Program-made: the position numbers and the translations under genes
Source: Bacteroidota bacterium
GTDB taxonomy: Bacteria; Bacteroidota; Bacteroidia; B-17B0; Aurantibacillaceae
Direction of reading: 5' to 3'
DNA: 64,000 nucleotides
NCBI GenBank assembly: GCA_013297775.1
Contig: JAAFIL010000001.1
Span: 1 to 64,000, forward strand
Notes under the pieces: generated by a model
Told to the model about the DNA's origin: nothing
Seen by the model: only the letters and a program-made list of their open reading frames with translations
The model's database searches: none
Shown here: positions 1-64,000 of the stretch, one piece after another
Layout of the letters: each line of letters starts with the position of its first letter
Numbering within the stretch: position 1 is the stretch's first letter

Positions 1-200
1 TGTAAAATGTTTAAAATCAAAATTTGAAAATGAGTTAGATGGAGATAGACCGTCGAAATCTATCACAAAACAAAACCTGCCGCAGTGATTAGAAATGTTT
101 TTATCTCGTCCTCGTTTCCGCTAACGCTCAAACAAGGACGAGGGCGAAAGGGGAATTAAGAAACGCTTAAAAAATGAGTTAGATGGAATTAAGATGCTAT
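1..200. repeat. partial copy of inverted-repeat element (family R1)
   Basis: About 105 bases here are almost identical to the stretch at 33558-33664, including the segments AAATGAGTTAGATGGAGATA and AAACCTGCC(G/A)CAGTG. The following part (106-200) matches the right end of the same element, but one arm of the internal hairpin is missing. The window edge cuts the left end. From 200 to 284 I see only AT-rich sequence upstream of the response regulator. Confidence 0.75.
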
Positions 201-284
201 GGCAATCAGAATGGCTTGATAACCCGTTATTTAATAAACTCATCTAGTTTTTTTTACTGAAAAAAAATATCATCTTTACACTTA

Positions 285-1073
285 ATGAAGTTAAAAGCTT
301 TAATTGTAGATGACGAATTACACGCTCGCGAAAATCTTAAATTTTTGCTCGAAAATTTTTGTCCCGAAATTGAAATAGCTGGCATGGCTAATGGCGTTGA
401 AACCGCCTTAGAACAGGTGGCTTTGCTCGAACCACAAGTTGTTTTTTTGGACATACGCATGTCGTCGGGTACCGAAGGCTTCGATTTTTTAGAGTTAGTT
501 CCCGATAAAAAATTTCAAGTGGTATTTGTTACTGCTTTTAGAGAATACGCCATTCAAGCTTTTAATGCCAATGCCATCCATTATATTTTAAAACCCATTG
601 ACATTGAAGATTTAAAAGTGGCCGTAAAAAAATTAGTGAGCACCCAACAAATTTTCACTGAAAATCATGGGCAATTACTAAACTACATTCGTTCTCTCGA
701 AAATTTATCGCAAAGCCTTTTACCACAAAGTAACGGCATATCGCGGATTACGATACACCATGCTAAAGGATTTAAAATTGTTGACCCCAATGAGTTTATG
801 TACCTTGAGGGGGAAGGCAATTATACATCTATCATTTTTTTAGATGGCAGCAAGTATGTAGATACCAAAACCATTGGCATTTACGAAGATTTACTAGACC
901 ATCGGTATTTTTTCCGCATCCATAAATCGCATATTGTAAATGTAAGTTGCGTTAAAGAATTTTTAAACGATGATGGGCATTATGTCATTATGAAAAATAA
1001 TACCCGTTTATCGGTTTCGCGTTTGCGTGTGCCGCAATTTTTAGATTTTTTTAAGGCTAACAAAAAAAACTAA
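285..1073 (+). CDS. LytTR-family response regulator
   Basis: This 262-residue protein has an N-terminal receiver domain (about 1-115) and a C-terminal LytTR DNA-binding domain (about 150-257). The receiver shows the acidic pair D9-D10, phospho-acceptor D56 in VVFLDIRM, T83 and K103 in the LKPI motif. It should be phosphorylated by a partner kinase and then bind promoter DNA. The partner is probably the LytS-type propeller kinase 107 bases downstream on the same strand; this order, regulator first, is reversed from the more common arrangement. The ATG at 285 is the first start giving an intact receiver. Family assignment is secure; the target genes are unknown. Confidence 0.93.
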   Translation: MKLKALIVDDELHARENLKFLLENFCPEIEIAGMANGVETALEQVALLEPQVVFLDIRMSSGTEGFDFLELVPDKKFQVVFVTAFREYAIQAFNANAIHYILKPIDIEDLKVAVKKLVSTQQIFTENHGQLLNYIRSLENLSQSLLPQSNGISRITIHHAKGFKIVDPNEFMYLEGEGNYTSIIFLDGSKYVDTKTIGIYEDLLDHRYFFRIHKSHIVNVSCVKEFLNDDGHYVIMKNNTRLSVSRLRVPQFLDFFKANKKN

Positions 1074-1180
1074 TCGCATTTTAAACAGTCATTTCTACAT
1101 TTTATACAGTATAACTTACATTCTGTTAGTTACTGCCTACATGCCACGCTTAGAATGTTAAATTCGTAATATTAAGTTTT

Positions 1181-4100
1181 GTGTCTATTCATTTCAGTGT
1201 ACATAAAAAAAAACCAGTTATTGCTCCTATAATTCGAGTAATTATTATTCTACTTTTTTTTGTTGGTCATCCTTTACTTGCGCAACACTATAATTTTATT
1301 CATTACTCGACCGAGTCGGGCTTGGCTCAATCGCAGGTGCGTTGTATTGTTCAAGATAAAAATGGCTTTTTGTGGTTAGGTACCTTGGCTGGGTTAACTA
1401 AATACGATGGGAATAAATTCAATAACTATTCTATCAAAAATGGACTTATTGACAATCAAATTTTTTCAATGATTTTAGATAAGCGCACTGGTATTTGGAT
1501 AGGGACTCAAGGAGGAATCAATTACTACAACGGGCGTACCTTTGTGGCACATCGTTTTAAACCTGAAATGTCCGAAAGTCAGGTAAATGCTATTACACAA
1601 GATAGCAACAATGCGCTGTGGTTGGCTACCGACGGTGCTGGCGTGGCTCAGTTTGATGGAGAAACATTTCGCTACTTTACAAGTGCCAACGGGTTACCCG
1701 ATGACTTTGTGCGCACCACTTGCACCGATGCTAAAGGCAATGTATGGATAGGCACGCGGAACGGAATTTGTTTTTTCGATGGTAAAAGGTTTCAACACAT
1801 AGACTCCAGTTTAAAGCCCCCTCAAAATGTAAGCCACATTTATAGAGATAGACAAAATAAATTATGGTTTTGTACTTTCGGCGAAGGTATTTTTTGTTTC
1901 GACGGTAAAACATTTACCCCTTACACCGAAGCGCAGGGCTTAATTAGCAATTGGATTCGGTCGGCGGTTGAAGATGCAGATGGTAACATTTGGTTGGCTT
2001 CACGATTTGGCGTTTGTCGTTTTAATGGTCAAACATTTACTTCCTTTACTGAAGCCGAGGGTTTACCTGTTGATAACACGAATTTAGTTTACGAAGATAG
2101 AGAACGGAATATTTGGATTGGTTCGGATGGTAAAGGCGTGTGTAAGTTTTTAGGCGAATCGTTTACCAATTTAACCGTTAACGATCAACTCAGTAGCAAC
2201 ATTGTTTTATCGGTTTGCGAAGATGAAAATAAATCGCTTTGGGTGGGCACTTTTGGAAAAGGATTGACACAGTTAACTGGCACCAAAGCCATTAAATACT
2301 CGGCCGAGAATGGCTTAAACAGCAATACCATTTGGGCCAGTTTAAAAGATAAACAAAAGCGTTTATGGTTTTGCACATCCGACGGCATTAGCTGTTGGAA
2401 TGGGAAAAAATTTACTAACTATGGGCAAGCCGAGGGTGTGGGTGGAAAAACCATTTACTCGGCGTGTGAAGATGCGCAAGGAAACATTTGGTTTGGCACT
2501 ACACTGGGGCTTTCGGTTTTTGATGGACAGCAGTTTAAGAATTATATTTCGGGAAAAGATAATATTGGTAAAGATGTAACTCACATTGTAAAAGATAAAA
2601 ACAACACCCTTTGGTTTGCCTCTAAAAACGGCCTTTACAGTTTCAACAAAGGGGTTTTATCGCATTACACAGCCACTAAAGGGCTTAGTACAAATCACCT
2701 CACATCGTTAGCCATCGATTCCTCTAATCGTTTGTGGATAGGCTCTCGCGGAGGCATTAGCTATTACGATGGCAAAACGTTTTCAAAAGTAGAACTAGAC
2801 AATGTGTTTAATGCCAACACCGTTTATTTTTTAATTTTCGACTCGAAAGGTTTACTTTGGATAGGCACGAACGGCGGTATTTTTGCATTTGACACCCAAA
2901 CGTATTTGCAATCGAAAAAAATAAAATTTAGGCACTTTACTATATTTGATGGCTTAGCGGGCATGGAGTGCAATCAAAATGCTGCATTTAAAGACCGCAA
3001 CAATAACATTTGGATGGGTACTACCGAAGGCCTCATTAAATACAACTCCAATCTAAAATATTTTCGTACCGATACGGTTGAACCCATCACACACATTTCG
3101 GGTGTTCGTTTGTTTTTAAAAGATACCAATTGGCTAAAAATGGGGAAAACGATTGACTCGTTAACCTTATTGCCAAAAGATTTAAAAGTAAATTATCAAA
3201 CGCGTTATTTTACATTCGATTACATTGGTATCAAATTAAGTAACCCCAACTCTGTACGCTATAAATACATGCTCGAAGGCTTTGACGAAACTTGGTCGGC
3301 AAGCACCGAAGCGCAATTTGCTACCTACTCTAATTTACCCAGTGGCATTTATACATTTAAAGTAGTGGCTGGCGATGTAATGGGCAATTGGAATAAAATA
3401 CCAGTTACCTTTAGCTTTGAAATTTTACCGCCATTTTGGACTACTTGGTGGTTTATTTTATTAGGCATTGTAGTTGGTTTACTCATTTTATGGAGCATTT
3501 ACCGATTAAGAGTTAGCGAAATTCGTAAAAAACATTTAACCCAACAACTCGATTTTAAAGCCAAATTAATGGCCTTAGAACACCAATCTCTTAATTCGAG
3601 CATGAACCGTCATTTTATTTTTAATGCGTTAAACTCTATACAGTATTATATGAACGTGGAGGATAAACAATCGGCACACAAATACCTGTCCCGATTTGCC
3701 AAATTGATTCGCATGAATTTAGATAGTTCGTTAAGTGCTTTAGTTCCGGTATCGGAAGAAATTACACGCTTAGAATTGTATTTACAACTCGAACAAATGC
3801 GTTTTGAAGATAAGTTCGAATATAAAATTACCATTGATAAAAACTTAGATATAGAGTCGGTCGAAATTCCACCCATGTTGTTGCAACCTTATATAGAAAA
3901 CTCGATTTGGCATGGGGTTTTACCCTCAAATAAAACTGGACAAATTGATATAAAGGTAGAGTACAATGCCCAACAACAAATTGTATTTAGCATCGAAGAC
4001 AATGGCATTGGCATGGAAGCCAGTAAGGCCCGAAAATCGCTTCAAAAAGATTTGCACATTTCGCGCGGTACATTTATTACAGCGCAACGCATCCAATTGC

Positions 4101-4204
4101 TGGGTCAAATGAACAACATTGCCATAGCAATAAATGGCCCTTTTGATATAAAAAATGCAGAAAATAAGGTCTTAGGCACTCGGGTAGAGTTAATTATTCA
4201 ATAA
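1181..4204 (+). CDS. two-component regulator propeller / LytS-type sensor histidine kinase
   Basis: This 1007-residue sensor begins with a GTG and a signal peptide or anchor ending near ALLAQ-like residues (about 35). Repeated D-x-x-G-N-I/L-W-x-G-T motifs (about 40-640) form the two-bladed periplasmic propeller, followed by a Y_Y_Y domain (about 660-745) and one membrane helix (about 751-775). The cytoplasmic part is a LytS-type His_kinase: its H-box reads NRHFIFNALNSI (about 809-820), where the family usually has NPHFLFN. The ATP-binding part contains PPMLLQPYIENSIWHG and DNGIGM. It probably senses a periplasmic ligand and phosphorylates the LytTR regulator upstream. Its ligand cannot be told from sequence. 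Confidence 0.92.
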   Translation: MSIHFSVHKKKPVIAPIIRVIIILLFFVGHPLLAQHYNFIHYSTESGLAQSQVRCIVQDKNGFLWLGTLAGLTKYDGNKFNNYSIKNGLIDNQIFSMILDKRTGIWIGTQGGINYYNGRTFVAHRFKPEMSESQVNAITQDSNNALWLATDGAGVAQFDGETFRYFTSANGLPDDFVRTTCTDAKGNVWIGTRNGICFFDGKRFQHIDSSLKPPQNVSHIYRDRQNKLWFCTFGEGIFCFDGKTFTPYTEAQGLISNWIRSAVEDADGNIWLASRFGVCRFNGQTFTSFTEAEGLPVDNTNLVYEDRERNIWIGSDGKGVCKFLGESFTNLTVNDQLSSNIVLSVCEDENKSLWVGTFGKGLTQLTGTKAIKYSAENGLNSNTIWASLKDKQKRLWFCTSDGISCWNGKKFTNYGQAEGVGGKTIYSACEDAQGNIWFGTTLGLSVFDGQQFKNYISGKDNIGKDVTHIVKDKNNTLWFASKNGLYSFNKGVLSHYTATKGLSTNHLTSLAIDSSNRLWIGSRGGISYYDGKTFSKVELDNVFNANTVYFLIFDSKGLLWIGTNGGIFAFDTQTYLQSKKIKFRHFTIFDGLAGMECNQNAAFKDRNNNIWMGTTEGLIKYNSNLKYFRTDTVEPITHISGVRLFLKDTNWLKMGKTIDSLTLLPKDLKVNYQTRYFTFDYIGIKLSNPNSVRYKYMLEGFDETWSASTEAQFATYSNLPSGIYTFKVVAGDVMGNWNKIPVTFSFEILPPFWTTWWFILLGIVVGLLILWSIYRLRVSEIRKKHLTQQLDFKAKLMALEHQSLNSSMNRHFIFNALNSIQYYMNVEDKQSAHKYLSRFAKLIRMNLDSSLSALVPVSEEITRLELYLQLEQMRFEDKFEYKITIDKNLDIESVEIPPMLLQPYIENSIWHGVLPSNKTGQIDIKVEYNAQQQIVFSIEDNGIGMEASKARKSLQKDLHISRGTFITAQRIQLLGQMNNIAIAINGPFDIKNAENKVLGTRVELIIQ

Positions 4205-4269
4205 ATTTGTTAAAAATTTGGTATCTTACAAAAAAGTTATTACCTTAGAGTGTGTAAAAAGTGTTCGTG

Positions 4270-4488
4270 ATGAAATCTTTAAAAATAGTTGTGATGTGTT
4301 TAGTAGTATTAGTCGTGTTTACAGCTTGCTCTAAATCTACCGTTAAGCCCTGTTGTTCCGAAAAACCAACAAGTTCAGATACTGAAAATATATCGTCCAA
4401 TAATTTGCGCGATGGTGATATTTACGGCACAGGCGATGATGACCGCGATGGCGGCGATAAAAAGAAAAAACAAGTTGTTGCTAAATAA
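4270..4488 (+). CDS. small predicted lipoprotein, unknown function
   Basis: This 72-residue protein starts MKSLKIVVMCLVVLVVFTAC. That is a lipoprotein signal with the lipobox cysteine near position 20. The mature part is short and polar, has a CC pair and an Asp/Gly-rich stretch (GTGDDDRDGGD), and ends in lysines. An upstream in-frame GTG at 4261 is possible, but the ATG at 4270 gives a cleaner lipoprotein signal. It lies 65 bases after the sensor kinase gene and is followed at once by a strong terminator, so it may be the last gene of that unit. I do not recognise the family. Confidence 0.6.
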   Translation: MKSLKIVVMCLVVLVVFTACSKSTVKPCCSEKPTSSDTENISSNNLRDGDIYGTGDDDRDGGDKKKKQVVAK

Positions 4489-4506
4489 TTGGTGTTACTC
4501 ATTTTA

Positions 4507-4542
4507 AAAACCCGCAGCCTAAACTGCGGGTTTTGTTTTTTT
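4507..4542 (+). terminator. rho-independent terminator
   Basis: An 11-base perfect stem (AAAACCCGCAG / CTGCGGGTTTT) encloses the loop CCTAAA and is followed by GTTTTTTT. It ends the transcription unit of the small lipoprotein. Confidence 0.9.
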
Positions 4543-4543
4543 A

Positions 4544-4551
4544 TACCTTTG
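4544..4551 (+). promoter_or_regulatory. Bacteroidota -7 promoter box for the TatD gene
   Basis: TACCTTTG matches the TAnnTTTG consensus, just after the terminator and 11 bases before the ATG at 4563. No clear -33 element was seen. Confidence 0.5.
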
Positions 4552-4562
4552 GTTTCGCATTT

Positions 4563-5330
4563 ATGAATTTAACTGATACGCACACCCATTTATACGCACA
4601 AGAGTTTGATGCCGACCGCGCGCACATTATAAAAAAAGCATTTCAAAATGGCGTTAAGCGTTTTTATTTACCCAATGTAGATAGTGCCAGTATTACCCAT
4701 TTATTAGAAACAGAACAGACTTATGCCGATTGTTGCTTTGCCATGATGGGCTTGCATCCTTGCAGTGTAGATGAAAATGTAAAAGAAGAACTTCGGGTGG
4801 TGAAACAGTGGCTCGATACCCGCCGATTTGCCGCCATTGGCGAGATTGGGTTAGATTTATATTGGGATAAAACCCACCTCGAACATCAACAACTCGCATT
4901 TCGCACCCAACTCGAATGGGCCTTGCAGTACAATTATGGTATTTCTATTCATTGCCGCGAAGCCTTTAACGAAACCTATGCCATTTTAAAATCATTCCAA
5001 ACGTTACCCAAACTTATTTTTCATTGCTTTAGTGGCAACTTGGCACAAGCCGAAAATTTATTAGCCCTAGGCCCTGTTAAACTTGGTATTGGCGGCGTGG
5101 TTACTTTTAAAAACGCGGGCTTAGATAAAGTGGTGCAAGCCATAGATGCTACCCATTTGGTGCTTGAAACCGATGCGCCTTACTTAGCCCCGGTACCCCA
5201 TAGGGGCAAGCGTAACGAAGCCATTTATTTGCTCGACATTGCCAAAAAAATAGCCGAATTAAAACAAATGGATATCAACGAACTCGCTCGTATAACCAAT
5301 GCCAACGCCGATTTTATTTTTAATCCATAA
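4563..5330 (+). CDS. tatD: TatD-family metal-dependent hydrolase (DNase)
   Basis: This 255-residue enzyme belongs to the TatD amidohydrolase-fold nucleases. The metal-binding DTHTHL motif is at the N-terminus, followed by GEIGLDLYWD, SIHCREA, FHCFSG and the characteristic LETDAPYLAP motif near the C-terminus. Length is normal for the family. I place the start at the ATG in 4563 because it begins directly before the HxH motif and lies downstream of a TAnnTTTG box; the longer TTG start at 4533 would fall inside the terminator. TatD enzymes act in the cytoplasm on DNA 3' ends in repair or turnover; the exact physiological substrate here is inferred. Confidence 0.93.
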   Translation: MNLTDTHTHLYAQEFDADRAHIIKKAFQNGVKRFYLPNVDSASITHLLETEQTYADCCFAMMGLHPCSVDENVKEELRVVKQWLDTRRFAAIGEIGLDLYWDKTHLEHQQLAFRTQLEWALQYNYGISIHCREAFNETYAILKSFQTLPKLIFHCFSGNLAQAENLLALGPVKLGIGGVVTFKNAGLDKVVQAIDATHLVLETDAPYLAPVPHRGKRNEAIYLLDIAKKIAELKQMDINELARITNANADFIFNP

Positions 5331-5346
5331 TTTAAAACAAAAGGTT

Positions 5347-5648
5347 TTTAGAATAAAAGCTATAACTCGATTAAATAATAGATTGCACTAAAGATAGCAC
5401 GCAAAGGTCGCAAAGTTCGCAAAGAGAGGAAATTAAATTTTAAAAAAGGAATTTAGAATAAATCATTGGCGTGATGAACTACAATGCGTTATGTTATATG
5501 GAAAACCATTGAACCGAGATTTCAAGAAAGAGGAACTTTAGAATAAAAGCTGTAACTCGATTAAATAATAGATTGCACTAAAGATAGCACGCAAAGGTCG
5601 CAAAGGCGGAAATTAAATTTTGATAAAGGAATTTAGAACAAACCATTG
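5347..5648. repeat. two direct repeat copies (about 120 and 110 bases)
   Basis: Copy one spans about 5347-5469 and copy two about 5537-5648, offset by 190 bases. Both begin TTTAGAATAAAAGCT and run through AACTCGATTAAATAATAG, AAGATAGCACGCAAAGGTCG and a shared GGAATTTAGAA tail. The second copy has lost one CGCAAAG unit. Between them, 5515-5545 carries the R1 end sequence (CCGAGATTTCAAGAAAG), which links these copies to the element at 33514-33874. No gene was recognised in 5331-5723. Confidence 0.8.
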
Positions 5649-5778
5649 CCTTTATTAGCTGCTATGAGTTAAATTAGATGGAATCCAGTTTTACGCACTT
5701 TTTAAAAATAGGCTCTGGAAGGGTTGATTTTATTGAAATTGATTTTGAATTTGGGTGTCCCGTTGTTATTTTTAGTTA

Positions 5779-5992
5779 TGTTTATTCGCAAAAAGCCCAA
5801 TAAATCAGGTAGTATTTCTGTTCAAATAATCTCTAAGTCAGGTGGTAAATATCACGTTCATAAAACAATTAGCTCAGGCCAAAGTGAACAAGAGGTTGAA
5901 AAACTATACTTTCTGGCTAAGCAGCAACTAGAACGAATAAGTGCTCAACCAAAATTATTTATTTCGGAAACCGATGCCGTGATTAGTTTATT
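5779..5992 (+). pseudogene. N-terminal fragment of IS1634-type transposase
   Basis: From the ATG at 5779 the reading frame gives MFIRKKPNKSGSISVQII, then HVHKTISSGQSEQEVEKL and QPKLFISETDAVISLL. This is the N-terminal signature of Bacteroidota IS1634-family transposases, which are normally several times longer. The similarity stops at about 5992, where a different coding frame (a T9SS sorting domain) takes over. The catalytic region is missing and no terminal inverted repeats were recognised. It is a dead remnant. The frame stays open to 6149, but the residues after about 5992 do not belong to the transposase. Confidence 0.72.
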
Positions 5993-6181
5993 AATCGAAC
6001 TCAGGTTATTTATGATCGCTGGGGCGAAAAGTTATACTCTGGGAACGATTTTATACAAGGTTGGGACGGCACATACAACAGTCAGCCGTGTAAGAAAGAC
6101 ACTTACGTTTATCGCATTGTGCTTATCAATGTGTATGATAAAAGTTTAGAATACGTTGGACATGTTAACTTGTTGCGATAA
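5987..6181 (+). pseudogene. orphan T9SS type B C-terminal sorting domain
   Basis: Reading in the second frame from 5987, the DNA encodes VIYDRWGEKLYSGNDF, then QGWDGTYN and KKDTYVYRIVLINVYDK, and ends EYVGHVNLLR with the stop TAA at 6179-6181. This is the C-terminal sorting domain (CHU_C / type B) that directs secreted proteins through the type IX system. An in-frame stop at 5984-5986 and the transposase fragment cut it off from any N-terminal body. It is the surviving tail of a large secreted protein gene that was disrupted or recombined. Confidence 0.8.
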
Positions 6182-6497
6182 ATCGTTATCAGTCTTCAAC
6201 AAATACTTTTAATACCAGCCTCCTTTTATTTTTTAATAGCCATTAAGGGGGACACGGCATACCCTCCTTCATAAAGTTATAACTCGACTCGTTATATTTT
6301 AATCCAATTAGATTTAACTCAATCTACATAACCACTACTAATCCAAAAATTTCGTCGGACTATTTTGTCTTAAGTATTGGTATTAAATGGCATCTATACA
6401 CTAGCCTTTTTGTTACGAACCACTTAAGACAACATCATGCAATAGAAATCTGTTACGTTATCTTGCTTAAACTAAAAACTTTTATTCACGCTTGGTT
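6182..6497. other. intergenic region with short inverted repeat
   Basis: No gene was seen. It contains a perfect 9-base inverted repeat, GTCTTAAGT (6367-6375) and ACTTAAGAC (6422-6430). The text AAGGGGGACACGG near 6246 resembles the AAGGGGACACGCC module near 44282 and 54815, so this is probably also repeat debris. Confidence 0.4.
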
Positions 6498-8108
6498 TTA
6501 CACCAAAATAGTAACTGGGTTTTCGATAAAGTTTTTAAGCGTTTGTAAAAAAGCAGCCCCTAAAGCCCCGTCAACACTGCGGTGATCGCTGGCTAAGGTT
6601 ACTTTCATGACGTTACCGGGTACAACGGCTCCGTTTTTTACCACGGGCACTTGGCGTATGGCACCTACCGATAAAATGCAGGATTCGGGTGAATTTATAA
6701 TAGAGGTAAACGACTCGATGCCAAACATGCCTAAATTAGAAATAGTAAACGTATTGCCTTCCCAATCGTGGGGTTGCAATTTTTTATCTTTGGCACGCTT
6801 GCCTAGGTCTTTTACTTCGGTGCTAATTTGCGAAAGCGATTTTTGGTCGGCAAAACGTACCACAGGCACTAGCAAGCCATCTTCGACTGCCACCGCTACC
6901 CCAATGTGTATATGGTGATTATAACGTATTTTATCGCTCATCCAATAACTATTCACTTTGGGGTGTTTGCGTAAAGCCGCTGCACTGGCTTTAATTACCA
7001 AATCGTTAAAGGAGATTTTTGTTTCGCTAATGGCATTCATGGCTTCACGCGCTTTCATGGCGTTGTCCATGTCTATTTCGATGGTTAAGTAGTAATGTGG
7101 AGCATTGGCTTTGCTTTCGCTTAAACGGCGCGCAATGGTTTTGCGCATTTGCGAAATAGGCTCATCGGTGTAGCTTTCGGTTCCTAATGCCAAAGTAGAG
7201 GCAGAACTAACCGTTGGTTTAGCAGCACTACTAACGGCTGCCCCTTTATAGTTTTCGATGTCGGCTTTGGTAATACGCCCGTTTTCGCCTGTGCCGCTTA
7301 CTTGCGTTAAATCTATATTTTTTTCTTTGGCTAGGGCCTTAGCTAATGGCGATGCTTTAATACGTGCATCGGCTGTAGTTGCTGTTTTTGGTAAACTTGG
7401 TGTCACGGCAGAAGTAGCAGTAACTGGCGTTTCGGTTACGTTTGAGGTTGCAACTGCTGCACTTGCAACATGAGTTGCCGCCGCCAAAATAGCGTTTACA
7501 TCTTCGCCGCCTTTTCCTAAGATGGCCAAAATACTATCTACGGGTGCTGATGCTTTTTCGGCAACGCCAATGTGTAATAATACCCCATCTTGAAACGATT
7601 CAAATTCCATGGTGGCTTTATCGGTTTCGATGTCGGCTAACAACTCGCCACTCTTCACTTTATCGCCCACTTTTTTATGCCATTTGGCCACAACGCCATC
7701 CGTCATGGTATCGCTTAACTTAGGCATACGCACTACCTCTACCCCCGCAGGCATGGCCGTTGTGGTAGGTGTTGTTGTAGCTAAAGGTGTTGGTGCCTGA
7801 GCAACTGTTTTAACTTCGGTACTTGGGCTGCTAGAGGAGTTGGCATTTAATAAAGCCGAAACGTCTTCGCCTTCTTTTCCTAAAATGGCAATAATTGAGT
7901 CCACTGGTGCGGCTTGTTTTTCGGGAATACCAATGTGAAGCAACACACCATCTTGAAAGGATTCAAATTCCATGGTGGCTTTATCGGTTTCGATATCGGC
8001 TAACAATTCGCCGCTCTTCACTTTATCGCCCACTTTTTTATGCCATTTGGCAATCACACCATCGGTCATGGTATCACTTAACTTGGGCATTCTAACTATT
8101 TCTGCCAT
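6498..8108 (-). CDS. pdhC: pyruvate dehydrogenase E2 (dihydrolipoamide acetyltransferase), two lipoyl domains
   Basis: This 536-residue E2 subunit transfers acetyl groups from E1 to coenzyme A in the pyruvate dehydrogenase complex. It has two lipoyl domains (about 1-80 and 124-205), each with the lipoylated lysine in IETDKATMEFE. Ala/Thr/Pro-rich linkers follow, then a peripheral-subunit-binding domain (KASPLAKALAKEKNIDL, about 255-290) and the catalytic acyltransferase domain ending with SDHRSVDGA, which holds the catalytic His and Asp. The two lipoyl domains are nearly identical. It lies 5 bases downstream of the E1 alpha gene, so the two are co-transcribed. E1 beta and E3 are not in the window. 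Confidence 0.96.
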   Translation of the reverse strand: MAEIVRMPKLSDTMTDGVIAKWHKKVGDKVKSGELLADIETDKATMEFESFQDGVLLHIGIPEKQAAPVDSIIAILGKEGEDVSALLNANSSSSPSTEVKTVAQAPTPLATTTPTTTAMPAGVEVVRMPKLSDTMTDGVVAKWHKKVGDKVKSGELLADIETDKATMEFESFQDGVLLHIGVAEKASAPVDSILAILGKGGEDVNAILAAATHVASAAVATSNVTETPVTATSAVTPSLPKTATTADARIKASPLAKALAKEKNIDLTQVSGTGENGRITKADIENYKGAAVSSAAKPTVSSASTLALGTESYTDEPISQMRKTIARRLSESKANAPHYYLTIEIDMDNAMKAREAMNAISETKISFNDLVIKASAAALRKHPKVNSYWMSDKIRYNHHIHIGVAVAVEDGLLVPVVRFADQKSLSQISTEVKDLGKRAKDKKLQPHDWEGNTFTISNLGMFGIESFTSIINSPESCILSVGAIRQVPVVKNGAVVPGNVMKVTLASDHRSVDGALGAAFLQTLKNFIENPVTILV

Positions 8109-8113
8109 GTGAA

Positions 8114-9124
8114 TTAATCTTTAATAAAAGGGTAATTAGGTTCTGCGTAAACATCTAAATAGAGTTCGTGTGGCTCGGGGTAAGGGCTTTCTTCGGCAAA
8201 CTGCACACTTTCCTCTACTAATGCTTTCACGCGGGCTTCGGCGGCTTCAATACCCGCTTCATCAATCCAGTTATTGGCTTGCAATGTAGCCAACACTTTT
8301 AAAATGGGATCTTGTTCTTGGTATTCTTTTACTTCTTCTTTGCTGCGGTAGGTTTGTGCATCGCTCATACTGTGTCCTTTATAGCGATAGGTTTTCATTT
8401 CTAAGAGTGTAGGTCCATCGCCACGGCGCGCGCGGGCTACAGCCTCTTCCATGGCTTCGTGAACGGCTTCTACGGTTAAGCCATCTACGGGCTTGCTGGG
8501 CATATCGTAGGCCAAACCAAGTTTCCATAAATCGTGTACGTTGCTAGTGCGCTCTACTGATGTGCCCATAGCGTATCGGTTATTCTCTATCACAAAAATA
8601 ACGGGTAATTTCCAAGTCATGGCCATGTTAAATGCTTCGTGGAGTGCGCCTTGACGCACGGCTCCATCGCCCATAGAACACACGCATACGTTATCGGTGC
8701 CCGAATATTTTTCGGCAAAGGCAATGCCAGCACCCAAAGGCACTTGCCCGCCAACAATGCCGTGCCCGCCTAAAAAATTATGTTCTTTACTAAAAATGTG
8801 CATGCTGCCGCCCTTGCCTTTGCTGCAACCCGTAATTTTGGCGTACATTTCGGCCATCACGTATTTGGGATGCAAGCCTAAACCAATCGGGTGCGCATGG
8901 TCGCGGTAGGCTGTAATGTGTTTATCTTCTTTTTTAGTGGCACTTACCGTACCCGCTACAATGGCCTCTTGACCAATGTAGAGGTGGCAAAACCCCTTTA
9001 TTTTTTGTTGCACGTAAACTTGTCCAGTTTTTTCCTCAAACTTACGCATGAGTAACATAGACTCGTACCACTTGAGGTATTGTTCCTTGGAGAACTTTTG
9101 CTTTTTATCGGCTGCTTTCGCCAT
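8114..9124 (-). CDS. pdhA: pyruvate dehydrogenase E1 component, alpha subunit
   Basis: This 336-residue thiamine-diphosphate enzyme subunit decarboxylates pyruvate and passes the acetyl group to E2. Visible features are the E1 alpha start region KWYESMLLMRKFEEK, GQEAIVAGTVSA, the GGHGIVGGQVPLGAG segment, and the TPP motif GDGAVRQGALHEAFNMA ending in ENN about 27 residues later. Phosphorylation-loop-like sequence YRYKGHSMSDAQTYRS is also present. Length is normal. It leads the pdhA-pdhC pair, and an E1 beta partner must be encoded elsewhere, as is common in Bacteroidota. Confidence 0.96.
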   Translation of the reverse strand: MAKAADKKQKFSKEQYLKWYESMLLMRKFEEKTGQVYVQQKIKGFCHLYIGQEAIVAGTVSATKKEDKHITAYRDHAHPIGLGLHPKYVMAEMYAKITGCSKGKGGSMHIFSKEHNFLGGHGIVGGQVPLGAGIAFAEKYSGTDNVCVCSMGDGAVRQGALHEAFNMAMTWKLPVIFVIENNRYAMGTSVERTSNVHDLWKLGLAYDMPSKPVDGLTVEAVHEAMEEAVARARRGDGPTLLEMKTYRYKGHSMSDAQTYRSKEEVKEYQEQDPILKVLATLQANNWIDEAGIEAAEARVKALVEESVQFAEESPYPEPHELYLDVYAEPNYPFIKD

Positions 9125-9143
9125 ATACGTTTTTTTAGGAACA

Positions 9144-9151
9144 CAAATTTA
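9144..9151 (-). promoter_or_regulatory. -7 promoter box for pdhA
   Basis: On the minus strand this reads TAAATTTG, a TAnnTTTG match about 20 bases upstream of the pdhA start. No convincing -33 element was found. Confidence 0.4.
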
Positions 9152-9318
9152 ACAGAAAAACTTATAAATAAAGCGATTAAACCATTTGTAGATGCTAAAT
9201 AGTCCGTTGTTTTTGGTATTATGCCAATGGATTAACGTTTTAACCCCATTGACCCGTTCTTTTTTAACTCTACGTTTCTGAAAAAAGTTTTTCGGGGACT
9301 TTGCTGTGCTTCCCGTTT

Positions 9319-11816
<2,498 letters not shown>

Positions 11817-11967
11817 GATGTTGTTTTTATTTTAGAAGTTATTTAAAGTCAAATTAAGTAAAACCTTTATGCGCCTTTTTGATTTTTACTTTAAACAACT
11901 TCTTAGTTAACGCCTAAGGTTTTATGCCGAGGCTCTGTTTAAAAATTCATCATTTAATTATATACAC

Positions 11968-12327
11968 ATGAAAATTATATTTTATATCTTTCTATTAGTT
12001 GGGTTTGTAAAAGAAATAAACGCTCAAACTAAATCTAGTTTAATAACTGCTACTATTAATGTAAGTGGCAATTGCGATGCCTGTAAAAAACGTATTGAGA
12101 ATGCCGCCGATATTAAAGGGGTTAAACGTTGTACCTGGGACGAAACAACTAAAATAGCCACGGTGTTATTTGATGCCAGCAAAACCGACTTAAAGCTTAT
12201 TGAAAAGGCCATTGCTGCCTCGGGACACGAAACCCCTCAAGAACTTGCCAATGCGCAATCTTACAAAAAATTACCCGATTGCTGCCAATATAAAACTAAA
12301 ACCTGCGATAAGCCCGAGAAAAAATGA
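11968..12327 (+). CDS. periplasmic heavy-metal-associated (HMA) domain protein
   Basis: This 119-residue protein has a signal peptide (MKIIFYIFLLVGFVKEINAQ) and one HMA/CopZ-like fold with the metal-binding motif GNCDACKKRIE (about 31-41). The body continues VKRCTWDETTKIATVLFD, the typical beta-strand pattern of the fold. A second group of cysteines lies at the C-terminus (DCCQYKTKTC). It probably binds a soft metal ion in the periplasm and hands it between the upstream HYC_CC_PP protein and the TonB-dependent receptor, whose start overlaps its stop by 4 bases. The metal identity is not shown by sequence. Confidence 0.9.
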   Translation: MKIIFYIFLLVGFVKEINAQTKSSLITATINVSGNCDACKKRIENAADIKGVKRCTWDETTKIATVLFDASKTDLKLIEKAIAASGHETPQELANAQSYKKLPDCCQYKTKTCDKPEKK

Positions 12328-14540
12328 GAGTATTCCTTTTTTGGCTGAGTTTAGTGCTTTATCAATTAAGCCTAGCCCAAGTAAAAGGCACCGTGGTTGA
12401 GCAAGGTTCAAGAGAAGCATTAACGGGGACTATCTTAAAACTCAAGGTTTCGCATCACGTAGAAATTAGCGATGCTCAAGGTCGGTTTTACTTTTCGATA
12501 CTTAACTTCCCCGATACCTTAATCGCTCAACTTACGGGGTATGTTTCGGATACCCTTGTGCTGCAACGTGCCGATACACTATTACGCCTAACTTTAAAAC
12601 CCACCCTACAATTAAACGAAGTAGAAGTAACTTATAAAAGTAACGGCAGTGAGTTAAATAGTTTAAGTGTAATGAAAACGGAAACGCTGAACGAGCGCAG
12701 TTTAATGAAAGCGGCTTGCTGTAATTTAAGCGAAAGTTTTGAAACCAATCCGAGTGTAGATGTTAGCTTTTCGGATGCCATTAGCGGTGCCAAGCAAATT
12801 CAACTTTTAGGTTTAGAAGGGAAGTATGCGCAGCTAACCAAAGAGAACATGCCTTACTTGAGAGGGTTGAGCAATGCCTACGGTTTACTATTTATTCCTG
12901 GTACGTGGATACGCAGCATTCAACTGGGCAAAGGTGCGGGCAGTGTGGTAAACGGTTACGAAAGTTTTACTGGACAAATTAATACCGAATTGCAAGCCCC
13001 CGAAAATACCAACCGTTTATTTTTTAATACCTACGTTAACGAAAACGCCCGCAACGAATACAATTTGAATTTGGGGCACAAACTAAACGATAAGGTTTCG
13101 ATGGTGTTATTAAACCATTTAAGTTTTAATCCTTTGGCGCAAGATTTGAATAACGACGGCTTTGTAGATATTCCGACTGGGCAGCAAGTTAACCTTAGTA
13201 ATAAATACGCCTTCTTTTCTAATAAAGGTGTAGAGTGGCAGTTGGGAGGAAACATTTTATTGGATGAACGGCAAGGCGGTCAAATTAGTAAACGACGAAG
13301 CGATACCACAACTTTATACAAAGTAAACATTAACAATAGTAAATGGGATGTATTTAGTAAAGCGGGTTACGTGTTTAAAAAACGACCTGCAACAAGCATG
13401 GGTTTACAGTTAAATTATACATGGCACGATCAAATTAATACTTATGGATTAGCCACTTACAAGGGCTTTCAAACGACCACTTATGCTAATCTTATTTTTG
13501 AAAGTTATTTGGGAACAACTCAACATAAATATAAATTGGGGGCTAGTTATTTAAGTGATAACATTAAAGAAACTTATTTACGCTTTCAATTTAAACGCAT
13601 CGAAACGGCAAGTGGTATTTTTGGTGAGTATGCTTATAGTGCCAAGCAAAAATGGAATGTAGTAGCAGGTGTGCGTGCCGATTACCACAATTACTACGGT
13701 TGGTTTGCAACACCACGGCTTCATGTTCGGTATGCTCCTTTGGAAAAAAGTATTTTTAGATTTAGTGCTGGCAGGGCTTTGCGAACGGCTAATGCGTTAA
13801 TGGAAAATACAGCAGCCATGGTAAGCAGCAGGCAATGGGTATTTACGCCATCCGATGCGCGATTACCTTACGGCTTACAGCCCGAAATAGCGTGGAACAT
13901 GGGCGGTAATTTTACACAAAAATTCAATCTTAATTTTCGTGAAGCCTATATTACGGTAGATGTGTATCGCACCGAATTTAAACAGCAATTGGTGGTGGAC
14001 TTAGAAAATCCGCGTGAGATAGCTTTGTATAATTTAAAAGGCCCTTCGTATTCTAATAATATACAAGTTGAGTTTAATAGCGAACCACGCAAGCGTTTGT
14101 TTATTAAAATGGCGTATCGGTTTGTGGATGCGAAAATAAACTACAACGAGGGCTTGCTCGAAAAATCATTTACAGCGAGGCACCGTGGGTTTTTAAATGC
14201 GATGTATGAAACGAAAAACGAACAATGGCAATTCGATGCCACCGTACAATACAACGGGAGCAAGCGTTTACCCAATACTTCTGAAAATATAATACCGTAT
14301 CAGTTAGCAAAACGCTCTCCCAATTTTTATAATGTTTTGGGTCAAATTACTTATTTAGCCCCGTTTACGCGTGTAAAATTGCAGGTGTATGTAGGTGTTG
14401 AGAATGCGTTGAACTTTAAACAAACATCTCCCATTGTGGCAGCAAACGATCCGTTTGGTAAGTTTTTTGATGCGGGTTTAACGTGGGGGCCTATATATGG
14501 GCGCATGTTGTATGCGGGTTTACGTTGGCGAATTAAATAA
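12324..14540 (+). CDS. TonB-dependent receptor, probable metal uptake
   Basis: This 738-residue outer-membrane receptor has a signal peptide (to about LSLAQ), a carboxypeptidase-regulatory-like domain (about 20-100), a plug domain and a 22-strand barrel ending in an aromatic-rich GLRWRIK. The plug contains AACCNLSESFETNPSVDV, with the CC pair typical of receptors paired with HMA proteins. It imports a substrate using proton-motive force supplied by TonB-ExbB-ExbD; one such complex is encoded at 56509-58515. The ATGA overlap with the HMA gene indicates translational coupling. Context suggests copper or another metal complex as substrate; direct evidence is lacking. Confidence 0.93.
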   Translation: MRVFLFWLSLVLYQLSLAQVKGTVVEQGSREALTGTILKLKVSHHVEISDAQGRFYFSILNFPDTLIAQLTGYVSDTLVLQRADTLLRLTLKPTLQLNEVEVTYKSNGSELNSLSVMKTETLNERSLMKAACCNLSESFETNPSVDVSFSDAISGAKQIQLLGLEGKYAQLTKENMPYLRGLSNAYGLLFIPGTWIRSIQLGKGAGSVVNGYESFTGQINTELQAPENTNRLFFNTYVNENARNEYNLNLGHKLNDKVSMVLLNHLSFNPLAQDLNNDGFVDIPTGQQVNLSNKYAFFSNKGVEWQLGGNILLDERQGGQISKRRSDTTTLYKVNINNSKWDVFSKAGYVFKKRPATSMGLQLNYTWHDQINTYGLATYKGFQTTTYANLIFESYLGTTQHKYKLGASYLSDNIKETYLRFQFKRIETASGIFGEYAYSAKQKWNVVAGVRADYHNYYGWFATPRLHVRYAPLEKSIFRFSAGRALRTANALMENTAAMVSSRQWVFTPSDARLPYGLQPEIAWNMGGNFTQKFNLNFREAYITVDVYRTEFKQQLVVDLENPREIALYNLKGPSYSNNIQVEFNSEPRKRLFIKMAYRFVDAKINYNEGLLEKSFTARHRGFLNAMYETKNEQWQFDATVQYNGSKRLPNTSENIIPYQLAKRSPNFYNVLGQITYLAPFTRVKLQVYVGVENALNFKQTSPIVAANDPFGKFFDAGLTWGPIYGRMLYAGLRWRIK

Positions 14541-14572
14541 ATCGTGGTGAACAATGTGTTTAACTCGGGTTA

Positions 14573-14747
14573 GGTGTTGGTGTTGTGTTTTTTTAGTGGC
14601 ACGCAAAGGCGCAAAGGGCGCAGAGGGATTGGGTGTTGGTGTTGTGTTTTTTTGTGGCACGCAAAGGCGCAAAGGTCGCAGAGGGATTGGGTGTTGGTGT
14701 TGCATTTTTTTAGTGGCACGCAAAGGCGCAAAGGACGCAGAGGGAGG
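14573..14747 (+). repeat. three-copy tandem repeat, 58-59 base period
   Basis: Copies start at 14573, 14632 and 14690. Each reads GGTGTTGGTGTTG(T/C), then a T-run, GTGGCACGCAAAGGCGCAAAGG, one variable base, CGCAGAGGGA. The core CACGCAAAGGNCGCAAAG also occurs at about 5398 and 5588, far away. All six frames are open here for some distance, but this is a by-product of the repeat. Confidence 0.92.
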
Positions 14748-14822
14748 AGGCTCATTGTTGAAGCTAAACTCTAAGAAAAATTTAAACCAAAAATAGAAGA
14801 TGATCTTATGCTGGTTGTAAAT

Positions 14823-15950
14823 TTAATTTTCGCGTAAACATTGGAGGAGTATTTGTTTTTCGTTGTGCCAATTTAATTCGAGTTTTGCGTTTAGTGTATT
14901 GGCTTGCCACATCTTATAATCAGTGTGATTTAAACCCTCGTGGATGCGCTGCGCAATGTGCTTAGGTTCGTGCGATTCGATAAAATAACCTATGTTATAC
15001 TGTTCAATAATTTTTTCTATTTCGGTTAAACGCGATGCCAAAATAGGAATGCCTGCATGAATGTAGTCGAATACTTTATTTGGTAAACTCCATTTATAGT
15101 TAAGGTTAGTGGCTTTATCTATACTAATACCGAGCTTAGCAAGTTGCGTATAATGTATTAACTCCGATTTTGGTACTTTAGAAATGAGTTTCACCTTTTC
15201 ATTGACTTTAAACTTTTCGATGAGTGCAGGCAACTTCGACCACACATCGCCACTACCAATAATAAGCAAAAGTACGTTGTTGGTAAACTGCATACTTTCG
15301 ATTAACTCCTCTACCCCTCTATTAACATTTAAGCCAGCACCTTGCAAAATGAGTAGAGCTACATCTTCGGGCAACTTTAAATCGGCGCGGGTTTTCTGTA
15401 CACGAGGTGCTTCCAAATCGGGGATGTTGCGCACCACCCAAAACGGTGTACCATATTTTTTTTCGAAATACTGTTTAATGCTTTCGTTAACTGTAATGGC
15501 GGTTTTAAGTCGTGGTACTAAAAACCCTTCTAGCTTTTCCCATAATTTTTTTTTGAAGGGCGTGGCTTGCAACTCGGGTACTTCACAAAACACCTCGTGG
15601 CTATCGTAAACCAAACGTACATTTCGTAATTTAGAAACTAAAAAATTGGGCAATAGCGTATCTAAATCGTTAGCCAACAACACATCCGTTTTTTTGAAAA
15701 GTAAATAAAAAAATAAGCGAACATTAAACCAAACATAAAATAAAGGTCCACTTTTAAAGAACAGACGCATGCGCTTTGTGCGGTAAGGCCATTGCTGCGG
15801 AATGGGTAAACTGTTGGGTAAGCGTCTGCCAATTAACTCCACTTCGTAACCCATCTCGTTTAAACACATACATGATTTGTAAACTCGGTGATCGGTAACC
15901 AAATCATTAATGACGCTAACCCTCGCTATTTTTTTTGGAGTTGTAAACAA
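14823..15950 (-). CDS. glycosyltransferase, GT4-like (GT-B fold)
   Basis: This 375-residue protein has the two-domain layout of GT-B glycosyltransferases. The N-terminal half shows the acceptor-side segments VSVINDLVTDHRVYK and DVLLANDLDTLLPN and VYDSHEVFCEVPE. The C-terminal half shows the nucleotide-sugar side: LLILQGAGLNVNRGVEELI, LLIIGSGDVW and WSLPNKVFDYIHAGIPILAS. It likely transfers a sugar from a nucleotide donor to a lipid-linked or surface glycan at the cytoplasmic face of the membrane. It is transcribed divergently from the murB-led polysaccharide operon, 64 bases apart. The sugar specificity cannot be read from the sequence. Confidence 0.88.
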   Translation of the reverse strand: MFTTPKKIARVSVINDLVTDHRVYKSCMCLNEMGYEVELIGRRLPNSLPIPQQWPYRTKRMRLFFKSGPLFYVWFNVRLFFYLLFKKTDVLLANDLDTLLPNFLVSKLRNVRLVYDSHEVFCEVPELQATPFKKKLWEKLEGFLVPRLKTAITVNESIKQYFEKKYGTPFWVVRNIPDLEAPRVQKTRADLKLPEDVALLILQGAGLNVNRGVEELIESMQFTNNVLLLIIGSGDVWSKLPALIEKFKVNEKVKLISKVPKSELIHYTQLAKLGISIDKATNLNYKWSLPNKVFDYIHAGIPILASRLTEIEKIIEQYNIGYFIESHEPKHIAQRIHEGLNHTDYKMWQANTLNAKLELNWHNEKQILLQCLREN

Positions 15951-16002
15951 AATTCTTGTTGAAACTTGGGCTAAATATAAGTAAATTTAAGGCTATAATG
16001 GC

Positions 16003-16010
16003 TATTTTTG
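16003..16010 (+). promoter_or_regulatory. -7 box for the murB-led operon, possibly leaderless
   Basis: TATTTTTG matches TAnnTTTG and ends only 4 bases before the ATG at 16015. If used, transcription would begin at or within a few bases of the start codon, giving a leaderless mRNA. Confidence 0.45.
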
Positions 16011-16014
16011 ATAG

Positions 16015-17037
16015 ATGATAAGGGTGCAAAGCAAGGTAAATTTAAAACCTTATAACACGTTTGGGTTAGCGGTAACCGCCGATTATTTTGTTGAAGTTTT
16101 TACAGAAAACGATTTTATTGAATTGCTCGACCATGGTATTTATAAAACCAATCCACATTTAATAATTGGAGGAGGCAGTAATATTTTATTGTGTACCGAT
16201 TTTAAAGGCTTGGTTATTAAAAATAGTATTACAGGCATTCATTCTAACAAATCTAGCGAAGATAAAATAATAGTGAAAGTTGGTGCTGGCGAAGTGTGGC
16301 ATCATTTGGTGCAATATACACTCGAACAGGGGTGGAGTGGTTTAGAAAATTTATCATTAATACCTGGCTGTGTAGGTGCAAGCCCTATGCAAAACATAGG
16401 GGCTTATGGTGTCGAAATAAAAGATTGTTTTTATGAATTAGAAGCCTTACATGTAAAAACTGGACAGAAACGTATTTTTTCTAAAGCCGACTGTTTGTTT
16501 GGCTACCGTGAAAGTATTTTTAAGCAAGCCGAAAAAGGAAATTATTTTATTACCAACGTTTCGTTTATTTTAGATGGCAAGCCCAAAATAAATACATCGT
16601 ATGGTTCTATTAAAGAAGAACTAACGCAAATGGGTATTAACCATCCCAGTATTAAAGATGTGGCGCAGGCCGTTGTAAATATTCGGCAAAGTAAATTACC
16701 CGATCCAAAAATAATTGGTAATGCAGGTAGCTTTTTTAAAAACCCAGAGGTAAGTGCCGAGGTGTATCAAACTTTAAAAGCGACGCATGAAAATTTAGTA
16801 GCCTATTTATTGCCCAGTGGCAAATATAAGTTAGCAGCGGGTTGGCTCATCGAAGCCTGCGGGTTGAAAGGCTATGAACAAAATGGTGCGGCAGTGCACG
16901 CTAAACAAGCGTTAGTGCTAATCAATAAAAATAATGCCACGGGTCAAAGTATTTTCGATTTATCTACAGTGGTAAAGAAAACGGTGCAAGATAAATTTGG
17001 AGTAACTTTAGAACGCGAAGTAAATATTATACCCTAA
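16015..17037 (+). CDS. murB: UDP-N-acetylmuramate dehydrogenase MurB
   Basis: This 340-residue FAD enzyme reduces UDP-N-acetylglucosamine enolpyruvate to UDP-N-acetylmuramate for peptidoglycan synthesis in the cytoplasm. Visible motifs are the N-terminal YNTFGL, the FAD-binding GGGSNILL, LSLIPGCVGASPMQNIGAYGVE, FGYRESIFK with the type I loop, GNAGSFFKNPE carrying the catalytic serine, and a C-terminal AGWLIEACGLKG. Length fits the longer type I MurB, as in E. coli. The next gene starts on the base after its stop, placing this cell wall gene at the head of a surface polysaccharide operon. Confidence 0.96.
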   Translation: MIRVQSKVNLKPYNTFGLAVTADYFVEVFTENDFIELLDHGIYKTNPHLIIGGGSNILLCTDFKGLVIKNSITGIHSNKSSEDKIIVKVGAGEVWHHLVQYTLEQGWSGLENLSLIPGCVGASPMQNIGAYGVEIKDCFYELEALHVKTGQKRIFSKADCLFGYRESIFKQAEKGNYFITNVSFILDGKPKINTSYGSIKEELTQMGINHPSIKDVAQAVVNIRQSKLPDPKIIGNAGSFFKNPEVSAEVYQTLKATHENLVAYLLPSGKYKLAAGWLIEACGLKGYEQNGAAVHAKQALVLINKNNATGQSIFDLSTVVKKTVQDKFGVTLEREVNIIP

Positions 17038-18405
17038 ATGATAAAAGTTGTTGTTGATTTTTTTATTTACCTAAACTTGTTCTTTACGGGTTATACATTT
17101 TTTAAGCAGCCGTTCGAATTTAATATTTCATACATACCTATTCTTTTATTACTTCCCATTTTTATTGCCCGCTATAAGTTTAACCCGAAAACGCTTTACA
17201 TTATTATTCCGCTGTTGCTGGCTGGAATAATTAATATTTTAATAGGAAACGATAACCTAGGTAGCTTCTTTAAAATATTCTTAAACATTTCCATTAATTT
17301 GATTTTTTACGAATACGTGATGCAGCACTACGAGTATAACGTAAAATATATGTTTAAGCTATACCTAAAGGGCTGTTTTATTGTGGCGTGTTATGGTATT
17401 ATTCAATTAATTTCTTTCCACCTTGGCTTTAAGTACGGTTGGAATTTACGTTTGATTATGCCTTTAAATAAATGGGCGGTTGTAGTTGGGGGTTTAGGCA
17501 TTCGTGTTAATAGTTTCCTGTCCGAACCTGCTTATGTGGCCTCGGCTCTTGGGCCTTGTTTTTTAGTTTCTATTTATGCTTTACTAACACGGCAGTTTTT
17601 TTTCTTAACTGCGCGGGCGGCTTGGATAAATATTATTTGTTATGTGATTACCTTTTCTTCTTTAGCCTTTGCGGGTATTTTTATAGCCATGCTATTGTTA
17701 GCTTTAAACTTCGGCTTATTGCGTTACCTCGCTTTAATCGTTCCTGTTGTTATTATACTTTACGCTATTATTTACAACAATTCGGTTGAGTTTAGAGACC
17801 GTATAAATGGGTTAGATAAGTTATTTGTGCAAGGGGTACTTGACGAACGTCAAAAAAAGGATGAAGGCGTAACGGTTATATCCAAACGCGAGATGATATC
17901 GCGGCGGTCGTTTGTGAAAGAAGTGCATGGGTCGTCGTTTATTTTGTATAACAATTACTATGTAGCTAAGCAAAATTTTCTGCGAAATCCTTTGTTGGGT
18001 GCCGGACTTGGCTCGCACGAGATTGCCTTCGAGAAATACGATTTAAGCGGTTTGATAGGCGATATTTATAACTTTAATGGTAAAGATGCCAATTCCATGT
18101 TTTTAAGAACGCTTTCTGAAATTGGTTTAATGGGCGTTGGATTTATTTTATTATTCATTTTTAAATTCTATGTATCGCACGATATTTTAGGAAACGAAGA
18201 AAATAGGTTTTGGATAATATCGAATGCTTTGTTAATTGTTATTCTCATCCAACTGTTTAGGCAAGGCAATTACACCTTTAATGGTTTTTTTATGTACGCA
18301 TGGATGTATTATTACAACTACATCAATTATGAAGATTATAAACAGCGTAAAGAAAAAGAAATACAAGAACAAATAAGTCAACCCGCAAACGAGGCATTAA
18401 CATGA
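17038..18405 (+). CDS. O-antigen ligase/polymerase-like membrane protein
   Basis: This 455-residue integral membrane protein has about ten hydrophobic segments and one long soluble loop (about 245-340). The loop ends in RNPLLGAGLGSHEIAFE, the motif region typical of Wzy_C/WaaL family proteins. Such proteins polymerise or ligate undecaprenyl-linked glycan units at the outer face of the inner membrane. The surrounding glycosyltransferases, epimerase and acetyltransferase agree with this role. It begins immediately after murB, and its stop overlaps the next gene's start (ATGA). Polymerase and ligase cannot be told apart from sequence alone. Confidence 0.8.
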   Translation: MIKVVVDFFIYLNLFFTGYTFFKQPFEFNISYIPILLLLPIFIARYKFNPKTLYIIIPLLLAGIINILIGNDNLGSFFKIFLNISINLIFYEYVMQHYEYNVKYMFKLYLKGCFIVACYGIIQLISFHLGFKYGWNLRLIMPLNKWAVVVGGLGIRVNSFLSEPAYVASALGPCFLVSIYALLTRQFFFLTARAAWINIICYVITFSSLAFAGIFIAMLLLALNFGLLRYLALIVPVVIILYAIIYNNSVEFRDRINGLDKLFVQGVLDERQKKDEGVTVISKREMISRRSFVKEVHGSSFILYNNYYVAKQNFLRNPLLGAGLGSHEIAFEKYDLSGLIGDIYNFNGKDANSMFLRTLSEIGLMGVGFILLFIFKFYVSHDILGNEENRFWIISNALLIVILIQLFRQGNYTFNGFFMYAWMYYYNYINYEDYKQRKEKEIQEQISQPANEALT

Positions 18406-19451
18406 AGGTATTGATTTTATATGAAGAACTAGCCACTTACTTTTTAAATGCGTTAATAGAATTAGCCACAACGCATAAGGCTACCGTTTTAATTTTTATG
18501 AAACCCATCAACGCAGTTGCACCTTTTGAGTTTAAAAATTATCCTGATACCATTGAAATTGTTGACCGACACACACTCACTGCAAATGCTTTGAAAGAAC
18601 GCATTTGCGCCTTTGAACCCGATGCCACTTATTTATCGGGCTGGATTTATAAACCCTACCTCCACTCTATTAAAGCACTAAAACTTAGGAATGTTGTTAT
18701 AGGTTTTGATAACCAGTACCGTGGAGATTTACGACAACTATTCGGAAGTTTTTACTTTCGTTGGTTTATTAAAAAAAATATTAAGGCCGCTTTTGTGCCT
18801 GGTAAAAAACAAGTGAAATTTGCAGAGCATCTAGGGTTTAGACCCAACGAAATAGCCGAGGGCTTATACTGTTGCGATGTTGATTTGTTTAATGATTATT
18901 ATTCGCATTCATACACCAAGAAACATCAACAATTACCCAAACGGTTTTTGTTTGTTGGCCGATACGTTCCCGAAAAAGGTATTGAAGCACTTTGGCAAGC
19001 CTTTGCCGAACTAGATAAAGAAGAGGATTTGAAATGGGAATTATGGTGCGTTGGCAAAGGATCTTTAGAAGCTTACGCGCATCCTAAAATTAAACACCTT
19101 GGCTTTTTGCAACCTCACGATTTACGAACGCTTATTACCGAAACAACGGTGTTTGTGTTGCCGAGCTCGTTTGAGCCTTGGGGCGTGGTTATTCAAGAGT
19201 ATGCCATTGCTGGGTTTCCCATTATTACAACCTCCTCGGTTGGTGCCGCCGAATTATTTGTGAACGATAAAATAAATGGATTTTTGTTGGCAGAAACAAG
19301 TGTAGCAGCAATTAAACAGGCTTTACAACAAATAGTAAATTTACCCGATAATAAAATTTTAGAGATGAGCGAAAGGAGTCATAACTTAGGCCTGCAATTA
19401 ACTCCTCAATTGTGGTGCGAACGATTTATACAATTAATTCATGGAAATTAA
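18402..19451 (+). CDS. glycosyltransferase family 1/4 (GT-B fold)
   Basis: This 349-residue cytoplasmic or membrane-associated enzyme has the typical C-terminal GT1/GT4 domain: KRFLFVGRYVPEKGIEAL, WELWCVGKGSLE, KHLGFLQPHDL, VFVLPSSFEPWGVVIQEYA with the E-x7-E donor-binding pattern, and FPIITTSSVGAAELF. The N-terminal acceptor domain is less conserved. It overlaps the polymerase gene by 4 bases and the epimerase gene by 11 bases, so it is translated as part of the same operon. It probably adds one sugar of the repeating unit; donor and linkage are not known. Confidence 0.9.
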   Translation: MKVLILYEELATYFLNALIELATTHKATVLIFMKPINAVAPFEFKNYPDTIEIVDRHTLTANALKERICAFEPDATYLSGWIYKPYLHSIKALKLRNVVIGFDNQYRGDLRQLFGSFYFRWFIKKNIKAAFVPGKKQVKFAEHLGFRPNEIAEGLYCCDVDLFNDYYSHSYTKKHQQLPKRFLFVGRYVPEKGIEALWQAFAELDKEEDLKWELWCVGKGSLEAYAHPKIKHLGFLQPHDLRTLITETTVFVLPSSFEPWGVVIQEYAIAGFPIITTSSVGAAELFVNDKINGFLLAETSVAAIKQALQQIVNLPDNKILEMSERSHNLGLQLTPQLWCERFIQLIHGN

Positions 19452-20412
19452 AAATAAGATATTAGTAACAGGCGGTGCTGGCAATATTGGTAGTGCCTTG
19501 GTGAATCGCTTACTCAAAAACGAAACGAATTTTGTAGTGGTGATAGATGATTTATCAACGGGCTTTCTTTACAAACTTCCCGATAGTTCGCAAGAGCGAT
19601 TTAAATTCATCAAGGCTAACGTTAATCAACTATCAGAAATAGCCCCTGTATTTTATTCGTTTAATTTCGATTACGTGTTTCATTTTGCAGCATTGGTTGG
19701 GGTTAAACGCACGCAAGAAAATCCGATTGCCGTATTGAACGATATTGATGGGATAAAAAATGTTTTACAACTCTCGAAAACATCGTCGGTAAAACACGTT
19801 TATTTTTCATCTTCGTCGGAGGTGTATGGCGAACCCGTTGAATTGCCTCAAAACGAATACCGCACGCCCCTCAACTCGCGCGTGCCTTATGCGGTTGTAA
19901 AAAATATTGGAGAATGTTATTTTAAAAGTTATTATCAAGAGTTTCAATTGCCTTATACCATTTTTCGCTTTTTTAATACTTATGGGCCTAATCAAAGTAC
20001 CGATTTTGTGGTGGCTAAATTTTTGGCTTCGGCTTTAAAAAATGAGGCTATACCTATTTATGGCGACGGTTCGCAAACGCGTACGTTTACTTATATTGAT
20101 GATAACATTGATGTGATTGAAAAAATAGTTGAGAATAAATTAATTATAAACGACGTTATTAATTTAGGTAACGACGAGTTGTTTACTGTTAAGGCATTGG
20201 CCGAACTAATTATTCGTGTTACCAACTCTACCTCGAAAATAATTTATTTAGACCCTTTGAAGGAAGGCGATATGACACGCCGTCAACCTGATAATGAAAA
20301 AATGAAACACATTTTAAACAGGTCGCTTACATCGCTAGAGGAAGGGGTGAAGCGTATGATGACTAATTCTTTGTTTCTTGAATCTATTGGTATAAAAGAT
20401 GTGCGGCATTAA
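19441..20412 (+). CDS. NAD-dependent sugar-nucleotide epimerase/dehydratase
   Basis: This 323-residue extended short-chain dehydrogenase carries the Rossmann motif GGAGNIGSAL near the N-terminus, VVIDDLSTG, the core DYVFHFAALVGV, the active site serine/threonine segment YFSSSSEVYGE and the catalytic YAVVK. The later NTYGPNQ and DGSQTRTFTYIDD segments are typical of UDP-glucose 4-epimerase-like enzymes. It supplies a modified nucleotide sugar for the glycan built by this operon. The exact reaction (epimerisation, decarboxylation or dehydration) is uncertain. Its coding region overlaps asnB by 14 bases. Confidence 0.92.
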   Translation: MEIKNKILVTGGAGNIGSALVNRLLKNETNFVVVIDDLSTGFLYKLPDSSQERFKFIKANVNQLSEIAPVFYSFNFDYVFHFAALVGVKRTQENPIAVLNDIDGIKNVLQLSKTSSVKHVYFSSSSEVYGEPVELPQNEYRTPLNSRVPYAVVKNIGECYFKSYYQEFQLPYTIFRFFNTYGPNQSTDFVVAKFLASALKNEAIPIYGDGSQTRTFTYIDDNIDVIEKIVENKLIINDVINLGNDELFTVKALAELIIRVTNSTSKIIYLDPLKEGDMTRRQPDNEKMKHILNRSLTSLEEGVKRMMTNSLFLESIGIKDVRH

Positions 20413-22288
20413 CGGTATCCTATCCAACTCGCTCAACGAATTGGAGCAAGCCCAAATGATTGAGGTCATGAATAAGGCACTGCACCACCGTGGCCCCGAT
20501 GATACAGGCATTTTTCAAAATGGAAAAATAGCACTCGGACATACACGTTTGGCTATTATTGATTTAAGTGCCAATGGTCATCAACCTTTTTTTAGTAGCA
20601 ACCAACGCTACGTGATGGTGTTTAATGGCGAAATTTATAATTACAAAGAATTAAAATTAGAACTGCAACGGGTTGCCCAAGGCAGTTCAGATTTACCTTA
20701 TTTTTTTAAAACAGATACCGATACCGAAGTGGTAATGGCGGCTTTCATTCGGTGGGGCGCAAAGTGTTTAAATTATTTGAATGGCATGTTTGCCTTTGCC
20801 ATTTACGACACACATAAAAATTCGGTTTTTATAGCGCGCGATCGCATGGGTGTTAAACCCTTGTATTTTAATTATTCAGACAAGGGCTTTATTTTTTCGA
20901 GTGAGGTGAGAGCCATTTTAAAATCAGGCATCCAATCGTTTTCGTTAAACCACAGTGTGTTGGCCGAGTATGCGCAGTATCAAACGGTTTCGGCACCCAA
21001 CACCATTGTTAAAGGCATTCAAGTTTTACAAGCTGGGCATTACCTCGAAATTGTTGATCAAAAAGTACATCAAACAGCATATTGGCAAGCCCCTCATTTT
21101 ATTACAACTACTAACGCTTTATCGTATTCGGAAACGTGTCAAAAAATTAATGAGTTACTCAGTTTATCAGTACAACGCCGTTTAATAGCCGATGTGCCAT
21201 TTGGAGCTTTTTTATCAGGGGGTATAGACTCTAGTATTGTTGTAGGGCTAATGGCTAAGGTTTCATCCGAACCCATACAAACGTTTAATGTATCGTTCGA
21301 TGAAGATGCGTTTTCTGAATCGGTATATGCCCGAAGTATTGCCAAACGATTTAATACACAACACCACGAAATTCGATTAACGCCACAAGATTTTTTAAAC
21401 GACTTACCCTATGCGTTAATGGCAATGGATCACCCTGGTGGAGATGGTATTAACACTTACGTTGTTGCCAAAGCAACACGAAAAGCTGGAATAACCATGG
21501 CTTTAAGTGGCGTCGGTGGCGATGAACTTTTTGCGGGATACCCCAATTTTAAACGGTTACATCATTTACAAAACGATTGGCGTTTAAAACTGGCACCACC
21601 ATTGGTACGAAAAATGATTGCATTGGGTTTAGAATGTACCTCAACACGTATTAGTAAAGCAAAAATAGCCGAGGTGCTGCGTTTACCAGATTTTGGTTTA
21701 CAACAAACTTATCCCCTGAGTAGAAGTTTATTTACCAAGAAGGAACTAAACAAGCTCGTAAAAGATTCATCTATTGCTTGGGGTGCATTGTCTTTTCTTG
21801 AATCAAAAAAAATAAATGCAAATGCCATATTGAGTTATACTTCTGTTTTGGAAATGAATAGTTATTTACAAAACGTGTTATTACGCGACACCGATCAAAT
21901 GGCAATGGCTGTGGCCTTAGAGGTAAGAGAACCCTTTTTAGATGTGAAACTGGTTGAGTTTGTTTTGGGTATAAACGATGCCATGAAGTTTCCGCACTCG
22001 CCTAAAAAATTGTTAGTAGATAGTGTTGAAGGCTTAATTCCAAAAGAAATTACCGAACGATCTAAAATGGGTTTTGTTTTACCTTGGGCCAATTGGATGC
22101 GCCTCGAATTAAAACCGTTTTGCGAGGCACAAATTTTAAGTTTAGAAAACAAACAGATTTTTAAGCCCGGTGCTATTTTAGAACTGTGGAAACGATTTTT
22201 GCAAAATGATAATCGGGTAACTTGGTCGCGGGTGTGGCATTTTATAACCTTAAACTATTGGATGGAGGCCACCAAAATTGAAATCTAA
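20399..22288 (+). CDS. asnB: glutamine-hydrolysing asparagine synthase-type amidotransferase
   Basis: This 629-residue protein begins MCGINGI, so the nucleophilic cysteine directly follows the initiator. The class II glutaminase domain shows HHRGPDD, GHTRLAIIDL and FNGEIYNY. The synthetase domain contains the pyrophosphate loop SGGIDSS, SGVGGDELFAGYP and, near the C-terminus, REPFLDVKLVEF. Such genes within polysaccharide clusters often amidate a sugar acid or related carboxylate instead of making free asparagine. The overlaps with epimerase (14 bases) and glycosyltransferase (11 bases) genes favour that role here, but this is inference. Confidence 0.93.
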   Translation: MCGINGILSNSLNELEQAQMIEVMNKALHHRGPDDTGIFQNGKIALGHTRLAIIDLSANGHQPFFSSNQRYVMVFNGEIYNYKELKLELQRVAQGSSDLPYFFKTDTDTEVVMAAFIRWGAKCLNYLNGMFAFAIYDTHKNSVFIARDRMGVKPLYFNYSDKGFIFSSEVRAILKSGIQSFSLNHSVLAEYAQYQTVSAPNTIVKGIQVLQAGHYLEIVDQKVHQTAYWQAPHFITTTNALSYSETCQKINELLSLSVQRRLIADVPFGAFLSGGIDSSIVVGLMAKVSSEPIQTFNVSFDEDAFSESVYARSIAKRFNTQHHEIRLTPQDFLNDLPYALMAMDHPGGDGINTYVVAKATRKAGITMALSGVGGDELFAGYPNFKRLHHLQNDWRLKLAPPLVRKMIALGLECTSTRISKAKIAEVLRLPDFGLQQTYPLSRSLFTKKELNKLVKDSSIAWGALSFLESKKINANAILSYTSVLEMNSYLQNVLLRDTDQMAMAVALEVREPFLDVKLVEFVLGINDAMKFPHSPKKLLVDSVEGLIPKEITERSKMGFVLPWANWMRLELKPFCEAQILSLENKQIFKPGAILELWKRFLQNDNRVTWSRVWHFITLNYWMEATKIEI

Positions 22289-23462
22289 AACAACCTTATT
22301 AATTTGCGTAGATTGGTTTTGGCCGGGCTATTTAGCCGGGGGGCCTGTTCGTTCGGTAATAGCACTTATTGAAGCACTTCGTAACGAGATAGATTTTAAA
22401 GTAATTACGCAAAATGGAGATATAGATAACAAACCTTACGCAGACATAACGCCCAATTGCTGGGTAACATCTCCGCTTGGCTGTTTAGTGTATTACGTTT
22501 CGAAGGAGGAGTTAACGGCTAAACGTTTACGGATTTTACTCACCGAAACGACTTATGATGCTGTTTATTTGAATAGTTTTTTCTCGTATTACTTTTCCAT
22601 TTTGCCCCTTCGTATTTTGCATACGTTACCGCATTCTAAACGAATCATATTGGCTCCAAGAGGGATGCTTGGTAAAGGTGCTTTGGCCTTAAAATCGTTT
22701 AAAAAGAAATTGTTTCTGGTGTATGCGAAATTATCTGGTATTTATAAACAGGTTCAATGGCATGCCACATCCGAACAAGAAGTAGCGGAAATAAAAGCCG
22801 CAATGGGTGCCGCAATACGCATTGTTAACATTGCCAACTTAACGGTGTTTAAAAAGTCTGACTTAAAAATTAAACCGAAAAGCAAAGGCATACTTCGGTT
22901 GTGTTTTATTTCGCGTATTAGTCCTAAAAAAAACTTAACGTATGCCTTGCAAGTTTTATCAACCGTGCAAGAGGCAACCATTCAGTTTTCGATTTTTGGA
23001 CCCATAGAAGATTCATCCTATTGGAACGAATGTGAAAAAATAATAAAGACGCTTCCTGATAACATCACCGTCAATTATAAGGGCAGTTATCAACCTGAGC
23101 AAATTGTAGCGGTATTAAACAGTGTAGATGTTTTAATGTTGCCCACCTTGAATGAAAATTTTGGACATGTTATTGTAGAAAGTATGTTGAATGGCGTACC
23201 TGTTATTATTAGCGACCAAACCCCTTGGCGTAGGCTGCAAGCGGCCAAAGCTGGTTTCGACTTGGTATTAGGCGCACCTCAACACTTTAAAACAGCTTTG
23301 TTATTTTATGCCCAATTAACCGAGTTAGAAATGCACCAACACGCACAATGGGCGCAAAATTATATGGTGGAACAGTTAAATGAAGCAACCACCGTTTTAA
23401 AATATCAACACTTATTTTGTAAAGATGAATCGTATGATGCAAACCAATCTATCGGCTTTTAA
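22278..23462 (+). CDS. glycosyltransferase, GT4-like
   Basis: This 394-residue enzyme starts with TTG, overlapping asnB by 11 bases. The N-terminal part has VDWFWPGYLAGGPVRSVIALIEAL, as in GT4 enzymes that bind an acceptor through a Gly-rich loop. The C-terminal domain has LCFISRISPKKNLTYAL, FSIFGPIED, YKGSYQPEQI and LPTLNENFGHVIVESMLNG, with the E-x7-E-like donor site, and GVPVIISDQTPW. It probably works with the acetyltransferase whose gene overlaps its 3' end by 38 bases. Start codon choice rests on the conserved N-terminal segment; donor unknown. Confidence 0.88.
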   Translation: MKSKTTLLICVDWFWPGYLAGGPVRSVIALIEALRNEIDFKVITQNGDIDNKPYADITPNCWVTSPLGCLVYYVSKEELTAKRLRILLTETTYDAVYLNSFFSYYFSILPLRILHTLPHSKRIILAPRGMLGKGALALKSFKKKLFLVYAKLSGIYKQVQWHATSEQEVAEIKAAMGAAIRIVNIANLTVFKKSDLKIKPKSKGILRLCFISRISPKKNLTYALQVLSTVQEATIQFSIFGPIEDSSYWNECEKIIKTLPDNITVNYKGSYQPEQIVAVLNSVDVLMLPTLNENFGHVIVESMLNGVPVIISDQTPWRRLQAAKAGFDLVLGAPQHFKTALLFYAQLTELEMHQHAQWAQNYMVEQLNEATTVLKYQHLFCKDESYDANQSIGF

Positions 23463-23985
23463 TAATAAATGGTATAAACCTGGCGGCTCGCTGTTAAAGC
23501 GTTTGGTTTGGTATCAGATAAACATTTTATTTTTTAAATCGGCTTTTCCATTTTATGGTGCCAAAAGAGCCTTATTGCGATTATTTGGTGCTGAGGTAGG
23601 CTCGGCTGTTGTTATAAAACCTCACGTATCTATAAAATACCCTTGGCGACTAAAAATAGGTAACTTTGTATGGATTGGCGAACAAGTATGGATAGACAAT
23701 TTAGAACTAATTACTATAAAAGATAACGTGTGTATTTCGCAAGGAGCTCTTTTATTGTGCGGCAATCATAACTACAAAAAAGTAACGTTCGACTTAATGG
23801 TTGGAAAGATTTGTTTAGAAGAAGGAGCGTGGGTAGGTGCCAAAGCAATTGTTTGCCCAGGTGTAACGCTTCATAGTCATGCGTTATTAACCGTGGGAAG
23901 CGTTGCTGTGAGCAGTTTAGAGGCTTATGGCATTTACCAAGGAAACCCTGCTGTAAAAATTAGGGTGCGACAAATTAAAAATTAA
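23425..23985 (+). CDS. WcaF-type left-handed beta-helix acetyltransferase
   Basis: This 186-residue protein belongs to the hexapeptide-repeat acyltransferases, closest by eye to the colanic acid acetyltransferase WcaF. The N-terminus carries NKWYKPGGSLLKRLVWY and PFYGAKRALLRLFGAEVGS. The coil has imperfect hexapeptide repeats (VWIGEQVWIDNLELITIKDNV, split in the sequence) and the active-site region CGNHNYK. It ends with a typical GVTLHSHALLTVGSV segment. It likely O-acetylates a sugar of the surface polysaccharide using acetyl-CoA in the cytoplasm. It is the last gene of the overlapping operon begun by murB. Confidence 0.87.
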   Translation: MNRMMQTNLSAFNNKWYKPGGSLLKRLVWYQINILFFKSAFPFYGAKRALLRLFGAEVGSAVVIKPHVSIKYPWRLKIGNFVWIGEQVWIDNLELITIKDNVCISQGALLLCGNHNYKKVTFDLMVGKICLEEGAWVGAKAIVCPGVTLHSHALLTVGSVAVSSLEAYGIYQGNPAVKIRVRQIKN

Positions 23986-24079
23986 TGCTATTGATAGTTA
24001 GTATAATTTGACGAAAGGCACAAATTACTATATAAAAAACTTGCTTTTCTAAATTTACACTATTAATTTAGAAGTGTAA

Positions 24080-24457
24080 TTGACAACAAACGTGAACGAA
24101 AAAAAGAGAATAATTACTCGAACGAACCAGCTTCCTCAAGTTGATTTTGATATTGCAAAAGGCATACTCGATATAAGAGGCAAAATTGTACCCGAAAATC
24201 CGAGCGATTTTTTTAAGGAGTTAGATACATGGGTTAGCGAATATACTGTGCGCACCAACTCGTCGGTGGAGGTGAACATGTACTTGGATTATTTTAATAC
24301 TGTATCTTCAAAAATGCTATCGAAGTTCTTACAAAAAATGCTCCCCAATAACCCGCGTTTAAATTGGTACTACGAATTAGAAGACATTGAAATTAAAGAA
24401 GCGGGCGAAGATTATGCCGCTATTTTAAATTACCCCATCAACGTTATTCAAGCCTAA
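24080..24457 (+). CDS. SiaC-family regulatory phosphoprotein (DUF1987)
   Basis: This 125-residue protein resembles SiaC, the phosphorylation-controlled partner protein of the Pseudomonas SiaABCD pathway. Matching features are the N-terminal TRTNQLPQVDFDIAKGIL and IRGKIVPENPSDFF, the middle EVNMYLDYFNTVSSKML (about 65-80) where the phosphorylatable threonine region of SiaC lies, and a C-terminal DYAAILNYPI. In that pathway, a kinase and a PP2C/SpoIIE phosphatase control binding of SiaC to its partner. A SpoIIE phosphatase gene follows 204 bases downstream. The start is TTG at 24080, or GTG at 24092. Family assignment is good; the cellular target is unknown. Confidence 0.85.
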   Translation: MTTNVNEKKRIITRTNQLPQVDFDIAKGILDIRGKIVPENPSDFFKELDTWVSEYTVRTNSSVEVNMYLDYFNTVSSKMLSKFLQKMLPNNPRLNWYYELEDIEIKEAGEDYAAILNYPINVIQA

Positions 24458-24661
24458 TTTACTTTTATTTTAAATTTTAGTACCACGCTTAATTCATTCT
24501 TCCCGTTTACGGACTTGGCACGCCATTCTTATAGCAAATGATTTATAATTTGGTATTATACCATTTCAACAAACCTTTGCGAAATAAACCGTAAGTACAA
24601 ATGCACATTTATTCGCTTAGAAGCCAAAAAAGTGTATTTTTAGGGTTGTTTTATACTACTT

Positions 24662-27600
24662 GTGAAGGTTTCAAAATTTTTATTAGCACTTATTTTATTT
24701 GGTTTACTAACTATTAAATCAAATGTTTGCGCTCAAAAACAAAATGCGGTACTTGATGAGGTGAGCCTTGATGGCATTACAAACACCTTTATTAATGCCA
24801 TTTTCCAAGATAGCAAAGGCTATATGTGGCTAGGCACTATTGCTGGGCTTAACCGTTACGATGGGTATAACTTTACCAATTACCGCAGCTTTATGAACGA
24901 TAGCACCAGCCTTAGTTCGCCTCAGGTTAGTTGTATTATAGAGTTAAAAGATAAACGTGTATTGGTAGGAACCACAAAAGGACTAAGTATTTATTCGCAG
25001 GCTAGTAATTCGTTTAAGCGTGTATTTGTTCCTGGCAACGCAAAAGACGAATCGTATTTACGGAAGCAAAGAATACGATGTTTATTCATTACACGCGATG
25101 GGCAAATTTTATGTGGCACATCGAGCGGCGTGTATGTATTTAACGAACTCAATAATACTTTATCGCCTTTAAAATATGGTAAGGAAGCCTATTTAAACGA
25201 TTGGATAGTTCAATCCATTATGCAAGATAGAGGCGGAGCAATTTGGTTTGGAGCCAAGAAACAGCAAAATGATAAACCCATTTTTCGGGTATTTAAACTC
25301 AATTTAAACACCCTTAGTCAAAAAGAATTAGTGGTGAGCGATGGCGGCTCGTCGGGGCATTTGGGTATATCGGAAGATTATTTAGGGAACATTTGGGTAA
25401 GCACCGACGATGGTTTGGTTAGCATTAATCCTTCTAGCTTAAAGCAAACGTTTTATAAAAGTCCCGAAAATTTTTACTCAAATAGTTCGTACTACCACTC
25501 TAAAGATAATGTGATTTGGCAAGGCTTTTGGAGCTTTGGGGTAACAGCTTTTGATATAGACAAGAAGCAATTTACCGTTTACAAAAACGATCCTACCAAT
25601 CCACGCTCGTTAAACAGCAACAAGGTTTATTCTCTATTTAAAGACGATAACGAAATTATGTGGTTTGGTTCAGATGTAGGCTTACAAAAATTAACCAGCA
25701 AGCGTCCGAATCTCGAAATCATTTCTGGAAATTTTGATCCGTCGCATCCATTTGTATCGAACCGTTTTAGCCGTGTAGAATTATTGACCAAACACCCCGA
25801 AAAAATTTTAGTAGCCATTGACGGAGAAGGGTTTTCGATAGTAGATAAGTTGCTCAAACAAAATACGTTTTTTGGTCCACAAAGTGCCATTAAAAGCGAC
25901 GAACGTTTTGTGAACGATTTTTATGAAGATGAAGACGGAACGGTTTTTATAGGTGGGCAAAACAACTTTTCTAAACTCACGTTTGTGAATGATAAACCCA
26001 TTATTAAATCGTACTTTGAACATCAAGAACATTATGTATTTAGTATTATACCCGATAAATTGAACAAAGATATTTTTTGGTTATTGGGGGTCAACCAAAT
26101 TATTAAATTCGATAAACGTACCGAGCAATTTGTATTTATTAATAAACCTGGCGGCTTAGAGCAAATGTTTGAAAACGGCTTCATGGATAAGGAAACGCTT
26201 TATTTGCTGCATAAAGATGGCATTTTAAAATACAATACCTTAACCGCCGTAACCGAAGACATTGTTATAAATGATGTAGGTGCATTAACCAACTGCATTG
26301 TGCTTGATAAAAATAACATCATGCTTAGTTCGCAGTACCAAGGTTTAATACGTTACGATCTTAAAGCGAGGAACTACATCGTAGAATTAAACCAAGGAAA
26401 ATACTTTCCAGAAATTTCGCATTTAAAAAACTACCGAGGTAAAATTTGGATTTCGACATCGAATGGATTATATACTTGGAAAACATCGAATAAAGACGTG
26501 ATGTATTACAGTAAAATAGATGGCTTACCTAGCAATATTATTTATAACGTTGAGGAAAAAGATGGCTACTTATATTTAGCCACACATGCTGGGCTTTGTA
26601 TTTTTAATCCCAATTTCAATCAAACACATTTTAACATGCCCAAAGTTGATATTATTGGACTTTATGGCATTGATGGTTCGTTTAATTACGATGTGGATCT
26701 TAACCTCAACTCCGAAATTAATTTACAAGAAAAACAAAATTCATTTAAAATTAAATTTACGGTACTTGATTTTAATCTCCCCGAAAAAAACATTTATAAA
26801 TACCGTTTATTGCCTATTGAATCGGATTACAGTTCCTTTGTAACGCTGAATGAAGCCATCTATAATGGGTTGCCCATTGGCGATTATGAGTTTCAAGTAA
26901 TTGGATCGAACAGCGATGGTATGCAAAATTTTGAACCTGTTACCATGAAAATACACATCATTCCACCATTTTATAAATCCAAATGGTTTTATGTGTTAAG
27001 CGGATTAAGTCTTTTGGTTCTTGTTAGTTTCATTGTACTTTACCGCATTCGAATTAATAAACAAAGTACCGAAAAATTAGAGCGGGTTATTTTTGAACGC
27101 ACCAACGAAATTGAACAGAAACGAAAAGAATTAAGCGAGAGCAGCTCGAAGACAAACTCACTAATCAATAACACCAAAGATTGCTTACTTCTTTTAGATA
27201 AAGACGGGTGTGTGGTATTGGTAAATGAAACGTTTAAACAGTTGTATGCCAAAATAGGGATGGATGTTAAACAAGGCGAATTATTTGTTGCGCAATTGCC
27301 ACCACTGTTTAGAGAACGTTTTGTTGGCTCTATCAATAAATTAAAAACCGATACTTCGGCCGAGCACGAGGATGTGTTTGATGTTGACAACTCGCGATTT
27401 TATTACATTACAAGTTTAAACACTATTTATGCCGAAGATGGATCTATTATTGGATACACCATTTTTAGTAAAGATTACACTGCAATAAAAACGGTTCAAC
27501 AAGAACTAACGCAACTGTCGCTGGTGGCCAGTAAAACCGATAGTGCAATTATCATTACCGACGAACAAGGTAAAATAGAATGGGTTAATAAATCGTTCGA

Positions 27601-28654
27601 GCGGTTGAGTGGGTATTCGTTAATGGAAGTGGTGGGTAAAAAACCTGGGCATATTTTACAAGGGCCTCGCTCTAACCAAGAAACGATAAAGTTTATCCGC
27701 GAAAAATTACTCGAACAAGTCGCCTTCACCGCCGAAGTTATCAATTACTCGAAAAGCGGGAACGAGTATTGGTTAACGTTAAACATATCGCCTGTTTACG
27801 ACGATAAAAAAGTACTCAAAAACTTTATTGCCGTTCAACAAGATATTACTGAGCGTAAACAACTCGAAGGCGAATTGTTATTTCAACGAAACGAATTGCA
27901 ACAAACCAATAAAGAGTTAATAGATAGCATTAACTATGCCGAACGGATTCAAAAAGCCATTTTGGTAGGTGAACAAGCATTACGAATTAATTTGCCCGAA
28001 AGTTTTATTTACTTTCAACCTAAAGATAGGGTGAGTGGCGATTTTTATTGGATAGGACGTGAAGGAAATTATTTAGTAATTGTTGCCGCCGATTGCACAG
28101 GACACGGTGTGCCAGGAGCCATGCTGAGTATGATTGGTACCTCGTTACTTAACAAAATTGTTTATGAAGATAATTGTTATTTGCCGGGCGATGTGATGAA
28201 ACGCTTAAACACACTTTTTTACCGACAACTCAATTTGAAAGATACACCTTTGCGCGATGGGATGGATGCCTCGGCGTTAACGATAGATTTTGAACATAAT
28301 AAAATGTATTTCTGCGGTGCACGAAACTCGGGGTTTATGATTAGTAGTTCTGAAATTACCGAATTAAAAGCGCAACGCGATTCGGTAGGTGAAAACGAAT
28401 ACATTGATTTTGTTAGCCTCGAAATACCTTATCAAAAAGGAAACATGTATTACTTATTTAGCGATGGATTTAAAGATCAGTTTGGTGGCCCCGAAGAGAA
28501 AAAACTAACCAGTAAACGATTTAGAGAAATATTGTTCAATGCTTCGTCTATGCCAATTAATGTGCAACAACATTTCATTGCCGAAAAATTAAATTTGTGG
28601 CGTGGTGGGTTACAACAAACAGATGATCTTTTGGTAATAGGATTAAAACTTTGA
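24662..28654 (+). CDS. propeller / Y_Y_Y / PAS / SpoIIE (PP2C) sensor phosphatase
   Basis: This 1330-residue protein begins with a signal peptide (MKVSKFLLALILFGLLTIKS). Repeated periplasmic two-component propeller blades follow (about 30-690; for example DSKGYMWLGTIAGLNRYDG), then a Y_Y_Y domain (about 700-765) and one membrane helix (about 776-797). The cytoplasmic side has a coiled coil, two PAS domains (about 833-945 and 946-1070) and a C-terminal SpoIIE phosphatase (about 1120-1330) with SGDFYWIG, ADCTGHGVPGAMLS, MDASAL and LFSDGFKDQFGG. The SpoIIE motifs show a complete metal-dependent serine/threonine phosphatase. The likely substrate is the SiaC-like protein encoded upstream. Its stop overlaps the next start (TTGA). 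Confidence 0.93.
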   Translation: MKVSKFLLALILFGLLTIKSNVCAQKQNAVLDEVSLDGITNTFINAIFQDSKGYMWLGTIAGLNRYDGYNFTNYRSFMNDSTSLSSPQVSCIIELKDKRVLVGTTKGLSIYSQASNSFKRVFVPGNAKDESYLRKQRIRCLFITRDGQILCGTSSGVYVFNELNNTLSPLKYGKEAYLNDWIVQSIMQDRGGAIWFGAKKQQNDKPIFRVFKLNLNTLSQKELVVSDGGSSGHLGISEDYLGNIWVSTDDGLVSINPSSLKQTFYKSPENFYSNSSYYHSKDNVIWQGFWSFGVTAFDIDKKQFTVYKNDPTNPRSLNSNKVYSLFKDDNEIMWFGSDVGLQKLTSKRPNLEIISGNFDPSHPFVSNRFSRVELLTKHPEKILVAIDGEGFSIVDKLLKQNTFFGPQSAIKSDERFVNDFYEDEDGTVFIGGQNNFSKLTFVNDKPIIKSYFEHQEHYVFSIIPDKLNKDIFWLLGVNQIIKFDKRTEQFVFINKPGGLEQMFENGFMDKETLYLLHKDGILKYNTLTAVTEDIVINDVGALTNCIVLDKNNIMLSSQYQGLIRYDLKARNYIVELNQGKYFPEISHLKNYRGKIWISTSNGLYTWKTSNKDVMYYSKIDGLPSNIIYNVEEKDGYLYLATHAGLCIFNPNFNQTHFNMPKVDIIGLYGIDGSFNYDVDLNLNSEINLQEKQNSFKIKFTVLDFNLPEKNIYKYRLLPIESDYSSFVTLNEAIYNGLPIGDYEFQVIGSNSDGMQNFEPVTMKIHIIPPFYKSKWFYVLSGLSLLVLVSFIVLYRIRINKQSTEKLERVIFERTNEIEQKRKELSESSSKTNSLINNTKDCLLLLDKDGCVVLVNETFKQLYAKIGMDVKQGELFVAQLPPLFRERFVGSINKLKTDTSAEHEDVFDVDNSRFYYITSLNTIYAEDGSIIGYTIFSKDYTAIKTVQQELTQLSLVASKTDSAIIITDEQGKIEWVNKSFERLSGYSLMEVVGKKPGHILQGPRSNQETIKFIREKLLEQVAFTAEVINYSKSGNEYWLTLNISPVYDDKKVLKNFIAVQQDITERKQLEGELLFQRNELQQTNKELIDSINYAERIQKAILVGEQALRINLPESFIYFQPKDRVSGDFYWIGREGNYLVIVAADCTGHGVPGAMLSMIGTSLLNKIVYEDNCYLPGDVMKRLNTLFYRQLNLKDTPLRDGMDASALTIDFEHNKMYFCGARNSGFMISSSEITELKAQRDSVGENEYIDFVSLEIPYQKGNMYYLFSDGFKDQFGGPEEKKLTSKRFREILFNASSMPINVQQHFIAEKLNLWRGGLQQTDDLLVIGLKL

Positions 28655-30417
28655 GAATTGGTGGGTGTATATTCGTTTTGTTACAACTAATGCTGAATGC
28701 GGTTTTAGCGCAAGATACCATACGTCTTACCGAAAAAACAACCGAACGCTATTTAGCCCGAAGCGATTATTTCATGCTTCAAAAAGAAGGTTGGAGTATT
28801 GATGATGCCATGGCTAATGCCGACTTGTTTGAAGCAACGGCAAAGCACCCACTTACTTTAAGAGGAACTAGTAAACAAACCACGTGGATAAAATTTTACC
28901 TTTCTAACCCAAGCCAAGTTAGTTTTTTACAACTTAGTCATACACACTTAGAAAAACTTAAAATTTATTTTTTTATTCCTAGTAAAGACACACTCATCAC
29001 CAAAAATCTAAGTCTAATTAATCGAAATAAAATTAATTATAAGTTTAAATACCCCACTGTTGTAATTCCTAAATACGATAAAATAACCTGTTACATCGAA
29101 CTTAATGCTGGAGGTAATACCTCTTCATCCGACATCATCTTATCAACCCGCGACCAGTTGTTTAAAAGCGAAGTTGCAAAAAATGTGCATTACGGCATTT
29201 ACTTTGGTGCTATGTTTTTATTAATATTCATTTATGGCTTGGTTTATGCGTTAACCCGAAACATTGGTAATGTTTTTTTTATGCTTTTTTTAGTTTCGTT
29301 TCTAATGTACATTGCCATCTCGTGTGGCTTGTATTACCTTTATTTACCCCCTTGGATAAATAAAATACTAAGCAGTAAATGGGCTCCCGCTATGTGGGTT
29401 AATTTAAGTTGCCTCTCGGCCTGCGCCTACTCGCGTCGCTATTTGTTTGGTAACTTTTCTTTAAAAAGTGTTTACATAAGTCCTCATATTATTTTTTCGA
29501 TTTTAATTCTTTTAGTTATTCCATTTGGAAACGTTTCTCTTTTTCATGCGTTATCGCATATCAATATGGTTGTGGCTTCTTTGGTCATTTTCTATAGTTT
29601 TCTATTCAAATCGCCCTATTTACACCGCACAAGCAAGTATATTATTTTAACAGGAAATAGTATTTTTAGTCTTATCGCCTTTACCAACATTTTAGCTTAC
29701 GAAGGTTTTATAACCATCTCTTCCAATTTGAATAATACCTTATTAGAAATTGCTGGGCTTACGCAAGCTATCTTCAATGCTTTGGGTCATTTCATCTTAT
29801 ACTTAAAAGAACAATCGGATGTTAACAAACAACTTATCAAAGAACAAGAGCGCATTATACGCTTACGAATGGATGAAAATTCGTTTAAACGCGAGCGGGT
29901 TAAAAATTTACAAGATAAAAAAGAACGCGCGCAGAAAGGTTTAAACGACATCCAACTGGAGTTAGCCTCTATTGCTACCGAGATAGAAGAAAATAATAAT
30001 GCCATACTTATTGGGAGTAAAAACCAAGCAAAGGTGAGCCGACAAATTGCCGAAAATAGTTTTGTTTCAAAAGATATTTTAAACAGTTTGCCCGACATGG
30101 TAATTATTGTAGATGATGAATTAAAAGTAATAGACTACAACGATAAGTTTGAAAAGATGAATAAAATAATGGGTATTCAAATTACAAGAGGTCAAAATTT
30201 AATCTCTCAAATTAACCCTACTTTTCGGCAGCATTACGAGAAACATTACGCAATGGCTTTTTCGCAAAACAGAGCCATTACTAAACCCGTATTTTATAAG
30301 AATGCCATTTTAACCGATGGGTATTGGTTAAATATTACTTACAAAGTTTTTAGCGTACCCGAGTTGCCAAGCAAACGGTTTTGCGCAGCTTTTGCTAAAC
30401 ATAAATTAACAAAATGA
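28651..30417 (+). CDS. 7TMR-DISM receptor with coiled coil and PAS domain, no output domain
   Basis: This 588-residue protein has a signal peptide, a periplasmic 7TMR-DISMED2-like domain (about 30-165; QTTWIKFYLSNPS is typical), seven predicted helices (about 185-380), a charged coiled coil (about 390-455) and a PAS domain (about 465-580; LPDMVIIVDDELKVIDYNDKF). No kinase, phosphatase or cyclase follows the PAS. The TTG start overlaps the phosphatase stop by 4 bases, and no nearer ATG keeps the signal peptide. It probably senses a periplasmic ligand and acts on a partner through the coiled coil or PAS, perhaps the SpoIIE protein. Confidence 0.85.
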   Translation: MRIGGCIFVLLQLMLNAVLAQDTIRLTEKTTERYLARSDYFMLQKEGWSIDDAMANADLFEATAKHPLTLRGTSKQTTWIKFYLSNPSQVSFLQLSHTHLEKLKIYFFIPSKDTLITKNLSLINRNKINYKFKYPTVVIPKYDKITCYIELNAGGNTSSSDIILSTRDQLFKSEVAKNVHYGIYFGAMFLLIFIYGLVYALTRNIGNVFFMLFLVSFLMYIAISCGLYYLYLPPWINKILSSKWAPAMWVNLSCLSACAYSRRYLFGNFSLKSVYISPHIIFSILILLVIPFGNVSLFHALSHINMVVASLVIFYSFLFKSPYLHRTSKYIILTGNSIFSLIAFTNILAYEGFITISSNLNNTLLEIAGLTQAIFNALGHFILYLKEQSDVNKQLIKEQERIIRLRMDENSFKRERVKNLQDKKERAQKGLNDIQLELASIATEIEENNNAILIGSKNQAKVSRQIAENSFVSKDILNSLPDMVIIVDDELKVIDYNDKFEKMNKIMGIQITRGQNLISQINPTFRQHYEKHYAMAFSQNRAITKPVFYKNAILTDGYWLNITYKVFSVPELPSKRFCAAFAKHKLTK

Positions 30418-32153
30418 GGAGGCTTAAACGGGCATATACACTTATTGTGCTATTAAAGTATGTGTTGGTGCTGCATGGGCAGCAGGCTGCTGTTCAACTA
30501 AAGCCAAGTATTTATAAATTAGAGCTTGAACCTTTTACAAGTGTTTACCAAACGGCTAAACCACAAGCCATGCCAGCGTTTATAAAAGATAATTGGAAAG
30601 CATTTAAACCTTGTGAACGAGAAACCTTTTTTATAAAGGCCTCTATGAACTTTACTTATCTTAAAATTAATTTTCAAAATCATTCTTCTACTAAACAAGA
30701 TTATGTAGTTCAATTAAAAGAAAGCGTTTTACCTCATGTACGTTTTTTTTGGTATAATATAGATAGAGATACTAGCTACGAACTTATCTTGGATAGAGGC
30801 AGCCGAACGCCTGTCATTAGGATTCCTTCACTAAAAAAACTTTCTAAAGGCATCTTATTAATCGAGCTTCAATCTAAAAGTAATTCGACACTGGCACCAA
30901 TTTATCTTTTCCTCGAAAATGTTTACTACGACTTTGAGTTAAATTTTATTTTTGCTTACTCCTTATTTTTTGGTGTGTTTATACTGGAATTAATTTTAAT
31001 TATTTACTCTATCTACCTATCCAAAAAAAGACTTAATCTTTACTACTGTTTAGCCATTTTTTCTATTATCCTCTATTTATTTGTTACAAGAGGATATATT
31101 TTTATAGTTCAAGATTCGAATTGGCAATTGCCGTCTTATGCACCGCTTTTAATCTATCTAGTGGGTTATATTTTTCTTATTCTTTTTTTCTATAAACTTT
31201 TTCAGCCCGATGTATCTAAATGGATGAGCCGCATCACGCTTTCACTCTCGTTTTTAGCAATAGCCCTTGTTTTTTTAATGATGGGCAACACGTTGTGGAG
31301 TGCTCAATTATCGGAGGTAATTACGGTGTTCTTAGTTGTTATTGTGCTGTTCAACGCTATCTTTCTTCTCAATAAAGCATTTACAAAGTATGTTTATTTT
31401 ACATTCGGTTTAGTGTTGGCTGCTTTATTTTATGGTTTAAACTTTGCACTCGTACACGATTTTTTACCAAATACTACGTTAACCTATTATGGATTTGATT
31501 TAGCACTTTGTTTAATGACTTTATTTATTACGATTGGATTAATTAGAAATGTTTTTTCGGAGCGATTGATGGGCGAACGTTTAATAAAAGAAAACCAAAT
31601 TGCATTAATTGAGCAAGAGAATAAATTAAATGCACATATTGAAGAAGAGAATAAAGCCTTGTTAAACGAAACAGATGAGTTTTACAAGCAAATTAATGGC
31701 GTAAAACAATCTATTCAACAAAAACGGATTCAATTAAAGCAAAGCGAAAATACCCTAAATGAAATCGAAACCATTATCCGAAGTGCAGATATATTAATTG
31801 AAGATGCCAAAAGCAAATACTTTTTTTATTTGAATTTATCGGATGATCAAATTGTATTAATAGACTCAGCTAATGGCGACATAAGGTTTACGAATGCCGC
31901 CATGAAACGCTATTTTAATTTGGATGACACCGACGATACACCTTCCATTTTTAAGTTGTTCTCCGAAAAAGAAAAAGAAGGGATACTAGCCATTCTCAAT
32001 CGAGTGTTTAATGGGTACTATTACCTTTCTGTTTTAAAAACGCCTGTATTAGCTACGGGAGAAGTTTCATCGTTTAATTATCAATTTATTCCTATCAAAC
32101 GTAATAATGGTAAAGTGGTAATGACACTTATGTATGCCATAGAAGCTAGCTAA
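30414..32153 (+). CDS. second 7TMR-DISM receptor with coiled coil and divergent PAS domain
   Basis: This 579-residue protein has the same layout as the gene before it: signal peptide, DISMED2-like periplasmic domain (about 25-170), seven helices (about 180-380; LFFGVFILELILIIYSIYLS begins them), a coiled coil (about 390-455) and a PAS-like region (about 460-575; DDQIVLIDSANGDIRFTNAAM). Sequence identity between the pair is low, so the duplication is old. It also lacks an output domain. Its ATG overlaps the previous stop by 4 bases, so three genes in succession are translationally coupled. Confidence 0.83.
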   Translation: MRRLKRAYTLIVLLKYVLVLHGQQAAVQLKPSIYKLELEPFTSVYQTAKPQAMPAFIKDNWKAFKPCERETFFIKASMNFTYLKINFQNHSSTKQDYVVQLKESVLPHVRFFWYNIDRDTSYELILDRGSRTPVIRIPSLKKLSKGILLIELQSKSNSTLAPIYLFLENVYYDFELNFIFAYSLFFGVFILELILIIYSIYLSKKRLNLYYCLAIFSIILYLFVTRGYIFIVQDSNWQLPSYAPLLIYLVGYIFLILFFYKLFQPDVSKWMSRITLSLSFLAIALVFLMMGNTLWSAQLSEVITVFLVVIVLFNAIFLLNKAFTKYVYFTFGLVLAALFYGLNFALVHDFLPNTTLTYYGFDLALCLMTLFITIGLIRNVFSERLMGERLIKENQIALIEQENKLNAHIEEENKALLNETDEFYKQINGVKQSIQQKRIQLKQSENTLNEIETIIRSADILIEDAKSKYFFYLNLSDDQIVLIDSANGDIRFTNAAMKRYFNLDDTDDTPSIFKLFSEKEKEGILAILNRVFNGYYYLSVLKTPVLATGEVSSFNYQFIPIKRNNGKVVMTLMYAIEAS

Positions 32154-32371
32154 ACAGCGGATGAATTTTTGAGATATATTTCTATCTATATTGTATAACT
32201 TAACGTATTCCAAAAGGAACTGATGATGATTATGGTTTAGCTCTATTTAATCCTAAACAGACAGTTCAAAGAAGGAAACTGTCTGCGATTAAGTATCTGT
32301 AAGGATTTCAAGGTAAATCATTTGTAAGAAATCCTAACAGTTACTACATCGGGAATTATCCGCACTAAGAC

Positions 32372-32723
32372 AACGTGAATTATGGATGACCTCTTATCTC
32401 GTCCTTGTTTAGCGAAGCGTAACGAGGACGTTTGAGAACTGCGTTTGTAACGCAGATAAAGTAATGGTGTGGGCTTTACAAACGCCCGTTTAGACCGTCC
32501 TCGTTTCCGCTAACGCTCAAACAAGGACGAGGGGGAAAGAGGAATTAAGAAATGCTTAATGTATTAAATAACTTGAATTATGGATTAAAATAATTGATTT
32601 TCAATCACTTTCTGTATAGCATTCAAAATGAAAATTGTTTTATGTTATTTGATTACCCTGTAAAATCAATAAGTCCAAGTTATTAGGTTAACTATTAAAA
32701 AATTACAATCCATAATTCACGTT
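32372..32723. repeat. inverted-repeat-bounded element carrying hairpin module H
   Basis: AACGTGAATTATGGAT (32372-32387) and its exact reverse complement (32708-32723) bound about 350 bases with no coding capacity. Inside is the 134-base hairpin module at 32398-32531. A partial third copy of the end motif (TTGAATTATGGATT) lies at 32574-32587. Confidence 0.75.
32398..32531. repeat. hairpin module H, copy 1 (134 bases)
   Basis: The arms are CTCGTCCTTGTTTAGCGAAG... and ...CTCAAACAAGGACGAG; each arm also contains its own short inverted repeat (GTTAGCG/CGTAACG-type). The same module, also 134 bases, occurs at 33664-33797, and a decayed inverted half copy is at 43993-44048. Confidence 0.85.
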
Positions 32724-32815
32724 AAGACAGATAGTTCGCCAAAAAATTTGGCTTCTACAGTCTAATTGCGGTTTAATTTGGAGAACAACATTCTTAATGC
32801 CAAGTATAAAACGCT

Positions 32816-32863
32816 AAAAGCGCAAAACTTATCTTAATGCGATAAGCCTTGCGCTTTAATTTT
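32816..32863 (-). terminator. candidate terminator of the Spy-like gene
   Basis: A hairpin with the outer stem AAAGCGCAA/TTGCGCTTT and an inner stem ACTTATC/GATAAGC lies 18-65 bases past the stop of the minus-strand gene. The T-tract on that strand is short, so strength is uncertain. Confidence 0.55.
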
Positions 32864-32880
32864 TAGCTTTAAACCCAACT

Positions 32881-33351
32881 TTAATCTTGATCAACATCTT
32901 TCAGTTCAGCATCTTTGGCATCGCCTTCTTTACCCATTTTTAATTTATGTGCTTCACGTTTTTGCTTTTTAATTTCGTCCCATTTTGTTTTTTGTTCAGC
33001 AGTTAAAAATCCACCAACAGTAGTGTCAAAACTGGTTAAATTGGCTTTAATATCTTGACGAATTTTTTGTTTTTCCGTTTTATCAGTGGTGGCTTTTAAT
33101 TTATCGCGCAAAGGGCCATTGGCTTGTATGCGTGTTAGTGCCGCTGCTTGCCACTTACTTTTTTGATCGGCATTTAATCCTAAGGCTTTCTCGGCCCAGG
33201 TAGCACCCTTACTGGCACGTTGCTCGGGAGTTAAATCTTGTTTTTTTAGACCCATTTGATTGCCTTTGGCTGGCATTTTTTGCATTTCCTGTGCGTTAAT
33301 GGCTGTGTTTAATCCCAAACAGGCGGCCAACAAAACAATTACTTTTTTCAT
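32881..33351 (-). CDS. periplasmic Spy/CpxP-like helical protein
   Basis: This 156-residue protein has a signal peptide ending in AINAQ (about 20). The mature part is helical and charged, with two LT-x-x-Q-type motifs (LTPEQRASK and LTAEQKTKW). These are reminiscent of the Spy/CpxP/LTXXQ family of periplasmic chaperones or stress sensors. The C-terminus is rich in Lys, Asp and Glu. It stands alone between two repeat regions. I would call it a hypothetical protein with Spy-like features; a true chaperone role is not demonstrated by sequence. Confidence 0.6.
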   Translation of the reverse strand: MKKVIVLLAACLGLNTAINAQEMQKMPAKGNQMGLKKQDLTPEQRASKGATWAEKALGLNADQKSKWQAAALTRIQANGPLRDKLKATTDKTEKQKIRQDIKANLTSFDTTVGGFLTAEQKTKWDEIKKQKREAHKLKMGKEGDAKDAELKDVDQD

Positions 33352-33513
33352 ATTACTTTTTTTACAGATTTAATGATTGGATGCAAGATACTTGCTTTCG
33401 TTTAATGCGATTATACTTTTTAACAATTTTTTAATAAACCTCATTCATAATTCAACAACTTTTTATCCAGTTCAGTCGCGCGTAATTGTAGGCACGCATC
33501 AAGCATTGATTAT

Positions 33514-33874
33514 CCGAGATTTCAAGAAATCGGACACTTTAGAATAAAATAGCTAACTCTGTAAACTATTTAAAATCAAAATTTGAAAATGAGTTAGATG
33601 GAGATAGACCGTCGAAATCTATCACAAAACAAAACCTGCCACAGTGATTAGAAATGTTTTTATCTCGTCCTTGTTTAGCGAAGCGTAACGAGGACGTTTT
33701 AGAACTGCGTTTGTAACGCAGATAAAGTGATAGCGTTGGCGTTTCAAACGCCCATTTAGCACGTCCTCGTTTCCGCTAACGCTTAAACAAGGACGAGGGG
33801 AAAGAGGAGTTAAGAAACGCTTAAAAAATGAGTTAGATATTTTATTCTAAAGAACTTCTTTCTTAAAATCTCGG
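33514..33874. repeat. R1 element: MITE-like, terminal inverted repeats, 361 bases
   Basis: The left end CCGAGATTTCAAGAAATCGG, followed by ACTTTAGAATAAAATAG, is mirrored at the right end, which reads TATTTTATTCTAAAGAA... and finishes TCTTAAAATCTCGG. Between them are AAATGAGTTAGAT motifs near both ends and hairpin module H (33664-33797). There is no coding capacity. Full or partial relatives lie at 1-200, 5515-5545, 54710-54798 and 55081-55128. From 33352 to 33513 I see no other feature. Confidence 0.82.
33664..33797. repeat. hairpin module H, copy 2 (134 bases)
   Basis: Same length and arms as copy 1 at 32398-32531, with a few substitutions. Here it sits in the middle of the R1 element, while copy 1 sits in a differently bounded element. 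Confidence 0.85.
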
Positions 33875-33891
33875 TTAAATTATGAAAGTGG

Positions 33892-36252
33892 TTAATGTAT
33901 AATTTGGATGCGCTGGTTAAAATACTCACCATTAATTTCTATTCGTAAAAGATAAATACCAGTAGGCAATGCTGAGGTGTCTATTTTATTTTCAGTAGCA
34001 TCTATGGTTTGGGTTAAAATTATTTTTCCAGTTAAATCCATTAACTCGGCTTTGCCATTGGTACTTGTATTTTTCGTGATTTGTAGATAGGTGTTAGCTG
34101 GATTGGGATAAACACTCAACACATCACTCAAAAAAAGTGGTTGTTCGTTCACACTGCTAACAGCACTATTCAGTTTTCGTAAGAGCATATCATCAAAATA
34201 AAAACCATCTTTAGTCGTGCTGGCATTAGAGGTCATGGTAAACCGAAATAAAACAGTTTGCCCCAAGTACGCCGATAAATCTATACTTTCTTTTACCCAA
34301 CCATCTTGTAAACCATCGTACACAGGAATAGTGCCGCCAAAAGAGGCTGGAGAGGTTTTATATCGCCCACACAATGGACTCCATGTACTGCCCGCATTTG
34401 TACTAATGGCTAATTGAACTTTGTCGTTATTTTTTTCTAATTGAAAGCGCGTATAGTATTGCAAATGCGCATACGAAGCCCCTACTAAACTTAGTCCTGT
34501 TTTTGAGGTTATAACGCGGTTTGCGTTGTTGGGGTAATTGCCAATTGGGCTTTCGGTAATGCTGGACGGTGGCGATTTGAATTTAGAAGTAGTAGTACCC
34601 CACGTACTGGTTAAGTAATTGGTAGCAACCGAAGTGCCATTATCGCTCAATACGGTAATAGGCGTGCCTGCTATTTTTTGTATGGTATCGTGATGAAAAC
34701 CATTGTTACCATAAGCAGTAGTTAGTAAATAACGAACGCTTTGTCCGCTTGTTAAGCCTGCACTTAAGGTATAAGCTATAGAGTCGGTAAGGGTTTGGTT
34801 TAGGTTTAGCGTGGTGTAAACTTTAGCAGGACCTGTTGTGTTGATGCCTACGCCCAGCGGCGTAATAGAAACCGTAATAGCTCCACTTTGTAAACCCAAA
34901 CGTTGAATGTCGTATTTTATAAATCCAGAGGCGTTGCTAAAAAATTGATCTTGATTATCGCGAGCCACGCCATATCTACTTACCAGTTTTGCTAAATAAT
35001 AGTTTTGGGTAAACGTTGTTTTACAAATATCAAGTATGCGCGAAGAAGCTGGCCAAAAGCCGTCGGCAGCACTCCCCGCCTCGGGGGTCATTGATAAAAT
35101 TTTTGGTTTACTGGTTTGTTCGCCATACATCCAATCGTCGCTAGTGCCATTACTAACGTAAGCTACGGTTTGGTCGCCTGTGCCATATAAAAAGCGACTA
35201 TCTTCTGTTAAGTGAATGCCCCAGTTTACAAAAGTGGCACTATCGGGTGTATAAAAACTAGGAATATAGCCCCAAGGATAAATTAATAAATTACCATAAG
35301 TATGTGCATTTAACGCAGAAGCAAAATTTTTAGAGTTACAAAAATTACGAATGGCTTGCGTTTCGGGTTCGCTGAAAGGCGAAGTGCCTCGGTAGGTATC
35401 GCTACTAGATGTTGGCGAAGAACCTGTGTTGTCGAAGCCCCAATTGTTACCATAGTTACGGTTTAAATCCACACCAAAAGTACTCCCTACATTTACTCGG
35501 CGGTTTTTACGCCACATCCCTCCACCATTAGGATTGGTGGTTTGGTTGTAAACGTATCCATCGGGATTTAAACATGGTACAAAATACAATTCGGTGTTGT
35601 TAAGTGTGACGGCTATATCGGGATTGGTGTTATAATTTTCGAGTAAATACCACATGTAAAAAATAAGTTGCGATAAACTACACGCCTCGCGGGCATGATG
35701 CAAAGCGGTGTATAATACTTGTGGCTCACTTTCGTTCACATTCGGATTATCGCTAATTTTTACATACCATATATTACGCCCTTCAATACTTTGAATAGGG
35801 CCAATGGGTTGTTTAATGCTTATCAAATTTGGATAGAGTAAAGCCATGCTGTCTAAAATTTGTTCCATCTCAGCTAAGGTAAAGTAACCACCCATAGAGC
35901 CTAAATGAAAATTAGCCGGTTTTTGAATGGTGGGCGCATTGCAAACACCCGCCGCTGCCGAAGATTTTCCTTGTACATCGTATTGGTTGCGTGTTTCGTA
36001 AAACTTAGCTAAGTCTTCAATTTCAATAACGTGCGCAATGGCATTCTTTTTCAAAGTGGCTACTTCTAACTCCGATATTTCTGTAATAACTTCCGTATCA
36101 CTAACCTCAGCGTGGTCAATGGTAATACCTAATTGCGCTAATGTTTTGGGCAAACCTTCGTTACCTGTAATTTTTACTTTGTGGTATTTTAATACTTGAG
36201 CGTTACCATTAAAACTTAGGGCTAAACTGATAATAAATAAAAATCGTTTCAT
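33892..36252 (-). CDS. secreted M14 zinc carboxypeptidase with T9SS type A sorting domain
   Basis: This 786-residue protein (start MKRFLFIISLALSFNGNAQ) is exported by Sec and then by T9SS. The peptidase domain (about 105-415) shows the zinc motif HHAREACS (HxxE), NPDGYVYNQT, VDLNRNYGNNWG, ALNAHTYGN with the third zinc ligand His, and MTPEAGS with the catalytic Glu. A jelly-roll-like region follows, then a type A sorting domain (VYPNPANTYLQI ... LPTGIYLLRI). It removes C-terminal residues from extracellular peptides. The start is at 36252; the longer frame to 36303 overlaps the preceding gene and has no signal peptide at its start. It is 11 bases after the prolyl oligopeptidase gene. Confidence 0.93.
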   Translation of the reverse strand: MKRFLFIISLALSFNGNAQVLKYHKVKITGNEGLPKTLAQLGITIDHAEVSDTEVITEISELEVATLKKNAIAHVIEIEDLAKFYETRNQYDVQGKSSAAAGVCNAPTIQKPANFHLGSMGGYFTLAEMEQILDSMALLYPNLISIKQPIGPIQSIEGRNIWYVKISDNPNVNESEPQVLYTALHHAREACSLSQLIFYMWYLLENYNTNPDIAVTLNNTELYFVPCLNPDGYVYNQTTNPNGGGMWRKNRRVNVGSTFGVDLNRNYGNNWGFDNTGSSPTSSSDTYRGTSPFSEPETQAIRNFCNSKNFASALNAHTYGNLLIYPWGYIPSFYTPDSATFVNWGIHLTEDSRFLYGTGDQTVAYVSNGTSDDWMYGEQTSKPKILSMTPEAGSAADGFWPASSRILDICKTTFTQNYYLAKLVSRYGVARDNQDQFFSNASGFIKYDIQRLGLQSGAITVSITPLGVGINTTGPAKVYTTLNLNQTLTDSIAYTLSAGLTSGQSVRYLLTTAYGNNGFHHDTIQKIAGTPITVLSDNGTSVATNYLTSTWGTTTSKFKSPPSSITESPIGNYPNNANRVITSKTGLSLVGASYAHLQYYTRFQLEKNNDKVQLAISTNAGSTWSPLCGRYKTSPASFGGTIPVYDGLQDGWVKESIDLSAYLGQTVLFRFTMTSNASTTKDGFYFDDMLLRKLNSAVSSVNEQPLFLSDVLSVYPNPANTYLQITKNTSTNGKAELMDLTGKIILTQTIDATENKIDTSALPTGIYLLRIEINGEYFNQRIQIIH

Positions 36253-36263
36253 AGTAGTAAATT

Positions 36264-38372
36264 TTAAAGTTCGAGATTTAAGTGATGGAAAATATAACTC
36301 CACATATCGGCAAACTCATCAATTTGTTTAGAAGTGGGTTTACCCGACCCATGACCTGCGTTAACATCAATACGAATTAAAATGGGGGCTTTGCCTTTAT
36401 TTTTTTCTTGCAAGGTAGCGGCAAACTTAAACGAGTGGGCGGGCACTACCCTATCGTCGTGATCGCCAGTTAAAATAAGGGTGGCAGGGTATTCGATTTC
36501 TTTTACATTGTGCAAAGGCGAGTATTTATAAAGGCAGTTAAACTCTTGCGCATTGTCGCTGCAGCCATAATCTACCGTCCAAGCGCGGCCAATGGTAAAC
36601 AAGTGAAAGCGCAACATATCGAGTACACCAACGGTTGGAATAGCTACTTTACAAATATCGGGACGTTGTGTCATTACAGCACCAATTAACAAACCACCAT
36701 TACTGCGCCCATGAATGGCAATTTTAGAATAAGAGGTCATCCCATTTTTTACTAAATAGTCGCAGGCAGCAATGAAATCGTCGAATACGTTTTGCTTTAA
36801 ACACTTGGTGCCAGCTTTGTGCCAATCTTCGCCAAACTCGCCTCCACCGCGTAAATTAGGCACACAGTAAATGCCACCCTTTTGTAAAAATAGAGTCCTA
36901 TCTATTCTAAACTCGGGGCCTAACGAAATATTGAAGCCACCGTAACCATAAACAAAACAAGGGGTTGTGGCGTTAGGCGTAACATCTTTTCGATGTGTAA
37001 TAAACATGGGTATTTTTGTGCCATCTTTACTTCCGTAATACACTTGCGTGGTTACAAAATTATCACTGTCGAAATCAATTTTAGGTTTAAAAATTAAAGA
37101 ACTTTCATCTTTAACAGCGTCGTAATAAAAAACTTGCTCGGGTGAGGTGTATTGCACGGTACTATACGTTGCAAAATTGTAAGTTTTATCAGAGTTAAAG
37201 GCACTCAATTTACAAAAGGGAGGTAGCTTAATTTCTTTAATGTATGCCCCGTTTAAATCGTGTACATGCAATTGACTTACCGCATTCACCAAGTGATGAA
37301 CAATGATGCTGTTATTACAAAAGTTAACGTCTTGTAATAAATATTTATCTTCGGCAATTATGGTTTTCCAGTTTTCGGGAGCCGTTTCTAACAACGATAC
37401 TTTTACTAATTTATAACGTGGTGCATTTTTGTTGGTAAGGATGTAAAATTGATTGCCATCGTTTTCAACCACCTCTACTTCCGAGTCGAACGAATTTTCG
37501 ATAGTAATAAATGGCGCATTGGGTTTGGTTAAATCTTTTATTTGTAAACGGTTGCCACTTGTGCTTTTTGATGTACTTAGGATGAGAAAATTTTCATCGT
37601 CAGTTATGCCTGCACCAAAGTTATAATCCGCATTTTTTTTATCTTCATAAATAAGTTCGTCTTTTTCTTGCGGCGTTCCTAAACGGTGATAATAGACTTT
37701 GTGAAACTCGTTTTTACCGGTGTAAGTTCCATTTTTAGGTTCATCGTATCGGCTATAATAAATGCCATTATTTTTCCACGACATGCCGCTAAATTTTACC
37801 CATTTTATAACATCTGGTAAGTCTTTTTTGGTAGCAATATCTTTAAAATGAATTTCTACCCAATCGCTACCTGCTTTTGAAATACCGTAGGCTAAGGTTT
37901 TCCCATCTTTAGAAATGGAGGTGCCAGATAGAGAGGTGGTGCCATCATCTGAAAGGGTGTTAAGGTCCAGTAAAACGCTACCTTCTTTTTTTAAATCGTC
38001 GTGTACATACATCACCCATTGGTTTTGTAGGCCATTATTTTTAAATGAGAAAAATAATTTCCCTTTTTTATAAGGGGCCGACATTTTATTGTAGTTCCAC
38101 AACTGCGAGAGTTTACTTTTAAATTTATCGGTATTTTTTATGGTTTTAAAATAACCTTGCGTAACTGCATTTTCAGCATCAATCCATTGTTTGGTGCGGT
38201 TCGATTCGCCATTCTCCATCCAACGGTAAGGGTCATCTACTTTCACGTTAAAATATAGGTCGCTAACGTTTTCTTTAGCCGCTTCGGGATATACAATGCC
38301 GTTTTGAGCCTGATTAAAATGGAAACTTATTCCTAAAGCCAAAGCCACTACTTTTTTTTTATTAAAATACAT
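36264..38372 (-). CDS. prolyl oligopeptidase (S9A family)
   Basis: This 702-residue serine peptidase has a signal peptide (MYFNKKKVVALALGISFHF), the N-terminal DPYRWMENG motif, a seven-bladed propeller (about 75-420) that limits access to small peptides, and an alpha/beta hydrolase domain. The catalytic serine is in GRSNGGLLIGA, the aspartate in GDHDDRVVPAHSFK and the histidine in NAGHGSG. It cleaves after proline in short peptides in the periplasm. It is co-transcribed with the M14 carboxypeptidase downstream, giving a two-gene peptide degradation unit. Confidence 0.95.
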   Translation of the reverse strand: MYFNKKKVVALALGISFHFNQAQNGIVYPEAAKENVSDLYFNVKVDDPYRWMENGESNRTKQWIDAENAVTQGYFKTIKNTDKFKSKLSQLWNYNKMSAPYKKGKLFFSFKNNGLQNQWVMYVHDDLKKEGSVLLDLNTLSDDGTTSLSGTSISKDGKTLAYGISKAGSDWVEIHFKDIATKKDLPDVIKWVKFSGMSWKNNGIYYSRYDEPKNGTYTGKNEFHKVYYHRLGTPQEKDELIYEDKKNADYNFGAGITDDENFLILSTSKSTSGNRLQIKDLTKPNAPFITIENSFDSEVEVVENDGNQFYILTNKNAPRYKLVKVSLLETAPENWKTIIAEDKYLLQDVNFCNNSIIVHHLVNAVSQLHVHDLNGAYIKEIKLPPFCKLSAFNSDKTYNFATYSTVQYTSPEQVFYYDAVKDESSLIFKPKIDFDSDNFVTTQVYYGSKDGTKIPMFITHRKDVTPNATTPCFVYGYGGFNISLGPEFRIDRTLFLQKGGIYCVPNLRGGGEFGEDWHKAGTKCLKQNVFDDFIAACDYLVKNGMTSYSKIAIHGRSNGGLLIGAVMTQRPDICKVAIPTVGVLDMLRFHLFTIGRAWTVDYGCSDNAQEFNCLYKYSPLHNVKEIEYPATLILTGDHDDRVVPAHSFKFAATLQEKNKGKAPILIRIDVNAGHGSGKPTSKQIDEFADMWSYIFHHLNLEL

Positions 38373-38421
38373 GTGTTAATTTTTTATGGTAAACAGTTTA
38401 CTACTGCGTTAAAACGCTCTT

Positions 38422-38429
38422 TATTTTTG
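38422..38429 (+). promoter_or_regulatory. -7 box for the glucosaminidase gene
   Basis: TATTTTTG (TAnnTTTG) lies 18 bases before the ATG at 38448. This supports that start, because the upstream in-frame start at 38373 would precede the promoter. Confidence 0.45.
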
Positions 38430-38447
38430 AGTGGTTTTAAAAGCAGA

Positions 38448-39332
38448 ATGATTCGTAAATATAATAAACGGTATTCATTTGAACAAAGTGCAAGGCAAGT
38501 TATTAGGCTTGGCTTAATTTGTTTTTATATTTTTTGTAGTGTTACCTTGCGTGCACAAAAAAATATAGATTCGGCTTCTAAATTTATTCAACAACACCAA
38601 CATTTTGCTGTTGAACAAATGAATGTATATGGCATTCCGGCTAGTGTAACCTTAGCCCAAGCCATTTACGAAAGCGGCAGTGGCGGCAGTTATTTGTGTC
38701 GGAAAGGAAATAATTTTTTTGGTATTAAATGTCACCGCGAATGGGGAGGCGACTCGCTCTTAAAGGACGATGAAGAGCGTAACGAATGTTTTAGGGCTTA
38801 CACCAGCATTGAACAATGTTACGAAGACCGGGTTTTGTTTTTAAACTCGCGTAGCCGTTATCATTTCTTATTTCAATTGCCGCTAAACGATTATAAACGG
38901 TGGTGCTTAGGCTTGCAAGAGGCGGGGTATGCCACCAATAAAAACTACGCCACTACACTCATTTATATTATTGAAAAATACAAACTTTTTACGTTTGAAA
39001 TGCCCGAACCCTTGGCCAGCAAGCCAATCCCCGCTTTAGCTACTCATCTAAACGAATCTCTTACTTTGCAAACTCAACTCTCGCAAACACTTGTATCGGC
39101 TTCTGTTACTGAGCCGCCCGCTAATACGATAGTGAAGGCTATTATTCAAAAACATTATCATATTGCGAGCAAAGGGCAAACTCCTAACGATGTATCTACT
39201 CTTTACGGGATAGATATTCGATTGATTTGCAGTAACAATAGCATATCGCCCAAAACGGTTTTTAGCGAGGGCGAAGTGGTATTTTTAACAAAAAAGAAGC
39301 CTTATAAATATGAATTACCTGTAAATCAATAA
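38448..39332 (+). CDS. secreted N-acetylglucosaminidase with C-terminal LysM-like domain
   Basis: This 294-residue protein has a long signal region ending near VTLRAQ, a glucosaminidase domain (about 50-185) with VTLAQAIYESGSGGS, GNNFFGIKCHREW, FRAYTSIEQCYEDRVLFL and YATNKNYATTLIYIIEKYKL, and a C-terminal LysM-like module (about 225-285; ASKGQTPNDVSTLYGIDIRLI). It cleaves peptidoglycan glycan strands and binds them through LysM. The catalytic glutamate is probably in IYESGSG. The start is taken at the ATG in 38448. It is divergent from the prolyl oligopeptidase gene. Confidence 0.92.
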   Translation: MIRKYNKRYSFEQSARQVIRLGLICFYIFCSVTLRAQKNIDSASKFIQQHQHFAVEQMNVYGIPASVTLAQAIYESGSGGSYLCRKGNNFFGIKCHREWGGDSLLKDDEERNECFRAYTSIEQCYEDRVLFLNSRSRYHFLFQLPLNDYKRWCLGLQEAGYATNKNYATTLIYIIEKYKLFTFEMPEPLASKPIPALATHLNESLTLQTQLSQTLVSASVTEPPANTIVKAIIQKHYHIASKGQTPNDVSTLYGIDIRLICSNNSISPKTVFSEGEVVFLTKKKPYKYELPVNQ

Positions 39333-39385
39333 GTTAAATCCATTTATTTTCTATCAATTCCTTTTCCGTATTTAGGTAATTAGTT

Positions 39386-39393
39386 TATCTTTG
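39386..39393 (+). promoter_or_regulatory. -7 box for the foldase gene
   Basis: TATCTTTG matches TAnnTTTG, 25 bases before the ATG at 39419. Confidence 0.5.
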
Positions 39394-39418
39394 CAAGTCT
39401 TAAAAAATTGTTGACTGT

Positions 39419-41575
39419 ATGAGTATTTTAGAAAAAATCAGAAATCGTAAAGGGTTGTTGATCGGCATCGTGGGTTTAGCATTGGGTATTTTTATCCTCG
39501 AAAGCCTTTTAGGGTCTGCGGGTTCTATGTTTAATAAGCGAGATACAACCGTAGGTTATATTGCTGGCAAGCGTATTGATATTGTGGATTATAGCTCTAA
39601 GGTTAATGAACAAATCAATAGTGTGATGGCTGCTAATCCACAGGCTAACATTGATGAGAACACCCGTTCACAAATTAACCAACAAGTGTGGTCCACTTAC
39701 ATTACTAACTTGGTTATTAAACCTGAGTTTGAAAAATCGGGCGTAAGCGTTGCCGAAGATGAAATGTTTGATGTGATGTTGGTAAACCCACACAGCATGG
39801 TGTTACAACAGCTTACCGACCGCAACACAGGGCGTGTTTACGAAGGATTTTCTAAGCCCGACGGTAGCTTAGACCCTTTAAAATTACGTCAATGGGTTAA
39901 TCAAGCGCAAGGCGATCAGTTGCGTATTTGGACGGGTATGGAGCAAAACATTATGGACATGCGCCATGCTGAAAAATACGCTTCGCTTATTAAAAAAGGC
40001 TTATATGTTACTAGCGCAGAAGCTAAAGAAAATTATGCTGAACAAAATGGCAGCAGTGATTTTACCTATGTTATTAAACGTTTCGATGCGGTTAGCGATA
40101 GTGCTTTCAAACCTAAGGAAGATGAACTTCAAACGTATTATCAAAATAATTCGTTTGAGTTTTTAAATGCTGAAACCTCGCGTAAAATTGAATACGTTGC
40201 TTTTAATGTAATGCCAAGTGAAGCCGATTTAAAAGCCATTCAAGAATCGGCTAACAAAGCGGCCGAAGCGTTTAAAACCAAAGGGATTAGCGAAGATAGT
40301 GCCTTTATTGCTCAAGAAAGCGAGAACGGTACCGTAAACATTTCGGATATGACGAAGAAGAACATGGTTGTGCGCGACTCTTCTATTTACACATCTGCTC
40401 CTGGTACTGTATTTGGGCCTTATAACGAAGGGGCTTATCTTAAAATTTATAAGTTAACTAAAATTAATCAAGTAGCTGATAGTGCACGGATACGTCATAT
40501 CTTAATTGGAATTAACGACCCACAAACCAAACAACCTAAGCGTTCTAAAGCGCAAGCGAAACGCACGGCCGATAGTTTGTTGGTGCTTATTAAAGATAAA
40601 AAAGTGGGCTTCGATACCTTAGTAAAAACTCTTAGCGACGATTTTGGAAGCGTTAATATTGGTGGCGATTATGGCTGGTACGATGAAAGTAAACCTTTTG
40701 TGGAACCGTTTAGAAACGCAGGTTTAATGGGTACAAAAGGAAACATAAGTGTAGTTGAAACCGAATATGGGTTTCACATTATTGAGGTATTAGACGTTAG
40801 TAAAACCAATCACCCATCTTACAAAGTTGCTCAAATTTTTAAATTAATTGAGCCAAGCGAAACAACGTATGAAGATGAATTTAAAAAAGCATCGAGTTTT
40901 GCAGGTCAATACAATACCAACGAAAGTTTTGGTAAGGGCATAGAAACTTTAAAATTAAACAAGCGTTTTGCTGACAACATTAAAGAAAGCGATGTGCAAG
41001 TTCAAAACATTGATAAAGCAAAGGACTTAGTGCGTTGGATATACTCGTCTAAAAAAGGCGAAGTAAGCCCAGTGTTTTCTTACACAGATAAGCACATTGT
41101 AGCAAGGTTGGCGGGTATTCGTAACCGTGGCACTTTGCCTTTAGAGGAAGTGAAAGAAGAAGTTACGCAAAAAGTAATTCAAGAGAAAAAGGCCAATCAG
41201 TTTTTAAAAGAGTTTGAGACCAAAGGTGCAGGTGCTAAAACAGCTGCAGATTATGCTTCTAAGCTAGGTATGGAGCCAACCACGCAGAGTGCATTTATGG
41301 GCTCGTCGCACAACATAACTGGGGTAGGCCACGATGATATAATGGTAGGTACTGTTTTAGGCTTAAAACAAGGAGCAAGCAGTAAAGCACTTGTAGGCGA
41401 AAATGGCGTGTTTGTTGTATCTGTTACAAACACCCGTGTACCAAATGCGCCTCAAGATTATAAAATGCAGCAAAAACAGCTTGAGCAAGGTATAAGCGGC
41501 CGTGCAGATTCTGAAGTATTTACTGCTTTAAAAGACAAGGCAAACATCGAAGATCATACTGGAAAGTTTGATTAA
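39419..41575 (+). CDS. membrane-anchored PpiD/SurA-like peptidyl-prolyl isomerase
   Basis: This 718-residue protein has a short cytoplasmic start, one membrane helix (about 13-32), a SurA-like N-terminal chaperone domain (about 45-240) and a parvulin domain (about 350-460) with ARIRHILIGIND, SDDFGSVNIGGDYGWYDES and VETEYGFHIIEV. The rest resembles the PpiD C-terminal region. It helps fold outer-membrane and periplasmic proteins. A strong terminator follows at 41599, so the gene is probably monocistronic. Related PpiD proteins in Bacteroidota are similarly long. Confidence 0.93.
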   Translation: MSILEKIRNRKGLLIGIVGLALGIFILESLLGSAGSMFNKRDTTVGYIAGKRIDIVDYSSKVNEQINSVMAANPQANIDENTRSQINQQVWSTYITNLVIKPEFEKSGVSVAEDEMFDVMLVNPHSMVLQQLTDRNTGRVYEGFSKPDGSLDPLKLRQWVNQAQGDQLRIWTGMEQNIMDMRHAEKYASLIKKGLYVTSAEAKENYAEQNGSSDFTYVIKRFDAVSDSAFKPKEDELQTYYQNNSFEFLNAETSRKIEYVAFNVMPSEADLKAIQESANKAAEAFKTKGISEDSAFIAQESENGTVNISDMTKKNMVVRDSSIYTSAPGTVFGPYNEGAYLKIYKLTKINQVADSARIRHILIGINDPQTKQPKRSKAQAKRTADSLLVLIKDKKVGFDTLVKTLSDDFGSVNIGGDYGWYDESKPFVEPFRNAGLMGTKGNISVVETEYGFHIIEVLDVSKTNHPSYKVAQIFKLIEPSETTYEDEFKKASSFAGQYNTNESFGKGIETLKLNKRFADNIKESDVQVQNIDKAKDLVRWIYSSKKGEVSPVFSYTDKHIVARLAGIRNRGTLPLEEVKEEVTQKVIQEKKANQFLKEFETKGAGAKTAADYASKLGMEPTTQSAFMGSSHNITGVGHDDIMVGTVLGLKQGASSKALVGENGVFVVSVTNTRVPNAPQDYKMQQKQLEQGISGRADSEVFTALKDKANIEDHTGKFD

Positions 41576-41598
41576 GCATTTCTGAATAAATAAAGTGA

Positions 41599-41624
41599 AA
41601 GCCCCGATTTATTCGGGGTTTTTT
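41599..41624 (+). terminator. rho-independent terminator
   Basis: A GCCCCGA/TCGGGG stem with loop TTTAT is followed by TTTTTT, 23 bases after the foldase stop codon. Confidence 0.9.
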
Positions 41625-41708
41625 ATACAACGAAAACGAAAAATTAAATAGAACCTATTTGTGAAGTATAAGACTACTGAACAAGTAGGTATTGTTAAGT
41701 AAAATAAA

Positions 41709-42842
41709 ATGAAAGTAAAACAGTATTATGTTTCCGAAACGGGGTGGAATAGTGCCGACCAAGAGCCTGTACCCAATGCTAATTTAGTACTTGTTTTCGG
41801 GAGTCGCCCTACGCTCTTGCAATCGGGAAGTTACTTTACGGGTATTCGAGCCTTATTTCCATACGCTCAAATTGTAATTTGTTCTACTGCGGGAAACATT
41901 ATGCAAGATCGTTTAACGGACGATAGCATTACCGCATCGGCTATAGAGTTTGAGGCAACGGTTATAAAAGCATTTGAGTACGAAATTAAGGGCTTAAATG
42001 CTTACATCGCTGGCGCAAAAATAGCGGCTTCGGTGCCGCGAGAAGGACTAAATAGTTTATTGGTTTTATTAGATGCCGGAGATATTAATGCGGGGTATTT
42101 ATTGGATGGATTTAATTCGGTGTACGAAGGAAAAGTACCTGTTTATGGTGGCTTAGCGGGCGATGATAACCGTTTTGAGCAACAAGTAGTGGGGTTAAAT
42201 AAATTACCGGAAAGTAATAAATTGGTAGTGGTTGCTTTTTATGGCAATCAATTAAAAATAAGTCATGGTTCTAAAGGTGGCTGGGAGTCGTTTGGTCCCG
42301 AACGTATTGTTACCAAAAGCGAGGCGCACCGCGTGTATGAAATAGACGGTAAAAAATTACTTAGTTTATATAAAGATTATTTGGGCGAAAAGGCCAAAGA
42401 GCTCCCCAGTGCTGCTTTGCTTTACCCTATTTGTATTAAAGATAAAGAAACGGGCGAGTTGGTGGTGCGGGGCATACAGAAGTTAAATGAAGAAGACCAG
42501 TCTATTAGTTTTTTTAGTAATGTTGCGGAGGGAAGTGTTATTCAATTAATGAAAGCCTCGTTCGATAAGTTGATAGATGGCGCGGGTGCGTCGGCCGCCG
42601 AAAGTTTAAGAGATGGGATGAATAATCCTGATTTTGCTTTACTGATTAGTTGCGTGGGGCGGCGTTTAGTTTTGGGACCTAAAACCGAAGATGAAATTTA
42701 CGAAACGATAAAGGTCTTCGGAAAAGATACAAAGACCGCCGGATTTTACTCGTACGGCGAATTATCGCCCGTAGTAGGCGACAAAAGTTGTAAATTGCAC
42801 AACCAAACGATGACGATTACCACGTTTAAAGAAATAGTGTGA
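41709..42842 (+). CDS. FIST-domain sensory protein
   Basis: This 377-residue cytoplasmic protein has a FIST N domain (about 25-215; ANLVLVFGSRPTLLQ, STAGNIMQDRLTDDS, PVYGGLAGDD) and a FIST C domain (about 225-360; KSLLSLYKDYLGE-like, PSAALLYPICI, FALLISCVGRRLVLG, GFYSYGELSPV). FIST domains are thought to bind small ligands such as amino acids. No membrane helix was seen. Its last codon overlaps the next start (GTGTGA), so the histidine kinase downstream is translationally coupled and is its likely signalling partner. Confidence 0.92.
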   Translation: MKVKQYYVSETGWNSADQEPVPNANLVLVFGSRPTLLQSGSYFTGIRALFPYAQIVICSTAGNIMQDRLTDDSITASAIEFEATVIKAFEYEIKGLNAYIAGAKIAASVPREGLNSLLVLLDAGDINAGYLLDGFNSVYEGKVPVYGGLAGDDNRFEQQVVGLNKLPESNKLVVVAFYGNQLKISHGSKGGWESFGPERIVTKSEAHRVYEIDGKKLLSLYKDYLGEKAKELPSAALLYPICIKDKETGELVVRGIQKLNEEDQSISFFSNVAEGSVIQLMKASFDKLIDGAGASAAESLRDGMNNPDFALLISCVGRRLVLGPKTEDEIYETIKVFGKDTKTAGFYSYGELSPVVGDKSCKLHNQTMTITTFKEIV

Positions 42843-43729
42843 GCGAACCCAAAGAATATACCCGCCTTTTAAAACGGCAGATTAATAAGTACTTGGCCGA
42901 AACTGAGCAAACCTCGGGCTTAAAATCGTTTTTAGATGCCGTAAATAGTTCGTACTTGTATTACGAAGAAGATATGCGGTTAACCCACCGAGCTACACAA
43001 ATAAGTTCAGAAGAATTGTACCGCATTAATCAACAGTTAAAAGAGAGTAACGAGTTTTTAGATACGTTTAACCATGGATTGGCACACGATTTAAAAAACC
43101 ACGCTACTAACGTATCGAGTATGATACAGATGTTGAAAAAATATTTTAACTCGGGCGACCAAGCTAAGTTGCAGCAAATTTTAGAACGCTTAGAAGACTC
43201 TAGTAATCACTTTTTAACTATTATTCAAGGGTTTCAATACATTAGTAATACCGAAAATAGTTTAAATAGCGGCCGCGAGGAGTTTTATGCAGAGGAGTTG
43301 AAAGAAGAGATATTTAAAGAGTCGGCTTTTATTATTGAAAAGTATAACCCGAGTTTACACTTTCATTTTGAGTTTGAAAAAATTGTGTTTTCTAAACATC
43401 AATTAAAAACGATTGTCAATAATTTGGTGTCGAATGGCATTAAATACAGTAAACCCGATGTAAAGCCTATTATCGAAATTTCATTTTCGGAAACCGAAAG
43501 CACGTACAGTATTGAGGTGAAAGATAATGGTTTGGGGATGGACTTAAAGAAGAATGAAAAAAAATTATACCAACTGTTTTCGCGTTTAAATAATAAAAAA
43601 GATACTGAGGGAACCGGCTTAGGATTATACCTTGTTAAACGCTTAGTGGATCGAAATAAAGGCACTGTAAAAATAGAAAGCGAACTTGGCGTAGGGACTA
43701 CCTTTAAAATTTCGCTTAGTAAATTTTAA
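42839..43729 (+). CDS. soluble sensor histidine kinase paired with FIST protein
   Basis: This 296-residue kinase starts with GTG overlapping the FIST gene. It has an N-terminal helical region, a HisKA-like dimerisation domain with the phospho-acceptor region FNHGLAHDLKNHATN (about 78-92), and an HATPase domain with NNLVSNGIKYSK (N box), DNGLGMD (G1), LFSRL (F box) and GTGLGLYLVKRLV (G2). It has no transmembrane segment and no PAS or receiver domain, so the FIST protein probably supplies the sensory input in trans. No response regulator gene is adjacent. Confidence 0.93.
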   Translation: MSEPKEYTRLLKRQINKYLAETEQTSGLKSFLDAVNSSYLYYEEDMRLTHRATQISSEELYRINQQLKESNEFLDTFNHGLAHDLKNHATNVSSMIQMLKKYFNSGDQAKLQQILERLEDSSNHFLTIIQGFQYISNTENSLNSGREEFYAEELKEEIFKESAFIIEKYNPSLHFHFEFEKIVFSKHQLKTIVNNLVSNGIKYSKPDVKPIIEISFSETESTYSIEVKDNGLGMDLKKNEKKLYQLFSRLNNKKDTEGTGLGLYLVKRLVDRNKGTVKIESELGVGTTFKISLSKF

Positions 43730-44370
43730 AATCAATAGCCTAAAGCAACCTCGACCAAACACCGAAATGGTCTTAACGCAGAACATTATTTTTAGGAAAT
43801 CATTTTTGTAAGTTAAACTGAGGTGATGCGATAAAAATCTATTATGAGCCGAAATCTTTTCAAAACAGGGCACTTCGACACTTTTTCTTCTTAACTATAG
43901 TAGTGTTATGCCTCAATCGAAAAAGTACGTGTTTTATTGGGTTTTCAACTCTCACTACGATTCCTATTGCATAATCTCGGATTATTCATCTGTTACAATC
44001 GCAGTTCTCAAACGTTTGCGTTATGCTTCGCTAAACAATGACGAGATAGGTGTTCTTCAAATTTACCGGGCACTCTTTTGCGTGAGGGATGGAGGTGATA
44101 GCCCAATGCGGTGTTGGCGTACTTTTGTGCGAGCGAGGAGGCGACCTTAGAAGCCACCGCAGCCGCAACAAAAGCCGCCAAAGCCGCATTGGCTAAAGCC
44201 GACAGCCCGACCCCGACCTAAATTAAGTAGAGCGTTTTAATGACTTGATAGGCTCTTGGTGAAGCCGAGCATTAGAAATAGACAAGGGGACACGCCCAAC
44301 AACTAAATAAGTAGATTGAACTGTAATTTATTGAGGGGTTAAAAACCTTTTTTAGAGCCATAAATAATAG
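43730..44370. other. intergenic region of decayed repeats, GC-rich block
   Basis: No convincing gene is present. 43993-44048 is an inverted, decayed half copy of hairpin module H (GCAGTTCTCAAACG... to ...ACGAGATA). From about 44060 to 44300 the sequence turns GC-rich (TGCGTGAGGG, GCGAGCGAGG, GCCCGACCCCGACC) and ends with GACTTGATAGG and GGGGACACGCCC; the same blocks appear in inverted order at 54805-55045. Confidence 0.7.
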
Positions 44371-44378
44371 TACATTTG
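44371..44378 (+). promoter_or_regulatory. -7 box for yidC, fixes the start
   Basis: TACATTTG matches TAnnTTTG. It contains the upstream in-frame TTG (44376), so translation must start downstream, most likely at the GTG in 44400. Confidence 0.5.
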
Positions 44379-44399
44379 CAGCCTAAATTTAATAATAAG

Positions 44400-46280
44400 G
44401 TGGATAAGAAATCATTAATTGGACTAGGTTTGATTGCCGCTATTTTAGGCGTTTGGATTTACCTGAGTGGCCCAAGTAAGGAGCAAATTGCAAAAACGAA
44501 ACGTTTGCGCGATTCGGTGGCTTTGGCGCAAAAGAAAGCAGAGGCCATAGAACAAGCAAAAATTTTAGCACAAAAGGCTGTTATTGATTCGGTGAAAAGC
44601 GCAAGTCCGCAACTAAGCGATAGCCTTTTAACGGCGCGCACTTTAGAGACGTACAAGGATTTTGCACCTGCGCTTACAGGTGAAGAGAAATTGGTGGTAC
44701 TCGAAAATAATTTAATAAAAGTGTATGTTAACACAAAGGGCGGACACGTTGCGAAAGTAGAATTAAAAAAATATAACCGCTATGGTAAAAAAGAGCCTTT
44801 GATTTTGTTTGATAAAGACTCGGCTAGTTTTGCATTAAGCCTTAGTGCCTACGATAAAAGCCGTATGTTTAGAACCGATAGTTTTTATTTTACAAGCCAA
44901 GCTGCGGCATCTGGGCAAAGTTTAAGTATGAAGTTAAATACTACCAAGGCCGACAGTTATTTAGAATACGTTTACACGCTTAAGCCTGATGATTACATGG
45001 TGAAATGCGATATTCGTTTTGTTAACCTGCAAAGTATTTTATCTTCTAACGAAGACCAGATACTTGTTAATTGGACGATGCAAATGCCTGGGCAGGAAAA
45101 ACACATCATAAAAGAAAAAGAAGCAGCCACCATTTATTACAAGCAAGTTGCCGAAGATGTTGATTATATTAATCCGATGAAGGATGAGAAACTAGAGTTA
45201 AATGAGGCCGATGTAAGTTGGATTAGTTTTAAGCAACAGTATTTTAATGCCACCGTTATTGCTGATAAACCATTTTCAAAATTTGGTAGTTCTGCTAAAT
45301 TAAATTTACGCCCTAACTCAAGCACTATTGTAAAAGTGCCTGTGTGCGAGTTGAGCATTCCTTACACACATAGCGCCAACGAAACTTTTGGGATGCGGTT
45401 TTATTTTGGCCCCAATCATTACAACACTTTAAAAGCATATAATACCGACCTCGAAAAAATTATTCCTACTGGATGGAGTGTTTTTTCGTATTTGAATAAG
45501 TGGTTGGTTATTCCGTTGTTTAGTTGGTTAAGTAATTTAAACATGGGTATTGTTATTTTAATTTTAACCATCATCGTTAAAATAATACTATTGCCTATTG
45601 CCTATAAAACGTATATGAGTGGGGCGCGCATGCGGGTATTAAAGCCCGAAACCGATGCTTTAGCTGCTAAATTAGGGGCTAATGCTGACCCTATGAAAAA
45701 GCAACAAGATCAAATGGCACTTTATCGAAAAGCGGGCGTGAACCCGCTGAGTGGTTGCATTCCATTGTTGTTACAGTTTCCGATTTTAATTGCGTTGTTT
45801 GCGTTTATACCTGCGGCTATTGAGTTAAGGCAGCATAGTTTTTTATGGTGCGATGATTTAAGTACTTACGATAGCGTTGTAACTTTTGGGGAGTTGCCTA
45901 TTATTAGTTGGGCTTATGGCGACCATGTGAGTTTGTTTGCGTTATTAATGTTTGTGAGTACCATCATTTATACTTATATGAACAGTAATATGATGCCGCA
46001 GCAAAACAATCAAATGCCAGGCATGAAGTTTATGATGTATTTTATGCCCGTTATTTTTTTAGCAGTGATGAATAAATATGCGGCGGGTTTAAGTTGGTAT
46101 TATTTTTTAGCTAATATGTTTACGTTTTCGCAAAACTGGATTATTAAAAAGTTTGTGAGCGACGCAAAAGTACGTGCCGAGATTGATGCCAATATGAAAA
46201 AGCCAGTTAAAACTTCGACCTTTCAAAAACGTTTAGAGGACATGGCCAAACAAAGGCAGCAGCAAGTGAGGAAGAAATAG
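44400..46280 (+). CDS. yidC: membrane protein insertase YidC
   Basis: This 626-residue (from GTG 44400) insertase places proteins into the inner membrane, alone or with Sec. It starts (V/M)DKKSLIGLGLIAAILGVWIYL, the typical first helix. A large periplasmic beta-sandwich domain follows (about 90-360), then the conserved five-helix core: GWSVFSYLNKWLVIPLFSWL, MGIVILILTIIVKIILLPIAYKTY, PLSGCIPLLLQFPILIALF, and MPGMKFMMYFMPVIFLAVMN. The C-terminus is basic (KQRQQQVRKK). It is preceded by repeat debris and a TAnnTTTG box. Confidence 0.96.
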   Translation: MDKKSLIGLGLIAAILGVWIYLSGPSKEQIAKTKRLRDSVALAQKKAEAIEQAKILAQKAVIDSVKSASPQLSDSLLTARTLETYKDFAPALTGEEKLVVLENNLIKVYVNTKGGHVAKVELKKYNRYGKKEPLILFDKDSASFALSLSAYDKSRMFRTDSFYFTSQAAASGQSLSMKLNTTKADSYLEYVYTLKPDDYMVKCDIRFVNLQSILSSNEDQILVNWTMQMPGQEKHIIKEKEAATIYYKQVAEDVDYINPMKDEKLELNEADVSWISFKQQYFNATVIADKPFSKFGSSAKLNLRPNSSTIVKVPVCELSIPYTHSANETFGMRFYFGPNHYNTLKAYNTDLEKIIPTGWSVFSYLNKWLVIPLFSWLSNLNMGIVILILTIIVKIILLPIAYKTYMSGARMRVLKPETDALAAKLGANADPMKKQQDQMALYRKAGVNPLSGCIPLLLQFPILIALFAFIPAAIELRQHSFLWCDDLSTYDSVVTFGELPIISWAYGDHVSLFALLMFVSTIIYTYMNSNMMPQQNNQMPGMKFMMYFMPVIFLAVMNKYAAGLSWYYFLANMFTFSQNWIIKKFVSDAKVRAEIDANMKKPVKTSTFQKRLEDMAKQRQQQVRKK

Positions 46281-46336
46281 AAAAAGTATTTTTATTTTAA
46301 AGCTGTGGTAAGGTTGTAGGATTTGGTGGAGGTGGT

Positions 46337-46669
46337 TTAATAACTGTGTTGGGTAAATAGTAAGCGTAAGATTTCTTTTTCACGGGCTTTAATGTCTTCT
46401 AATTCTTTTAGCAGGTTATCTTTTAAATTAAAATTTGCCCATTCATTTTCGAACTGATTATTGTTTGTAGAGGTCATACTTGCATTTAAAAGTTGCGACA
46501 CCTCTATTTTAAGTATTTTCGCCGCTCTTATTAACTGATTAATTGTAAATCCATCACTTCTGTTTTCAAGTCGGCTGTATTGACTTTGACTAAGGTACAT
46601 CTGGTCGGCCATTCGTTCTTGGCTAAATCCTAAATCCTTCCGAAACTTTTTTAAACGGTCGCCTATCAT
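46337..46669 (-). CDS. XRE-family helix-turn-helix regulator
   Basis: This 110-residue protein has an N-terminal HTH_3 domain (about 3-60): GDRLKKFRKDLGFSQERMADQM, split here as it reads, followed by LSQSQYSRLENRSDGF in the recognition helix. The C-terminal half is charged and probably forms a coiled coil (LKDNLLKELEDIKAREKEIL). It is transcribed divergently from the first small peptide gene, 182 bases away start to start, and could control that cluster. It might alternatively be unrelated; no operator repeats were found that settle this. Confidence 0.88.
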   Translation of the reverse strand: MIGDRLKKFRKDLGFSQERMADQMYLSQSQYSRLENRSDGFTINQLIRAAKILKIEVSQLLNASMTSTNNNQFENEWANFNLKDNLLKELEDIKAREKEILRLLFTQHSY

Positions 46670-46768
46670 GTTTTGTGGTTATTAACTCGAATACAAGTTA
46701 CAACTTTAATTTTTATTTCTTACTTTTTTATGCAAAAAACACATAAATTTTATTTGTTTTATGCTATT

Positions 46769-46804
46769 AAGAATAATAGGTCTGAACAAAGTACCTTAAT
46801 TTTG
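46769..46804 (+). promoter_or_regulatory. shared-architecture promoter of peptide gene 1
   Basis: AAGAATAAT (46769-46777) lies 28 bases (start to start) before the -7 box TAATTTTG (46797-46804), which is followed by T and, a few bases on, AGTCT. The second peptide gene has the same two elements at the same distance. Confidence 0.6.
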
Positions 46805-46851
46805 TTTTGTCAGTCTCATTAAAAAAATGTTTAACAGTTAAAAATAAAAAA

Positions 46852-47172
46852 ATGAAGAAACTAATTTTAAGCGGTGTTATCCTAATGCTTTTTGCAGGGA
46901 TTTTAACACCCGAAATGAAAGGTAAAAGTAATTTAACGACCGCTCCCGTTCAAAACGGCGATGTTGACGAGCATTTAGAATTAGCGGCTGGTCAATCAGC
47001 CAGAGCTTCTGACGGTACTTATATTTCGCCAGCAAATTACCTTAGGGTAATTACGTTTTGCCCCGGGTGGGGTTGGTTTTGTAGGGGTAGTGCTACAATT
47101 GGTGGAGTAACCCAGAGTTACAACGGCAGCAAAGGCATTGGTAAGCCCGATATAATTATAGTTGAAAGTTAA
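46852..47172 (+). CDS. small secreted cysteine peptide 1
   Basis: This 106-residue protein starts MKKLILSGVILMLFAGIL, a signal peptide. The middle is acidic (DVDEHLEL) and leads to the core ARASDGTYI, then FCPGWGWFCRGSATI with two cysteines six apart, and ends SKGIGKPDIIIVES. It is paralogous to the peptide at 48814: ARASDGTYI, CPGWG, CRGSATI and KPDI are identical in both. I do not recognise a named family; gene size and neighbours recall the NVEALA-type secreted peptides of Bacteroidota. Start chosen at the ATG in 46852 because it begins the signal peptide. Confidence 0.72.
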   Translation: MKKLILSGVILMLFAGILTPEMKGKSNLTTAPVQNGDVDEHLELAAGQSARASDGTYISPANYLRVITFCPGWGWFCRGSATIGGVTQSYNGSKGIGKPDIIIVES

Positions 47173-47195
47173 GCTGTTTTACATAAATTTGAATT

Positions 47196-48278
47196 GTGGA
47201 ACGAGAACCAAGTAAAATAGCCGCTAAATTTTTACTAATTTTTATTTGCCTTATTGTTATTTTAGGGCTTATATGGCTATTCGCACCAAGTTCCGAAACT
47301 TCTGAAAGTAAAACGACAGTTAGAGTTAAAAACACGTTCTCTGGGTTAAAAGAACGTGTTTTTTCTACTATATCAATCAAAGACTCATTGGAGTTAAATG
47401 AACCTACTTACGATATTATTCAAAAAAATGGTTTGTTTTATACTATTTCAGGAGAAGTTGAAATTAGTCTAAATCTTGTTAATGCAAGGTTCAAGAAAAT
47501 AGAAAAAATAGACTTCGAAGATGCGGTAGTATGTAAATATAATAGCCATTCAAAGGACTTTATAGTGCTGTTCAATAATGAAACTGATAATCAGGTTTCT
47601 GCTTATACATTAAATGGAGCATCGCTCAATTTATTAACTGGTCATTTACCTTATGACTTTACTGCTCAATTTTACGATAATCGCTACATTTATTTAGGTA
47701 ACCGATTGGACAGTTTGTATTTACACCTACTAAACACACCCGCTGAAAAACACGATTCTCTGCTTTTAAATTCGGTTTATAAAAATTGGGGCAAGCAATT
47801 AGGTTTTGTTTTGAGTGGGAATTTTTTATGTTTCAAAAATACTATTTATCATTTCCCTATTCACTGTTCTTACGGGTTTAAAATGAACTTAGGAAGTTTA
47901 GATGTAAAGCCTTTTAATACTTTAGACAGTACACTTATTCCGACATTTAAAGAGGTAAATAATGGAGACGGGTTTTCGAAGTTTACAGTTGATCCTGAAA
48001 TTTTTGTAAATGTGAAGCAAAGTATTTATAAGAATCAGATAGCCAATTTGAGTTATTTGAGTACCTCGGCTACCAATAATTCGATGAATAATTCTGAAAC
48101 CGTTATAGATTTATATGACTTAGACATGAAGTATCTCTCTAGCTTTAAAATCCCGAATCATAATAAAACTTATTTTGTAATTTCATTTTGTTTCGATGAA
48201 CGTGAATCGCTATTGTATGTTTTATATTCTGATAATAAAACAATAAAAGTTTTTGACTTGAATGGAAAAGTTGATTAA
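47196..48278 (+). CDS. membrane-anchored beta-propeller-like protein
   Basis: This 360-residue protein starts with GTG, 23 bases after peptide 1. It has one N-terminal helix (about 9-30) and then an exported domain with repeating strand patterns (for example NNETDNQVSAYTLNG, SETVIDLYDLDMKYLSSFK and ISFCFDERESLLYVLYSDN). These fit a six-bladed propeller like those encoded next to small peptides in other Bacteroidota. Three cysteines lie in the propeller (including FLCFKN and PIHCSYG). The specific family could not be named; a role in binding or processing the peptide is inference from position. Confidence 0.65.
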   Translation: MEREPSKIAAKFLLIFICLIVILGLIWLFAPSSETSESKTTVRVKNTFSGLKERVFSTISIKDSLELNEPTYDIIQKNGLFYTISGEVEISLNLVNARFKKIEKIDFEDAVVCKYNSHSKDFIVLFNNETDNQVSAYTLNGASLNLLTGHLPYDFTAQFYDNRYIYLGNRLDSLYLHLLNTPAEKHDSLLLNSVYKNWGKQLGFVLSGNFLCFKNTIYHFPIHCSYGFKMNLGSLDVKPFNTLDSTLIPTFKEVNNGDGFSKFTVDPEIFVNVKQSIYKNQIANLSYLSTSATNNSMNNSETVIDLYDLDMKYLSSFKIPNHNKTYFVISFCFDERESLLYVLYSDNKTIKVFDLNGKVD

Positions 48279-48681
48279 ATATTTATTAGTATCTTATTTA
48301 GTTATGCACCTGTGCTTTCTTTTTAGTCTAAGCGGATCTTTATATGTCTATAATTCAGGGTATCCATTTTTAAACGTTAGTGTTTTAAAGATTATTTTTA
48401 CTGTTTTACCATACCTTTCAGGTTTAATAATTAGTTTCATCCTTTTGAATATTGCCTTTTACAGATACCTTTATTTTTTGCTTCTACTATTCACTTATTT
48501 TTACCACTTGAAAAGTTTAATTGAACAAAAATGCAGTATTTGCTCTGCCGCTGGCTTTTTACCAGGCTATAGTTACAAAACTCAACTTATTATCTACACC
48601 ATTATTTTACTTACATTGTTAGGAGATCTTTATTATTACTTTAAACATAAAAAAGTAGAAAATAGTAATGTCTATCAGTAA
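48262..48681 (+). CDS. four-helix membrane protein with CxxC, MauE/DoxX-like
   Basis: This 139-residue protein overlaps the propeller gene by 17 bases. It has four hydrophobic helices (about 5-28, 42-64, 67-85, 106-127) and a CSIC pair (about 91-94) just after the third helix. That layout resembles MauE/DoxX-type redox membrane proteins, which handle disulfide electrons. It could form or reduce the cysteine pair in the small peptides. This function is inference from the CxxC and from neighbours; sequence similarity to MauE is only suggestive. Confidence 0.62.
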   Translation: MEKLIKYLLVSYLVMHLCFLFSLSGSLYVYNSGYPFLNVSVLKIIFTVLPYLSGLIISFILLNIAFYRYLYFLLLLFTYFYHLKSLIEQKCSICSAAGFLPGYSYKTQLIIYTIILLTLLGDLYYYFKHKKVENSNVYQ

Positions 48682-48737
48682 AGCCATTTTTAATTTTATG
48701 CTCAAATTGCATAGACTTTTTTGTAATTATGCGCCAA

Positions 48738-48773
48738 AAGAATAATCATTTCGCAAAACCTGAAGTAATTTTG
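48738..48773 (+). promoter_or_regulatory. shared-architecture promoter of peptide gene 2
   Basis: AAGAATAAT (48738-48746) is again exactly 28 bases before TAATTTTG (48766-48773), followed by T and AGTCT. Apart from these elements, the two upstream regions differ. Confidence 0.6.
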
Positions 48774-48813
48774 TAATTGAGTCTGACACCAAATAAATTA
48801 TAAACTTAAAAAA

Positions 48814-49140
48814 ATGAAAATGAAAAAATTAATTTTTAGGGGTTCAACGGTTATCATTGCAATCCTATTTATCGCAATTCAATTAAAAAGTAGTGTTGGT
48901 AATGCCGCTAATATTTCACAACATGGACCAGATGTGGACGAGAAATTAGAATTGCCCGCTGGAGCAGAAGCGCGAGCAAGCGACGGAACGTATATTACTG
49001 CCGCACCAACCAATCGTATCATATACATTTGCCCTGGTTGGGGAAGATCGTGTCGAGGTAGTGCCACTATTGATAATCTTAGCATCACCTATAGTTCATC
49101 CAAAGGCTTTAATAAGCCTGATATTCTTATTATGGATTAA
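48814..49140 (+). CDS. small secreted cysteine peptide 2
   Basis: This 108-residue protein is a paralogue of the peptide at 46852. It has a signal peptide (MKMKKLIFRGSTVIIAILFI), the acidic segment PDVDEKLELPAG, then ARASDGTYI, ICPGWGRSCRGSATI and SKGFNKPDILI. The two cysteines and almost all glycines of the core are conserved, while the leader and the region between SATI and SKG diverge. It has its own promoter and ends in a terminator at 49196. It may encode a processed or disulfide-bonded product; its role is unknown. Confidence 0.72.
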   Translation: MKMKKLIFRGSTVIIAILFIAIQLKSSVGNAANISQHGPDVDEKLELPAGAEARASDGTYITAAPTNRIIYICPGWGRSCRGSATIDNLSITYSSSKGFNKPDILIMD

Positions 49141-49195
49141 CTGATGTGGGTTATTGCTACTTTTGAATTTTCTCAGATTTTAGCAATAAAAATGT

Positions 49196-49230
49196 AAAAA
49201 CGTCCAGCTAAATTTAACTGGATGTTTTTA
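49196..49230 (+). terminator. rho-independent terminator after peptide 2
   Basis: The stem AAAACGTCCAG/CTGGATGTTTT (one G-T pair) is followed by TTA, 56 bases after the stop codon. Confidence 0.8.
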
Positions 49231-49323
49231 TTAAATCAAAAACAACTTTAGTAGATTTACATTGCCATTAAGGCTTATCAAATGCTGGCTTATCCTTACA
49301 TGCTAACTACACCGTTTATAACT

Positions 49324-50139
49324 ATGAGAACTCTTTTTTTATTGTGGTTTGTATTCACAACCAACTTATTTCAGGCGCAAATAATTGTTGAGGGGAGGGT
49401 GTTAAGTGAGGAAACCAAACAACCCTTAGCTTTCGTTAATATTGGTATAGTTAATAAATCAGTAGGATGTGTATCTAGCGAAGACGGCCATTTTACCTTG
49501 AGTGTACCAGATAGTTTGAAAAATTCAGTCTTAAAATTTTCGATAATTGGTTTTCATACTAAAACTTACAAAATAAGTGAGGTAAAACAACTTGCTGGTA
49601 TTTATTTAAGTACAGGTTCTCAAGTGTTAGAAGAAATTACAGTATCGGCAAAAGCCACCCAAACAAAAATTTTAGGTAATAAAACAAAAGATAAAAAAAA
49701 TAAGGTATCCATGTTTCAAAATGCCGTTTCGGGTTCGGAAACAGCGGTTAAACTTGACATTAAACACAAAAATACATTTCTTAAGAAAGTATTTTTTAAT
49801 GTCGTTTCTTCAAATGTAGATCAAGCACTGTTAAGACTCAACATATACCGTATAGGCAGCGAGGGTATGCCTGGAAGCAATCTATTAAAAAAGAGCATTG
49901 TGAAAAAAGTACCCTTGAAAGAAGGTTTTGTTTACTTAGATATTTCAGCCGATAATATTTGGGTAGATGAACCCGTATTTATTTCGCTCGAAATGTTAAG
50001 CGGCATATCCAGTAATAATCAAGTTTATATTTCTACTAAAATGAATGCCAGCGAAACATTTACTAGGCGCACAAGTCAGGATAAATGGGACTGTATCCGC
50101 AATTTTGGGCTTGGCATACAAGTGGAAGTTAATTATTAA
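49324..50139 (+). CDS. exported protein with carboxypeptidase-regulatory-like domain
   Basis: This 271-residue protein has a signal peptide (MRTLFLLWFVFTTNLFQAQ), then a carboxypeptidase-regulatory-like beta domain (about 20-105; VEGRVLSEETKQPLAFVNIG, split in reading, and EDGHFTLSVPDSLKN). After a plug-like strand (LEEITVSAKA) comes a roughly 140-residue C-terminal domain of mixed strands without a known motif. It is not a TonB receptor; the barrel is absent. Start placed at the ATG in 49324 because it begins the signal peptide. It follows peptide 2 but is separated by a terminator, so co-expression is uncertain. Confidence 0.78.
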   Translation: MRTLFLLWFVFTTNLFQAQIIVEGRVLSEETKQPLAFVNIGIVNKSVGCVSSEDGHFTLSVPDSLKNSVLKFSIIGFHTKTYKISEVKQLAGIYLSTGSQVLEEITVSAKATQTKILGNKTKDKKNKVSMFQNAVSGSETAVKLDIKHKNTFLKKVFFNVVSSNVDQALLRLNIYRIGSEGMPGSNLLKKSIVKKVPLKEGFVYLDISADNIWVDEPVFISLEMLSGISSNNQVYISTKMNASETFTRRTSQDKWDCIRNFGLGIQVEVNY

Positions 50140-50260
50140 TTTTTTTGGAAGGACGTTTTTAATCTCTAATTCTACAATTAGTTTTCGACGTTCAAGCTAT
50201 TCTATTCTTCATCTTATCTTTTGAAAATTTATACCAATATAATTATCAATCCTATTGATA

Positions 50261-50968
50261 CTAGTTGGAATTATTTTTTCGGTATAAAATATTTAACCAA
50301 TCGCTAAACAAGCATATTACCATGCTAACATAGAGGTAAGCCTTACTTAATTCAATATGAAATGCTTCTAACACCAAGTAAATACCTATTAATATTAAAA
50401 ACACAAAAGCTACTATCTTAATGCTAGGAAAACGGTTAATAAGTTGAATAATGGGTTTAGCAAATAGTAGCATTAAAACACTAGAGGCAATTACGGCAAA
50501 CGCCATCACAAAAACGCTATCTACCAAACCAACAGCGGTTAAAATGGTATCTACCGAAAACACTAAATTGATAATCATAATTTGCGCCACTACATTGGCA
50601 TACTTTACGCCTTTTTTTGTGGGTAACGCCGCATCTTCATTTTTTTGTGGTTTTAGTTTGTGCCACAACTCTTTAATTGTTTTATACAGCAAGAAGAGGC
50701 CACCAATGAGTAAAAGCAAATCTTTTCCACTTAAAGCAATGTTAGCTATTTCTAAGAGGGGCGTATTCATTTTTAATACCAAGCCAATTACAAACAGCAA
50801 TAGTACGCGCATCACAACCGACAATATGATGCCCCACTTACGGGCTTTATCTTGTTGGTGTTCGGGTAGTTTATCGCTCAGTAAAGCCACAAAAATAATG
50901 TTGTCAATACCTAACACCAATTCCATTAAGGTGAGGGTAATACACGAATAAATAATTTCGATACTCAT
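50261..50968 (-). CDS. TerC-family integral membrane protein
   Basis: This 235-residue protein has seven or so helices and the conserved acidic motifs of the TerC family: MELVLGIDNIIF in helix one and NLVFSVDTILTAVGLVD in the middle. Other signatures are RKWGIILSVVMRV and the C-terminal KIVAFVFLILIGIYLVLEAF. TerC proteins are linked to tellurite resistance and to metal (often Mn2+) efflux or metalation of exported proteins. It stands alone between the peptide cluster and a MITE-like element. Confidence 0.92.
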   Translation of the reverse strand: MSIEIIYSCITLTLMELVLGIDNIIFVALLSDKLPEHQQDKARKWGIILSVVMRVLLLFVIGLVLKMNTPLLEIANIALSGKDLLLLIGGLFLLYKTIKELWHKLKPQKNEDAALPTKKGVKYANVVAQIMIINLVFSVDTILTAVGLVDSVFVMAFAVIASSVLMLLFAKPIIQLINRFPSIKIVAFVFLILIGIYLVLEAFHIELSKAYLYVSMVICLFSDWLNILYRKNNSN

Positions 50969-51030
50969 AGTTTTAAAAATAACCTAAAGGTAGGACACTT
51001 GTTTAACTTTTTGCAAAAAATGGGAAATAA

Positions 51031-51189
51031 TGCCAAATGAACTTATATTTTAGTCCAAAGATGCGAAGTTATTTTTTATCAGTACGATGAAAAAATTTGT
51101 TGCATAGCATAGCCTACGGAACAAATTTTTAAAGAAGTAATGATGAAAAAGAACGAGTAGATTGGACTAAAATATAAGTTCACTTGGTA
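51031..51189. repeat. MITE-like element with 28-base terminal inverted repeats
   Basis: The ends (51031-51058 and 51162-51189) are inverted repeats matching at 26 of 28 positions; both contain GAACTTATATTTTAGTCCAA on one strand. The 159-base element has no coding potential. Inside is a second inverted pair (AAATTTGTT/AACAAATTT) around CATAGCATAGCCTACGG. Flanking TAA on both sides could be a target duplication. A shortened copy is at 54641-54702. The rest of 50969-51281 shows no other feature. Confidence 0.85.
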
Positions 51190-51281
51190 TAAGATAGAAT
51201 GGTTTTATTTAATGTTACCATATCTGCGAGTTATTTTATTTGGGTATGTGAGATATTGTTAGTAATAAATGGTGCAACAGA

Positions 51282-52499
51282 CTAATGGAAAGATTTTATA
51301 AATATACATTCCACTCTTCTATTAAGCGACTTATCGGTTAGACTAATTGGACGAGTGTCGCCATAGCCCTCATAATTTATTCTATTTGACTTTAATCCTT
51401 TCGACATTAAATACCCAGCAACCTCTTTTGCTCTGTTTAATGAAAGCGTTTTATTGTATTCCCTTTTACCAGTATCATCCGTGTGTCCATTGATCTCGAT
51501 GCGCATTGTGGTATCTTTAGTTGAAAGTAACACTATTTTGTCCAATAAAGCAAAAGACTCTGCACCAGAAATTCTAAATGAATCTGTTTCAAAATTAATA
51601 TTGAGATTAACAGAAATATTTTTATTAACGTTGATAATATCCCTCTCACCAAATTCCTCTTTTACAAATTGCTCAAAATGATTCTGTATCGAAAAACTCT
51701 TAAAAGATCCAGCCTCCAAAAAGATGGCAGAATCATAAAGCCTATCGCCGACATCGGAAATAGCAAGTTTAATATGATACCTCTGGTTCGGTATAACTTT
51801 TGTTCCGGCGTTCAATAAAATTGTAAATCCATCATACTGAAAAGTAAAAGCAAGTTCTCCTTCCGCTTTCTTGTTCCTCCATTTCTGAATATTATCTGAG
51901 TCCCAGATAGAATTTGCAATATAATATTTGCTATTTATTTTTGCATTAATATTATCCACGCTAATTGGTATATTATTTTCAAATACCGCTAAATTCCTTT
52001 CGGTATTTAACGCATCACTGCTCAGAAAAAATCCAAATACATCATTCACGTTTTTATTTATATATTCTGGATATTCTTCCGAAGCAAAAAAGAAACTGAA
52101 GCAAATGCTATCATGGCTTGGTATAAAATCAAACTCCAAAATAGCAGCATCAAAAGTCTTTCCATTGGCAAGCTCACTCAGATCTTTATCTTCATTGATT
52201 AGCGATTTTGAACTTACATTAGGGCTATTATTTGGCCCTATAGCATCAAAAGCGTTGCCAGTTGACAAAATAATTCCACGCGAAATCATTTTGTTATACT
52301 TAATTGGGCAATCAAAAATACCTAAAGATTTTTTATCACCTTTATACTGGATATTTTCAATTTGCAAGTTCCCACTCTTGCCGACCAAAACTGTTTTGAC
52401 AATATATTCTGCTGACCTAGATGTGTCGATACTTAACTGTGCCTTGCCCAGTATTACAACACAGCATATAAGTAAAAGTATTATGTTGTATTTCGACAT
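51282..52499 (-). CDS. choice-of-anchor L domain fused to OmpA domain
   Basis: This 405-residue protein has a signal peptide (to about GKAQL), a choice-of-anchor L domain (about 35-270) with SRGIILSTGNAFDAIGPN, ILEFDFIPSHDSICFSFFFASEEYPEY and VFGFFLSSD, and a C-terminal OmpA-like domain (about 295-403) with EINGHTDDTGKREYNKTLSLNRAKEV and YEGYGDTRP, split here as it reads. OmpA domains bind peptidoglycan. The L domain is usually found in large secreted T9SS proteins, so its attachment to a peptidoglycan anchor is notable. It is preceded by a TAnnTTTG box. Confidence 0.9.
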   Translation of the reverse strand: MSKYNIILLLICCVVILGKAQLSIDTSRSAEYIVKTVLVGKSGNLQIENIQYKGDKKSLGIFDCPIKYNKMISRGIILSTGNAFDAIGPNNSPNVSSKSLINEDKDLSELANGKTFDAAILEFDFIPSHDSICFSFFFASEEYPEYINKNVNDVFGFFLSSDALNTERNLAVFENNIPISVDNINAKINSKYYIANSIWDSDNIQKWRNKKAEGELAFTFQYDGFTILLNAGTKVIPNQRYHIKLAISDVGDRLYDSAIFLEAGSFKSFSIQNHFEQFVKEEFGERDIINVNKNISVNLNINFETDSFRISGAESFALLDKIVLLSTKDTTMRIEINGHTDDTGKREYNKTLSLNRAKEVAGYLMSKGLKSNRINYEGYGDTRPISLTDKSLNRRVECIFIKSFH

Positions 52500-52542
52500 T
52501 TCTTGATTTCTGGCGTTATAATGACCAACCTAAGAAAGGTTA

Positions 52543-52550
52543 CAAAAATA
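52543..52550 (-). promoter_or_regulatory. -7 box for the anchor L/OmpA gene
   Basis: Minus strand TATTTTTG, a TAnnTTTG match, 44 bases upstream of the start at 52499. Confidence 0.45.
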
Positions 52551-52774
52551 TACGGATACGTGCTTATCGGGTTTGGTTTTATAGATTTACGCTCAGACAG
52601 CCGTTAAACTGCAAAAACTAGACACCAGCTATCAATTCAATAAACAATCTTATTAATTAATTTTAGAAATCTTAAATCACCAATTATAAAGCAAACGATA
52701 CCACTTATCAAGTCTCGGTTTTTTTTTCGAGCTTCTCTCCTTTACTTTGAAACATAATTATAAAATACAAGCTT

Positions 52775-54517
52775 ATGAAACAATTAAATACTATACTACT
52801 TGCTTTACTACTAAGCAACAGTTACTTTAGCCAAACCCCGCAAAGCCCATTGAGTGCGGCTGAACAAAGGTTACTCGATGTCAATCAAGTAGAAGCATTG
52901 ATACTGGGTAGAAACAATAAACACTGGGATATTTTAGGAACAGGTAACCCCTATTACCGCGTTCCTAAAACACAAGCGGCTAATGCAGGTTTTGCAAATA
53001 GTATCTGGATAGCGGGCTTAGATAACAACAATACGCTTCGTGTAGCCGCTAATACCTATCGTCAAAATGGTGCCGATTTTTGGCCTGGGCCGCTCGATAC
53101 CACCAATGCCAATGCTTACAATGCTGGTGCTTTCAATAAAATTTGGAAAGTAGGATGTAACGATATTAATCAGTTTGTTACAGCGTATAACAACGGTTCG
53201 GTTACCGCCAATACTTACACCGTTCCGCCCGATATGGTTAACTATCCAGCAAAAGGAACAGGCAATTTTATGCGTAATATGTCACCCTTTGTAGATGCCA
53301 ATAACGACGGGCAATACAATGTCATGAATGGCGATTATCCCATCATAAAAGGACAACAACAAATTTTATCTATTTATAACGATAAGTACGCCGCACACAC
53401 CGAAACAGGTGGATTGCCAATGGGTTTAGAAATACACGAACGCAGTTATGCTTTTAATAACCCTAATTTACACGACAGTATGAAAGCCGTTAATTACTCT
53501 ACTTTTTACCACTACACGATTTATAACCGCAGCAATACGTTTTATCACGATGTTTATTTAGGCAGTTGGTCAGATGTAGATTTAGGGGGCTATACAGATG
53601 ACTATGTAGGTAGCGATTCTACAAAAGGCTTTGCGTATTGTTATAATGCAAATCCTACAGATGTAACTACAGGAGGCTCGGTAGGCTACGGAAGCAAACC
53701 CCCAGTTGTTTCGCAAGCCCTTATTTATACCGATTGCACTAGTGATGGCATTGATAACAACAACAATGGTAGCATTGATGAACCCGGTGAAACGTTTAAA
53801 CTAAATAAAGTAACCTACTACAATAATAATATTGGTAATTTTAATCCATCTACCACCAATCCCGCAACCGCTGGGCATTATTACAATTACATGAAAGGTC
53901 TTTGGAAAGATAATACACCTTTTAAACGCATCGGAAATGCCTATGCCCCAACAAACATGACGGTATCTACAACTAATTTTGTTTATGACGGAAACCCACA
54001 AACTCAAACGGGCTGGACTGAAGGCACCGCTGGAAATTTAGCTGGCGACCGACGTTTTATAATGAGCAGTGGCCCTTTTAATTTTCCGCCCAACTCAAAA
54101 ATAGAATGGGGCTATACCATTGTTTTTTCGAGAGATACAAGCGTAACCAATACTATTTTAAATTTTGCGAATGTAGTACAACGCGATGTGAAAAATGTGG
54201 TGCAATACGATAAACAAAACAATGCACCACAATGCTTACCAGCTATTTTACCGCTATCCATCACAAAACAAATAAAAGATTTTAAGGTATCTGTTTTCCC
54301 TAATCCAGGGAGAGATAAAATCAATTTTATATTTAACAAAAACATGAGTAAAGCGAATTTAACACTGGTTAATGTTTTAGGTCAAGTTGTCAAAACAGTA
54401 GAAATTACTGACGAGTATCAATTACAACTAGACGTTAACGATTTACAAAATGGCATTTACTTGGTTAACATTGAACAAGATGGATTAGTGAAAGCTTTAA
54501 AATGGATTAAAGAATAG
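52775..54517 (+). CDS. large secreted protein with T9SS type A sorting domain
   Basis: This 580-residue protein has a signal peptide (MKQLNTILLALLLSNSYFSQ). The body contains ANAGFANSIWIAGLDNNNTL, PFVDANNDGQYNVMNGDYP, FYHYTIYNRSNTFYHDVYLG and DCTSDGIDNNNNGSIDEPGE, a calcium-site-like Asp/Asn/Gly pattern. It ends in a type A sorting domain (VFPNPGRDKINFIF ... LQNGIYLVNIEQDGL). It is exported through T9SS and probably lies on the surface or outside the cell. The body domain is common in Bacteroidota secreted proteins but has no assigned function. A terminator follows. Confidence 0.9.
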   Translation: MKQLNTILLALLLSNSYFSQTPQSPLSAAEQRLLDVNQVEALILGRNNKHWDILGTGNPYYRVPKTQAANAGFANSIWIAGLDNNNTLRVAANTYRQNGADFWPGPLDTTNANAYNAGAFNKIWKVGCNDINQFVTAYNNGSVTANTYTVPPDMVNYPAKGTGNFMRNMSPFVDANNDGQYNVMNGDYPIIKGQQQILSIYNDKYAAHTETGGLPMGLEIHERSYAFNNPNLHDSMKAVNYSTFYHYTIYNRSNTFYHDVYLGSWSDVDLGGYTDDYVGSDSTKGFAYCYNANPTDVTTGGSVGYGSKPPVVSQALIYTDCTSDGIDNNNNGSIDEPGETFKLNKVTYYNNNIGNFNPSTTNPATAGHYYNYMKGLWKDNTPFKRIGNAYAPTNMTVSTTNFVYDGNPQTQTGWTEGTAGNLAGDRRFIMSSGPFNFPPNSKIEWGYTIVFSRDTSVTNTILNFANVVQRDVKNVVQYDKQNNAPQCLPAILPLSITKQIKDFKVSVFPNPGRDKINFIFNKNMSKANLTLVNVLGQVVKTVEITDEYQLQLDVNDLQNGIYLVNIEQDGLVKALKWIKE

Positions 54518-54550
54518 TGAAGTGGATGTGTGAAGTATAGTGTGAGAGGA

Positions 54551-54578
54551 AACCCGGTTTATATTGACCGGGTTTTTT
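54551..54578 (+). terminator. rho-independent terminator
   Basis: The stem AACCCGGT/ACCGGGTT with an 8-base loop is followed by TTTT, 34 bases after the T9SS gene. Confidence 0.88.
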
Positions 54579-54579
54579 A

Positions 54580-55201
54580 CTTTTCGTGGATTTTAAAAAA
54601 GAGACTCTTTAGAATAATACCCTTCAATTTGCAACTGTAATACCAAAAGAACTTATATTTTAGTCCAATTTTTATTAGCAAAATATTTGCACTAAAATAT
54701 ATCTGCATTCCATCTAACTCATTTTTTAAGTTTTGATTTTAAGTCTTTTACAGAGTTAAACGTTTTATTCTAGATCATCCGATTTCTTGAAATTACGGTT
54801 TATTAGAAATTTTTGGGCGTGTCCCCTATCAAGTTTTACTTAGCTTAGTGTAATAATTACACACTCAGTTTTAAAGTAACGCAGGTTCTACTTTGGGGTC
54901 GGGTCATCCGCTTTAGCCCCTTGTGCGTTTTGCTATTTTGCTGCGGCTACGGGGTCTTCGTGCCTCAGCCGCCTCGCTCGTGCAAAATTAGCAAACGCCC
55001 TTCGGGGGCTGCCGCTACTGCCCCTCACGCAGTAGGGTTCTCAATAAATTTCTGTTGCATAATGTGGGTTAAGTGTTTTGCAGAGTTATAGATTTTATTC
55101 TAAAGCCCCCTCTTTCTTGAAATTTGGTATTACTTTTCATTCAAGATCAGACTCAACTATAAATCAAGTTGCTAATCCTATTCGTTGATATAGCTCTTCC
55201 A
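54580..55201. repeat. mosaic of repeat elements in 620-base intergenic region
   Basis: No gene is present. In order: a TTTAGAATAA end (about 54609); a shortened copy of the MITE-like element (54641-54702); an inverted R1 end (54710-54798, CCATCTAACTCATTTT to TTTCTTGAAATTACGG); the GGGCGTGTCCCCTATCAAG module (about 54812); a GC-rich block with CCCCGTAGCCGC-type and CTCGCTCGTGC sequence (54880-55045) that matches 44060-44300 in inverse order; and a second inverted R1 end (55081-55128). Confidence 0.78.
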
Positions 55202-56500
55202 TTAAGGCGCATACTCTAAAGCATTAGCTACCACAAACGTACTCCCACCAATTAAAATGAAATCATCTTTCTTAGCCGCCTTCTTAGCAGCAGTCCAGCC
55301 CGCTTCAACCGTTTCAAACGCTTTTCCTTTTAGTTTTAAAACTTGAGCTTGCTTCAACAATTCGTTAGCCTCTAAAGCCCTTGGCACATTAGCTTTTACA
55401 AAATAATAGTGCGCCGTAGTTGGCAATAATTTTAAAATTTTAGAAATATCTTTATCGTTAACCACACCAAATACAATGTGTAATTGTTTATAGGTATAAC
55501 GGTTTAAGTTTTCTATTACCTGTGCTATGCCCTCTTCGTTATGCCCTGTATCTGCTATGGTTAGTGGTTTTTCTGTTAACACTTGCCAACGACCTTGTAA
55601 ACCTGTTAGCAACACCACTTGCTTCAAGGCCTCCGCCACCATATTGTCTTCAATTAAAAATCCCTTTTGCTTTAATACTTCTACCGTATAAAGTACACCC
55701 AATAAATTTTTCTGTTGATAGGCTCCTAATAAATCAAGTTCATATACCTTTGATTCGTAAGTGGAACGGTTTAATACAGTAACGGTTTGAATGCCTTTAT
55801 TAACGTGGGCGGAGATGATTCGGTAATACTTGTCCGCAAATACAATGGGTGCTTTTAAACTTCGGGCTGTGTTGTTAAAAACCGCTTGGGTTTCGCTTTG
55901 GTATTGACTTATTGTAACAGGTACTTTAGTTTTAATAATGCCAGCTTTTTCTGTTGCTATTTTATCGAGGGTATCGCCCAACAAATTAACGTGGTCGTAA
56001 CTAATATTGGTAATTAAACTGGTAACAGGCGTAATTACATTGGTCGAGTCTAAACGCCCGCCAAGTCCCACTTCTACAATGGCTACATCCACTTCTTCGT
56101 TGGCAAAATAATCGAAAGCTAAAGCCACCGACCATTCAAAAAAACTAGGTTCAATTGTTTCAAAAAGTGGTTTATACTTCTCTACAAAATCAACTACATA
56201 ATTTTTTGGAATGAGTTTACCATTAATTTTTATACGTTCTCTAAAATCTATTAAATGAGGCGAAGTGTAAAGCCCCGTTTTATATCCGGCTTGTTGCAAC
56301 ACAGCGGCTAACATGTGGCTGCTGCTGCCTTTCCCATTGGTGCCTGCAATATGTATAGCATTTAACTTGGCCTGAGGCTTGCCTAATGCTTCCATTAATT
56401 TAATAGTGTTGGTAAGGTTAGCTTTATATGCCACCTGCCCTACCCGTTGATACATCGGTAAGCGCGAAAATAAATACTCCAACGTTTGTGTATAGGTCAT
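55202..56500 (-). CDS. folC: bifunctional folylpolyglutamate / dihydrofolate synthase FolC
   Basis: This 432-residue Mur-ligase-like enzyme adds glutamate to dihydropteroate and folates using ATP. It carries the N-terminal HIAGTNGKGSSSHMLAAVL P-loop, GLYTSPHLIDFRERI, the metal-binding EVGLGGRLDSTN, ITNISYDHVNLLG with the carbamylated-lysine region GIIK, and in the C-terminal domain TDxG-like IADTGHNEEGI. Length is normal. It lies 8 bases downstream of the TonB-like gene in a minus-strand unit with exbD and exbB, an arrangement also seen in other Bacteroidota. Confidence 0.95.
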   Translation of the reverse strand: MTYTQTLEYLFSRLPMYQRVGQVAYKANLTNTIKLMEALGKPQAKLNAIHIAGTNGKGSSSHMLAAVLQQAGYKTGLYTSPHLIDFRERIKINGKLIPKNYVVDFVEKYKPLFETIEPSFFEWSVALAFDYFANEEVDVAIVEVGLGGRLDSTNVITPVTSLITNISYDHVNLLGDTLDKIATEKAGIIKTKVPVTISQYQSETQAVFNNTARSLKAPIVFADKYYRIISAHVNKGIQTVTVLNRSTYESKVYELDLLGAYQQKNLLGVLYTVEVLKQKGFLIEDNMVAEALKQVVLLTGLQGRWQVLTEKPLTIADTGHNEEGIAQVIENLNRYTYKQLHIVFGVVNDKDISKILKLLPTTAHYYFVKANVPRALEANELLKQAQVLKLKGKAFETVEAGWTAAKKAAKKDDFILIGGSTFVVANALEYAP

Positions 56501-56508
56501 TCCAAATT

Positions 56509-57354
56509 TTATTCAAATGCAAAAATAATCGTAATGGTTCCTCTTTGTTCCTCATACTGCCCATTAGAACTAAACTTAGTGGCTCGCGCCGCTTGAATGG
56601 CTTTAGCTTTTAACAAGGCGCTACTGGTTGTTGTGCCTCGCCCTGTTGCCGTGGCTTCTATAACATTTCCTTCTTTATCTACCACAATTTCAACCACCAC
56701 TTTTCCTTCTTCTTTGGTATCGCTTGGCAGTTTGGGTTTGGTAAGTACATTGCGCCCATTCAAATCAAATCCAAATTTTCCTCCACCAAAACCAGGCCCA
56801 TTGCCCGGACCTTTACCTGGACCATTGCCACCATCGTTACCAGTACCCGATCCACCTGTGCCATTTGCAAAGGGATTTCCATCCGGACTTCCATTTTGTC
56901 CAGCCTCTGCGTTATTCCCAATACCCCCTCCCTCTTTTCCACTTTCCTTTTTAAACTTATCCGCCAATTTTTCGGCAGCTGTTTTTTCTTTTGGTTTCAC
57001 TAGCTCTTTAACAGGCGTAATAACCGTCGTGTTATTTTTAACTTCGGGTTTGGTATTCTCTTTTACTTCAATGTCGCTATTGGGGTCGGTTAAAATTTCT
57101 TCTTTGCTTTGAGGCAAAGGCTCGGTTACCACATCGGTTACTTTACCAATGCTGCCATACTCCACAGCATCGTTGCCCGCATCCATCATCCCCAAAGCCA
57201 TTTCGCTGCCGCCACCACCACCTGTAGCAAAAGGCGGGTTAGGTGTAACAATTGTAAACCATATTAAAAATAGCAGCAATAACCCAAAAATGGCTAAACT
57301 AATGCTAGCTGAAAGGATGCGATTTTTATTTTCTTCTTGCGCGCTTAACTGCAT
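56509..57354 (-). CDS. TonB-like energy transducer with Gly-rich linker
   Basis: This 281-residue protein has one N-terminal membrane helix (about 14-35), an acidic/Pro/Lys periplasmic linker, a glycine-rich low-complexity stretch (about 135-200, GGIGNN to GPGFGGGK) and a C-terminal TonB-like domain (KVVVEIVVDKEGNVIEATATG ... IQAARATKFS, split in reading). The glycine-rich spacer replaces the usual proline-rich one. It likely connects the ExbB/ExbD motor encoded upstream to outer-membrane receptors, such as the TonB-dependent receptor at 12324. One base separates it from exbD. Confidence 0.86.
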   Translation of the reverse strand: MQLSAQEENKNRILSASISLAIFGLLLLFLIWFTIVTPNPPFATGGGGGSEMALGMMDAGNDAVEYGSIGKVTDVVTEPLPQSKEEILTDPNSDIEVKENTKPEVKNNTTVITPVKELVKPKEKTAAEKLADKFKKESGKEGGGIGNNAEAGQNGSPDGNPFANGTGGSGTGNDGGNGPGKGPGNGPGFGGGKFGFDLNGRNVLTKPKLPSDTKEEGKVVVEIVVDKEGNVIEATATGRGTTTSSALLKAKAIQAARATKFSSNGQYEEQRGTITIIFAFE

Positions 57355-57355
57355 G

Positions 57356-57757
57356 TTATTTATTAGGTGCCGTTGCTAATACGGGTTTACATTTTAATTT
57401 TATACTCAAGGTCATTATATCCGCAATCACTTGTATAGGTAAATCACGATCGAGGTGCATAAAAATAACGGGTTCTATTTGCTTGCTCGAAAACGCTGAT
57501 ACTTCGCTCTCCAAATTCGATTCTTGAATTTCTTTATTGTTGATATAATATTTTTTGTCTTTAGTTACCGCTAAATGAATGGGTTTATTTTCATTGTCTA
57601 ACGTATTTTTGGTGGTGGATTTGGCCAAATTAATTTTAATGGAATTGGGACTTACCATAGTGGATAAAATCAGGAAGAACAACAACAAGAAAAACATGAT
57701 GTCGTTTAAAGAGTCGGTGCTTACTTCTGATTCCCGATGTTTTTTGCGGAGTGCCAT
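57356..57757 (-). CDS. exbD: ExbD/TolR-family biopolymer transport protein
   Basis: This 133-residue protein has one membrane helix (about 20-38) with the family's functional aspartate in SLNDIMFFLLLFFLIL, then a periplasmic domain starting PNSIKINLAKST, with the strand pattern IHLAVTKDKKYYINNKEI and a C-terminal DRDLPIQVIADIM. It uses the proton gradient together with ExbB to power the TonB-like protein encoded downstream. Confidence 0.92.
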   Translation of the reverse strand: MALRKKHRESEVSTDSLNDIMFFLLLFFLILSTMVSPNSIKINLAKSTTKNTLDNENKPIHLAVTKDKKYYINNKEIQESNLESEVSAFSSKQIEPVIFMHLDRDLPIQVIADIMTLSIKLKCKPVLATAPNK

Positions 57758-57777
57758 GCCAACGTTTTTTAAAATAA

Positions 57778-58515
57778 TTATTTAGACGGTTCGTTTAACA
57801 TATCCAAAAACTGAATTTGGGTATCTTCCATGCGATGCGCTAACTTATCTAAGCGAGCATTTATAAAATGGTAGCAAACAAAGGCCAACACCCCAACTAC
57901 TAAGCCACCCGCCGAAGTAATCATCTTTTGGTATAAGCCACTTGATATAACTTCAATCTCAACCGTTTTGGCTAAAGAGATATCGTAAAAAATTTTGATA
58001 ACCCCAATAATAGTTCCAATAAATCCGAACATGGGGGCTATGCGACCAATAATATTTAAAGTTCCTAAATTTTTTTCGAGTTTTGCAATTTCATTCCCAC
58101 CACTTTTATTCATGGCTTCTCTAATTTCAGAAACGGGTTGACCAATACGACTTACACCCTGCTCTACCATTGTACTTTCGGGAGTATTAATTGTTTTACA
58201 AAGCGAACGGGCATTTGCCATATTACCTTGGTGAACCAAATCTTTTAAGCTAGGTACTAAATTGGGGCTTTGCTTACTGGCTTTACTAATTACAATGAGG
58301 CGTTCTACCACAATGTAAATACTCACCAAAAATAATACGGCAAGTGGTATCATAATGGGACCACCTTTCATTACCATCGAAATGAGTGATATTTTTTCTT
58401 CGGTAATAGCTGGAGTTGTTGGAATACCTGCATTAGCCGCTTGTTGCGCTGCTGAGTCTAAAGCCGAAACAGCATTAACTGCCGTTGCCCCGGTTTGCAA
58501 AATGAAATATAGCAT
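57778..58515 (-). CDS. exbB: ExbB/TolQ/MotA-family proton channel protein
   Basis: This 245-residue protein has an N-terminal hydrophobic segment and three helices of the MotA/TolQ/ExbB fold. Typical sequences are GGPIMIPLAVLFLVSIYIVVERLI, LNIIGRIAPMFGFIGTIIGVIKIFY (split in reading) and SAGGLVVGVLAFVCYHFINARLD. It forms the stator of the TonB energising motor with ExbD, encoded 20 bases downstream. A TAnnTTTG box lies upstream on the minus strand, so it begins the exbB-exbD-tonB-folC unit. Confidence 0.93.
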   Translation of the reverse strand: MLYFILQTGATAVNAVSALDSAAQQAANAGIPTTPAITEEKISLISMVMKGGPIMIPLAVLFLVSIYIVVERLIVISKASKQSPNLVPSLKDLVHQGNMANARSLCKTINTPESTMVEQGVSRIGQPVSEIREAMNKSGGNEIAKLEKNLGTLNIIGRIAPMFGFIGTIIGVIKIFYDISLAKTVEIEVISSGLYQKMITSAGGLVVGVLAFVCYHFINARLDKLAHRMEDTQIQFLDMLNEPSK

Positions 58516-58551
58516 CTGATAATTTAAGTATTAGTAAAATTAGGATTTAAA

Positions 58552-58559
58552 CAAACGTA
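58552..58559 (-). promoter_or_regulatory. -7 box for exbB-exbD-tonB-folC
   Basis: Minus strand TACGTTTG, a TAnnTTTG match, 37 bases before the exbB start. No clear -33 partner. Confidence 0.45.
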
Positions 58560-58692
58560 AATTTTTTACTCAAGATGCTGATTTTAAACAAGGTTATGTT
58601 CATTATAATACATACGCCTTTAAAGGTTACAGGTTTGGATACGTTATCACGATTTATTTTAGTAGCTGAACACTAAACGATACCTCTTACCC

Positions 58693-60801
58693 TTATTGTG
58701 TTTTATTAATGATGTTAATGGCGGCTTCGCCTATTACTTTAAATGCCGTACGTCGGTTTTTTTGATGTGCCGTTTCAAACTCCTCGCTTTTAGGTTCTAA
58801 CTTATTAATTTCATCTTCGAGAATAATAGGGCGGGTTTCGCCATAACCGTTGGCAATAAGGCGGGCTTTAGCAATGCCTTTCGATAAAATATAATCTACA
58901 CAACTTTGCGCACGAGCTTGCGATAAACGGAGGTTATATTCATCGTTGCCACGTGCATCGGTATGCGAACTTAACTCAATACTAATATTATCGTTGAGCT
59001 TTAATAAGTCCACAATTTTATCTAATATTTCCATTGATTTAGGGCGTAGCGTTGCCTTATTAAAATCATACTCTACCCCTTCAATTTCAATGTCGCCCGA
59101 TGGAATTTTATTAAGGAAAAAGTCTTTCTCTAAATGGGTGGTTTCGGTTAAGCCTTTGGTGGCAGTGTTGGCGGCATCACCAAAGTATTTTGTTTTTTGT
59201 GCTTTTAAAAAGTATTCCATGTCGGGTTTTAATTCCGTGAAATAATAGCCCTTCTCATCGGTTACTATAAAAAACGGTTCGTCGTTATCGTGTACATCTT
59301 TTATGGTTACTAAAGCGTTAGCAATGGGGTCGTTGGTTTGTTGGTCAAAAACATATCCCGATAAATCGAATTTAATGTCTTCGTTAATAAACTCATAAAT
59401 GTCGTAGCAATGTCCGCCCGCACATTCTTCGCGGTCACTCGAAAAGAATCCTTTTTTTTGAGTGCGCTCCATAATAAAATAAGCATCGTCTTTGGCTGAA
59501 TTAACAGGGGCTGCCATATTTTTAGGTAAGCCATACAAACTGTCATCGGGGTTTAACGACGATTTAAAAATATCTAAGCCACCTAAACCTGGCCAACCGT
59601 CAGAACTAAAATAAAGTGTATTGCTTAGTGCATGAAAAAAAGGTGTCATCTCATCGCCACTAGTATTTACTGCATCGCCCAAATTTTTTGCAGTGCCAAT
59701 AAATCCATTTTCATCTATGTTGCTAACATACAAATCGTATCCACCTTTCCCGCCAGGTTTATTCGAAGCAAAAAACAATTTGGTGCCATCAAAACTCACA
59801 AAAGGGTTAATGGATTTATAGCCTGGCTTATTTATTTGCGGTCCTAGTTTCATGGCTTCATAAAATTTTCCATCCGTTGTGCGTGCCATATAAATAAAAG
59901 CTTCGTTCCTGCTTACATCGCTCCAACGTGTAAACACCATTATTTCATCGGGTGTAAATACGCCACTGCCCTCGTGTAAAGTAGTGTTAACTGGGCGACC
60001 AAAGTTAGTCGGGCGTTGCCAAACGGTATCGGTCTGTTCAGTCCAATACAAATCACATAAATAACGCGAGTCTTGTTTTTCGGGGTCAGTTACAACACCT
60101 CCACGCCGCGAACTGGTAAATATGAGTTTGTTTGGGCTAAGGTAATACATGGGTGCAAAATTACTAGTACCACGGTTAAACACTACTGTATCCATCATGC
60201 GCACTTTTATAGGCCGTTTGGCATTAATGCTATCTAAAGCAAAATAACAACTGGCTTCTTTTTTTTGTGCCATCTTCATTAACGAGTCGTTTAGAGGTTT
60301 GGCATTTACATATTCTTCAAATGCTAAAAGTGCTTGTTGATATTGTTTTAAGTGCATTAACGAAAGGGCATAATAATAAGGCGCATCGAGGTAAACTTTA
60401 CGATCAACGCATACTTTATACGCAGGTACAGCGTGTGCGTAATCGTAATTTAATCGGTAACATTGCGCTAAACGGTATAATACAAAATCAAACTTACTAC
60501 TATTGGTTATTTCTTCTTTAACCGTGGTAATGCTATCTTTTCGGCGGGTAATCTTTAATTCAGGAACTTTAAATAACGATTTCATTTTTAAGTTAACCAA
60601 TTGTGCTTCGTAAGGCAATACATAGCTTCGCAAAATAGTGGTGTCGTCTAATACTTTAGCATAGTAATAGGCTGCAGTAGCAAAGTCGCTTTTGGCGTAA
60701 GCATTATCGGCGGTCTCAATCCAAATGCGTTTCGATTGCCCTAAAAAAACGAAGGGAACTAGTAAAAGTAGGATAGCTAAAAAACGGGGTTTATTCATCA
60801 T
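58693..60801 (-). CDS. PorE-like OmpA-family protein (TPR, WD40-like, CRD, OmpA)
   Basis: This 702-residue protein has a signal peptide, a TPR-like region (about 25-185; YAKSDFATAAYYYAKVL), WD40-like PD40 repeats (about 195-460; PNKLIFTSSRRGG, DGTKLFFASNKPGGKGGYDLY), a carboxypeptidase-regulatory domain (about 470-555; LSGYVFDQQTNDPIANALVTI) and a C-terminal OmpA domain (about 575-690; DFNKATLRPKSMEILDKI and SSHTDARGNDEYN). This is the domain order of PorE, the peptidoglycan-associated T9SS component. It is encoded 3 bases after porP/sprF, so the trio adhesin, PorP/SprF and OmpA protein is one operon. Confidence 0.92.
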   Translation of the reverse strand: MMNKPRFLAILLLLVPFVFLGQSKRIWIETADNAYAKSDFATAAYYYAKVLDDTTILRSYVLPYEAQLVNLKMKSLFKVPELKITRRKDSITTVKEEITNSSKFDFVLYRLAQCYRLNYDYAHAVPAYKVCVDRKVYLDAPYYYALSLMHLKQYQQALLAFEEYVNAKPLNDSLMKMAQKKEASCYFALDSINAKRPIKVRMMDTVVFNRGTSNFAPMYYLSPNKLIFTSSRRGGVVTDPEKQDSRYLCDLYWTEQTDTVWQRPTNFGRPVNTTLHEGSGVFTPDEIMVFTRWSDVSRNEAFIYMARTTDGKFYEAMKLGPQINKPGYKSINPFVSFDGTKLFFASNKPGGKGGYDLYVSNIDENGFIGTAKNLGDAVNTSGDEMTPFFHALSNTLYFSSDGWPGLGGLDIFKSSLNPDDSLYGLPKNMAAPVNSAKDDAYFIMERTQKKGFFSSDREECAGGHCYDIYEFINEDIKFDLSGYVFDQQTNDPIANALVTIKDVHDNDEPFFIVTDEKGYYFTELKPDMEYFLKAQKTKYFGDAANTATKGLTETTHLEKDFFLNKIPSGDIEIEGVEYDFNKATLRPKSMEILDKIVDLLKLNDNISIELSSHTDARGNDEYNLRLSQARAQSCVDYILSKGIAKARLIANGYGETRPIILEDEINKLEPKSEEFETAHQKNRRTAFKVIGEAAINIINKTQ

Positions 60802-60804
60802 ACA

Positions 60805-61800
60805 TTAGATTCTCGGACAATTTTTAATTTCTTGCGATTTACTTTTTAAGCCCATAAACGTCAACGAAATTTCAAATGCCCCACGTGTTTTAGAGGTTTT
60901 ACGGAGAGTAGAAGTGTTTATATCGTAACCTAATTTTAGGATGAAATTATCTTTTCTAAATCCGCCCCACACCACGCTTGCATCTTGAATGCGTTGAGAA
61001 TATCCCGCTAATAAATAAAATTTTTCTCCTTTAAAAAAATAACCAGCATCTACCGAATACACTTGTTCTATAACATTTTGCTGGTTCATAATTAAAATTT
61101 TGGGCAATACATATAATAACTCACTAATGTTTATACGCGCGCCAGCATGGGCATAAAAGCGCATGGGTAAACGGTTATTCGTTCCAAAAAAAGTTTCTTT
61201 AGGTCGAGTTAAATTAAAAGCACTAATGCCCAAAAATGGATTTACACGCGACTGTTGTTTACCGTAATAATACATGGCTCCAAAATTTACTTGCTCTTGA
61301 AACAAAGCCCCACGTTGAAAATTTTCGTTGTTAGAAATACTTTTATCGAACGAGCCACCATCTACTGTTGACCATTGCGAGTCGAACGAATAGAGTTTGT
61401 ACTCAATAGATTTTTGTGTAACGCCCGCTTGCAAACCCAATGCTAAAGAGTGGAATTTAGCTTTATCTAATGGTAAATTATACCCTACTGAACCCACCGC
61501 TTGAAACACATTGAAATTACCAACACCTGCCCGCATTTCAGTTATTTGTCCGCCAAAACCCCATTTCCCTTTTGGTATATCGAAACTAATTAATGCGGTA
61601 TTAAATGGCTTGAAAGCCACGGCTCGCCATTGGTTACGATAATGCGCATGTACACGGTACTTTGTGTCTATAGCTCCCGTTAAACTTGGATTTAAAAAAA
61701 GTGGTGCGGCATCGTAAAGGCTCAAATGAAAGTCTTGTGCCTTTAATAAGGTACTACTTAAACATTGTATGAGAACCATGATAATAACTAATTTTTTCAT
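60805..61800 (-). CDS. PorP/SprF-family T9SS outer membrane protein
   Basis: This 331-residue protein has a signal peptide (to about LLKAQD) and the conserved start FHLSLYDAAPLFLNPSLTGA, then YRVHAHYRNQWRAVA, GGQITEMRAGVGNFNVFQ and a beta-barrel pattern ending in a short hydrophobic C-terminus. PorP/SprF proteins help T9SS type B adhesins reach the surface, often one dedicated copy per adhesin. The adhesin gene is directly upstream on the same strand (9 bases). It is therefore probably the dedicated partner of that adhesin. Confidence 0.94.
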   Translation of the reverse strand: MKKLVIIMVLIQCLSSTLLKAQDFHLSLYDAAPLFLNPSLTGAIDTKYRVHAHYRNQWRAVAFKPFNTALISFDIPKGKWGFGGQITEMRAGVGNFNVFQAVGSVGYNLPLDKAKFHSLALGLQAGVTQKSIEYKLYSFDSQWSTVDGGSFDKSISNNENFQRGALFQEQVNFGAMYYYGKQQSRVNPFLGISAFNLTRPKETFFGTNNRLPMRFYAHAGARINISELLYVLPKILIMNQQNVIEQVYSVDAGYFFKGEKFYLLAGYSQRIQDASVVWGGFRKDNFILKLGYDINTSTLRKTSKTRGAFEISLTFMGLKSKSQEIKNCPRI

Positions 61801-61809
61801 GACTTGTAA

Positions 61810-64000
61810 TTATCGTATTATAGTAACATCTCCATTTTTTTTAACAGAACGATTGTTATACATATCCACTTCTAGTGTCCATACATAAACGCCAACAGGC
61901 TGATCTTCGCCATTTTTCTTTCCATCCCAACCTATTTTTTGATCTTCGGTTTCAAAAATTAATTCGCCCCAATTGTTATAAACTCTAAAACGCATTTTGC
62001 CGAACGGACCTCCTTTTACAAATAATAAATCGTTATTGCCATCGCCATTAGGTGTAAACGCTGTGGGTACTTGAGGCAATAAACTCACTTCGATTCGTTT
62101 GTTAATGGTATCGCGGCAACCTTGATCGTCGAATACCGTTAATACAATGTTATAGCCGCCGCTGTTGGCATAGCTGTGCGAAGGCGATTGTACATTAGCA
62201 AAATTTTCATCGCCAAAATTCCAAATCCAGTTGGTGATTAAACCTACAGGCGTGCTAAAGTCGCTAAAATAAACGGGCTCTTGCGCAACCGTTGGATTGT
62301 TGGTCATTCCAAAATCTGCTTTAGGCTTAGTGCGCACCGTAACCGTTTTGGTAACCTTACGTTGGCAACCAAAGTTACTGGTAACCGTTAAATCAACGCC
62401 AAACGTACCAGCCACAGGAAATGTAAAAACAGGATTTTTGATACTAGTGGTGGGTGTGCCAGGTCCAAAAAACCAATTGTACGATGCAATAAACCCTGGT
62501 GTTGCAAACGACGAGTCTTGAAACTGAATGGGCAACGCCTCGCAGGCATTGGTAAATGTAAAGTTGGCAAATGGTAAGGCATTCACAATAATTGTTTTCA
62601 TTACCGTATCAATACACGCAATGTTTAAGGTGTTAGTCCCCACAACTGTTAATGTCGAAATATATATCCCCGTTGAGGTATAAGTGTGCGTTGGGTTTTG
62701 TACGGTTGAACTAATGCCATTGCCAAATTGCCAGTTATACGTTAAGTTGCTGGTACCATTGCTTTGCGTGGTATTATTAAAAATAAGTGGCGAGTTAATG
62801 CAAGCGGAAGTGGCGAGTTGAAAATTTGCATTGGGTGCTTTTACAAAATTAGCAATGAAAGCCTTGCTAACAGGTGGGCAAGCATTGCTGGTAGCCGTTA
62901 ACGTGAATGTAACAAAGCCATTCGCCAAATCGCCATTGCTCGGAAAATAAAGCGCATTGAGCGAAGTATTATTAGGCACAAAAGAACCTGTGCCACTCGA
63001 CGATGCCCAAGTGTTAGTACTACTAAACCCACTTACTTGTCCGCTTAATGTGATGGGGTTATTTTCACATAAAGCTGTAGCCGTATTTACTGTAACCACT
63101 GGCGACTTAATAAGTGTTACCTGAAGCGTTTGACTGACCGCAGGACACAAGCCTCCTGTAGAGCTTAAAATAAAGTTAAGATTGTTTAAGTTAAGCGTAT
63201 CATTTTGACTAATGGTATAATTAGCCGAAGCTAATCCAAATTGAGAAAAACTACCCGAACCATTTGAGGTACTCCAACTGCCTGTATTTGTATTACCACT
63301 TACCGTTCCAGAAAGCGGTACAATGATGTTGGCTGCACATACAGTGAAATCGCTTCCAGCACTAACTGTAGGTTGTGGCACTATGCTTACCGTAAACACA
63401 TCGCGCACGGCATTACAAAAGCCATCGGGCGGAACGGTTAAAGTAAACGTTACATTATTTTGTGAAAGAAAAGTTGGGGTTGTAAAAAACGTACTTGTTG
63501 GCGAAGAACTTCCTGGATTAAAATTACCTACACTCGATAAATTCCACGACGGGGTAACGGTGGTTCCCGAAACAGAACCGTTTAATACAAACGATTGGGT
63601 GTTGGTACAAATAGTTATATCCGCTCCAGCATTAACCGTTGGTGGATTTACCAAACTTACACTATACGTTTTGGTAACGTTGGTGCAACCAAACAAAGGC
63701 CCTTGGCTACTTAGCGTAAAATTAATAACTCCTGCGGCTATATCGGCCGGAGAAGGTGTATAAGTGGTGCTTAGTCCTAAATTTCCAAAACTACCACCGT
63801 TACCCCCCGCCCACGAGCCACCCGAAGCAAAAATAACAGAACCGGATAAATTAAATGGTTGTATATTATTTTTACATTGAATTGAGTTGGTGCTAGTAAC
63901 ATTTAATATAGGACGCTGATTTATGAGAACCGTTATAGAATCTTTTATTGGGGTGCAATTACCCACAGAGGTTAAATAAAACTTCAAACTGCTTGCGTTA
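61810..64000 (-). CDS. T9SS type B adhesin with PKD repeats (5' end beyond the window)
   Basis: At least 730 residues are visible; the frame stays open to the right edge, so the N-terminus is missing. The visible part has several Ig-like repeats of the pattern A-G-x-D-x-T-x-C followed by beta strands (for example VNAGADITICTNTQSFVLNG). Three PKD-like domains follow (YNWQFGNGISSTVQNPTHTY; NWFFGPGTPTT; NWIWNFGDENFANVQSPSH). The C-terminus is a type B sorting domain with PTAFTPNGDGNNDLLF, YNNWGELIFE and WDGKKNGEDQPVGVYVW. It resembles SprB-like mobile surface adhesins. It is probably secreted with the PorP/SprF partner downstream. Confidence 0.93.
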   Translation of the reverse strand, partial: NASSLKFYLTSVGNCTPIKDSITVLINQRPILNVTSTNSIQCKNNIQPFNLSGSVIFASGGSWAGGNGGSFGNLGLSTTYTPSPADIAAGVINFTLSSQGPLFGCTNVTKTYSVSLVNPPTVNAGADITICTNTQSFVLNGSVSGTTVTPSWNLSSVGNFNPGSSSPTSTFFTTPTFLSQNNVTFTLTVPPDGFCNAVRDVFTVSIVPQPTVSAGSDFTVCAANIIVPLSGTVSGNTNTGSWSTSNGSGSFSQFGLASANYTISQNDTLNLNNLNFILSSTGGLCPAVSQTLQVTLIKSPVVTVNTATALCENNPITLSGQVSGFSSTNTWASSSGTGSFVPNNTSLNALYFPSNGDLANGFVTFTLTATSNACPPVSKAFIANFVKAPNANFQLATSACINSPLIFNNTTQSNGTSNLTYNWQFGNGISSTVQNPTHTYTSTGIYISTLTVVGTNTLNIACIDTVMKTIIVNALPFANFTFTNACEALPIQFQDSSFATPGFIASYNWFFGPGTPTTSIKNPVFTFPVAGTFGVDLTVTSNFGCQRKVTKTVTVRTKPKADFGMTNNPTVAQEPVYFSDFSTPVGLITNWIWNFGDENFANVQSPSHSYANSGGYNIVLTVFDDQGCRDTINKRIEVSLLPQVPTAFTPNGDGNNDLLFVKGGPFGKMRFRVYNNWGELIFETEDQKIGWDGKKNGEDQPVGVYVWTLEVDMYNNRSVKKNGDVTIIR

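Follow-up and report, generated by a model that had tools for sequence, protein, structure and literature searches.

A run of four genes on the plus strand of the 64,000-nucleotide stretch of DNA that we analysed (the window) raises the question of whether a SiaC-like phosphoprotein, a sensor phosphatase and two membrane receptors work in one signalling pathway. In its established role, SiaC activates a c-di-GMP cyclase. In Pseudomonas, SiaB phosphorylates SiaC at T68, within the peptide LLYLNTSSIK (PMC7647112), and the unphosphorylated protein binds the stalk of SiaD (PMC8457831). A sequence-only reading of the window had treated the four genes as a single unit, with a SiaABC-like link between the phosphatase and the neighbouring SiaC and with the receptors as possible modulators of the phosphatase.

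Four adjacent genes encode a SiaC-like protein, a phosphatase and two receptors

The four open reading frames and the 4-base overlaps described in that reading are present, and domain scans agree with the types of protein that it had named. The first gene (24080..24457) encodes a 125-residue protein that matches PF09345 (DUF1987) in Pfam with 95 bits (cut-off 24.5), reaches only 49 bits against the SiaC equivalog of NCBIfam (cut-off 150), and carries a putative phosphosite, T74, in a YFNT motif. After a gap of 204 bases, the second gene (24662..28654) encodes a protein of 1330 residues made up of a propeller (Reg_prop, 81 bits), a Y_Y_Y domain (35 bits), a transmembrane segment, a coiled coil, two PAS stretches (PAS1 and PAS2) and a SpoIIE (PPM) phosphatase domain (54.9 bits in Pfam, cut-off 25). 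Inspection of the latter identified the motifs GDFYW (residue 1126), ADCTGHG (1143), DGMD (1199), SDG (1267) and TDDLL (1320), and the metal-binding Asp motifs are kept.

The third and fourth genes (28651..30417 and 30414..32153), each of which overlaps its predecessor by 4 bases, encode 7TMR-DISM receptors of 588 and 579 residues, whose 7TMR-DISM_7TM regions score 44.1 and 45.5 bits, respectively (cut-off 29), and in which domain scans found no enzyme domain. Receptor 1 has an N-terminal domain that matches DISMED2 at exactly the cut-off (22.0 bits) and whose modelled fold resembles the periplasmic domain of RetS, followed by the 7TM region, a coiled coil and a PAS domain. Receptor 2, in which the same scans detected no extracellular DISMED domain, consists of the 7TM region, a long coiled coil and a PAS-like tail. 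The receptor models are of low confidence overall (pLDDT 50 and 45). PAS tails had been assigned to both receptors; the assignment is borne out for receptor 1, whose tail is predicted to adopt a PAS fold, and is weaker for receptor 2, whose tail gives PAS-family fold matches only, on a model with a mean pLDDT of 45.

The SiaC-like gene closes a polysaccharide cluster

Upstream of the SiaC-like gene, on the same strand, lies a surface-polysaccharide cluster headed by a MurB-type gene (16015..17037; MurB_C, 101.8 bits) that occupies the same place in relatives. The genes that follow specify a Wzy-like O-antigen polymerase/ligase-type membrane protein (17038..18405; Wzy_C, E=0.005, below the cut-off), a GT4 glycosyltransferase that we refer to as GT4a (18402..19451; Glycos_transf_1, 89 bits), an NAD-dependent sugar epimerase/dehydratase (19441..20412; Epimerase, 166.6 bits), an AsnB-type amidotransferase (20399..22288; Asn_synthase, 270.8 bits), a second GT4 glycosyltransferase, GT4b (22278..23462; Glycos_transf_1, 59 bits), and a hexapeptide (WcaF-like) acetyltransferase (23425..23985; Hexapep, 25.9 bits, just under the cut-off of 27), which is the last enzyme of the cluster. 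The Wzy-like gene is a variable member: it has a 71% identical counterpart in one relative (G027), and none was found between the MurB-type and GT4a genes of two others (G033 and G024). GT4b has a match at E<=1e-50 in 117 of 199 relatives.

The SiaC-like gene is the last gene of this cluster. It directly follows the acetyltransferase gene, on the same strand, in eight genomes belonging to two genera (G000, G027, G033, G024, G014, G008, G046 and G083); in G096 it lies 1.5 kb after the acetyltransferase gene, and in G028 contig ends interrupt the region. The ortholog in G027, which likewise closes the polysaccharide cluster there, is 83% identical. Cluster-linked SiaC proteins form one clade (support 92/89; 96% of bootstrap trees), and no member of it has an adjacent SiaB gene, as against 29 of the 31 other SiaC proteins in the tree. 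T74 is kept in all nine aligned members of the clade and aligns, within DYFNTVS, with T68 of Pseudomonas SiaC (LYLNTSS, in which YLNT is the counterpart of YFNT).

In most relatives the polysaccharide cluster lacks SiaC, which is therefore dispensable for the basic work of the cluster. Among acetyltransferase-bearing clusters that lack SiaC, 22 of the 29 examined have a convergent gene, of RelA/SpoT type by sequence reading. Paralogs of SiaC are found in many settings, for example with M16 peptidases or an ABC transporter as neighbours. Such variety, together with the absence of SiaC from most clusters in the genus, would fit SiaC being a passenger at the cluster, served by the ordinary SiaB and SpoIIE proteins of the genome and acting on a target unrelated to polysaccharide. 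We find this rather doubtful: SiaC holds the same position in two genera, its cluster-linked forms make up one clade, and it co-occurs with one subtype of GT4a.

SiaC in a genome without detectable GGDEF proteins

The genome (4.35 Mb in 128 contigs, 99.99% complete), which by its gene content would belong to a Bacteroidia bacterium, contains 6 SiaC, 7 SiaB-like (DUF6272) and 17 SpoIIE proteins. The absence of SiaB from the window, noted in the sequence-only reading, is correct, and all seven SiaB kinases are encoded elsewhere, none of them adjacent to the window SiaC; each of the other five SiaC genes has a SiaB gene nearby. The absence of GGDEF proteins, likewise noted for the window, extends to the whole genome (0 matches) and to the relatives (0 of 80), under conditions in which eight control genomes gave matches. 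The output of SiaC here therefore cannot go through a GGDEF or SiaD-type cyclase, and must in this clade be of another kind. The most SiaABC-like operon of the genome lies on contig C67, where a propeller-SpoIIE protein, a 310-residue protein, SiaB and SiaC are encoded together, and has counterparts in two other families (L070 and L071). An orphan kinase gene on contig C100 was weighed as encoding a partner reserved for the window SiaC and set aside in that role: it belongs to a dNK-SiaB pair present in 30 of 30 loci examined, and the kinase is family-wide, occurring also in genomes without a polysaccharide-linked SiaC. It stays a candidate.

With GGDEF proteins undetected, SiaC is best inferred to act directly on a protein of the polysaccharide pathway, and the cluster provides a short list of candidate targets. 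DUF1987 proteins have been suggested generally to modulate adjacent proteins (PMC8457831). On the sequence evidence, control of polysaccharide by SiaC seems to us slightly more probable than its absence. The closest parallel is SypA of Vibrio fischeri, a small phosphoprotein encoded at a polysaccharide locus and subject to reversible serine phosphorylation, which promotes polysaccharide-dependent biofilm by a mechanism that is unknown (PMC4517449). As with SypA, the phosphoprotein gene here sits at a polysaccharide locus, with the acetyltransferase gene as its neighbour in eight genomes. The two systems differ in that SypA is a STAS protein whereas SiaC belongs to DUF1987 (PF09345), and in that SypE combines kinase and phosphatase whereas the cluster here has no SypE-like gene and the kinases are encoded elsewhere. 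The reading that we favour for SiaC is a partner switch of the SypA kind that would act on polysaccharide assembly, with a kinase encoded at a distance: a SiaB-type kinase would phosphorylate T74, and phosphorylation would switch the binding of SiaC to a polysaccharide-assembly protein, as proposed for SypA. The binding partner of the unphosphorylated switch protein, a question that this clade has in common with SypA, becomes directly testable.

A glycosyltransferase subtype accompanies SiaC

Among the cluster proteins, GT4a alone clearly splits SiaC-bearing from SiaC-less clusters, through several alignment columns and small indels. In the GT4a tree, one group takes in every one of the nine typed SiaC-bearing clusters together with two others; the subtype is found in 9 of 9 typed clusters with SiaC, compared with 2 of 25 without it. 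The epimerase, GT4b and acetyltransferase showed no SiaC-specific features, AsnB has one SiaC-specific column, and the comparison for MurB took in only two SiaC-bearing rows. A backbone of epimerase and AsnB rejects placing the SiaC-bearing clusters in one clade (p-AU 0.012). A test of independent pairs for SiaC and GT4a points in the same direction, with just 2 supported pairs, which are too few. Because there are so few independent events, we treat GT4a as a lead, perhaps the target of SiaC, and as no more than that.

The phosphatase and receptor genes form a separate unit

The phosphatase and the two enzyme-less receptors form one unit, known from two genomes. The receptor 1 gene occurs in 2 of 199 relatives, namely the genome of the window and G027 (a further locus, L061 from G199, has the same contig coordinates as that in G027, and the two were counted as one genome). 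A 395-genome sample of the phylum yielded no further occurrence, nor was the gene found in the other relatives that carry a cluster-type SiaC. In G027, the order and the overlaps of the three genes are conserved, the phosphatase is 78% and receptor 2 is 51% identical to its counterpart, and the trio follows a ComF-like gene (so assigned by reading of the open reading frame), with no SiaC beside it. Gene-order conservation, a check set beforehand, does not extend to SiaC, which in G027 lies on a different contig from the trio.

The trio also appears to have a 5′ region of its own. A 19-base block, CAAAAAAGTGTATTTTTAG (24625..24643, plus strand), is identical before the G027 phosphatase gene despite the different upstream gene, and is found 11–19 bases ahead of the presumed start of the phosphatase gene in each genome; 2000 shuffles gave shared runs of at most 15 bases, compared with the 19 observed. 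Given this identity, the trio probably has its own promoter or another 5′ signal that travels with it, and the block is a likely promoter element for these three genes. In the gap between SiaC and the phosphatase, a generic sigma-70 scan gave matches at chance level, and no copy of the strict Bacteroidetes -33/-7 motif turned up. At 0.32-0.36, the trio is only slightly lower in GC content than the window (0.374) and gives no clear sign of recent transfer.

These findings bear on the idea of a four-gene unit, in which the phosphatase would dephosphorylate the neighbouring SiaC under the control of the two receptors. The idea draws on the shared strand and the 204-base gap, on the SpoIIE region having the SiaA model as its best NCBIfam match (164 bits, cut-off 700), and on the existence elsewhere of propeller-SpoIIE proteins in one operon with SiaB and SiaC (C67, L070 and L071). 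We nevertheless regard it as unlikely: the order across the gap is not kept in the sole other genome with the trio, the phosphatase has its own conserved 5′ block, and its SpoIIE domain falls outside the group of SiaB-linked SpoIIE domains in a tree in which its place is not settled. That tree was accordingly dropped as a means of linking the window phosphatase to the SiaB-linked ones. Because gene order is not conserved, the proposed SiaABC-like link between the two neighbours lacks genomic support, and action of the phosphatase on the SiaC beside it, although a little easier to accept than the complete four-gene scheme, is doubtful as well.

The part of the sequence-only reading that concerns the phosphatase and receptors fares better: order, overlaps and 5′ block make them one unit, and a modulator role for the receptors is possible. 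The coiled-coil/PAS tail of receptor 1 has, as its sole non-self match in the genome, PAS1 of the phosphatase together with the preceding coiled coil (E=5e-5). Combined with the gene coupling, this kinship agrees with a pairing of receptors and phosphatase in which the receptors would act on the linker of the phosphatase, and on such grounds we lean slightly towards the receptors modulating the phosphatase. PAS-PAS similarity could also reflect common ancestry without contact. In the mechanism that we propose, coiled-coil/PAS contacts would bring receptors and phosphatase together, and the pairing would set the dimer state, and hence the activity, of the SpoIIE domain; the substrate would be one of the SiaC or STAS proteins of the genome, and not necessarily the neighbouring SiaC. 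The trio might instead control a pathway through STAS or SiaC that has nothing to do with either module, ending for example in a sigma factor, with receptors that sense without touching the phosphatase. Neither genome has a target gene next to the trio, as this alternative would have it; we hold it to be improbable, given that order and overlaps are kept in both genomes and that PAS1 of the phosphatase is the sole match of the receptor tail outside itself.

Two modules side by side

Taken together, our analyses make it very probable that the locus is divided into two modules: the polysaccharide cluster ending in SiaC (16015-24457), and the sensor phosphatase with its promoter-like block and two receptors (about 24625-32153). 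Two independent modules lying side by side, with the biochemical steps outlined above inferred for each, is the overall explanation that we favour, with a confidence that is modest and clearly below that in the separation itself. A more ambitious combination, in which SiaC of Bacteroidota without GGDEF proteins acts directly on polysaccharide assembly, perhaps on GT4a, and bypasses c-di-GMP while the enzyme-less DISM receptors serve as trans-acting sensor subunits of SpoIIE, is put forward as a tentative possibility.

The locus shares with SiaABCD of Pseudomonas aeruginosa the SiaC family, the phosphothreonine motif, and a genome that encodes SpoIIE/PP2C and SiaB-like proteins (PMC7647112, PMC8457831), but it has no SiaD or GGDEF protein and no SiaB beside SiaC, and the neighbouring phosphatase, of propeller/PAS architecture, belongs to a different unit. 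The receptors are reminiscent of RetS/LadS-GacS in their 7TMR-DISM architecture, in the RetS-like periplasmic domain and in the notion of one receptor modulating another signalling protein, but they have no histidine kinase, and their proposed partner is a SpoIIE phosphatase. Control through a coiled-coil linker, or linker dimerisation, has been proposed as a general mode of activation for PPM phosphatases (PMC12143880). Like RsbU and other coiled-coil-linked PPM phosphatases, the window protein carries its SpoIIE-type domain behind a linker that follows sensory domains; the proposed activators, however, are membrane receptors rather than RsbT. The trio may be a case in which transmembrane sensing is separated from a Ser/Thr phosphatase. 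What is new here is partner switching with SiaC and no cyclase, at a polysaccharide locus, beside an independent receptor/phosphatase trio. That SiaC and the phosphatase lie next to each other on the same strand could still reflect a regulatory connection newly formed in this species alone.

SiaB and SiaC loci

The gene order propeller-SpoIIE phosphatase, protein of about 270–310 residues, SiaB kinase, SiaC phosphoprotein (loci L070:2845–8193, L071:133–5466 and L075:831–5982) is common to three families of the class and is likely the true counterpart of SiaABC. In the window's own genome, contig C52 carries consecutive genes for SiaB, SiaC, a 377-residue protein and a 1032-residue ABC transporter (L076:4045–9225; see also L086 and L088). 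The 377-residue protein is a fusion with a SiaC domain at its C-terminal end, a type of fusion present in the relative G027/G199 too, and the ABC transporter is a possible output of SiaC. Contig C52 also encodes a TPR-SpoIIE phosphatase followed by two tandem SiaB genes and SiaC (L077:4564–8666), and on contig C47 two M16 peptidase genes precede a divergent SiaC gene and a SiaB gene (L078:4831–8557).

A deoxynucleoside-kinase-like gene precedes a SiaB-like gene on contig C100 (L079:194–1399). The pair stands in this order in all 30 loci examined (L119–L148), across which the deoxynucleoside-kinase-like neighbour is 88–98% identical. SiaB of this type is conserved and kinase-like, with no adjoining SiaC.

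Flanks of the polysaccharide cluster

Downstream of the acetyltransferase in 22 SiaC-less clusters among loci L149–L184 lies a convergent RelA/SpoT-type gene, which in most of them extends a few bases into the end of the acetyltransferase gene. The MurB-type gene heading the cluster (window 16015–17037) is also first in that of many relatives.

Follow-up and report, generated by a model that had tools for sequence, protein, structure and literature searches.

What is made by a locus that encodes two small exported cysteine peptides around a propeller-like protein and a CxxC membrane protein, and what might the product be for? The locus lies in a stretch of 64,000 nucleotides from a Bacteroidota bacterium, which was analysed as a whole and is called the window here. 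The gene order claimed in the original prediction (XRE regulator, peptide 1, propeller-like protein, four-TM protein, peptide 2, carboxypeptidase-regulatory-domain protein) agrees with the coordinates, and the features are arranged as follows:

46337–46669, minus strand: candidate XRE/HTH_3 regulator, divergent from peptide 1 (PF01381, 3.8e-9)
46770–46804, plus strand: promoter-like element of peptide 1, AGAATAAT-N19-TAATTTTG, from the leader alignment
46852–47172, plus strand: peptide 1, 106 aa; TM/signal stretch, then DVDEHLELAAG..ARASDGTYI..CPGWGWFCRGSATI..KPDI
47196–48278, plus strand: TM-anchored propeller-like protein, 360 aa; GTG start, one TM segment (residues 12–30)
47328–47364, plus strand: terminator-like hairpin and T run, a possible attenuator, within the 5′ part of the propeller ORF
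48262–48681, plus strand: four-TM protein (MauE-like), 139 aa; CSIC at residues 91–94, in the loop preceding the last TM
48739–48773, plus strand: promoter-like element of peptide 2, AGAATAAT-N19-TAATTTTG, from the leader alignment
48814–49140, plus strand: peptide 2, 108 aa; signal peptide (..SVGNA/AN) and CPGWGRSCRGSATI core
49194–49231, plus strand: intrinsic terminator after peptide 2, at the cassette end (−16.2 kcal/mol, z −6.9; minus-strand form by scan)
49282–50139, plus strand: carboxypeptidase-regulatory-domain protein, 285 aa (PF13715, 2.6e-13), past the terminator

Boundaries and expression signals

The 285-residue carboxypeptidase-regulatory gene holds its predicted place in the order, but not its place in the cassette: because the strong terminator hairpin at 49194–49231 precedes it, the gene is probably separate. 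All reading frames of the cassette are open, and its GC content is 32%, against 37% for the window, with the two membrane genes at 27–31%.

Both peptide genes are preceded by the same promoter-like element. The exact form of AGAATAAT-N19-TAATTTTG occurs in the 64-kb window only upstream of peptides 1 and 2, with 0.29 occurrences expected when up to two mismatches are allowed, a statistic that, like the motif counts below, belongs to a hypothesis framed after inspecting the sequences. Both leaders also carry a pair of TTATGC repeats, 31 bp apart. The TTG start listed for peptide 1 at 46807 is too early, because the promoter-like TAATTTTG ends at 46804. The hairpin in the propeller ORF has a folding energy of −15.5 kcal/mol (z −3.5), which was reached by none of 200 shuffles, and its exact arms are unique within the window; a hairpin within the first 300 nt was found in 6 of 273 other host genes. 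Its position inside the propeller gene offers a concrete hypothesis of expression control.

The exported peptides and their partners

Peptides 1 and 2 are paralogous, with 49% identity, and the predicted common motifs ARASDGTYI, CPGWG-x-x-CRGSATI and KPDI were confirmed in both sequences. Synonymous changes account for all the difference in 22 of the 69 mature codons compared, and the NG86 dN/dS ratio, calculated with dS saturated, is ~0.19 for the mature part, ~0.13 for the core and 0.63 for the signal region. The synonymous-only changes and the low dN/dS therefore indicate that both are real coding genes, and both are under purifying selection. Signal peptides had been claimed for both; peptide 2 has one, and in peptide 1 no cleavage site stands out after the TM/signal stretch. 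The CxGxGx(2-4)C motif was counted in 634 kb of the 4.35-Mb host genome and found in four proteins: peptides 1 and 2, a peptide on contig 63 and, by inspection, PheS. Among 901 distinct ORFs of other loci, nine carry it; seven of these are NVEALA peptides and one is the contig-63 peptide.

Neither the two peptides nor the propeller-like and four-TM proteins match any Pfam, NCBIfam or PHROGs entry. Searches of up to 395 genomes of the class, 87 genomes of the family, plasmids and phages gave no convincing relative of the peptides, and none emerged for the propeller-like and four-TM proteins in part of the same genome, plasmid and phage sets. Plasmids, phages and viral contigs returned nothing convincing. 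In everything searched, the peptide family is confined to this one genome, and none of the congeners searched carries the cassette. In two of them the TerC neighbours are unrelated, so that an empty site could not be established. Several candidates were rejected. Class-wide matches of the peptide profile at residues 67–100 fall in D-3-phosphoglycerate dehydrogenase (CPGLKAICRGGVGMDNIDVEYARSKG) and are a chance match; the only match among genome contigs, in Novispirillum, spans the junction of two unrelated metabolic genes, by inspection dapA-like and enolase/mandelate-racemase-like, and was taken as chance; weak matches in four further genomes (G075, G024, G022 and G381) are unrelated genes.

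The labels given to the two partner proteins denote remote similarity and not family matches. The 360-residue protein scores 13.5 bits against an HMM of NVEALA-adjacent propellers, a score reached by 0 of 2000 block shuffles; it has no sequence match in Pfam or the PDB, falls below the Pfam gathering scores of TolB_like and DUF5128, and its AF2 model is uninformative. The four-TM protein, with its CSIC motif, aligns colinearly with an HMM of peptide-linked MauE proteins at 8.5 bits, a weak similarity reached by 4 of 2000 shuffles. Against a general MauE set, 25 of 500 shuffles reach its score. It falls below the Pfam gathering score of MauE (PF07291), and its AF2 model consists of helices with no fold match.

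The same genome contains a second, divergent cassette of the same kind on contig 63 (L080:1310–7139). It encodes a 171-residue lipoprotein with CIGSGGSC, a 412-residue propeller-like lipoprotein, a 164-residue thioredoxin-like lipoprotein with GCSGC, a C39-peptidase ABC exporter and HlyD. Both cassettes thus combine a CxGxGxxC exported protein, a propeller-like protein and a CxxC protein, and both place a hairpin at the beginning of the propeller gene (13 bp on contig 63). The contig-63 cassette differs in its larger lipoprotein peptide, in a thioredoxin-like rather than a four-TM redox protein, and in having its own C39 ABC exporter and HlyD.

A proposed cassette for a disulfide-looped peptide

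At about even confidence, we read the locus as a self-contained unit that makes a small disulfide-looped peptide for export, in two versions; it is a cassette of an uncharacterised kind and belongs to no named family. The original prediction, disulfide handling for a small exported product, remains the best reading and gains comparative support from contig 63, the NVEALA loci and the loci of CxC[GS]G MauE proteins; the bond itself is inferred. The peptides would leave the cell by Sec, and the C-P-G-W-G-x-x-C loop would close as a disulfide; the CSIC protein may form or exchange this bond, acting like other redox membrane proteins of the MauE/VKOR/DsbB type. The propeller may face the periplasm and bind the peptide, as a chaperone, as a presenter or in protection of the producer, and the hairpin in its ORF could hold peptide output above that of the propeller and redox protein. 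Our guess is that the peptide, whether released or held in the envelope, most likely serves in interaction with other cells, as a signal or an antagonist.

A rather unlikely competitor is a two-peptide bacteriocin-like antagonist, analogous to the bacteroidetocins, with the propeller, the four-TM protein or both serving as its own immunity. The strain-restricted distribution of the cysteine peptides, absent from all congeners searched, fits such an antagonist, and the C39-peptidase ABC exporter and HlyD of contig 63 parallel the ABC transporter/peptidase, TM and thiol-redox proteins of bacteroidetocin regions (PMC6671954). However, the window cassette has no double-glycine leader and no adjoining peptidase-ABC exporter, the mature part is ~70–80 residues long with an acidic N-terminal linker and two cysteines, and purifying selection between the paralogues is strong.

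It is improbable that the locus is an envelope redox or stress sensor, in which the peptides would be substrates or regulators that report the periplasmic disulfide state and the propeller, placed under the XRE regulator, would act as sensor or adaptor. This role would suit the CxxC membrane protein beside the cysteine peptides, the promoter-like elements and TTATGC pairs that the two leaders share, and the divergent orientation of the XRE gene, but no sensor domain was recognised in the XRE protein and the cassette is absent from relatives. Very improbable is an accessory cassette that was acquired horizontally or is decaying and has no present function. Its AT-richness and its occurrence in one genome only would suggest this, but the open frames, conserved cores, low dN/dS, paired promoter-like elements and clean terminator speak against it.

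Comparison with known peptide systems

The proposed disulfide-looped peptide cassette can be compared with three known systems, the first of which, the NVEALA peptides, had already been invoked in the original prediction. The resemblance stands, in the CxGxG..C core and the propeller neighbour, but membership does not, since the window peptides have neither the NVEALA motif nor a Pfam match to NVEALA (PF14055) up to an E-value of 1; NVEALA is absent from the host genome. The C-x-G-x-G...C core of the window peptides recurs in 7 of 18 NVEALA-type peptides compared and is not a Pfam criterion. A profile comparison with NVEALA was at most suggestive, with an E-value of 4.5e-4 and a probability of 33% over a short stretch, and the full HMM did not exceed shuffles. 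The propeller-like gene lies directly downstream of peptide 1, as in NVEALA loci, again an association and not a Pfam criterion. Propellers of the TolB_like (PF15869) or DUF5128 (PF17170) families follow most NVEALA peptides (four checked by Pfam), which are likewise short and exported, and CxxC thioredoxin-like lipoproteins occur in several clusters. In contrast, the ARASDGTYI, RGSATI and KPDI blocks are unique to the window peptides, the window propeller-like protein is TM-anchored where NVEALA-linked propellers are lipoproteins, and a MauE-like protein takes the place of the thioredoxin-like one.

The second system comprises exported peptides linked to MauE (PF07291), several of them DUF6520 (PF20130). 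They are ~90–105 residues long, have two or four cysteines and adjoin a CxC MauE protein, and duplicated peptides occur in one locus. MauE proteins with CxC[GS]G lie beside two-cysteine exported peptides in 4 of 5 cases (6 of 7 when two more are added), against 3 of 25 for the CGCFG type. The window cassette differs in having CSIC instead of CxCGG and an added propeller gene; its peptides are not detectably homologous and do not match the DUF6520 Pfam profile.

In bacteroidetocin (class IIf bacteriocin) regions, genes for a thiol oxidoreductase, a TM protein and an ABC transporter/peptidase accompany those for the cysteine peptides (PMC6671954), and the window cassette shares the pairing of small cysteine peptides with a putative redox protein. 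The bacteroidetocin leader of 15–16 residues ends in GG (PMC6671954), an ending missing from the window peptides, which by inspection are unrelated in sequence. No dedicated exporter or modification enzyme adjoins the window cassette, and no peptidase-ABC exporter was seen in 34–62 kb of the window, whereas one is present at contig 63.

General disulfide machinery is said to be missing from some Bacteroidota (PMC6671954), and the locus raises the question of whether private redox proteins serve particular exported peptides in this phylum. No paper on the NVEALA or DUF6520 peptide families was found in the full text of 5.39 million open papers. We suggest, tentatively, that the window, contig-63, NVEALA-propeller and two-cysteine-peptide/MauE cassettes may be variants of one unrecognised Bacteroidota system, in which a pair of cysteines, often as CxGxG..C, closes a secreted peptide that has a dedicated propeller, a dedicated CxxC/CxC redox protein or both, the peptide-to-partner ratio being set in some by a hairpin in the propeller gene. 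The window cassette combines both kinds of partner, a propeller-like protein as in NVEALA loci and a MauE-like protein as in DUF6520 loci, in one operon-like unit.

The peptide cassette

The cassette spans positions 46337–49231 of the window, where two small exported peptides sharing the core CPGWGxxCRGSATI flank a propeller-like protein and a four-TM protein:

46337–46669 (-), divergent XRE regulator gene
46852–47172, peptide 1
47196–48278 (+), propeller-like protein (360 residues)
47328–47364, hairpin and T run within the propeller ORF (z -3.5)
48262–48681 (+), four-TM protein (139 residues)
48814–49140, peptide 2
49194–49231, strong terminator 3' of peptide 2 (z -6.9)
49282–50139 (+), carboxypeptidase-regulatory-domain protein (285 residues)

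That the two peptides are paralogous, as originally predicted, was borne out. They are 49% identical in protein and only 57% in nucleotide sequence, with synonymous differences in 25 of 105 codons, and dN/dS is ~0.13 in residues 42–86 versus 0.63 in the signal region (NG86, dS saturated). The low core dN/dS and the synonymous divergence identify genuine, old paralogues under protein-level selection. The propeller-like protein has a single N-terminal TM (residues 12–30), and the positive-inside rule would place its remainder outside. The four-TM gene, which overlaps the propeller gene by 17 bases, encodes three strong TM stretches by simple hydropathy and, judging from sequence, a probable fourth; CSIC lies in the loop preceding the last TM, which should face the periplasm.

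Elsewhere in the window, at 11421–12327, two small ORFs lie side by side that encode exported, cysteine-rich products. One contains the heavy-metal-associated motif GNCDACKKRIE, and the pair probably serves in metal handling.

Candidate transcription signals

Each peptide gene is preceded by AGAATAAT-N19-TAATTTTG, ending 40–47 bases upstream of the start codon. No further exact copy occurs in the 64 kb, and allowing up to two mismatches gives three matches versus 0.29 expected; this promoter-like element, like the core motif, was spotted first and counted afterwards. In Bacteroidota the known -7 promoter box reads TAnnTTTG. Both leaders also contain paired TTATGC elements spaced 31 bp apart. 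The predicted gene order holds for the cassette itself; the 285-residue gene that was to close it is probably a separate unit, given the intervening terminator.

Distribution and the contig-63 cassette

Searches of Pfam, NCBIfam and PHROGs with the two peptides, the propeller and the four-TM protein gave no family match above chance level; the PDB was searched with the propeller sequence only. The peptide profile search proposed originally, run on 87 family and 395 class genomes, recovered a contig-63 protein of the same genome (E = 0.007) and no other relative. No relatives were found for the propeller in 60 related or 395 class genomes, or for the four-TM protein in the 60 related genomes. 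Recurrent profile matches at peptide residues 67–100 were D-3-phosphoglycerate dehydrogenase (named by inspection) and were rejected.

Within the part of the host genome that was read, only one further such cassette was found, on contig 63 (C63:131309–137138; L080:1310–7139). It encodes, in order, a 171-residue exported lipoprotein carrying CFCIGSGGSC (CxGxGxxC), a 412-residue propeller-like lipoprotein whose gene overlaps the first, a 164-residue lipoprotein with GCSGC, a C39-peptidase ABC exporter (containing a short run of undetermined residues) and an HlyD adaptor, possibly forming a peptide export system. Scored against an HMM of NVEALA-cluster thioredoxin-like lipoproteins, the GCSGC protein reaches 10.1 bits, a value attained by 0 of 400 shuffles. 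Here too the propeller ORF contains a hairpin, just past the peptide stop codon (z -5.4). Of 273 other host genes, just 6 carry such a hairpin within their first 300 bases. Among 604 host ORFs (634 kb), C-x-G-x-G-x(2-4)-C occurs in four proteins: peptides 1 and 2, the contig-63 peptide and PheS. Because contig 63 came in through the same peptide profile, its core is not independent evidence, unlike its neighbours and hairpin.

Comparison with known systems

NVEALA peptides (PF14055), present in 5 of the 395 class genomes, are mostly followed by propeller-type lipoproteins of 340–400 residues, TolB_like or DUF5128 in the four checked by Pfam. Some clusters add a CxxC thioredoxin-like lipoprotein and, by inspection, a LepB-like signal peptidase; L164, L166, L167 and L170, all NVEALA clusters, combine LepB-like signal peptidase I with divergent two-TM regulator-like proteins. 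The CxGxG..C core occurs in 7 of 18 distinct NVEALA-type peptides and, beyond these, in only two of 901 distinct ORFs, the contig-63 peptide and one propeller. Against an HMM of 14 NVEALA-adjacent propellers, the window propeller scores 13.5 bits, exceeding all 2000 block shuffles, and the contig-63 propeller 8.7 bits (4 of 2000 shuffles); YidC and the 285-residue protein score like their own shuffles. With the single window propeller sequence, hhalign was not significant. It aligns the window-peptide and NVEALA cores (E 4.5e-4, probability 33%); full HMM scores between the peptides are near or within shuffles, so no homology is claimed. The likeness to NVEALA thus extends to core and propeller neighbourhood and stops short of membership.

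Among the 30 best-scoring MauE (PF07291) loci of 99 genomes, a non-random sample, an exported peptide with at least two cysteines adjoins 4 of 5 CxC[GS]G loci (6 of 7 counting two further loci) and 3 of 25 CGCFG-type loci. Pfam assigns several of these peptides to DUF6520 (PF20130); the others were picked out solely on their size, signal and cysteines. The window four-TM protein is colinear with the peptide-linked MauE HMM (8.5 bits, 4 of 2000 shuffles) and less clearly with MauE at large (25 of 500 shuffles; hhalign probability 13%). At L107 and L108, MauE loci of genomes G086 and G122, CGCFG-type genes of ~300 residues adjoin small peptides with the pattern ALDED..VYNYPEVC...CxC that are similar to exported peptides of NVEALA-like type.

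Tested against NVEALA, DUF6520, MauE and bacteroidetocins, the cassette does not qualify as any of them on their defining features (for MauE, on the Pfam score; the four-TM layout with CSIC may be MauE-like) and belongs to no named family. As to the peptide itself, the likeliest guess, though unproven, is that it takes part in interactions with other cells. Functionally, the cassette would amount to a two-cysteine peptide that is secreted and served by its own redox and propeller partners, resembling NVEALA loci in peptide core and gene neighbourhood.
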